28,155 nucleotides of DNA from a virus. Shown in pieces: positions 1-28,155 of this stretch. The notes under the pieces are model-generated. The model saw only the letters and a list, made by a program, of their open reading frames with translations. It did not search any database and had not been told where the DNA came from. Location of the stretch: IMG/VR virus record IMGVR_UViG_3300031758_000438, positions 1 to 28,155 of that record. One strand, 5' to 3'. How positions within the stretch are numbered: the first letter of the stretch is position 1; each line of letters starts with the position of its first letter. Both the position numbers and the translations under genes were made by a program.

Positions 1-187
1 CATGGGACGGGTCTGTGCCCGGCACGGCGATGGGCACATTCACATACATGTCGCGCAACCAGGTCAGCAGCTTGTTGCCGTCCTCGGTTGAAAACACGCG
101 AAGTGTTAGGCGCGCCAGGTCATCGCGCTGCTGGGTAGCTTCGCGAATATCGACCTGGCCGATGGCGTCGAGCTCATCCCAGCTCAT
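1..187 (-). CDS. Bbp19-like phage protein, truncated by window edge
   Basis: The ATG at 187-185 overlaps the portal stop codon (ATGA), and the frame stays open to base 1, so at least 62 residues are visible and the C-terminus lies outside. The visible part begins MSWDELDAIGQ and contains a helical stretch with LARLTLRVFSTEDGNKLL followed by TWLRDMY. The pattern 'aromatic-S-T-x-DG-x-x-x-L-x-x-L+' resembles the small Bbp19-type proteins found beside portal genes in Bordetella BPP-1-like podoviruses; that match is from memory of the family. The role is unknown, probably linked to head or connector assembly because of its position. The capsid and scaffold genes would be expected next, beyond the left edge. 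Confidence 0.6.
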   Translation of the reverse strand, partial: MSWDELDAIGQVDIREATQQRDDLARLTLRVFSTEDGNKLLTWLRDMYVNVPIAVPGTDPSH

Positions 188-1803
188 GCGGGCGCTCCCT
201 GCGGTGCTGGTAAGGCAGGCTGACCAGGCGGTGCCATGCCCTGCTGCTGCATGGCCATTTGAGCTGCCATGGCCTGGGCCTGCTGAGCTTGCTGCTGCTC
301 AATGGCAAACGCACGCTCTGCAGCGCTATTGCGAAGCGAAGCAGGCACACCCAGCTTGTCGCCCAGGTAGTCGATCATGTCGCCAAACTTGACGGCCACT
401 TGACCTTCGGCACCCATTTGCTGGGTGATCTGGGCAAACTGCAGCGCCGCGTTGACTTCGTCCATTGCCTGGGCGTTGGCCAATGGCGATGTGGGAGACA
501 CCTTGACCTCCAGGCCATTGACCCGCAAAGGCAGATCGATCATGCCGCGCTCGTCCATGACTTCCAAAATCTTGGTGACCACGGGAATCATGGTTTCGTT
601 GATCAGTCGGCCAAACGCGCTGCCCAGGTTCTGCGACAGCTCCTTCATGCGCTCGACAATCTCGGTGGCAGACCTGGCGCTCATGTTCTCTGGGGGCAGG
701 GATTCGTCCAGCAAGATGCGCTTGACGTTACCGCGCAGATCGTTGATCACCAGCTGCGACACATTGAAGTCGCCAGAACGGGGCAGGGCCATGAGCGATG
801 GGCCTTGTGGGCCCCCATTGCGCGCAACGGGGATGATGCCGCCTGGCACGATCTTGACCGTGTTGGGGTTGAGCACGCCGTCATCGGCAGCGGTGTAGAC
901 GCCAGAGACTGCAAGCGATGCGTTCTTCAGCAGCAGCTCGATGGTCTTGTTCAGCGTCTTGATGTCGGGCAGAGCTGTCATGAGCGGGCCGCGACCGTAG
1001 ATTTCACCGGCCACTTTCATGTAGCGCGAGATCACCCAAGGGCTGACCTTGCGGCGGCGGTAGACCAGCTCTGCTTTGCTGACCTTATCAATGACGTGGT
1101 AACAGTAGTCGCCGCGTGTTGCGTCATAGATCGTGGCCTCAAGCAGCTCGATGTCATCAGTTGGTTTGTCAGCAATGCGGCGTTGCATCTCTTGCGGGAT
1201 GTCGGCATCTGGCCACTGGCGCTGAATGCTTTCGCCCTTCAAGCGCATGCGGCGGTAGACATTGTCAACCTGGCCATTGGCGCCTTCTTCGTAACTCACC
1301 AGGAACAGCGGCACGGGGATGAAGTTGATCGGGTTCACGTCGTCGCCTGGCTGCACCATCATGCAAGCGGTGCCCACTGCCAGGTCGAGCAAGAACTCGC
1401 CCATGGCAATGTCGAAGTTGGACTGACGCAAGATGGCAAACATCTTCTCGCCGTACAGCTCAAGGATGGCCTGGGCCTGTGGCTTGCGATCCATTGGGAT
1501 GTCAAGACCGGGCTCCAAGCGGCACCAGCGGCGCTGCGGTGGGAACACCACCGACTGCAATCTGTTAGCAAACCGTTGGGTGCTATTGATTGCTGTACTG
1601 TCGAAGACGCGCTGCATCTTCTTGGCGCCAACAGCACCACCTTCCCAAACGCCATACAGCTGGCGCTGGGGCAGGGCGAACTCATAGGCGTCCTGGTAGA
1701 GCTGCTGAAACTCATCCTTCTTTGTCTGCGCCAGCGATTGCCGCTTGATGATCTCTTCGGGCGTTAAGCGCTTGCCGCCCTTTGCGCTGTTTGCGTATTC
1801 CAT
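184..1803 (-). CDS. Portal (head-tail connector) protein, T7-like
   Basis: This 539-residue protein should form the dodecameric ring at the capsid vertex through which DNA is packaged and ejected. The N-terminal region (about 15-70) contains the helical QLYQDAYEFALPQR segment and DSTAINSTQRFANRLQS, typical of podoviral head-tail connectors. The middle has the WVISRYMKVAGEIYGRGP segment, and the C-terminal third has SATEIVERMKELSQNLG followed by RLINE. The length is usual for the T7 gp8 family. The tail end (about 500-539) is Gln/Ala/Pro-rich and probably disordered. The frame is open upstream of 1803, but the ATG at 1803 (MEYANSAKG) is chosen because the upstream codons are the out-of-frame shadow of another gene (1805-1978). 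It sits downstream of the terminase genes. Confidence 0.93.
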   Translation of the reverse strand: MEYANSAKGGKRLTPEEIIKRQSLAQTKKDEFQQLYQDAYEFALPQRQLYGVWEGGAVGAKKMQRVFDSTAINSTQRFANRLQSVVFPPQRRWCRLEPGLDIPMDRKPQAQAILELYGEKMFAILRQSNFDIAMGEFLLDLAVGTACMMVQPGDDVNPINFIPVPLFLVSYEEGANGQVDNVYRRMRLKGESIQRQWPDADIPQEMQRRIADKPTDDIELLEATIYDATRGDYCYHVIDKVSKAELVYRRRKVSPWVISRYMKVAGEIYGRGPLMTALPDIKTLNKTIELLLKNASLAVSGVYTAADDGVLNPNTVKIVPGGIIPVARNGGPQGPSLMALPRSGDFNVSQLVINDLRGNVKRILLDESLPPENMSARSATEIVERMKELSQNLGSAFGRLINETMIPVVTKILEVMDERGMIDLPLRVNGLEVKVSPTSPLANAQAMDEVNAALQFAQITQQMGAEGQVAVKFGDMIDYLGDKLGVPASLRNSAAERAFAIEQQQAQQAQAMAAQMAMQQQGMAPPGQPALPAPQGAPA

Positions 1804-1804
1804 T

Positions 1805-1978
1805 TCAGTCGTCCATTTCTTCGTTGAGCAGGGCGTCGGCCAGCATCTTTCGATCCTTGCGGCTGAGCGTGGCGCTCTTGAGCTTCTTGGCCATCTCGGC
1901 AATCTTCTCTGGAGACAGCTCTTCGTCTTCCATCTCTTTTTCTTCGCCGTTTTTTTCGATGCTAATTTCAATTTTCAT
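1805..1978 (-). CDS. Small acidic/charged protein upstream of portal
   Basis: A 57-residue ORF, MKIEISIEKNGEEKEM... ending LLNEEMDD, fits exactly between the coiled-coil gene (stop at 1981) and the portal start (1803). It is preceded by a GGGAG ribosome site a few bases before the ATG at 1978-1976. It is very rich in Glu, Lys and Asp, with a predicted helix over about residues 22-56 and no hydrophobic segment. I do not recognise the family. Position among terminase and portal genes suggests a small virion or assembly factor, but this is inference only. It overlaps, in another frame, the upstream open frame of the portal, so annotators could mistakenly extend the portal over it. Confidence 0.75.
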   Translation of the reverse strand: MKIEISIEKNGEEKEMEDEELSPEKIAEMAKKLKSATLSRKDRKMLADALLNEEMDD

Positions 1979-1980
1979 AG

Positions 1981-2721
1981 TCATACTCCCAGTGTTCCTG
2001 ATACGCCCAGGCTGCCGCCTCGGCCACCTAAACTTCCACCGCCACCAAGCGTTGGCGCGCCAATATCTGCAGCGCCGTAGCCTGCCAACAATGAGCGATC
2101 ACCTGCTGAGCGGCCAGCTTTGCGGCTTCCCGCTATCTTGGCTGCAGAGGTGCGCTGTATGGCTTCCATTTCCGACTTGCTCTTAGCAGTCATCTCTGCA
2201 GATATGCGCTGCGTTTCGGCAAGCTGCCTGGCAATCTCTGCTTGCGCAGCTTCAGCCTCTTTGGCTGCTTGAGCTGCAGCAGCTTGTGCAGCGGCTTGCT
2301 GGGCTTGGTATGCAGCTGCTGTCTCGGCCATTCGTTGCTGTTCAGCTGCAACCATGGCGGCAATTTCACCTTGCGCTCTTGCAAATGCGTCGGCATCGGC
2401 TTTAGCCTGCGCTTCAAGTTGGACTTTGGTCGCTGCATCAAGATCAGCTTGTTGCTTCTTGAATGCTTCTTCGTCAGCCAGGAGCTTGGCCAGTGCTGCG
2501 TCGTTCTCAGCTTTCAGCTTGGCCGCAGCAGCTTCGTCCTCTGCCCTAATCTTGGCCTCGTTCTCAGCAGCAAGTCGATCCAGCTCTGCTTGAAATCCAG
2601 CAGCTTTGTCTTCCTCACTGACAGTCGGAACGAATGGGCTTGAGTTGCCATCGTTTAGCGGCGAGATCAGCTGTCCATCGATCTCTTCAAAGACACTGTT
2701 GACAGGCTTGATGACTGCCAT
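1981..2721 (-). CDS. Ala/Gln-rich coiled-coil structural protein (A)
   Basis: This 246-residue protein has a short N-terminal globular part (about 1-40, MAVIKPVNSVFEEIDGQL), then about 150 residues of Ala/Glu/Gln/Lys-rich sequence with long-helix character (for example AAAKLKAENDAALAKLLADE), then a basic KAGRSAGDRSLLAGYG motif and a Gly/Ser-rich tail (TLGGGGSLGGRGGSLG). The order 'long helix, basic AGR...SLL, Gly-rich end' is shared with the neighbouring gene at 2723-3448. The function is unknown. Location between terminase and portal suggests a minor head, scaffold-like or connector-associated role. The low-complexity helix makes any homology by composition unreliable. Confidence 0.8.
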   Translation of the reverse strand: MAVIKPVNSVFEEIDGQLISPLNDGNSSPFVPTVSEEDKAAGFQAELDRLAAENEAKIRAEDEAAAAKLKAENDAALAKLLADEEAFKKQQADLDAATKVQLEAQAKADADAFARAQGEIAAMVAAEQQRMAETAAAYQAQQAAAQAAAAQAAKEAEAAQAEIARQLAETQRISAEMTAKSKSEMEAIQRTSAAKIAGSRKAGRSAGDRSLLAGYGAADIGAPTLGGGGSLGGRGGSLGVSGTLGV

Positions 2722-2722
2722 G

Positions 2723-3448
2723 TCAAGCTCCCAGCAGCGTCTTCAGCTGGTTTTCGTCATTGGCTGCTGGTGCCAGGCCAAGCTCTGGTGTCATTCTGGC
2801 AGTTGACAGCAAGGAGCGGCGGCCAGCGCGGCGGCGTGCGGTCATCTGGGAAGATTCGCGCTCAGCAATCTTGCGGCGCTCGGCATCAAGTGCAGCTGCC
2901 TGGTCTTTGGCCTGCTTCTGCATTGACGCTTTTTGCTCTTCGTACTGCTTTTGCTGCTGGAAGAGCTGGGCCTTGGCAGCTTCTGCAGATTGCTGCTGTT
3001 GCATGGTCAAACTGGCCATCATCTCTTTTTGCTGTGCAGCAGATAGTCGGGCCTGCTCAAGACCGCCAGCGGTCGCTGCTTTTTGTGCATCGATCTGAGC
3101 TTGGGTCAAACTGGTTTGCTGTGCTGCAAGGGCAGCTTGCTGATCACGGGTGAGCCTGGCTGTTTCTGATGCGCTTAGCCTGGATGCTTCAGCCTGTGCC
3201 GCAGCAGCTGCACGGTTCTTTTCAGCCTCGGTCATGGCGGCGGTTCTGGTCTTTTCTGCTTCTGCAGCAGCGGCTTCACGCGCAGCAGCAGCTTGAGCAG
3301 CAGCTTCTGCTCGGTTCTTAGTGGCCTGCTCAATTGCTGAGGCTTGAGCTGCAGCTGATTGCTCCCTGGCTTTATTTGCTGCGCTTTGAGAACGGTTTAC
3401 TGCATAAATCGTTGCCGCCGGTGCAAGAAATGGAATTATTGCTGGCAT
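2723..3448 (-). CDS. Ala/Gln-rich coiled-coil structural protein (B)
   Basis: This 241-residue protein starts with a hydrophobic stretch (MPAIIPFLAPAATIYAVNR, residues 1-19) that could be membrane- or capsid-inserting, then has a long Ala/Gln/Glu/Lys helix (about 20-200) and a basic C-terminal RRRAGRRSLLSTARM motif. One base separates its stop from the start of coiled-coil protein A, and its 5' end overlaps the GNAT-like gene by 13 bases. The shared AGR..SLL ending with protein A suggests duplication or a common docking signal. A similar basic 'RRRGR-x-S-x-L' ending occurs in small proteins near portal genes of other phages, from memory. No enzymatic motif is seen. Confidence 0.8.
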   Translation of the reverse strand: MPAIIPFLAPAATIYAVNRSQSAANKAREQSAAAQASAIEQATKNRAEAAAQAAAAREAAAAEAEKTRTAAMTEAEKNRAAAAAQAEASRLSASETARLTRDQQAALAAQQTSLTQAQIDAQKAATAGGLEQARLSAAQQKEMMASLTMQQQQSAEAAKAQLFQQQKQYEEQKASMQKQAKDQAAALDAERRKIAERESSQMTARRRAGRRSLLSTARMTPELGLAPAANDENQLKTLLGA

Positions 3449-3927
3449 GGTCTGATCCTCCCGTAGAGTGTGTAATCTGAGCCGTCCATTCCGAAGTTGC
3501 GCATCACGCCCTCAAGCGTAAAGCCCAGCGCCAGCGGCCAGCTCTGCGAATAATCTGCATGAGATTCTATTGCTACTTGTACACGGGTCAAACACATAGA
3601 TATCTGAGCGATATCGAGAGCAGTTCTCACCCCGACAATCAGCTGGCGCTTGAACTGGCGCTTCACGCTGTCGTCAATGATCGTCCAGACATCTGCGACA
3701 CCCGGCCACAACACAACCACGCCGATGATGCCCAGCAGTTTGCCGTTGTAGTACAGGGCGCCACTTGGGCCACGCTCCATGTTGAAGTGAATGGTGTCCA
3801 GGGCGTCGATAGGAAATGGGCTTTTGACATATGGCTTCAAGCGTTCGATGTGCCAATCGGTGATCGGCTCAAAATAGCAGCCGGTGCAGGCCAGCTTTTC
3901 GTTGACGGTGTCGATCAGGTCTGTCAT
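3436..3927 (-). CDS. GNAT-like acetyltransferase-fold protein (T7 gp13-like position)
   Basis: A 163-residue protein whose start overlaps the large terminase stop (ATGA). The C-terminal half shows GNAT-type layout: GALYYNGKLLGIIGVVVLW (strand-turn-strand), a central VKRQFKRQLIVGVRTALD helix, then LALGFTLEGVMRNFG and SDYTLYGRI, the usual last strands of the fold. The canonical acetyl-CoA R/Q-x-x-G-x-G/A loop is not clear, so it may be catalytically dead. Podoviruses often carry such a protein in the packaging/virion region (T7 gp13 family is one example, from memory). It could be a virion component or an acetyltransferase acting on a host or phage protein. Confidence 0.6.
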   Translation of the reverse strand: MTDLIDTVNEKLACTGCYFEPITDWHIERLKPYVKSPFPIDALDTIHFNMERGPSGALYYNGKLLGIIGVVVLWPGVADVWTIIDDSVKRQFKRQLIVGVRTALDIAQISMCLTRVQVAIESHADYSQSWPLALGFTLEGVMRNFGMDGSDYTLYGRIRPCQQ

Positions 3928-5477
3928 GAGAAGATATCGAAGTCCAAAACAGCGGTGGCCATGCCAGGAGCGCGGCCACCCAGCTGGTGCGTGCGGGTCA
4001 TTCGGTTGTATTCGCCACCGCCCAGCATCAGGTAGCCGAATGAGTCGCCAATGTGCGAGTGTTCGTTCTTGTTTGGCGCGTCTTTGAAGCGCTCATGCCC
4101 GGCACCCACCGCGACTCGCTTGAAGTGGTAGCCACCGGCCAGCGCTTTGCGCAGCAGCTTGCACTCGCGGTTGACAATCAAGCCAGGCTTGCCCATCACC
4201 AGGCGCTGCATGGGGGCTGCTGACGCTTCCCGGCGCACTTTGAAGTCATTGGACGCCGTTGGCTGGGCTTTGAGCCCCAGTGTTCGCAGAAAATCGAACG
4301 CTGTGACCTCATAGATGGCGTCCCTGGCCATACCGGCGGGGTCACCCCAGATCAGAACCTGGTGGTTGGGGTAGCGGGCATTGAGTTCAGCCAGCAGCTG
4401 GGTGCCAAACCGCTCCAGGCCCATGTCAAACGTGACGATTTCCTGGTGAATCACCCACCTGCCATTGGGTAGTCGCTGGCCAATGGTGGCTGCAGGGGTC
4501 AAACCGAAGTCCAGGCCCACCTGGATGGGCACATTGGGGTCAATATCGGTGTCGCCAGACATGACAGAGTCGTCATACTCGGGCCAGACGGGTCTGCCTT
4601 CCTGGACATAGACGTATTCGCCCCCGGCATAGCAGCGAATCCAGTCCAGCGTCTTGCCGCCCAGCATTTGCAGGTAGTAGCCAGCAGGCAAGTTGTTCAG
4701 ATTCTCAGCTCTAGGGTTTACCCGCCACCACTTGTTGGCAGCAAAGATGTGATCGTTGGCCTCGGGCATCTCGGGCAGGTCTTCAGAATCGACCGGCACC
4801 ACGCCACCAGGCTGCTTGAAGAACTTCCAGGCAAACTGGCCGGTGAGCTTTTCCTTCTCTGCCAGCTTGAACCACCAGTGGTCGTCATCCATCGGGTTGG
4901 TATCCATCCAAATGCCTGACCAGGTGGCCCCGCCATCTCGCTTGGTTGGGTAACGGCCAACACGGTGGGTCAATCCATCGATCACGGCCTTCGGTAATTC
5001 CCTGGCTTCGTTCACCCAGGCACCCGTCAGCTCAAGCGACAGCAACTTGCGCACGTCCTTGGGCTGGTCAAGGGCCAGGAAGATCACTTCGCAGTCAATG
5101 CCGGCTGCATCACCCCGGCTGGGCAGCTTGATGTGGTGGGTGATTGGCGGTGTCCAAAGTAAAGGCCCAAACGTGGACTCTGGAAACAGATCAATCCAGG
5201 TCTTGATCGTGGTGGTTTTCAGCATGGGGTAGCTGTTTCGCACAATGGCAAACCGCGAGTAGCGGATGCCGTCAATGGGCGAGGGCTTTTGCTTGACAGC
5301 ACGCATCATGATCTCGGCAGCGCATGCGTAGGACTTACCCGACCCCACCGGCCCCATCATCCCGCGCACAAACGCATTGCTTTGCAAAAAGGCCCAGACC
5401 TCTGGGCTGGCGCTGAAGTCCAGGTTCAGCCCCGTTGAGGGCATCTGCTTGGAGCTTTGTTCTTTGGTGCGGCTCAT
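3924..5477 (-). CDS. Terminase large subunit (packaging ATPase-nuclease)
   Basis: A 517-residue DNA-packaging motor protein that docks on the portal, pumps DNA by ATP hydrolysis and cuts it. A Walker A motif GPVGSGKS lies near residues 42-49. The ATPase region continues with EVIFLALDQPKDVRKLL and LTGAWVNEARELP, where the acidic residue in NEARE suits the Walker B/coupling position. The C-terminal RNase H-like nuclease is marked by VGLDFGLTPAA, LIWGDPAGM and a late HIGDSFGYLM. The ATG at 5477 forms TAATG with the upstream gene and has an AAGGA site; an in-frame TTG at 5495 would add six residues. Size and motif order are normal for podoviral TerL. Confidence 0.93.
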   Translation of the reverse strand: MSRTKEQSSKQMPSTGLNLDFSASPEVWAFLQSNAFVRGMMGPVGSGKSYACAAEIMMRAVKQKPSPIDGIRYSRFAIVRNSYPMLKTTTIKTWIDLFPESTFGPLLWTPPITHHIKLPSRGDAAGIDCEVIFLALDQPKDVRKLLSLELTGAWVNEARELPKAVIDGLTHRVGRYPTKRDGGATWSGIWMDTNPMDDDHWWFKLAEKEKLTGQFAWKFFKQPGGVVPVDSEDLPEMPEANDHIFAANKWWRVNPRAENLNNLPAGYYLQMLGGKTLDWIRCYAGGEYVYVQEGRPVWPEYDDSVMSGDTDIDPNVPIQVGLDFGLTPAATIGQRLPNGRWVIHQEIVTFDMGLERFGTQLLAELNARYPNHQVLIWGDPAGMARDAIYEVTAFDFLRTLGLKAQPTASNDFKVRREASAAPMQRLVMGKPGLIVNRECKLLRKALAGGYHFKRVAVGAGHERFKDAPNKNEHSHIGDSFGYLMLGGGEYNRMTRTHQLGGRAPGMATAVLDFDIFS

Positions 5478-5683
5478 TACTTCCTTGCTGGGCAATTACG
5501 CCCTTGAAAACAGTTTCCATGGCATGGCGGGCAAGATCGATCCCCAATCAGCCGGCGCAGCTCTTGCCGCAGCTCCAGCTTCTTGTCGCAGATGTCTTCC
5601 CAGGCCCGGTCTGACAGGTCAGTGTCGAGTTCCAGGTTCAGCACATCGATGACCCTCTGAGCAAGTTGTTTGTCAATGGTCAT
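5477..5683 (-). CDS. Small protein between terminase subunits
   Basis: A 68-residue ORF (MTIDKQLAQRVIDVLNLELD...) starts one base after the small terminase stop and ends in TAATG with the large terminase. The first two-thirds is helical and charged (DRAWEDICDKKLELRQELRRLIGD), and the last part holds three Cys residues (CPPCHGNCF, then GRNCPARK) that could bind metal. I do not recognise the family. Its strict placement between terS and terL, with translational coupling to terL, argues it is a real gene, perhaps an accessory packaging factor. Confidence 0.65.
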   Translation of the reverse strand: MTIDKQLAQRVIDVLNLELDTDLSDRAWEDICDKKLELRQELRRLIGDRSCPPCHGNCFQGRNCPARK

Positions 5684-5684
5684 A

Positions 5685-6116
5685 TCAGTCCTTCACGTCA
5701 ACAATGTCATTGATCGGTGACTTGATGTTGATCCCGATCACCGATGGCTTGTCAGACTCATCTGGGTTGTCCAGCAAGCCAGAAGCCTTGGCCAGAATGC
5801 GCAGCACCCCGACCTTGTCATAAAGCTCAATCTCAAGCGTTGAGTTGCCGTCCCGGTCAACCTTTTGCTTGATGGACTTGATCGACGTCAATGCATGCTC
5901 AGGGATCTGGTGTGCAGCCTTAACCGTCACATTGCCAGATTCATCCCAGGTCATGATGTCAGAGATCTTCGTGTTGGCCATGCACAGCAGCGCATAAGCC
6001 ACAGCCTCCCGATTGCCAGCCAAGGTGGTAGACCGCTCAAGCCTGCGCTCAATCGATCTCGTACCACCCCAGCCCTGCACACTGGGGATCTGCGTCGGTT
6101 GCTTCCTGGTAGCCAT
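5685..6116 (-). CDS. Terminase small subunit
   Basis: A 143-residue protein likely to recognise phage DNA and load the large subunit. It has an Arg-rich N-terminus (MATRKQPTQIPSVQGWGG), a helical segment AVAYALLCMANTKISDIM, and the phrase WDESGNVTVKAAHQIPEHALTSIKSIK followed by KVGVLRILAKASGLLD. The GNVTVK...IP...IKSIK and 'KVGVLRLLAKAAGLL' pattern is characteristic of a phage small-terminase family often found immediately before terL. The ATG at 6116 shares one base with the stop of the SSB-like gene (TGATG). Position just upstream of terL supports the call. Confidence 0.8.
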   Translation of the reverse strand: MATRKQPTQIPSVQGWGGTRSIERRLERSTTLAGNREAVAYALLCMANTKISDIMTWDESGNVTVKAAHQIPEHALTSIKSIKQKVDRDGNSTLEIELYDKVGVLRILAKASGLLDNPDESDKPSVIGINIKSPINDIVDVKD

Positions 6117-6391
6117 CAGAAGGGGATGTCGTCGTCAATGTCAACCACAAAAGCATTGGCCTTTTCCTGGCTGTGCTCAGACACCGGCGCTGCAGCCTTC
6201 GGAGGCTTAGGCTTGCCAATCTTCACAGAGAACCAATGCTCACCCGCCTGCGTCTTTCCAGGCTTGATGTCCAAAAAGCACAGCGTCCCGTCAGGTAGCA
6301 CAACCTCACCCTTGTACGGCGCATGCCAGTCCTCAGTCTTGAATTTATTAAAAAAGGCAGAGCCCTGTCCTGGTTTTAGTTCGTATGCCAT
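6116..6391 (-). CDS. Small SSB-like protein with SSB C-terminal tip
   Basis: A 91-residue protein, MAYELKPGQGSAFFNKFK..., with a compact beta-rich body (WHAPYKGEVVLPDGTLCFLDIK, GEHWFSVKIGKPKPP), a Pro/Ala linker and the ending VVDIDDDIPF. The final DDDIPF is identical to the tip of Escherichia coli SSB, the hook that recruits RecQ, PriA, Exo I and others. The body is shorter than a classic SSB OB domain (about 110 residues) and resembles the 'GSLFKN/GxAFFN' small phage proteins of unknown function. I infer ssDNA binding or mimicry of the SSB tip. The ATG at 6391 is chosen because AAAGGA lies 6 bases upstream; the frame is open further upstream but lacks support. Confidence 0.7.
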   Translation of the reverse strand: MAYELKPGQGSAFFNKFKTEDWHAPYKGEVVLPDGTLCFLDIKPGKTQAGEHWFSVKIGKPKPPKAAAPVSEHSQEKANAFVVDIDDDIPF

Positions 6392-6421
6392 AAATGTCCT
6401 TTCAGTTGGCAAGTTTACAAA

Positions 6422-6441
6422 TTCCCATAGAATGCTGGGAA
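6422..6441. promoter_or_regulatory. Hairpin in leader of SSB-like gene
   Basis: A perfect 6-bp inverted repeat TTCCCA / TGGGAA with an 8-base loop lies in the 55-base gap between the 82-residue gene and the SSB-like gene. No T-run follows it on the minus strand, so it is not a clear terminator. It could be an mRNA processing or stability hairpin, or an operator. Confidence 0.4.
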
Positions 6442-6446
6442 AAAAA

Positions 6447-6695
6447 TCAATCAGCTGCCTCATAGGTGGCCGCAAAGATGTCAGGCTTGCATGGGTAGTG
6501 CTCACCCTTCACGCCCGTGATAATCCAGTCGCCGGGGGTGACGATATGGCCACCCTCCAATGTTTGAATCCAGCCATGGTGCTCGTAAACAAACTCCGGG
6601 CACCTATCCAGTGGCCCATCCAAAACTTCCGGGTGGTCGCCCATCTTGAACCATTGCGTGGCCTCAATGACAACAGGCTTCTTTCTGAATTTCAT
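6447..6695 (-). CDS. Conserved small phage protein (MKFRKKPVVIEA family)
   Basis: An 82-residue protein beginning MKFRKKPVVIEATQW and containing GHIVTPGDWIITGVKGE followed by YPCKPDIFAATYE. This opening and the PGDWIITGVKGE-x-Y-x-C-KPDIF signature are typical of a widespread family of small phage proteins of unknown function. The frame is open further upstream, but the ATG at 6695 is chosen because the family starts there and AAAGG lies at suitable distance. It sits in the early/replication gene run. The biochemical role is not known to me. Confidence 0.8.
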   Translation of the reverse strand: MKFRKKPVVIEATQWFKMGDHPEVLDGPLDRCPEFVYEHHGWIQTLEGGHIVTPGDWIITGVKGEHYPCKPDIFAATYEAAD

Positions 6696-6708
6696 AGTGT
6701 TAACCCTT

Positions 6709-7035
6709 TCAGGGAAAAGTGGAGGAAAAATTGTGGGTGACCCCCGTATCGCTACGGTAGGGGGGAGGGGGAAAGGCATCGATTTCTACGCGCTCGTCAA
6801 CAGGCGCGTTATCGCAGGCGTAGCGCTGGCGCATATAGGTTGAGGCCGCTTTCCAAGGCACACGTCGCAGCATACCTTTGGCTTGTACAAAATCCATACG
6901 TTCGTTTGAGCTTTGTACAGAACCGATTAAACGGCCTACAAGCGATTGAAGCATTGAGTGGCTACCCATGTCTAGGATGGCCTGCGATCGTGGCGTATGG
7001 ATCGATCTAGGTGGGTTGGTGATGCCTTCGGTCAT
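6709..7035 (-). CDS. Hypothetical protein downstream of initiator
   Basis: A 108-residue protein starting MTEGITNPPRSIHTP, joined to the initiator gene by an ATGA overlap. The middle (about 27-75: SMLQSLVGRLIGSVQSSNERMDF...VPWKAASTYMRQRYA) looks globular and basic. The last 20 residues, PPPPYRSDTGVTHNFSSTFP, are low-complexity and encoded by a C-run/hairpin region, so they may be evolutionarily drifting. I do not recognise the family. Position immediately after the initiator could hint at a replication accessory role such as a loader, but no motif supports this. Confidence 0.65.
   Translation of the reverse strand: MTEGITNPPRSIHTPRSQAILDMGSHSMLQSLVGRLIGSVQSSNERMDFVQAKGMLRRVPWKAASTYMRQRYACDNAPVDERVEIDAFPPPPYRSDTGVTHNFSSTFP
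6741..6765. other. GC-rich hairpin near 3' end of the 108-codon gene
   Basis: CCCCCGTA, a TCGC loop, then TACGG, a TA bulge and a run of G make a strong stem within the last codons of the gene at 6709-7035. On the minus strand a T-rich stretch follows only about a dozen bases later, so it is at best an imperfect terminator or attenuator. Confidence 0.4.
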
Positions 7036-8006
7036 GTGGCATCCCGCTTCATCTGCATCAATCCATCAACCAGGTGTTGAGGCTTGGGTGTCAGTCCCTC
7101 GGCTTTGTAGACCGCCAGCAGCGTTGTCAGACCTTCATCGATCTCAGCTTCGGTCATACCGTACTCAATCAATTTCACAATTGCTTCGTTGTTTAGAACA
7201 CATCTTAGATCTTCTCTTTTATTTAAATCTAAGTTTAATTCTTTCTTAGGTTTATCTTTACTAAGTACTTCTCTATAGTTAATTTCTGAGTTAAGCACAA
7301 CCTCCAGGTTGTTATCATCCACAACCTCCAGGTTGTTAATGGAGAGCTCATTTTTGTCATTGTTTACAGAGTTATTCACAGTCTTTTCCACAGGTTTAGT
7401 TGTTCCTATGGTGCGCTTTGACTTGGCTTTTTGGATGTCTTCCTTCATCTTTTTGACCGTCCTGGTCTGTCCTGATGTGGGCATGGTTTTCTCCTGGTTG
7501 AGTGGTTTCTTAAGTGCCTTGCTGATGAGCCTGGCGATCCTGGCCTGGCCTTCTTTGTCGATCTCTTGTGCTTGCCTCCTTTGCTCTTCAATGATGGCCG
7601 GTGGCCGTGTGTCCTCCTTGTTGCTTGTCATGGTGATTGCATCCTCCGCTGTGATATCTGGGTCGAACACTACGCGCAGAGTGTCTGAGCGCTGTCCTCT
7701 GAATCCTCTTCGCACTATCTGCAAGTAGCCGTTGTCCTTGAGCTGCTTGTACTGCTTGGCCACTGCTTGCTGGGTGATGCCCAGGTCTTGAGCGATCCTG
7801 CCTTGGCTGACCCATGTGACGCCTGCACGGTTGCAGTACGCGCACAGCGCTGCCAATGCCTGGAGTGCACCGTGACTGAGCTTCTTGTCAAACACAGCTC
7901 TGAACGGGATCACGCAGACCTTTCGCTGGTCTGGTAGTGGTTCCTGCTCTTTGATCCTGGGCTTCTTTGGCAGCTCAAACTTGATGGGTTCAACCATTGC
8001 GTTCAT
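7032..8006 (-). CDS. Winged-helix replication initiator (lambda O-like role)
   Basis: A 324-residue DNA-binding protein. Residues about 33-115 form a winged helix-turn-helix (LSHGALQALAALCAYC, then VSQGRIAQDLGITQQAVAKQ, then KQLKDNGYLQIVRRG). A long, Lys/Asn-rich linker follows (about 120-270), including the duplicated NNLEVV segment, then a small C-terminal domain (NNEAIVKLIEYGMTEAEIDEGL...). This architecture suits phage initiators that bind iterons inside their own gene and recruit a helicase loader. The linker DNA is strikingly AT-rich and carries repeats and DnaA-box-like sites. ATG at 8006 overlaps the upstream gene by 17 bases; ATG at 7997 is an alternative start. A transcription regulator is the other possibility. 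Confidence 0.65.
   Translation of the reverse strand: MNAMVEPIKFELPKKPRIKEQEPLPDQRKVCVIPFRAVFDKKLSHGALQALAALCAYCNRAGVTWVSQGRIAQDLGITQQAVAKQYKQLKDNGYLQIVRRGFRGQRSDTLRVVFDPDITAEDAITMTSNKEDTRPPAIIEEQRRQAQEIDKEGQARIARLISKALKKPLNQEKTMPTSGQTRTVKKMKEDIQKAKSKRTIGTTKPVEKTVNNSVNNDKNELSINNLEVVDDNNLEVVLNSEINYREVLSKDKPKKELNLDLNKREDLRCVLNNEAIVKLIEYGMTEAEIDEGLTTLLAVYKAEGLTPKPQHLVDGLMQMKRDAT
7196..7392. other. Putative replication origin inside the initiator gene
   Basis: Within the linker-coding part of the initiator gene lie, in order on the plus strand: an AT-rich tract (about 7196-7296) with four alternating CTTAG/CTAAG pentamers at 7204, 7229, 7245 and 7261; two exact 19-bp direct repeats; TTATTCACA (7372-7380), a perfect fit to the TTATNCACA DnaA box; and TTTTCCACA (7384-7392), one mismatch. 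This combination of unwinding element, iterons and DnaA boxes, embedded in an initiator gene, parallels lambda ori inside O. The element list is seen directly; origin function is inferred. Confidence 0.6.
7296..7338. repeat. Two iteron-like palindromic direct repeats
   Basis: CACAACCTCCAGGTTGTTA occurs exactly at 7296-7314 and 7320-7338, a 24-bp period (eight codons). Each copy contains an ACAACCT-CC-AGGTTGT inverted repeat with only the two central bases unpaired, typical of a dimer-binding site. The encoded peptide repeats NNLEVV. Confidence 0.85.
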
Positions 8007-8223
8007 TCTGGCGAACCCAGTGCATGTACGTCCTCACCAGCTGCTCTGAGCCAGCCCCGTAGGTCTTCTCGACTGCAGCCAAGTGCCGGTCGACGTTGGC
8101 CTTGTCTCTGGTCAGCTCCCAGGTCGTCAGCAGCTCTCTGGCCACTGCCATGAGCAAGATCGTCCTGTCGGGCTCCAGCGGGCCTTTGTGGCGGTAGTAG
8201 TGGGGTTTCCATGGCCGCTTCAC
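7990..8223 (-). CDS. Hypothetical 77-residue helical protein
   Basis: The GTG start at 8223-8221 overlaps the TGA of the zinc-ribbon gene (GTGA). The product begins MKRPWKPHYYRHKGPLEPDRTILL and continues with a helical region LMAVARELLTTWELTRD and VEKTYGAGSEQLVRTYMHWVRQNERNG. The same frame is open upstream to 8598, but those codons are the shadow of two other coupled genes, so the short form is preferred. Its family is not recognised. It is coupled upstream of the initiator gene, suggesting a replication-region accessory protein. Confidence 0.65.
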   Translation of the reverse strand: MKRPWKPHYYRHKGPLEPDRTILLMAVARELLTTWELTRDKANVDRHLAAVEKTYGAGSEQLVRTYMHWVRQNERNG

Positions 8224-8339
8224 TTCCTGGCTTTCTGGTAGCACGCAGCACACACCCAGCGACGCATGCCCAGCACGCGCATGAGCTTGCCGCTGGTCTG
8301 TGGCTTGACCTGGTTGCACAGTGGGCATTGCCTGGTCAT
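8220..8339 (-). CDS. Cys4 zinc-ribbon microprotein (39 aa)
   Basis: A 39-residue protein, MTRQCPLCNQVKPQT..., with C5-x2-C8 and C30-x2-C33, the second pair in RRWVCAACY. These four Cys should bind one zinc in a ribbon. Its start overlaps the upstream stop (ATGA) and its stop overlaps the next start (GTGA), which makes it a convincing gene despite its size. It shares the RRW-x-CA-x-C ending with the 57-residue zinc protein at 8809-8982, so the two are probable paralogues. Likely a nucleic-acid or protein-binding accessory factor of early replication/recombination. Confidence 0.7.
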   Translation of the reverse strand: MTRQCPLCNQVKPQTSGKLMRVLGMRRWVCAACYQKARK

Positions 8340-8812
8340 GCTGCAGCCTCCACGATTGGCCTGGCACGGCGGTGCTTGATGGCCTCATACACAAACTTGA
8401 TGGCCGACTCCAGCTCTGCCACTGTGCAGGCATCGAGCTGGGCATCGTGCACTTCCATGCCGGTGTTGATAGCCTGCAACTCTGGCCCCGTAAACAGAAA
8501 CCGACCTCTGGCCACACCGCGCTTGGCCATGGTGTAGATGGCATCCTGGGCAGCCTTGACCTCGGCTGCGTACTGCTTGCCAAGATCTGGGTTGACAATG
8601 TGCAACGCCTCAGCCATGTTCATGGCCGCAATCAACACGTCAACTTGCTGCTTGTCACCATCGCCCTGAGTCACATCAAAGAGCGCCTGGTGGTTCTTAA
8701 TCTTCAGACCAATGGCCTCTTTGTGTGAGCTCATGGGCTTGAACCCGTTGATCACCCATGCCACTGGATCGGGCAAGACCTGGCGCGGTCTGTACTTACT
8801 GCGCTTTCTCAT
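8336..8812 (-). CDS. Conserved phage protein of unknown function (MRKRSKYRP family)
   Basis: A 158-residue protein beginning MRKRSKYRPRQVLPDPVAWV, followed by LKIKNHQALFDVTQGDGDKQQVDVLIAAMNMAEAL and a largely helical C-terminal half. This basic opening and the 'KNH-x-A...VDVLIAA-x-NM-x-EAL' stretch are familiar from many proteobacterial phage early regions, where the function is unassigned. It lies between the two zinc-ribbon microproteins, with ATGA overlaps on both sides, so all three are co-translated. A regulatory or DNA-binding role is plausible from the basic N-terminus, but not shown. Confidence 0.75.
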   Translation of the reverse strand: MRKRSKYRPRQVLPDPVAWVINGFKPMSSHKEAIGLKIKNHQALFDVTQGDGDKQQVDVLIAAMNMAEALHIVNPDLGKQYAAEVKAAQDAIYTMAKRGVARGRFLFTGPELQAINTGMEVHDAQLDACTVAELESAIKFVYEAIKHRRARPIVEAAA

Positions 8813-8982
8813 CGCTTGCCCTTCATCTTGTCAACCCAGCAGACAGCGCAATACCAACGCCGTGGGCTGGTCTGCACTCCGCCCTCTGGTGGGCGCTTCT
8901 CTTCACAGCGGTGGCACAGCTTGAACGGCTGGCCATTGACTCGGCTGCCGGTCAGGCTAACCTGGTGTTTTGCAAAACTCAC
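8809..8982 (-). CDS. Cys4 zinc-ribbon microprotein (57 aa)
   Basis: The GTG start at 8982-8980 overlaps the rusA stop (GTGA). The 57-residue product has C23-x2-C26 (LCHRCEEKRPP) and C45-x2-C48 (RRWYCAVCW), a Cys4 zinc-binding arrangement, and a Lys-rich end (DKMKGKR). It resembles the shorter zinc protein at 8220-8339 in Cys spacing type and in the RRW-x-CA-x-C block. Small zinc proteins next to RusA occur in lambdoid nin-type regions, so a recombination or regulatory partner is plausible. Confidence 0.7.
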   Translation of the reverse strand: MSFAKHQVSLTGSRVNGQPFKLCHRCEEKRPPEGGVQTSPRRWYCAVCWVDKMKGKR

Positions 8983-9404
8983 TTCAATACCTCATGAACA
9001 TAAACCTCGACGCGAGGTTCGAAAGAATAGCTTTTTTCAATGACAAGCCTGATCACTTGCTTGTCGTCCTCATAAACCACGCCATTGAGCGCGTCCAGCA
9101 CGGCTTTGGCCACGTTGTCCAGGTCTGGCTTGCCTGGTATCACTTCGCCGTTGAGTGCCTGCAGCTGCTTGCGCTTTGACCAGCTCACCGGGATCGGATA
9201 GAGCGCCACAATGCGCATGCTGATGGGTGTGGCCAGCACTTCTAGCGTGCCCATGGCATAGCCTGCCTGCTTGGCAATGATGGCTTCGTATGACAGCGTC
9301 TTGGCGTCGGTGTACATACGCACAAAGCCGCCCCTGCTGCTGGCGCGTGGCCGCCCCTTGCCGACCGGCGCTCCTGGCACAACGAAGTAGATGGCTGCAC
9401 TCAT
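8979..9404 (-). CDS. rusA: RusA-family Holliday junction resolvase
   Basis: A 141-residue endonuclease that cuts four-way DNA junctions as a dimer. It shows the family opening (YFVVPGAPVGKGRPRAS) and the core KPDLDNVAKAVLDALNGVVYEDDKQV. D94, D96 and the Asp of YEDDKQ (113/114) are the expected metal-binding residues, with K115 beside them. Length is close to E. coli RusA (120) plus a short extension. The start overlaps the upstream 58-residue gene (ATGA). In a RecT/YqaJ phage it would resolve branched intermediates before packaging. Confidence 0.92.
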   Translation of the reverse strand: MSAAIYFVVPGAPVGKGRPRASSRGGFVRMYTDAKTLSYEAIIAKQAGYAMGTLEVLATPISMRIVALYPIPVSWSKRKQLQALNGEVIPGKPDLDNVAKAVLDALNGVVYEDDKQVIRLVIEKSYSFEPRVEVYVHEVLK

Positions 9405-9577
9405 AGGTAGCCTGCCTGGCGCATGCTGGCCACATAGGCAACCAGGTCGCTGCTCAGTGGTGGTGGCTTCTGTTGGCTCTCACCCGTCAGGCTCAACGCT
9501 TCTGCCAGGATCTCGTTGGGGATCGGCTGACCCTCTCTGGCCATGTCCAGCATCTTGTTGGCTTCTGATTCGCTCAT
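9401..9577 (-). CDS. Small protein between RHH regulator and RusA
   Basis: A 58-residue ORF, MSESEANKMLDMAREGQPIP..., ending YVASMRQAGYL. It is coupled by ATGA overlaps at both ends, to the ribbon-helix-helix gene upstream and rusA downstream, which is the main evidence it is translated. The middle is Pro/Gln-rich (TGESQQKPPPLSSD), flanked by two amphipathic helices. The family is not recognised. Confidence 0.7.
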   Translation of the reverse strand: MSESEANKMLDMAREGQPIPNEILAEALSLTGESQQKPPPLSSDLVAYVASMRQAGYL

Positions 9578-9771
9578 TGCTTGATCCCAGATAAGAACCG
9601 ATCAAGGCGCGGTGTCAGCTGGCCATAGCGAGGCTGCAGCTGGTCACGCACGCACTGGTCGATCAATGATGAAATGCTGCGCCGTTGATCCTCAGCTGCC
9701 TTGTCAAGCAGCATGCGGGTCTCAGGTCGCAACCTGGTGAGAAATGGTTTAAGTGTGTTTTCCATGCACAA
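9574..9771 (-). CDS. Ribbon-helix-helix (Arc/CopG-like) transcription regulator
   Basis: A 65-residue protein with the RHH plan: a short strand (LKPFLTRLRP), helix one (PETRMLLDKAAEDQR), a turn and helix two (SISSLIDQCVRDQL). Such proteins dimerise through the strand and insert it into the operator major groove. It is the first gene of the minus-strand run and faces the divergent control region, so it probably represses one or both promoters there. TTG at 9771 has GGAG 8 bases upstream; the ATG at 9765 is the other candidate start, with the ribosome site about 14 bases away. Confidence 0.75.
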   Translation of the reverse strand: MCMENTLKPFLTRLRPETRMLLDKAAEDQRRSISSLIDQCVRDQLQPRYGQLTPRLDRFLSGIKQ

Positions 9772-9927
9772 AAGTATATCTCCGCGCTATCACTTTGCAC
9801 AGTAGTGTTGCAAATTTATTTGAATACTAGGGTAAGTCCCTATGTTTTGGGGATTGTTGACCGATATCGGATGTGTGCTAGAATTCTCACATGTTCAACG
9901 CACAGATGACGTGCAAAGGAGTTCAAC
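9772..9927. promoter_or_regulatory. Divergent control region with palindromic operators
   Basis: This 156-base gap separates the leftward and rightward operons and is the longest gene-free stretch. It holds three dyads: TTTGCA/TGCAAA (9794-9814, 9-base gap), TAGGG/CCCTA (9828-9842, 5-base gap) and the perfect palindrome CCGATATCGG (9861-9870). These are plausible binding sites for the adjacent RHH protein or another regulator. No convincing leftward -35/-10 pair is visible; TATACT at about 9775 (minus strand) could be a -10 but would give a nearly leaderless message. Confidence 0.6.
9857..9884 (+). promoter_or_regulatory. Sigma70-type promoter with extended -10 for recombination operon
   Basis: TTGACC (-35, 9857-9862), a 16-bp spacer, and TAGAAT (-10, 9879-9884) preceded by TGC (extended -10). 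Transcription would begin near 9891, about 37 bases before the first plus-strand ATG, which has AAAGGAG as its ribosome site. The CCGATATCGG palindrome occupies the -35-proximal half of the spacer, so a bound repressor would block RNA polymerase. Confidence 0.7.
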
Positions 9928-10128
9928 ATGACAAACAAACCAACCATCTCACGCCTTCACGCTGGCCTCTACTACGTTTCAGGCTGGATCGCTGGCAACC
10001 TCGTTCAATACAGCGTTCTCAAGGCTAGCGAAGGCTGGGTACTGACTAAGACCTACGGCCACGGCCCTGAGTTCTACGCTGCGTTTAACACCAAGCGTGC
10101 TGCCATCAATGCACTGGTGGGAGCTTGA
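9928..10128 (+). CDS. Hypothetical 66-residue protein, first gene of recombination operon
   Basis: A 66-residue ORF, MTNKPTISRLHAGLYYVSGW..., with AAAGGAG 6 bases before the ATG and a mapped promoter-like site just upstream. It looks like a small beta-rich fold (HAGLYYVSG, LVQYSVLKASEGWVLTKTY) ending in a helix (NTKRAAINALVG). Small proteins with this 'I-x-R-x-x-x-G-x-Y...W-x-L-T' layout are common in phage early regions and have no assigned role. Its stop is followed directly by the recombinase gene. Confidence 0.75.
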   Translation: MTNKPTISRLHAGLYYVSGWIAGNLVQYSVLKASEGWVLTKTYGHGPEFYAAFNTKRAAINALVGA

Positions 10129-10130
10129 TC

Positions 10131-10781
10131 ATGACTAAGTTCGTCGCATACTTCCGAGTCTCTACAGATCGCCAGGGCCAGTCAGGTCTTGGCTTGGATG
10201 CACAGCGCCAGGCTGTTGCGCAGCACGTCGGTGACCAGGAGCTGGTTGCTGAGTTCACAGAGGTCGAGTCTGGCCGCAAGACAGATCGTGTGCAGCTGGC
10301 TCAAGCTATGAGCCTTGCCAAGCGTACAAAGTCTGTCCTGGTGATCGCCAAACTTGATCGCCTGGCACGTAATGTTCACTTTATTTCCGGCCTGCTTGAG
10401 TCAGGTGTTCCATTCGTTTGCGCTGACATGCCAGAAGCTGACCGCACCTTCTTGCAAATGTCTGCTGTGTTTGCTGAGTGGGAAGCACGCAAGATCAGCG
10501 AGCGCACCAAGGCTGCCCTGGCACAAGCCAAGGCCCGTGGCACACGCTTGGGCTGCCCTACCCCTACAGTTGGCAGCGCAGCTGGTGTGGCCAGCATCAA
10601 GACCAAAGCAGACGCATACGCTGCACGCATGTTGCCCATGGTGCGCGACATCCAGGCACGCATGGCCACTGCCACACTTCGAGACATTGCTGCCGAGCTC
10701 ACAGCTCGCGGCATTGAGACCGCCAGGGGCGGCACAGTCTGGCACGCAAGCCAGGTTTCCAACTTGCTCGCAAGAGCTTAA
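10131..10781 (+). CDS. Small serine recombinase (resolvase/invertase family)
   Basis: A 216-residue site-specific recombinase. The N-terminal catalytic domain has the nucleophile Ser11 in YFRVSTDRQ, the GLGLDAQR motif, and VIAKLDRLARN (DRLAR about 76-80), all classic resolvase/invertase features. The C-terminal part (about 160-216) is a helix-turn-helix DNA-binding region, TLRDIAAELTARGIETARGG followed by VSNLLARA. The size is that of resolvases/invertases, not of large integrases. ATG at 10131 has GGGAG 7 bases before it. It may catalyse integration, DNA inversion or multimer resolution; no paired crossover sites were found by eye, so its substrate is open. Confidence 0.92.
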   Translation: MTKFVAYFRVSTDRQGQSGLGLDAQRQAVAQHVGDQELVAEFTEVESGRKTDRVQLAQAMSLAKRTKSVLVIAKLDRLARNVHFISGLLESGVPFVCADMPEADRTFLQMSAVFAEWEARKISERTKAALAQAKARGTRLGCPTPTVGSAAGVASIKTKADAYAARMLPMVRDIQARMATATLRDIAAELTARGIETARGGTVWHASQVSNLLARA

Positions 10782-10795
10782 CCAAGGAGAAAATC

Positions 10796-10888
10796 ATGAC
10801 GAAAGAAAAACTGATCGATGCAGCCTATGTGGTTGGCACGTTCCTGGTCTTCGGTGGCTGGGGTGTATTGCTGGCATGGAGGGGCTGA
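10796..10888 (+). CDS. 30-residue membrane microprotein
   Basis: MTKEKLIDAAYVVGTFLVFG followed by GWGVLLAWRG: a 30-residue ORF with AAGGAG upstream and a single hydrophobic segment (about residues 9-27). It sits between the recombinase and a basic 52-residue gene in an otherwise gap-free operon. No family is recognised; a small inner-membrane protein is inferred. Confidence 0.55.
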   Translation: MTKEKLIDAAYVVGTFLVFGGWGVLLAWRG

Positions 10889-10890
10889 TC

Positions 10891-11049
10891 ATGAACACCA
10901 GATTTTTGAAGCACGTTCGCACCATCTTTGCCACTTACGACGCACCGCCTGCAACGATCCGCTCGTATCAGCGCCAGTGGGTCAAGTCGATCCGCAGGCT
11001 TGGCGATAACTGGCTAGTGGCCAAACAGATCCAGAGGATTCAATCATGA
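10891..11049 (+). CDS. Basic 52-residue protein
   Basis: ATG at 10891 is preceded by GGAGGGG about 6 bases upstream, inside the previous gene. The product, MNTRFLKHVRTIFATYDAPP... ending VAKQIQRIQS, is rich in Arg and Lys and mainly helical, compatible with nucleic-acid binding. The same frame is open for a long way upstream but only as a shadow of the recombinase gene. Its TGA overlaps the next ATG (ATGA). Function unknown. Confidence 0.6.
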   Translation: MNTRFLKHVRTIFATYDAPPATIRSYQRQWVKSIRRLGDNWLVAKQIQRIQS

Positions 11050-11342
11050 AGAGCGCCGGCCGCGACATCAAGCAGCGCCAGCTTGACATCTTTGAGCAGC
11101 GCGATCACCAGTTCTTAGAGCGCTGCCGTGCTCTGGCTGTAATGCTTTGCAAACAGAATGGCCAGGTGTCAATCAATGACATCAGGCAATTCATTGAAGT
11201 GCCGTCAGGCGTTCACCCATCGGTGCTCGGGGCCGTATTCCGAACCAAACAATTCACGACGGTCGGTTTTACAGAAGCCGTCCATCCTCAAGCACATGCA
11301 CGGGTTGTGCGTGTGTATTCACTAGCAGCCACTAAGGAGTAA
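11046..11342 (+). CDS. Hypothetical protein with winged-helix-like layout
   Basis: A 98-residue ORF (MKSAGRDIKQRQLDIFEQRD...) coupled to the upstream gene by ATGA and ending 3 bases before the YqaJ start. The segment QVSINDIRQFIE...VHPSVLGAVFRTKQFTTVGFTEA followed by HARVVRVYSL has the look of a small winged-helix domain (helix, helix, 'GAVF' helix, wing). Similar 'D-x-R-x-x-x-P...WGAVF' proteins occur in phage replication/recombination regions. A DNA-binding accessory role in the recombination operon is inferred. Confidence 0.7.
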   Translation: MKSAGRDIKQRQLDIFEQRDHQFLERCRALAVMLCKQNGQVSINDIRQFIEVPSGVHPSVLGAVFRTKQFTTVGFTEAVHPQAHARVVRVYSLAATKE

Positions 11343-11345
11343 ACC

Positions 11346-12302
11346 ATGGCCGGAAAATTAACAGACGACAAAGCAATGAGCGCCAGCCGCTTGCCAGGAC
11401 TGATGGGGTTCAGTAAGTACAGCACGCCCAATGATGAGCTGCAGTTCAGCATCAATGCCATTGACGGCAAAGAGCGCCCCGACATTGGCAATGAAGCCAT
11501 GGGCTGGGGCAACACTTTGGAGCCAGTGATCTTGGAGGAGGCGGCCAATCGCCTTGGCCTGATAGACGTTGACACTCAGATCAACAAAGCCTTCACGCAT
11601 GAGGTGATCCCGCTCAGCTGCAGCCTGGATGGCGTTGGCCACAGCAATGGCAAGGAGGTCACGTCAGACCCAGACAATGGCATCTATGTGGTTGGCCAGG
11701 ACAGCATCATCCTGGACGGCCCTGGCGTGCTCGAAGCCAAGCTGACCAAGACCATGCCAGAGGACGTGCCTCACCTGGCGCGTGGCCCGATTCAATTGCA
11801 GGGCCAAATGCTGGTCACCGGCCACAAGTGGGGCGCTGTGTGTGTGCTGTACCAGGGCATCGAGCTGCGCGTGTTCCTGTTTGCACCACACAAAGAGACG
11901 CAGGCAGCCATTGCCCGTGCTGTGCATGACTTCCAGGATAAGCTGGACAAGTACACAAAGACAGCTGAGATCGACTGGTATCCACCGGCCAGCAGCAAAG
12001 AGCTTGACCGCATTTACCCGCAAGCTGCCAGCAAGGAAGAGGTTGATCTTGGCCGCGAAGCTGAGGACTGGGCTGTCGTCATATCGCACAACAAGGCTGC
12101 GATTCGCGCTGCCGAAGCAGCCATCGAAGACGCTGAGAAGCATCTTAAGAGCTTGCTTGGCCAGGCCGAGCGTGGCCGTGCTGGGCATTACGTCATCAGC
12201 TGGCCAATGCGTAACTACAAAGCTGCAGCCGAGCGCCTGGTTCCGGCCAAGCCTGCCTATAGCATTCGTCAATCATCACTGACGATCAAGGAGGTCTCTT
12301 GA
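11346..12302 (+). CDS. YqaJ-family viral recombination exonuclease
   Basis: A 318-residue 5'-3' exonuclease of the lambda-exonuclease/YqaJ fold that resects double-strand ends for annealing by RecT. Core residues are visible: GWGNTLEP (E59), the SCSLDG aspartate (D95), the E-x-K pair in VLEAKL (E130, K132), and IQLQGQML (Q150, Q154), which completes the active-site cleft. The C-terminal third (about 225-290) is helical and Ala/Lys-rich, probably for DNA or trimer contacts. AAGGAG lies 6 bases before the ATG. It ends in TTGA with the next gene and is two genes before recT, the usual operon pairing. Confidence 0.9.
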   Translation: MAGKLTDDKAMSASRLPGLMGFSKYSTPNDELQFSINAIDGKERPDIGNEAMGWGNTLEPVILEEAANRLGLIDVDTQINKAFTHEVIPLSCSLDGVGHSNGKEVTSDPDNGIYVVGQDSIILDGPGVLEAKLTKTMPEDVPHLARGPIQLQGQMLVTGHKWGAVCVLYQGIELRVFLFAPHKETQAAIARAVHDFQDKLDKYTKTAEIDWYPPASSKELDRIYPQAASKEEVDLGREAEDWAVVISHNKAAIRAAEAAIEDAEKHLKSLLGQAERGRAGHYVISWPMRNYKAAAERLVPAKPAYSIRQSSLTIKEVS

Positions 12303-12481
12303 ATTTACCGAAATATCCAGCCATTTTGCATGCGTATGAGCAGGCCGTCGTCGCCATGCTAAACGCAACAAACGCAACAGAAGAGGAAGCCGAAGCGTTC
12401 GTCGACGCCATGGCCAATCTGATTTTTACCACCATGCAAACTTACGTCGAAGAGGAAAATGATGCAACTCCAAACCACTAA
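12299..12481 (+). CDS. Small acidic protein between YqaJ and RecT
   Basis: A 60-residue ORF using TTG at 12299, overlapping the YqaJ stop (TTGA) and preceded by a strong AAGGAGG (12288-12294, 4-base spacer), which supports the non-ATG start. The product (MNLPKYPAILHAYEQAVVAM...) is helical and acidic (NATEEEAEAFVDAMANLIFTT, YVEEENDA). Its 3' end overlaps recT by 23 bases. No family is recognised; it may modulate the exonuclease-annealase pair. Confidence 0.6.
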   Translation: MNLPKYPAILHAYEQAVVAMLNATNATEEEAEAFVDAMANLIFTTMQTYVEEENDATPNH

Positions 12482-13481
12482 CCAAAGAGGCTTTGCCCCC
12501 ACAACCATGGGCGAAGCAATGCAATTCAGCGAAATGCTGGCCAGCTCAAGCATGGTTCCCAAAGCCTACCAGGGCAAGCCCAATGATGTCCTGGTGTGTG
12601 TGCAGTGGGGCTATGAAATGGGCCTGGCACCCATGCAGGCGCTGCAAAACATTGCAGTGATCAATGGCAAGCCAAGTGTGTACGGCGATGCCATGATGGC
12701 CCTGGTGCAATCCAGCCCAGTGTGCGAGGACATCGAGGAATACTTTGAGGGCGAAGGCACAACCAACCCAGTGGCTGTGTGTGTGGCCAAGCGCAAGGGA
12801 CGCAAGCCAGTGGTCACGAAGTTCTCTGTCGAAGATGCCAAGCGCGCTGGCCTGTGGGGCAAGGGCGGCCCGTGGACTGCATACCCCAAGCGCATGCTGC
12901 AAATGCGAGCTCGCGGCTTTGCCCTACGCGACGCATTCCCTGACGTGCTCAAGGGCATGATCACCGCCGAGGAAGCCCAGGACTATCCAGACGAAGCAAA
13001 GCCGCTGCCGGTGGCCAAGCCTGCCAACCCGCTTGATCTGGTGGCCAAGCCAGTCGAGCTGCCAATGGCCGAGCCAGTCGTCATCGAGCCAGAGATTGTC
13101 AACGCTGTGGATGAAGTACTGCAGACGGTCAACGATCAGATCACCGACGCCGTGACCCAGGTAGAAGCGCCAGCTGTCATCGATGAAGACGACACTGACG
13201 TTGACTTCGGTATCAGTACGGTCGGCTATGCCCTAATGGTTCCAGGCAAAGACTTGCCACACAGCGTGCACAACACGCTTGACGAATGGGCCGATGCATA
13301 TGAAGAGTTGGCTGAGAAGACTGCGAAGGCAGGCAAGCGACCAGCACGCGAACGCATGACAATCCTCAAAGAGCTGAAGGGCTGCAACCAGGGGACGCTT
13401 GACCGCATCGATACCATGAAGCGCGTCAGGCACACAGCAAACTACCAGCGCCGGATCAATGCGCTGGGTGCTGCTCAGTGA
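12459..13481 (+). CDS. recT: RecT-family single-strand annealing protein with C-terminal extension
   Basis: A 340-residue annealase that pairs complementary strands exposed by the YqaJ exonuclease. The RecT core (about 15-180) shows the marker MGLAPMQALQNIAVINGKPS, then YGDAMMALVQSS, the KFSVEDAKRAGLWGKGGPW block and YPKRMLQMRARGFALRD. A Pro/Val/Glu-rich linker follows (about 180-255), then an extra helical domain (about 275-340, DEWADAYEELAEKTAKAGKR...YQRRINALGAAQ) not part of the usual core. Two tandem ATGs (12459, 12462) can serve as start. It is the last gene of the plus-strand operon and ends exactly where the endolysin gene ends on the other strand. Confidence 0.92.
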   Translation: MMQLQTTNQRGFAPTTMGEAMQFSEMLASSSMVPKAYQGKPNDVLVCVQWGYEMGLAPMQALQNIAVINGKPSVYGDAMMALVQSSPVCEDIEEYFEGEGTTNPVAVCVAKRKGRKPVVTKFSVEDAKRAGLWGKGGPWTAYPKRMLQMRARGFALRDAFPDVLKGMITAEEAQDYPDEAKPLPVAKPANPLDLVAKPVELPMAEPVVIEPEIVNAVDEVLQTVNDQITDAVTQVEAPAVIDEDDTDVDFGISTVGYALMVPGKDLPHSVHNTLDEWADAYEELAEKTAKAGKRPARERMTILKELKGCNQGTLDRIDTMKRVRHTANYQRRINALGAAQ

Positions 13482-13510
13482 TCAAGACTTCAGGATCTTG
13501 ATTGCTTTTT
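13481..13510 (+). terminator. Intrinsic terminator of the recombination operon
   Basis: ATCAAGA (13481-13487), an 8-base loop, TCTTGAT (13496-13502), then TGCTTTTT. The perfect 7-bp stem plus T-run is directional for the plus strand. It starts on the last base of recT and lies wholly inside the final codons of the convergent endolysin gene. Confidence 0.75.
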
Positions 13511-14096
13511 CAATGTGGTGGATTCGGTCATCCAGGCCGATGAAGCCACCATTGATTTTTTTGGTCATCATTTTGTAGTCGCCCGAGTCGGCATACTGGT
13601 TGAGCTTATGGGTCTGCCAGAACCAGCCGGCAGTTTGGGCAGCATACCTGGGCGTGCGCACCAGCTCAGGCTCCATCACAAAGTCAACGCCGAGCGCCTG
13701 CCCTGCGTGGTAGAAGTTGCTATGTCCAGTCAGCTGAAGAAAGCCGGATCCGCGAAAACGCCAGCCATCCCCTGACGCTTCGTCTCGGTTTCCCATGCGG
13801 TTGCCGTAAATCCTATTGGCGATCTTCTGTGGCTTGCGCTCATACTCGGCAGCCGACTCTGGCGTGAATCCCCATGGGCGCTTAGGATTTAAAGGGAACA
13901 ACTTTAGCAGCGTGGCTGCACGGTAGTTGAGATTCTCCTCCATGATCCTGAAGTTGCCACACTCATGGCCACACTGCCCGATCCAGCATGCCTGCTGCAC
14001 AATGGTCGTCAGGCCGAAGCGATCAAAGGTTTCATTGAATGCGTCAACCAGGTTGACATCGATGCCAAGGCGTTTGAGTTGATCACTGTTGACCAT
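13482..14096 (-). CDS. Endolysin, glycoside hydrolase family 19 type
   Basis: A 204-residue peptidoglycan hydrolase. Family features are IGQCGHECGNFRIMEENLNY (E45 as likely catalytic acid), KPQKIANRIYGNRMGN, and DEASGDGWRFRGSGFLQLTG (E106 as the second candidate acid), then AGWFWQTHKLNQYAD. No signal peptide or cell-wall-binding domain is seen, so export depends on a holin. The start overlaps the Rz gene by 14 bases. It is the last minus-strand gene before the convergent recT, giving the usual lysis-last order. Its 3' end encodes the terminator of the opposing operon. Confidence 0.9.
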   Translation of the reverse strand: MVNSDQLKRLGIDVNLVDAFNETFDRFGLTTIVQQACWIGQCGHECGNFRIMEENLNYRAATLLKLFPLNPKRPWGFTPESAAEYERKPQKIANRIYGNRMGNRDEASGDGWRFRGSGFLQLTGHSNFYHAGQALGVDFVMEPELVRTPRYAAQTAGWFWQTHKLNQYADSGDYKMMTKKINGGFIGLDDRIHHIEKAIKILKS

Positions 14097-14553
14097 TGAG
14101 AAGGTTCCTCACTTCGTTGTAGCTGCTGATGCAGGCGTTGAGCTTGGTGATTGCTTTGTCTCCTTCTGCGGCGATGTCGATAAGAGCTGCAATAGTCTGT
14201 CGCTCAAGTTCGCTTGCATCGGAGCTGCTATTTCCTGGGGCAGGGGTGGGATCTGCGGTGGTTTGTGGACAACTTGGGGCTGGGAGGCGCAGCCTGCCAG
14301 TCCGAGCAAGCTCATGCATAGCAGACTGTTTTTTCTTGACTTCATCTTGAGCCTTTCTGAGTTGGGTTTCCTGGTCTTGCAGCTTGTTGCCAAGCTCTTG
14401 CTCTTTCTTGCGGGCCTCGTCATTCTTTTTGGCGATGGCCAGCTTCATGTCATTGTCGCGTTCAAGCCAGCCGTAATGGTGGCCGACTCTGTACGTTCCA
14501 AACAGCGACACCAGGACGCCGACGATCAGCCATGGCAGCGGGATTGGTAGCAT
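14083..14553 (-). CDS. Rz: i-spanin (Rz-like)
   Basis: A 156-residue inner-membrane spanin subunit. One N-terminal membrane segment (about residues 5-22, PLPWLIVGVLVSLFGTY) is followed by a long charged coiled coil (about 30-85, NDEARKKEQELGNKLQDQET...), a Pro/Ser/Thr stretch (PAPSCPQTTADPTPAPG), and a C-terminal helix. The lipoprotein partner Rz1 is encoded inside it in another frame. Its ATG shares one base with the upstream stop (TGATG). Together with Rz1 it would fuse inner and outer membranes after endolysin action, which implies a Gram-negative host. Confidence 0.85.
   Translation of the reverse strand: MLPIPLPWLIVGVLVSLFGTYRVGHHYGWLERDNDMKLAIAKKNDEARKKEQELGNKLQDQETQLRKAQDEVKKKQSAMHELARTGRLRLPAPSCPQTTADPTPAPGNSSSDASELERQTIAALIDIAAEGDKAITKLNACISSYNEVRNLLNGQQ
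14109..14345 (-). CDS. Rz1: o-spanin lipoprotein (Rz1-like), nested in Rz
   Basis: A 78-residue ORF in the +1 frame, wholly inside Rz. It opens MKSRKNSLLCMSLLGLAGC with a lipobox LAGC (Cys19 would be lipidated), followed by a Pro-rich segment (VHKPPQIPPLPQEIAAP), the hallmarks of Rz1. The ATG at 14345 is chosen because it places a basic-hydrophobic signal directly before the lipobox; the frame is open upstream without a signal. Mature length would be about 60 residues. Nested Rz/Rz1 architecture is well known from lambda and relatives. Confidence 0.85.
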   Translation of the reverse strand: MKSRKNSLLCMSLLGLAGCASQPQVVHKPPQIPPLPQEIAAPMQANLSDRLLQLLSTSPQKETKQSPSSTPASAATTK

Positions 14554-15083
14554 CAGTCAACCTCCTTGCGTGCGGCCGCGATCTCTTCACGATCTTCGTC
14601 CGGCTCCATGTGTTCCGGTGGTGTCGTGGGTGGTGGGCCTGGTGTCCAGGACTCGTCAAGCTCTGGGTTTTTCCAAACCGGCATGGCGCCAAACGGTTGG
14701 CTTGGCAAGCCATATGCTGATTGAGGTGGCGCGTATTGCTGGCCATAGCTGCCACCCATCATGGGCTGACACATCGGCTGCATTGATGGAGTTGGGTTCA
14801 TCCTCTCGGCAATTGATTTTGCGCCTTTATTGATGGCGAACATTCCAATCAATGTGCTGATACTGCCGACCAATAAAAGCACCACGTCGTTTAAGAGCTT
14901 GGTAAATGCCTGGTCAATCGGCGCCATTGACTTGATTGGCTGCGTCACAAAGATCACAGAATAGAGCATGGCAAACACTGTGAGGCCAAAGACAAGCATC
15001 ACAACAACCACGGCAAACAGCCACCCATAAACTTTCAGAAGTTCAATCATTTCCTCTGTGCTTTTAACTTCAGAAACTTTCAT
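14553..15083 (-). CDS. Two-helix membrane protein, holin candidate
   Basis: A 176-residue protein with two strong membrane segments, about 19-46 (YGWLFAVVVVMLVFGLTVFA...) and about 62-86 (LNDVVLLLVGSISTLIGMFA), and a long Pro/Met/Gln-rich hydrophilic C-terminus (about 95-176). It is immediately upstream of Rz/Rz1 and endolysin, where a holin is expected, and it is coupled by ATGA to the lipoprotein gene. The unusually long, proline-rich tail is not typical of small class I-II holins. Other membrane candidates lie just upstream (15599-16111, 16310-16507), so which one forms the hole is undecided. Confidence 0.65.
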   Translation of the reverse strand: MKVSEVKSTEEMIELLKVYGWLFAVVVVMLVFGLTVFAMLYSVIFVTQPIKSMAPIDQAFTKLLNDVVLLLVGSISTLIGMFAINKGAKSIAERMNPTPSMQPMCQPMMGGSYGQQYAPPQSAYGLPSQPFGAMPVWKNPELDESWTPGPPPTTPPEHMEPDEDREEIAAARKEVD

Positions 15084-15283
15084 TTTGTGGCTTCCTGTGA
15101 TGGTTGAACATCGTTAACTTTCTTTTCTAAGATGGGGGCAACTAAGTACTCAGGACACTGCTGGGTGAACAAGCATTTTGGCTTCTGGCATTCTTCCGCA
15201 TGGAAGTAATCAGGGTTCTGGCATTTATACCTGTAACGGTCTTCGCAACCTGCTAATAAAATTAGTAACAATAAGTATCTCAT
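15080..15283 (-). CDS. Cys-rich small lipoprotein
   Basis: A 67-residue protein with a short signal MRYLLLLILLAGC; lipobox LAGC with Cys13 as lipidation site. The mature part is Cys-rich (YKCQNPDYFHAEECQKPKCLFTQQCPEYL), with five further cysteines that could form disulfides in the periplasm. Both ends are coupled by ATGA overlaps. It is not Rz1, which is nested in Rz. It may be an outer-membrane lysis accessory or a superinfection factor; small lipoproteins of the latter type are known in T5-like phages, but no direct similarity is claimed. Confidence 0.8.
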   Translation of the reverse strand: MRYLLLLILLAGCEDRYRYKCQNPDYFHAEECQKPKCLFTQQCPEYLVAPILEKKVNDVQPSQEATK

Positions 15284-15456
15284 GCCATCACATCCACTTG
15301 ATTGACCTTAACCCACTGGGTCTTGATCTCCTGCACTTTCTGTTGCTGATCGGTTTGTCTGTTCAACTCCGCCAACCTTGCCATGTTCTGCTGATGAATA
15401 ACCCTTTGTGCTTCTCGAAGCATGTTTGCGTTGGCTTGATAAAGAGTGACTTTCAT
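15280..15456 (-). CDS. 58-residue Gln-rich helical protein
   Basis: The ATG at 15456 overlaps the upstream stop and its own TGA overlaps the lipoprotein ATG (ATGA on both sides). The product begins MKVTLYQANANMLREAQRVI and continues as a Gln/Arg-rich helix (MARLAELNRQTDQQQKVQEI), then TQWVKVNQVDVMA. No membrane segment and no recognised family. It was identified from frame continuity and the coupling pattern. Confidence 0.6.
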   Translation of the reverse strand: MKVTLYQANANMLREAQRVIHQQNMARLAELNRQTDQQQKVQEIKTQWVKVNQVDVMA

Positions 15457-15602
15457 AACCCAATCTTTGCCAATAAAAGGTTAACAATCTTATCGGACAA
15501 CTCATCTGGCAGAAACCTTAAAAAGCCCAAGAACCACCATGCAGCGCATCCATAACAGAATATTCTGCAAGACAGGTCGAAGTCTTTCTGATACTGATTC
15601 AT
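15453..15602 (-). CDS. 49-residue membrane-associated protein
   Basis: A 49-residue ORF, MNQYQKDFDLSCRIFCYGCA..., with an aromatic-rich hydrophobic stretch (about 13-31, RIFCYGCAAWWFLGFLRF) and a helical C-terminus (LPDELSDKIVNLLLAKIGL). ATGA overlaps link it to genes on both sides. It would be a small membrane protein in the lysis region. Family not recognised. Confidence 0.6.
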   Translation of the reverse strand: MNQYQKDFDLSCRIFCYGCAAWWFLGFLRFLPDELSDKIVNLLLAKIGL

Positions 15603-16111
15603 CGCCTGTTATTGCCGCACTGCTTAGTTTGCTGGCAGTAGTCCATCATCTCGTTAACGCCCACAAACACCAGGAACAACACAAAGGCACAGCCAGCAAT
15701 GATCATGGCCAGCTCGTTCATCTCTTGTTCTTTTTCCTTGGCCTTTTTTTCGGCTGCTTTCATGGCCGCCATTTCTTTGGCGTCGTCCCTGTCCATCTCT
15801 GCTTGACGGGCTTTAATCTTGTTCCATACGTCGATCTTGCCGGTTTGCATGAACAGCATTTTGAGTTCTTCCTCAAACGCACGGGCCTGCTCTAGGGCCA
15901 TTTCAATCTGCAAGGCAACACCCATGTTGGATCCCTTCTTGTCACGCTTAGCCTGAAGCATTGCTTTGGTGGCCGTGCTCTTGGCGTCGAACATTTTGCC
16001 GATCATTGGGGCAAGCGAACCTAGATCATTGGCCACCTTGCTGGCCTTCTTGACCATGCTGATGGCAGACTGTATGCCCGCTAGGGCTGTCATCGGGTCT
16101 ATTGGTATCAT
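15599..16111 (-). CDS. Lysis-region protein with coiled coil and C-terminal membrane segment
   Basis: A 170-residue protein starting MIPIDPMTALAGIQSAISMV, a conserved-looking opening of proteins found in podoviral lysis regions. A helical region (about 17-125) leads to a very charged coiled coil (DRDDAKEMAAMKAAEKKAKEK) and then one membrane segment near residues 135-155 (MNELAMIIAGCAFVLFLVFV), ending NKQ-type polar tail (DYCQQTKQCGNNRR). The ATG at 16111 is preferred over an upstream in-frame start because it overlaps the preceding TGA. It could be an anchored antiholin-like or virion-release factor; no function is established. Confidence 0.75.
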   Translation of the reverse strand: MIPIDPMTALAGIQSAISMVKKASKVANDLGSLAPMIGKMFDAKSTATKAMLQAKRDKKGSNMGVALQIEMALEQARAFEEELKMLFMQTGKIDVWNKIKARQAEMDRDDAKEMAAMKAAEKKAKEKEQEMNELAMIIAGCAFVLFLVFVGVNEMMDYCQQTKQCGNNRR

Positions 16112-16224
16112 TTCCTTTTCTCCCACTTGATGCAGACAACCTTGCGATTGTAGACATCGCCAGTCCATGTCCACCTAGTGCATCGGTATTCAGCTGCTGC
16201 TAACAAAACCAAAGCATAGATCAT
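16108..16224 (-). CDS. 38-residue conserved microprotein (WTGDVYNRKVVC motif)
   Basis: A 38-residue ORF, MIYALVLLAAAEYRCTRWTW followed by TGDVYNRKVVCIKWEKRK. It has a short N-terminal hydrophobic segment (signal- or membrane-like), then a compact basic part with two Cys and several Trp. The W-x-WTGDVYNRKVVC-x-KW pattern is familiar from tiny phage proteins near lysis genes, from memory. Coupled by ATGA on both sides. Probably secreted or membrane-attached; function unknown. Confidence 0.7.
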   Translation of the reverse strand: MIYALVLLAAAEYRCTRWTWTGDVYNRKVVCIKWEKRK

Positions 16225-16313
16225 GGCCAAAACAAAATGATGACAAAAAAGCACCAGACAATGGTGGCCACCAGCAAGACCGCAGCAATGATTGCCACGG
16301 CCCAGTCTTTCAT
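16221..16313 (-). CDS. 30-residue membrane microprotein
   Basis: MKDWAVAIIAAVLLVATIVW followed by CFFVIILFWP: almost the whole 30-residue product is one membrane helix. ATGA overlaps both the upstream 65-residue gene stop and the downstream 38-residue gene start. Comparable in size to tiny phage membrane toxins and lysis modulators; a role in lysis timing is possible. Confidence 0.6.
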   Translation of the reverse strand: MKDWAVAIIAAVLLVATIVWCFFVIILFWP

Positions 16314-16507
16314 AAACCAAAAATCTTTTTTACAAACTCGGCAGCCACACCTGGCCCAAGCAGCACAGTGAGAATTGCCGCGTAAAGCAAATACTCAATC
16401 TTGGTCATGCGTCGGTCACCCTCTTTGAGTGAGTTGGCAATGCTGTTGTAGCGCTCAGCGCAAATAGCTTCGTGCACCGCTAGGCGCTTATCAACATCGG
16501 CATCCAT
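16310..16507 (-). CDS. Small membrane protein, hemolysin XhlA/holin-like
   Basis: A 65-residue protein with a charged helical N-terminus (MDADVDKRLAVHEAICAERY...KEGDRRMTKIE) and one C-terminal membrane segment (about 37-59, YLLYAAILTVLLGPGVAAEF) followed by VKKIFGL. Soluble helix plus single C-terminal membrane helix is the plan of XhlA-type and several phage holin-accessory proteins. Position at the head of the lysis gene series supports a holin or holin partner. Confidence 0.6.
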   Translation of the reverse strand: MDADVDKRLAVHEAICAERYNSIANSLKEGDRRMTKIEYLLYAAILTVLLGPGVAAEFVKKIFGL

Positions 16508-16509
16508 GA

Positions 16510-16776
16510 TTAAGTATTAGCATTTCGTGCAGCTTCAGCCGCAGCCTGTGCCGCCTGATAAGCCGCAATGACTTCTGTTGTCCAAGCCGCATTGCAGATT
16601 GCAACGACATTAGCAGGGATGCCTGTCAGGTCTTGTGCGGGTGTGAGGCTTGAGCGATGGTAGGTTTGGCTTAGTTGAACGCCATCTTCCATGATGCGTG
16701 TGGCTTCACGATAGAGAACGATGCCGTTCTCTTGAACTGTAATTTGGTCAATGACTGTTTGTTTTGTAAGTGACAT
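16510..16776 (-). CDS. Hypothetical 88-residue protein after tail fibre
   Basis: MSLTKQTVIDQITVQENGIV... has a short beta-rich first half (VLYREATRIMEDGVQLSQTYHRSS) and an Ala-rich helix at the end (VIAAYQAAQAAAEAARNANT). Small proteins of this type are common directly after fibre genes, especially in freshwater and marine phages, and have no assigned function. AAAAGGA precedes the ATG at 16776. A fibre-associated or tip protein is possible. Confidence 0.7.
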   Translation of the reverse strand: MSLTKQTVIDQITVQENGIVLYREATRIMEDGVQLSQTYHRSSLTPAQDLTGIPANVVAICNAAWTTEVIAAYQAAQAAAEAARNANT

Positions 16777-16802
16777 AATTTTCCTTTTAAGTTAAGTGTC
16801 CG

Positions 16803-16822
16803 ACTTGATAATCCAATCAAGT
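16803..16822. other. Hairpin between tail fibre and 88-residue gene
   Basis: A perfect 7-bp inverted repeat ACTTGAT / ATCAAGT with a 6-base loop lies in the 55-base gap. No T-run follows on the minus strand, so it may be a weak terminator, processing site or mRNA-stability element separating fibre from lysis genes. Confidence 0.4.
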
Positions 16823-16831
16823 TAATTAAAT

Positions 16832-19351
16832 TTATACCTTGTAAGTTGCTTGAATATACATTGTTGATGAATTAGTTAAATTACTATTTGTTGCGGCTGA
16901 TTGTGTGCCAGTATTTAACAGTTCATAAGAAATATTTGTTGTATTTAAATAGGCTTGTAATTGAGATGTTAAGCCTGTCCAACTTCCAATAATAAAACTA
17001 ATAGGAGTTCCTCCAGTATTAGGAGTAAATGGTAATGGTTGTATATTTATAACGCCAGTTGAAGAACCTTTATTTGATAGGTTTATTACTATAAATATCC
17101 TGACTGTATCTCCTATCTTTGTGTAGTTCCCTTCTTGTCTTGAATAAGTAATACCAGTACTTCCACCGCCCAAAGTAACAGTCGGTGTAAATGTCCCTTC
17201 CTCATAGTCATCTAGCGTATTAGCGTTTGATGATGCTGATTGAGTTGCGGGAAAGGTGATGCCTGTGCCTGATGTTGTGGGCGTTGCCGCACCAAGACCA
17301 AGATTTTTTTGAAGGCTTAAATTTCCACTTGCGTTAAATCGTCCTACTTCTGTATCAGAAGTACCTTGTGACCAAAGAATTGAGTTATCAAAACTTGAAA
17401 ATCTCATTACAGCATTTAGAGTTCCAGAAGCATCTATTCCTTTAATGCCATTAGAATAATTGCCTGTATTACCATTTGTTAAAGTAATAAAATTTTCTGC
17501 ACTTGAATTGCCTTTAACATCAAGTTTTGTAGCAGGTGTACTCGTACCAATACCCACCTTGCCTGTGTTGTAGTAAATATCAGAACCGCTAGTTGTCCAT
17601 TGGCTTGAGCCACTAGCAGTAGCCCATGACAAAGTGCCAGAGCCATTGGTTGACAATACTTGTGAGCTAGTTCCATCAGCACTTGGTAGTGTCCAAGTTA
17701 CATTGGCAGCGATAGTGTCTGGTGCTTTAAATGCAACATAGTTAGTACCATTGTCAGTATCTTCATACAGCTTGATGTTAGAACCTGCTGTAGAAGTACC
17801 TGCAACATCCACAGAACCTGTGAAAGTAGCGCCACCAGTATCACTCAATGTTGCACCAGTAGAGTTCTGAATCAACTTACCTGTAGTGCCATCGAAGCGA
17901 GTGAAAGCATTGTCAGTAGAAGATGCAGGGCCGACAACATCGCCAGCGCCAATGTTTGATCTGGCAGTTGCAGTGTCAGCAACATCAGATAAATTGTTTG
18001 CGGCAGCCAGGTAGCCAGAACCTGAAATGTACGCTGCAACCCATGCGCTGCCTGTGTAGACTTTCATTCCACCGGAAACAGTATTGAAATACAAAGAACC
18101 AGCAACTAATGCATTACCGTCATTGTCGACAGTTGGGTCGCTTGACTTTGCGCCAAGGTAGCGATCGTCAAAATTATCATACGCCGCCAGCGTTGCATCA
18201 CGTGCAGCTTCGGCCGCTGTCTGTGCTGATGCTGCGCTTGTTGCGCTACCGGCTGCAGCAGTTGCTGAGCTTGCTGCGTTTGTTGCTTGTGTGCTGGCTG
18301 TTGACGCGCTGCCTGATGCCGCTGTTGCAGAATTGGCCGCGTTGGTCGCAGATGTGCTGGCATTGGATGCCGACGTGCTGGCCGATGATGCCGAGCTGCT
18401 TGCATTGCTGGCTGATGTGCTGGCAGCGCTGGCGCTGTTGCTTGCATTTGTTGCACTTGTTGCTGCAGCTGTCGCACTGTTGCCAGCATTGGTCGCTGCA
18501 GTGCTTGCCGTACTGGCTGAGCTTGATGCGTTTGATGCGGATGTCGAAGCAGCTGAAGCACTTGAGGCAGCAGCGGTTGCCGCTGTCTCCGCGTTTGTTT
18601 CTGCAGTTTCTGCATTTGTTTCTGCTGTCTCAGCATTTGCCTCTGCTGTTTCAGCCGCAGCTTGTGCAGCTTCAGCAGCCGTTTGTGCTGCAGTAGCTGA
18701 TGCAGCATCTACCAACAAAGCCCATTTGCCTGAGTCAGCATTTGTGCTGATTGGCTGTGAACCAGAGGCTGTGTGCTGCGTTGAGCACTGGTAAATGTTG
18801 TTGTTGCTTGTGTCTTTGACAATGTCTCGGACATAGTACAGCGTGCCACTTGTCCAGTTACCACGGTTTGAACCAATGAATTCAGTCGCGTTTGGATTGC
18901 CTGTTGAGTCAAATGACAAAACCTTATTTGCACGCAGTGTGGCACGCGGCAACACCATATTGATCGTTGTCGGATCAGTCTGTGGCGCTTGCAATGCGCG
19001 CTGCAAACCTTCAGCATTCTGCTGCGCAAAGATCGTCTGCTGATCCATTTCATCATTGACAGTGTTGGCAAAGAAGTCGCCACCAGTCACAAAGTCTGTA
19101 GTGCGCTGAATGGTGCGGTTGCCGACAATGGCGATCTGAGTTGCGCCAGTGGGCGAAGCCACCAGGGTGATTGAGCCCGTGCCGTTCGATGCAATGGTCA
19201 CCGTGTAGTCGGTGGTCAGCGTCAAGAGCGCGTCGTCTTTGTAAACAGCGATGTCAGTGTTCGCCAGAATCTCAAAGGTGAACGCATACGGGCCAGTGCC
19301 ACTGGCTGCGTATACAACTCGACGGGTTACGTTTGAAATTGGAATCGGCAT
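16832..19351 (-). CDS. Tail fibre with T7 gp17-like N-terminus
   Basis: An 839-residue receptor-binding protein. Residues 1-130 match the T7 tail-fibre attachment domain (ISNVTRRVVYAASGTGPYAF, VNDEMDQQTIFAQQNAEGLQ). Residues about 163-212 (NRGNWTSGTLYYVRDIVKD... QCSTQHTASG) resemble a small carbohydrate-binding-module-like segment. About 216-391 is Ala/Ser/Thr/Asn low-complexity repeat (SASNASSSAS type), probably a trimeric shaft. The rest carries DNFDDRYLGAKSSDP, a GKVGIGTSTPATKLDVKG motif and a TLDDYEEGTFTPTVTLGG tip. The last third is visibly more AT-rich than the 5' end, suggesting a swapped tip. AGGA precedes the ATG. Confidence 0.9.
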   Translation of the reverse strand: MPIPISNVTRRVVYAASGTGPYAFTFEILANTDIAVYKDDALLTLTTDYTVTIASNGTGSITLVASPTGATQIAIVGNRTIQRTTDFVTGGDFFANTVNDEMDQQTIFAQQNAEGLQRALQAPQTDPTTINMVLPRATLRANKVLSFDSTGNPNATEFIGSNRGNWTSGTLYYVRDIVKDTSNNNIYQCSTQHTASGSQPISTNADSGKWALLVDAASATAAQTAAEAAQAAAETAEANAETAETNAETAETNAETAATAAASSASAASTSASNASSSASTASTAATNAGNSATAAATSATNASNSASAASTSASNASSSASSASTSASNASTSATNAANSATAASGSASTASTQATNAASSATAAAGSATSAASAQTAAEAARDATLAAYDNFDDRYLGAKSSDPTVDNDGNALVAGSLYFNTVSGGMKVYTGSAWVAAYISGSGYLAAANNLSDVADTATARSNIGAGDVVGPASSTDNAFTRFDGTTGKLIQNSTGATLSDTGGATFTGSVDVAGTSTAGSNIKLYEDTDNGTNYVAFKAPDTIAANVTWTLPSADGTSSQVLSTNGSGTLSWATASGSSQWTTSGSDIYYNTGKVGIGTSTPATKLDVKGNSSAENFITLTNGNTGNYSNGIKGIDASGTLNAVMRFSSFDNSILWSQGTSDTEVGRFNASGNLSLQKNLGLGAATPTTSGTGITFPATQSASSNANTLDDYEEGTFTPTVTLGGGSTGITYSRQEGNYTKIGDTVRIFIVINLSNKGSSTGVINIQPLPFTPNTGGTPISFIIGSWTGLTSQLQAYLNTTNISYELLNTGTQSAATNSNLTNSSTMYIQATYKV

Positions 19352-19387
19352 ATCTCAATCCTTCCTAATGGAAATTGTACGTTTTTC

Positions 19388-22255
19388 TCAAGGTTTGTAA
19401 TAGAGGCCATTGGCCTTGCGTAATTCTTGCAGCTCAGCGATCCGCGCCTGCAGCGCAGGGTCTTCTTGCTTGAGTTGGCTTTGAGCTGCTTGCATGTATT
19501 TGCTGTGAACCGACTGCACGGTTTTTTGCTGGTCATCCAATGACAGCAGGGTAAACCCTGGGGACATCATCACGTCCATGATGCCTTGCTTGGATGGCAG
19601 CTCTTTGCCGTAGATTGTCAGCAGCCGGTTGTACTGCTCAGCCGTCATCTCAACGCCATCGACCTTCTTGTCGGGCATGCCAACGGGTGAGCCAATGCGC
19701 ACCAGGGCGTCATCAACCAGGCTAAACTGAGCAGGGCTGACGCGGGTCGGCAGCACCAGCTCCATGGGGTTGCCACGCGATGTCAGCACCGGGTCACCCC
19801 ACAGGTTCAATGCCTCGGGCAGATCGGAGTTGAAGTAAGGCAGGCGCGACTTGTACTTGTTGAATGCCTCGACAAAGCCGCGCACACCCATTGGCAGCTC
19901 GGGGTCTGCACGGGTGTCCTTCCTGGTTGGATCAGACAAGCGTGAGATACCAGCGACCAGGGAGCTGTAAACGCCAGCTGGTGAGCCGCCAATGACAAAC
20001 CCGCCAAACTGTTTCACCAGGCCATCGACAATCTTCTTGCCGTCAACAGCGCCTTGCTGGTTGGTGCCAATCAGCTTGGCAACGTCAGCAATACCCTGCA
20101 AATAGGGCTGCTCTTTGAGGTATTCATACAAGCCATACGTCGCGCCCAGGAACACCTCTTCCACTTTGCTGGCATCGGGTTCGTGCTTGGCATACTCAGC
20201 GTAATCGGCAGCGATGGCCATCAGCGCGGAGACTGGTTCCATGCCCTGATAGCTGTAGTAAGTGTCGCCAACCTTGATGGAGTAGGGCATCCAGCCGTCG
20301 CGCATCAGGGCCTCGCGGTCTGCTTTGCGCTCTGGGCCACGGCCAGTGATGTGACCCTCGGCAGACAGGGCTGCGTAGGTAGCCAGGACTGCTGATCCAA
20401 GCGTGACTTTGGCCAGGGCCATGTCGCGGTAGATGCCGCCCTTGGCCAGCTCTTCACGCCACTGCGAAGACAGCGGTGCAAACGGTGTGCGCTCGATCAC
20501 CTGCAGGCCAATGTTGGCCGGTGTCTTGAAGAACGGCACAATCACTTTGAGCGCTGGGTGATTGAACACCTCTTGCAGGTTTTTCAATGCAGGTGGCAGC
20601 TCGGCAGTGAATGTGCCTTTCTGGGCAAACAGCATGGCTGCTTCGTCCAGATCACGCGGTGGGTTCTGGAACAAGCCCTCGATCTCAAGCGATGCCTTGG
20701 CCATGGCGTCTGTCTCAGACAAGCCAGCCTCGACGCCTTCGCGGTAGACGACCTTGCCACGGCGGGTGATCTGGGTGTTGAGCTCCATGCGGTACAGCAC
20801 ACCCTTGAAGAACTCATCTTCGGTCATCAGTGCGCGACCAGGAATGGTCACAGCTGTGCCGTAGAAGTCCAGCGCCTTGGCCAGCCACTTGTCTTGCTCG
20901 ATGCCAAACGCACCAGAGCTGATTGTGGGTTCATAACCGCCACGCTGCATCTCGATCTTGGTCATCAAGTCGCTAGGCGCGTTGTTCTTCCAGGCAGTGC
21001 TGGCCAGCTGCATGCCCTCAACAATGCCATTGCGTAGCGACTGCACCATCGTGAGCGCTTCGTCCATGCCGACCTTCTCGGCCTCGGAGCCTGGCACCAG
21101 AGACTTCCAGCTGCGCACGCCTGTTGGCAGCACGTTGCCGTACATGGCCGCGACCATGCGCTCGGGGATTTGGTACAGACCAAACATGGTGTTGGACACA
21201 ATGTTCTTGGCGTGCGACACAGGTGAGGACAGCAGGCCGTTGATGAAAGTGGTGAACCAGACATCCTTCACGCCAGACATCATCGACTTCTCGATCATGG
21301 CATTCTGAGCAGCGCGTGACTCCAGGGACAGGTAGCTGCGGGCCATGTCTTGCAATGCGCCATCGCCGCCGTACTCTTCCAGCACCTGGCGAATGACCTG
21401 GGCATTGCCGTCGCGGGGAATGCGAAAGACTGCCAGGGCACGGGCTGTCTCAGTCTGGATACCCTTCACGCCCTTTTGGATCAAGCCATGGAAAGCCACT
21501 TGCTGGCGCAGCATGAGTTTGTCAGCATCGGTGGCCATGCCAGAGTTGACCAGCTTGAACAGCTTGTCCAGCTCATTGGCGCTGGACTCCAGAACTTCCA
21601 GTGCTTTATAGGTCTCAACAGCGTTGGCCATCATTCTGCCGTCGCTGCCGATCAGGCGTGTCAGGAACGACTCGCCAATGCCAGACTCTGCAGCCTTGGC
21701 TTTGATCTCGTCAAAGGTTACAGCTTTGGTTCTGATGTTCAGTGCATCAGCCACACCGGCCACAATGCCAGCAGCGTCGTGATTCTGGTACTGCGACAAA
21801 TTGAACGGCTCAACCTTGACACCGGCAGCAATCTCTTCTGTGCTGGGGCTTGGCTTGCCAATCAAAGCGCCTTGCGCCTGGCGGCGGCTGACAGCTGTGC
21901 CAACAGTGTCTGTCAGGGTTTGGTCAGCTTCTGGGATCAGCTTGTAGCGACCGGCCTTGGCTGCATCGGGCAGTGTGCCTTCAACTGCACGCGCAGCTTC
22001 TGGCACCAGGTTGCGCTCGGCCTTGGTGCCCTGGCGGGTGATCAGTTTGCGAAGAGCGGCATCGACAGGGCCAGCGATCTGTATGCCTTCCGACATGCTG
22101 GGAGTGCCAGGTTTATCGGTAAGGGTTGCCTCTGTGCCCGTTTGCGCCTGCTCGGCAGGCATGGGCTCTAACTGTGTCGGGTCTGCTGGCGCTGCAGCTG
22201 GTGCAGCCGCTGGCAAGATGCTGCTCAAGCGTTGGTCAAGGGGTTGAATGGCCAT
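19388..22255 (-). CDS. Large internal virion protein with LPD38-type polyvalent domain
   Basis: A 955-residue protein. After a disordered Pro/Ala start, a long helical region includes SSPVSHAKNIVSNTMFGLYQ. From about 560 to 830 comes the block VIVPFFKTPANIGLQVIERT, MALAKVTLGSAVLATYAALS, MPYSIKVGDTYYSYQGMEPVSALM and LPEALNLWGDPVL, which matches the large polyvalent protein-associated domain LPD38 as I know it. The FKTPANI block and hydrophobic helices suggest membrane interaction. It occupies the place of T7 gp16 in the ejection-protein series and is joined to its upstream neighbour by TAATG, so it is probably carried in the capsid and delivered into the host with DNA. Confidence 0.75.
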   Translation of the reverse strand: MAIQPLDQRLSSILPAAAPAAAPADPTQLEPMPAEQAQTGTEATLTDKPGTPSMSEGIQIAGPVDAALRKLITRQGTKAERNLVPEAARAVEGTLPDAAKAGRYKLIPEADQTLTDTVGTAVSRRQAQGALIGKPSPSTEEIAAGVKVEPFNLSQYQNHDAAGIVAGVADALNIRTKAVTFDEIKAKAAESGIGESFLTRLIGSDGRMMANAVETYKALEVLESSANELDKLFKLVNSGMATDADKLMLRQQVAFHGLIQKGVKGIQTETARALAVFRIPRDGNAQVIRQVLEEYGGDGALQDMARSYLSLESRAAQNAMIEKSMMSGVKDVWFTTFINGLLSSPVSHAKNIVSNTMFGLYQIPERMVAAMYGNVLPTGVRSWKSLVPGSEAEKVGMDEALTMVQSLRNGIVEGMQLASTAWKNNAPSDLMTKIEMQRGGYEPTISSGAFGIEQDKWLAKALDFYGTAVTIPGRALMTEDEFFKGVLYRMELNTQITRRGKVVYREGVEAGLSETDAMAKASLEIEGLFQNPPRDLDEAAMLFAQKGTFTAELPPALKNLQEVFNHPALKVIVPFFKTPANIGLQVIERTPFAPLSSQWREELAKGGIYRDMALAKVTLGSAVLATYAALSAEGHITGRGPERKADREALMRDGWMPYSIKVGDTYYSYQGMEPVSALMAIAADYAEYAKHEPDASKVEEVFLGATYGLYEYLKEQPYLQGIADVAKLIGTNQQGAVDGKKIVDGLVKQFGGFVIGGSPAGVYSSLVAGISRLSDPTRKDTRADPELPMGVRGFVEAFNKYKSRLPYFNSDLPEALNLWGDPVLTSRGNPMELVLPTRVSPAQFSLVDDALVRIGSPVGMPDKKVDGVEMTAEQYNRLLTIYGKELPSKQGIMDVMMSPGFTLLSLDDQQKTVQSVHSKYMQAAQSQLKQEDPALQARIAELQELRKANGLYYKP

Positions 22256-24135
22256 TACTTCTTCTCCTTGTCCTGCATTGTCTCAGATACTAGCGGGGCC
22301 GCTGGCATGGTCGCAAACATTTCCTTGCCAAACTTATCGAACAAACCTTTGCGCTCCTCTGGAGTTGAGTATTCGTGAATGTCAGTGATACCCGCTTTCT
22401 TGAGAACTTCACGCGCAGCTTGGGGTGTGTCTTTTGGAATGATCGCGCCCTTGAACTCTTCAAGCGACACAGCACGCTGCGGCTTAATCTCAAAGTATTC
22501 AGATGGCAGCGTCTTCAGCTTCTGAATAAACAGGCCAATGTCAGCTTTCAGCTCGGGCGGCGCATCATATTCACGGTCAAGCGAGTTGACGTTCTTGGTT
22601 TCAACAACTTCGCGCAGCGCATCGCTAGAGTCGTACTGCGGATTGATTTTATGCAGACGGTCAAGCAGCGACTCGTATGCCTCACGGGTCTTATCTTTCA
22701 CAGACTCCATTGATTGCTTGTCAATGATCTTGTCGCGTGAAGCCTTGATCTGGCTGAATGTCTTGAACTTTGGAGTTGCAACAGCGCGAAGGCTTGAAAC
22801 ACCATAGTTCCAACCCTCTTCACCCGCACCGCCCTTCATCTCTTTGACCAGGTTGGTCAAGTTGACTTCTGCGTAGCGACGGTTGCCGCTGTATGTATAG
22901 CCTTTAAAAATTCGTTCCTTGACATTTACGTCATTGGAAGCAAGTGAGTCGTCAAACTTAGCCAACCAGTCGGTGAACTCTGAATTGTTGTCATTCACAC
23001 GTTTCTGCAATTCGCTTTCAAATTTCCATGACTCATCAAAGTCCGCTTTGTTTGGCAGGGCGCCGCGTTCATCCAAGAACTTTGCCCTTAAGATTTGTGA
23101 ATACTTGCGGTCATTCCAGTTGTCTAGGAGTCGATCAACTTGGTAGTCACCACCAGGAATCTTCTCGGCTACATCACTAAGAAGGCTCCTCAACGTCTTC
23201 TGGCTCTTGTTGTCAATCTGGTAGTCGATTGTCGGGAAACGCTTGGTGTATGCGTCAGACGCAAAAACAGGATTTTTGGCAGACGGACTGGCCATCTCTC
23301 TTGGCGCGATCAGCGTGATCTCGCCGAAGTTTTCAAGTGGTGCGCCGACCTTTGAGATGGCAAGCGATGGCACTGGTAGACCACCCAGCTTGTCAGCCTT
23401 CAGCAAGTTGCTGGCAGTCAGATTGTGTTGAACAATAAGCTCATCACCCGGCTTAACTCCAGGCACTCGCTCAACAGCAAGCTGTGGCGCTTGCTCGACA
23501 ATGCCGAGGCCACGCACTGGCATGCCTGTCTTTTCCAGCGCGTTGATTGTCATCTCGGCTGCTTTGGGTGCCAGCGCTTTGCCAGCCGCCATGACAGACT
23601 TTGCGACAGGCACCGCATTGAGACCCACATCCATTGCAGCCAGTGACGCATCTTCAGTCATGCGTCTGGCAAAACCAGTGCCACGGGTTAGCGACTGGCC
23701 TGTGCCAGCCTGCTGCAAAGCCATCGGCGTGCCTTGCCATTGCGCCTCGCCAAGCACGCTGCGCGTTCCTTCTTTGGCGGTGCCCACAAACGGCACAAAA
23801 TCAGCCAGGCTGATTTTTCCAAGGACAGGCACATCTACCTGGCCAAGGCTGTCAAGAAAGCGCCCAGCCTGCTCTAAGCCAATGCCAGCGTTCTGCATGG
23901 CTTTTTCAAACGTAGACTGCTCAATGGCTTTGATCGTGTCTGGGTAACGGCCACTGTATGCTTGCTGGGGTAAACCCCTAGAACCAACCTCGGCCACCAG
24001 GATGTCACCAGGTCGCTGGCCAGGAGCCATTGGCTTTTCTGGCGCGGCTGCCACTTCTGGCGCCGGCTGCTCATCAGGGAATTGCAGCGACGTCAGTGCT
24101 GACAAATATTTGTTTTCGACCGGGCTATAGGCCAT
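22255..24135 (-). CDS. Internal virion protein with polyvalent/MuF-associated domain
   Basis: A 626-residue protein. Residues 1-230 are Ala/Gly/Pro-rich and helical. From 231 a distinct domain begins, DELIVQHNLTASNLLKADKL, then GGLPVPSLAISK, FGEITLIAP, VFASDAYTKRFP, NLVKEMKGG, WNYGVSSLRAVATPKFKTFSQIK and a closing REVLKKAGITDIHEY. This succession is, from memory, the same domain seen in long phage polyvalent proteins and MuF-linked proteins that enter host cells; the exact Pfam family is not resolved. Gene order and TAATG coupling place it among T7 gp14-16-like ejection proteins. An effector function is plausible but unproven. Confidence 0.7.
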   Translation of the reverse strand: MAYSPVENKYLSALTSLQFPDEQPAPEVAAAPEKPMAPGQRPGDILVAEVGSRGLPQQAYSGRYPDTIKAIEQSTFEKAMQNAGIGLEQAGRFLDSLGQVDVPVLGKISLADFVPFVGTAKEGTRSVLGEAQWQGTPMALQQAGTGQSLTRGTGFARRMTEDASLAAMDVGLNAVPVAKSVMAAGKALAPKAAEMTINALEKTGMPVRGLGIVEQAPQLAVERVPGVKPGDELIVQHNLTASNLLKADKLGGLPVPSLAISKVGAPLENFGEITLIAPREMASPSAKNPVFASDAYTKRFPTIDYQIDNKSQKTLRSLLSDVAEKIPGGDYQVDRLLDNWNDRKYSQILRAKFLDERGALPNKADFDESWKFESELQKRVNDNNSEFTDWLAKFDDSLASNDVNVKERIFKGYTYSGNRRYAEVNLTNLVKEMKGGAGEEGWNYGVSSLRAVATPKFKTFSQIKASRDKIIDKQSMESVKDKTREAYESLLDRLHKINPQYDSSDALREVVETKNVNSLDREYDAPPELKADIGLFIQKLKTLPSEYFEIKPQRAVSLEEFKGAIIPKDTPQAAREVLKKAGITDIHEYSTPEERKGLFDKFGKEMFATMPAAPLVSETMQDKEKK

Positions 24136-25868
24136 TACTGATTCCCTTCTGCCTGGTCGAGCAGGCGTTTGACTTGTGTGATCTCAGCAGGCTTGAGCTT
24201 GCCACTCTTCTCAAGCGCTGGCAATGTGTCGCGTGTGATTGGGCCGTTTGCCTTTTTCTCCCAGACATTTGTCAATGCTGTGCGTGCTGCCTTGGCCTGC
24301 TCAGTGTTGCGGCTTTCTTCGAGCTTAACCTCAAGCTGTTGCAGCACCATGCGTGGCGTCAACACTTTGCCTTCGATGGCGGCTTGAGATTGCACTTGCT
24401 GCGCGTCAACACGCAAACGTTGCAGGCGCTGGAACTCAGTGCCTTTGGGGTCAAGCACGGTCACAGAACCTGGCATTGTGGGGATGCCGGCCAGCTTGGC
24501 CAAGCCACGATCCAGGTCGCCCTGGTCGCGGCGGTCTTCAGACTGCAGCAGCTTCAAAGCACCAACAGCTTGCTTGCCATTGATGCCCTTGCCAACCATG
24601 CCCCAGATCTGGTCTGGCCGGTTAATCGTGCCGTTGTAGATGCCGTTCAGCAAATTGAACTCGACAGCTGGGTTGCCTTCTTTGTTTGGCTCTAGCAAGT
24701 CTTTGAGCGTGCCAATGGGTACAGCTCCGGCAGGCAAGGCGATCAACTGGTTGACCAGGTCGCGGCGCTTGGCATTGCCCTCTGGCAGCGGGAATATCTG
24801 CTCCAATAAGTCGACAGCCTTTTGCTCATTCACACGTTTGTCGGCGTTGATCTTTTGATTGATCGCTGTGTTGCGTGCGTTGACTGCCACCATGTAATTG
24901 GCGGACACCTTCTCGATTGAGGCAAAGTCTGTCATCAGCATGCCTTTGACGACGTCGGTCATCTTGCCGACATTGCCAATCTGGATGTTTTTCAATGTGG
25001 CTTCTGGGTCGGCCATTGAAGTCTCGTCAGTCAGCAGGAACTTTGTCACCGCGTTGACTTTGGCATTCTTGAGTGCAGCTTCAAACTTGTCGCTGTAGCT
25101 CTTTTGCACTGTGGCATCGCCAAGCAGCAAAGCGCTGGTGGTGATTGTCTGGCGGTACACATCGGCCAGTTCTTCAATACTGCGTTTTTGCTGGGTGTTT
25201 GGATCTACCCAAAAACCCTGCGACACAGCAGCCTCAAGCAGTCTTGTGCTGTTGTCAAAGTCAGCATCAAACTTGGCCAGGCGCTGAGCTTTCTCGCGCT
25301 TCATTTCAAACTCGGCGGCCTTGGCCAGCACGGTGTTGCCCATGGTGGCGCTGGTCGCACGAAACTTGAGCGACGCCTCTGGGTCAACTTGAGCCAGGCT
25401 TCGGCTGAAGCCATCCATCATTGATGTCAGCTTGGTCTGCACTTGCTCAGTCGTGGCCTTGCCCATTTCAACGGCCGTCAGCATGCCAGTCATTTGGCTT
25501 CGTGCTTCCATTTCAAATGTGCTTGACAGCTCAAATGATCTGGCTTTGCGCACTGCCTGGTCAAACACGTTTAATGGGCCGCCCATCTTGAGCGACTCCA
25601 TATTGCCGGTCTTGGCCGCCTGCAGCTGCTCGTCGGTCAAAGGGTTGTCTGCAGCGTACTGCAAACCAGCCTCTGTGGCTGCCGTCTTGGCAATGCCAAA
25701 CAATTGATTGCTCAAACGGTCAAGGGTTTGCGACACAGTGTTTTGATACTGAGCGCCAGCCTTCAAGCCGACATAGTCAACTTGCGGTGCATTTACGGTC
25801 GGCAACACAGCACCAGGAATGCCAGCTGCCTCAACTCGGCCTGATTGGAGAAGTGGTAGATCTGCCAT
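24135..25868 (-). CDS. Internal virion (ejection) protein, T7 gp15-like position
   Basis: A 577-residue, overwhelmingly helical protein (MADLPLLQSGRVEAAGIPGA... AGLQYAADNPLTDEQLQAAK) with no enzyme motif or membrane segment. N-terminal 'P-x-x-x-GRV...' followed by many Lys/Glu/Ala helices and a final TQVKRLLDQAEGNQ is typical of podoviral internal core proteins that form the trans-envelope channel with gp14- and gp16-like partners. It lies between the gp14-like gene (3 bases upstream) and the polyvalent-domain gene (TAATG). Sequence similarity to T7 gp15 itself is not evident; the call rests on order, size and composition. Confidence 0.7.
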   Translation of the reverse strand: MADLPLLQSGRVEAAGIPGAVLPTVNAPQVDYVGLKAGAQYQNTVSQTLDRLSNQLFGIAKTAATEAGLQYAADNPLTDEQLQAAKTGNMESLKMGGPLNVFDQAVRKARSFELSSTFEMEARSQMTGMLTAVEMGKATTEQVQTKLTSMMDGFSRSLAQVDPEASLKFRATSATMGNTVLAKAAEFEMKREKAQRLAKFDADFDNSTRLLEAAVSQGFWVDPNTQQKRSIEELADVYRQTITTSALLLGDATVQKSYSDKFEAALKNAKVNAVTKFLLTDETSMADPEATLKNIQIGNVGKMTDVVKGMLMTDFASIEKVSANYMVAVNARNTAINQKINADKRVNEQKAVDLLEQIFPLPEGNAKRRDLVNQLIALPAGAVPIGTLKDLLEPNKEGNPAVEFNLLNGIYNGTINRPDQIWGMVGKGINGKQAVGALKLLQSEDRRDQGDLDRGLAKLAGIPTMPGSVTVLDPKGTEFQRLQRLRVDAQQVQSQAAIEGKVLTPRMVLQQLEVKLEESRNTEQAKAARTALTNVWEKKANGPITRDTLPALEKSGKLKPAEITQVKRLLDQAEGNQ

Positions 25869-25871
25869 GGT

Positions 25872-26801
25872 TTAAGGTGTAAATGGGTTGCGAACAGTCT
25901 GAGCGAAATTCAGACCACCTTGCAGAAGCGTGGCGCCAGACAGCAAGCCACCACTGTCCACAGCAAATTGGCCAGCCAGGCGCAACTGGTTTGCTTGAGC
26001 CTCGGCTGCGCCCATGGTCAACTCGGCCTGCTCTTTGGCGGCCAAGATCATTGCGCCAGCGTCCTCGAAGCCCATGATCCTTGCGGTCAAAGCATTCAAG
26101 TCTGACATGCCGACGTCGCGGTAAACAGCGCCAACGTTTGCCGTTTGGATGGCTGCAGCAGATCCTTCGTTGTACACAATGCCATTGGCAGCAGCACGCG
26201 CACGCACAGCCGCGTTTGTTCGTTCCATGCCGCGCAGAAGTGTGTTGCCTTGGATTGTGTAATTCAGAGCTTGGCGCTCAGCGGACAACAGTTTGCGGCC
26301 GGCCTGAATGGCAGCATACTTTTGATCCTGGTCAGTGCGGATCTGTGCCAGGCGCAGTGTGTCAACAGCTTGCACCTCATACAGTCCTTGCTGGTAGATT
26401 GCCGCAGTCTTTTGAGCGCCAGCGCTGGTGATGGCAGAAGCCAATGCCAGATATGGTGCAGCCGCATTGACACCAGTTTGCAAAGCATTGAATGCCGAGC
26501 CAGCAGCGCCAGCCACGGTCGATCCAATCTTGCTTCCGGCATTGATGATGCTGGCCCAGTCAAAGCCGCTTGATGTGTCCAAGCCAGAAAACACGCTGTA
26601 GTCAAAGCTGCCGATTTTGTAGGCGCTTGGGTCTGTAAACGCATAAGCCGAAGCATCGATGCCAGACAATGAAGCTGTAGATCCGAAGCCACCACTCAAG
26701 TCATAAGTGATGTTGCTGGCGTTGATACCCAAGCCAGACGGCGCAGAAAAGCCACCGCTCAGACTGTAGTCGACGCCAGAGAAATTTAAACCCTCAAACA
26801 T
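25872..26801 (-). CDS. Internal virion protein, T7 gp14-like
   Basis: A 309-residue protein. The N-terminal 70 residues are Gly/Ser-rich with a repeated 'SG(V/I)DYSLSGGF' flavour; the middle has small hydrophobic/Gly-Ala stretches (AGAAGSAFNALQTGVNAAAP, LALASAITSAGAQ) that may insert in membrane. The C-terminal helices (LRLAQIRTDQDQKYAAIQAG, RGMERTNAAVRARAAANGI, GSAAAIQTANVGAVYRDVGM) follow the pattern of gp14-family ejection proteins that form the outer-membrane channel. TAATG coupling to the tail gene upstream and position before two larger internal proteins support this. Confidence 0.75.
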   Translation of the reverse strand: MFEGLNFSGVDYSLSGGFSAPSGLGINASNITYDLSGGFGSTASLSGIDASAYAFTDPSAYKIGSFDYSVFSGLDTSSGFDWASIINAGSKIGSTVAGAAGSAFNALQTGVNAAAPYLALASAITSAGAQKTAAIYQQGLYEVQAVDTLRLAQIRTDQDQKYAAIQAGRKLLSAERQALNYTIQGNTLLRGMERTNAAVRARAAANGIVYNEGSAAAIQTANVGAVYRDVGMSDLNALTARIMGFEDAGAMILAAKEQAELTMGAAEAQANQLRLAGQFAVDSGGLLSGATLLQGGLNFAQTVRNPFTP

Positions 26802-28155
26802 TATGTACCCCCAGTCACCGCGATCTTGTACTCAAGACCCAGCAAAGTCATTTTCAGCGGCAAGCTCTGAGAGATCTCAATGCTTGCTTCTCGGCTGTAG
26901 CCAAGCACGCCATTGACGCGCTTGCTTCCAGTGTAAGTCGGCTCTGGGTCATCCAGCAATGGATTGTCAAACGTGCGGAACGGCACAGGGTTTTCGTTCA
27001 ATTCCAAATGCTGCGTATTGTCGACCAATGCGTTGATCTCAACAATTCGTTTCTTGAAGCCAATGCGCGTGCCAGTCTGAAGTTTAATCTCAACCGGCAT
27101 GGTCTTGGCGTACACAGTGAACGGCAGACCGACCTCATAGCTGGCAGTGCTTGCACGGTCAAACGTGACAGCTCCACCAGCACTGACAGTCTCGTTTCCT
27201 TGCGGCACACCGTCACAGATCACGTTCAGTGACTCACCAATGTGTGGCAGGCTAGTTGCACCAGAGGCAGCGCCACCAACAAATGCGCAGTCGGTAAAAC
27301 GATCAAAGCTAAAAAGCTCGACAAAATATTTGTCTGTGCTGTTGAATGTGCGCTTGACCACAGCATAGATGTCGGTCACATCAACGCTGACATCCTTGAA
27401 CAATCCATCGGTAATGAACTCGGACGGGGCAGTAATCTGCTGCGAACGCATGATGCTGAACGCAGCCATTGTGCCGTCGGTGTCATTGACCATCAGGAGC
27501 AGATCGCCCTCGTCTGTGCTGGTCGCACGGCGCAAGGCCATCCTGGTCGGTGCTTTGAGCAGGTGGCCAGACAACAATGAGATGCGCTGCGTCACATACG
27601 TCAGCTGCGTGTCAGAGAACAGGAACTCGTTGATCGACTTGCCCTGGCGCTGAATGTAGACCGTGCCCGACTCCAGCGATTGCACGCGGGTGCCTGGCTT
27701 GATGCCATTGCGGCTTACGCCCTTAAATGTCAGCGTGAGCGGTGTGATCGGATCGGTGCCAGACTGCGGCACATAGAACTCAGCGCCCGTGGTGAACACT
27801 TGCAGGTCACGGCCAGAGATCATGTCCACAATCACGTTGAGCGAGCTGGTGTCCAGCGTTGCCTCAACAGCATCATCATCAAATGCCTCGGTAGGCATGA
27901 ACTCATCGAAGATGCCGATCTTGCTGCCCCAGATTGTGGATGGGCGTGACTTGGAGCCACCGAAGTACAGGCGGCCCTCATGGAAGGTCACTGTGCGTGG
28001 CCAGCCCTTGCCGGAGCTCCACACATCTTCATAGCCTGATTCAATCTCCCAGCTGCCCTGGGCAATGTTGCTGGTGTCAAAGAATGGGTATTCGGTCACG
28101 GCCTTCACTGAAGTTGCCGTGATGTATTGAATGATGCGCGCACGGCCCTGTGGGT
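26801..28155 (-). CDS. Tail tubular/stabilisation protein (T7 gp12-like), 5' end outside window
   Basis: The frame is open through the right window edge (codons before the GTG at 28108 read PQGRARIIQYITATS in the same frame), so the true start is outside and at least 451 residues are seen. Family signature: WPRTVTFHEGRLYFGGSKSR, PSTIWGSKIGIFDEF, GRDLQVFTTGAEFYVPQSG, GTVYIQRQGKSINEFLFS, ISLLSGHL. This is the beta-propeller-like tail nozzle or DNA-stabilisation protein of podoviruses. It is the first minus-strand gene entering from the right and is followed by the ejection proteins. Confidence 0.85.
   Translation of the reverse strand, partial: PQGRARIIQYITATSVKAVTEYPFFDTSNIAQGSWEIESGYEDVWSSGKGWPRTVTFHEGRLYFGGSKSRPSTIWGSKIGIFDEFMPTEAFDDDAVEATLDTSSLNVIVDMISGRDLQVFTTGAEFYVPQSGTDPITPLTLTFKGVSRNGIKPGTRVQSLESGTVYIQRQGKSINEFLFSDTQLTYVTQRISLLSGHLLKAPTRMALRRATSTDEGDLLLMVNDTDGTMAAFSIMRSQQITAPSEFITDGLFKDVSVDVTDIYAVVKRTFNSTDKYFVELFSFDRFTDCAFVGGAASGATSLPHIGESLNVICDGVPQGNETVSAGGAVTFDRASTASYEVGLPFTVYAKTMPVEIKLQTGTRIGFKKRIVEINALVDNTQHLELNENPVPFRTFDNPLLDDPEPTYTGSKRVNGVLGYSREASIEISQSLPLKMTLLGLEYKIAVTGGT

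Follow-up and report, generated by a model that had tools for sequence, protein, structure and literature searches.

In phage lambda (the O gene with ori-lambda), and likewise in P22 (gene 18) and phi80 (gene 15), the initiator binds palindromic iterons that lie inside its own gene and adjoin an AT-rich unwinding region (PMC5043065). P is present in lambda and phi80, and gp12 in P22; in lambda, DnaA binds two sites downstream of the pO promoter (PMC3985674). An origin inside the rep gene is also known from RepA_N plasmids such as pSK41, to which the phage-like initiator of pPR9 (pfam13730) may be added; the rep product has a winged-helix N-domain, a dispensable linker and a separate C-terminal host-contact domain; in staphylococcal plasmids, DnaA boxes were not detected (PMC5703833). 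In the iteron plasmids pSC101, P1 and R6K, an AT-rich opening region functions together with iterons and DnaA boxes; the iterons are mostly direct repeats that bind monomers (PMC5043065), and the initiators are of the Rep_3 type. We found no precedent in the open-access literature for a phage origin that lies within a gene and contains DnaA boxes.

Here, we analysed a 28,155-bp stretch of viral DNA (the window). Judged from its sequence, this phage very probably starts to copy its DNA inside its own initiator gene, as lambda does. We propose with good confidence that positions ~7187–7392 constitute a replication origin within that gene, which would act together with host DnaA by the steps set out below. 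On the best reading, the system would resemble ori-lambda with plasmid-style DnaA boxes. For a podovirus group that is mainly known from metagenomes, this is the first prediction of an origin and its initiator that we found.

The initiator and its relatives

The putative initiator gene (P0001; 7032–8006, minus strand) encodes 324 amino acids. Its product matched Pfam HTH_36 (E 1.3e-5) and the PHROG annotation of an O-like replication initiation protein (E 1e-7). In the AlphaFold2 model, a winged-helix domain is formed by residues ~31–117 (7656–7916, minus strand) and contains the recognition helix QQAVAKQYKQLKD (residues 79–91; 7734–7772, minus strand). That is, profile matches and model agree on an O-like initiator with a DNA-binding winged helix, as found in lambda-type modules. 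Residues 201–260 were modelled as disordered, and it is mostly this stretch that encodes the origin-like elements. It is followed by a C-terminal helical domain (residues ~267–323; 7038–7208, minus strand; pLDDT ~75–85), which is a candidate for the contact to the replisome. Structural comparison of the model with the N-domain of plasmid RepA (4pql) gave a Z score of 9.0 over 84 residues, a value equalled by unrelated winged helices, and a resemblance to 4pt7 was also seen. The Pfam hits of the window's initiator up to E 1 did not include RepA_N, which sets it apart from the initiators of RepA_N plasmids, nor was a Pfam match to Rep_3-type initiators obtained.

Scans of viral contigs yielded 80 loci. 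Our sample comprised the window's gene and 72 others, with 66 distinct sequences that fall into 33 linker clusters. A scan of genome contigs and a tblastn search of plasmids returned no prophage or plasmid relatives. In six relatives (G001, G003, G005, G006, G008 and G012), whose records are classed as linear, the contig ends overlap by 48–604 bp at 92–100% identity; these genomes are therefore probably complete or bear terminal repeats.

Among deposited phages, MEP301 (MW452941), a podovirus of Methylophilales (marine OM43), alone matched the window's initiator, and only in the N-domain (~40% identity); two distant members of the initiator family likewise had their best match in MEP301. RusA, SSB and terminase genes are similarly ordered in MEP301, which also has resolvase and YqaJ genes; we named the SSB-like gene of the window's module by position, since in MEP301 it neighbours the small terminase gene. 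The MEP301 paper reports no polymerase, and neither an origin nor an initiator (PMC8024684). In MEP301, the sole cultured relative, the initiator (gp55, L082:113–718) is shortened to 201 amino acids and annotated as hypothetical. Neither in-gene iterons nor DnaA boxes were seen in the MEP301 initiator gene. We therefore rejected MEP301 as a bearer of this in-gene origin, and it may have its origin at another place.

Palindromic iterons and the recognition helix

The exact 19-mer CACAACCTCCAGGTTGTTA occurs twice in the window's initiator gene, as iteron 1 (7320–7338, palindrome 7321–7336) and iteron 2 (7296–7314, palindrome 7297–7312), each containing ACAACCT-cc-AGGTTGT (7+2+7). This confirmed the two 19-bp repeats with 7+7 inverted repeats that had been noticed in the first-pass annotation. 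Such features are rare in synonymous codon shuffles of the gene, where a repeat of at least 19 bp arose in 6 of 2,000 and at least two 7+7 palindromes in 24 of 600 shuffles. A distal half-site, CGTTGT (7187–7192, plus strand; one mismatch), lies beyond the AT-rich tract and has a class-matched counterpart in most clusters. The same layout recurs in the 73 genes of the 33 clusters: in most cases DnaA boxes come first, followed by palindromic iterons and the AT-rich tract, and usually by the distal half-site at the end. Compared to lambda, P22 and phi80, this phage family has two to four palindromes of 16–18 bp with another sequence.

Both copies in the window stand in one reading frame and encode NNLEVV, as would be expected if selection acted on a repeated linker motif of the protein and the repeats had no role as DNA. 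We consider this explanation almost certainly wrong. In relatives, the half-site is preserved in a different frame, or it has changed jointly with the recognition helix so that a very different peptide results, and the linker is modelled as disordered. Half-sites stand in various reading frames and occur on either strand, so that it is the DNA and not the peptide that is kept. A comparison of homologues, which had been suggested as a check, thus turned out in favour of repeats maintained at the DNA level.

We then compared the type of the recognition helix with that of the iterons. The two classifications were diagonal in 33 of 33 clusters (18 QQA, 5 RQA-N, 2 RQN-N, 4 RQA-K and 4 QPA), which share kinship and do not represent 33 independent events. 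Half-sites read ACAACC in the QQA class, GCAACC in RQA-K and GATAAC in QPA, the count of the latter overlapping the DnaA boxes of the QPA genes. RQA-N and RQN-N are associated with GGACAC and its GGAAAC variants, with RQN-N being the weaker class, in which some GCAACC is present. On a tree of the remaining protein, built without the recognition part of the winged helix and without the linker, the helix classes require seven changes; RQA-N needs two changes even when only well-supported branches are counted.

Two pairs of genes illustrate how helix and iterons differ jointly, most clearly L036 and L040. These two genes diverge in both the winged-helix segment and the iteron block but are otherwise almost identical, and the AT-rich tract and the flank with the DnaA boxes are retained. 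The window and L004 display the same kind of mosaic, with 60 identical columns within the AT-rich tract. As in lambda-type modules, the iterons are thus matched to the DNA-binding domain of the initiator, here by co-variation. These natural joint differences suggest, at the sequence level, a recognition code in which residue 79 reads ACAACC when it is Gln and GCAACC when it is Arg. Such a code is open to tests with single-residue and single-base exchanges.

The AT-rich tract

A putative AT-rich unwinding element spans 7194–7293 and adjoins the iterons, as does the AT-rich region of lambda-type origins. According to nearest-neighbour energies, it has the lowest duplex stability of the entire window for 60-bp as well as 100-bp stretches, the least stable 60 bp being 7218–7277. 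The tract ranked first for instability also in all six near-complete relative genomes tested. Among 13 close relatives, the synonymous difference was 0.025 in nt 589–813 versus 0.168 in nt 1–588, which is a roughly sevenfold lower rate in the origin-coding part than in the upstream part of the gene, and it dropped to 0.000 in codons 231–265; recent recombination could partly account for these low values.

Four alternating CTTAG/CTAAG motifs had been listed among the origin-like features. They are present in the window (7204–7208, 7229–7233, 7245–7249 and 7261–7265), but of the 33 clusters none except the window, L003, L004 and L024 has at least three copies. The motifs are specific to one clade, and we dropped them as a general origin element.

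Position and conservation of the tract also bear on another explanation, in which the palindromes form an intragenic operator through which the initiator blocks its own transcription, with the true origin located elsewhere. The palindromic half-sites do resemble operators, and co-variation with the winged helix would suit any DNA-binding role. However, the iterons sit ~670 nt into the gene, where they neighbour the DnaA boxes and the least stable DNA of the genome, and synonymous sites are frozen in the AT-rich tract as well, a constraint that an operator would not call for. Paired half-sites were moreover confined to the site in the initiator gene in six near-complete relative genomes. We therefore regard an operator as very unlikely and an origin as the preferred reading of the palindromes.

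DnaA boxes

Two matches to TTWTNCACA, TTTTCCACA (7384–7392, plus strand) and TTATTCACA (7372–7380, plus strand; TTATCCACA in L002 and L003), lie in the part of the gene that encodes the linker, where the first-pass annotation had placed DnaA boxes. They are the only two in the 28,155-bp window, and at least two such matches arose in just 8 of 2,000 synonymous codon shuffles of the initiator gene. A weak DnaA-like box, TCATCCACA (7315–7323, plus strand), is found between the iterons; we claim no function for it.

The window's own boxes differ from the perfect TTATCCACA. Across the family, 14.8 kb of linker and C-terminal sequence contain 26 copies of TTATCCACA, versus 3 copies in 241.8 kb of flanking sequence (~140-fold enrichment), and all of the 26 share one strand. 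Synonymous shuffles predicted 2.3 copies, so that the observed number is 11 times above expectation. A linker box within one mismatch of TTATCCACA is present in 30 of the 33 clusters, and the QPA lineage has two to four perfect boxes. The boxes hold a single codon frame (xxT GTG GAT AAx), which means that their recurrence partly reflects an inherited position. Yet codons at VD[NK] are strongly biased to T-GTG-GAT beyond local usage, given that in the same genes GAT makes up 21% of Asp codons and T 13% of third positions. That is, DnaA boxes under DNA-level selection stand beside the iterons, as in DnaA-assisted iteron origins, and on these sequence grounds host DnaA likely takes part in origin function.

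In three clusters (L010, L037 and L047, all RQA-K) no box was detected even when one mismatch was allowed. Either DnaA is hence dispensable for some members, or it acts at another place in them. Together with the single codon frame and the box-free initiator genes of lambda, P22 and phi80, this is what a lambda-type in-gene origin working without DnaA would look like; the boxes would then be remnants or reflect a VDN motif of the protein, and the C-terminal domain or the small upstream protein (see below) would recruit the helicase directly. Such an origin appears rather unlikely to us, as it conflicts with the codon bias at VD[NK], with the excess of perfect boxes over the shuffles and with the several perfect boxes of the QPA lineage. 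We therefore retain DnaA in the proposed origin. As a side observation, genes of the RQA-K class (GCAACC) are mostly boxless (L010, L037, L041 and L044–L048), but one of them, L071, has a perfect box, and this is a natural contrast for DnaA dependence.

The boxes had initially been taken as an addition to the lambda arrangement. For the initiator gene this holds, since lambda O, P22 gp18 and phi80 gp15 contain no DnaA box within one mismatch; outside that gene, however, lambda has the two DnaA sites downstream of pO mentioned above (PMC3985674).

Helicase recruitment and proposed mechanism

In 12 relatives, we detected no DnaB_C, IstB/DnaC-like, Phage_lambda_P or PolA family, while control searches were positive. 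That is, in contrast to lambda, phi80 and P22 with their P or gp12, neither a P-like loader nor a DnaB gene was recognized, and the relatives possibly carry a diverged helicase loader. Since three lambda-type features are present but a loader or helicase is not recognizable, we classify the system as a variant and not as a plain member of the lambda type.

A small ORF of 77 amino acids (7990–8223, minus strand) lies directly upstream and overlaps the start of the initiator gene by 17 nt. It was found in 69 of the 80 loci, in most of them with an overlap of 17–20 nt. Its product is helical, with three helices; searches of Pfam, PHROG and PDB gave no significant match, and the fold search was negative at E 0.001. 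These empty family and fold searches led us to reject it as a known loader; it may be a partner of the initiator or a helicase adaptor.

We propose the following sequence of events. The initiator would bind, probably as dimers, to both palindromic iterons by means of its winged helix; it may also bind the distal half-site past the AT-rich tract. This step is suggested by the co-variation. Binding, together with host DnaA on its boxes, would then open the adjoining AT-rich tract, in keeping with the position and the stability rank of the latter. Finally, host DnaB would be recruited via DnaA and/or the C-terminal domain of the initiator, perhaps assisted by the small upstream protein; this is the weakest step. 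Because there is no recognizable phage loader, we hypothesize that DnaA acts as the helicase recruiter. If DnaA indeed loads the helicase, the phage would borrow the chromosomal initiator instead of encoding a loader. Taken jointly, we give slightly less than even weight to the following picture: a phage lineage has a lambda-type in-gene origin, uses host DnaA as helicase recruiter and lacks its own loader, and winged helix and iterons pass from phage to phage as a matched specificity cassette around a fixed frame of DnaA boxes and unwinding element.

An origin inside an O-like gene, with iterons, unwinding element and DnaA boxes, had been suggested from the window alone; conservation, co-variation of helix and iterons, and enrichment of boxes now argue for it. 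The turn of the GC skew expected near 7.2–7.4 kb was absent, with no clear turn at the site in the window and six relatives. These genomes show a weak and irregular skew, and we therefore consider this result uninformative and not refuting.

Neighbouring genes

The replication module comprises RusA, RecE, RecT, the SSB-like gene and a serine resolvase. A serine resolvase-type recombinase is encoded at 10125–10781 (plus strand) of the window and is carried in 13 of 14 relative contigs. Searches of deposited phages returned no close DNA relatives of the window, and the sole match was a small gene at ~6447–6580 (minus strand). This gene shares 74–85% DNA identity with Gordonia, Arthrobacter, Shewanella, Cobetia and Salmonella phages, and its presence in phages of such different hosts suggests wide transfer.
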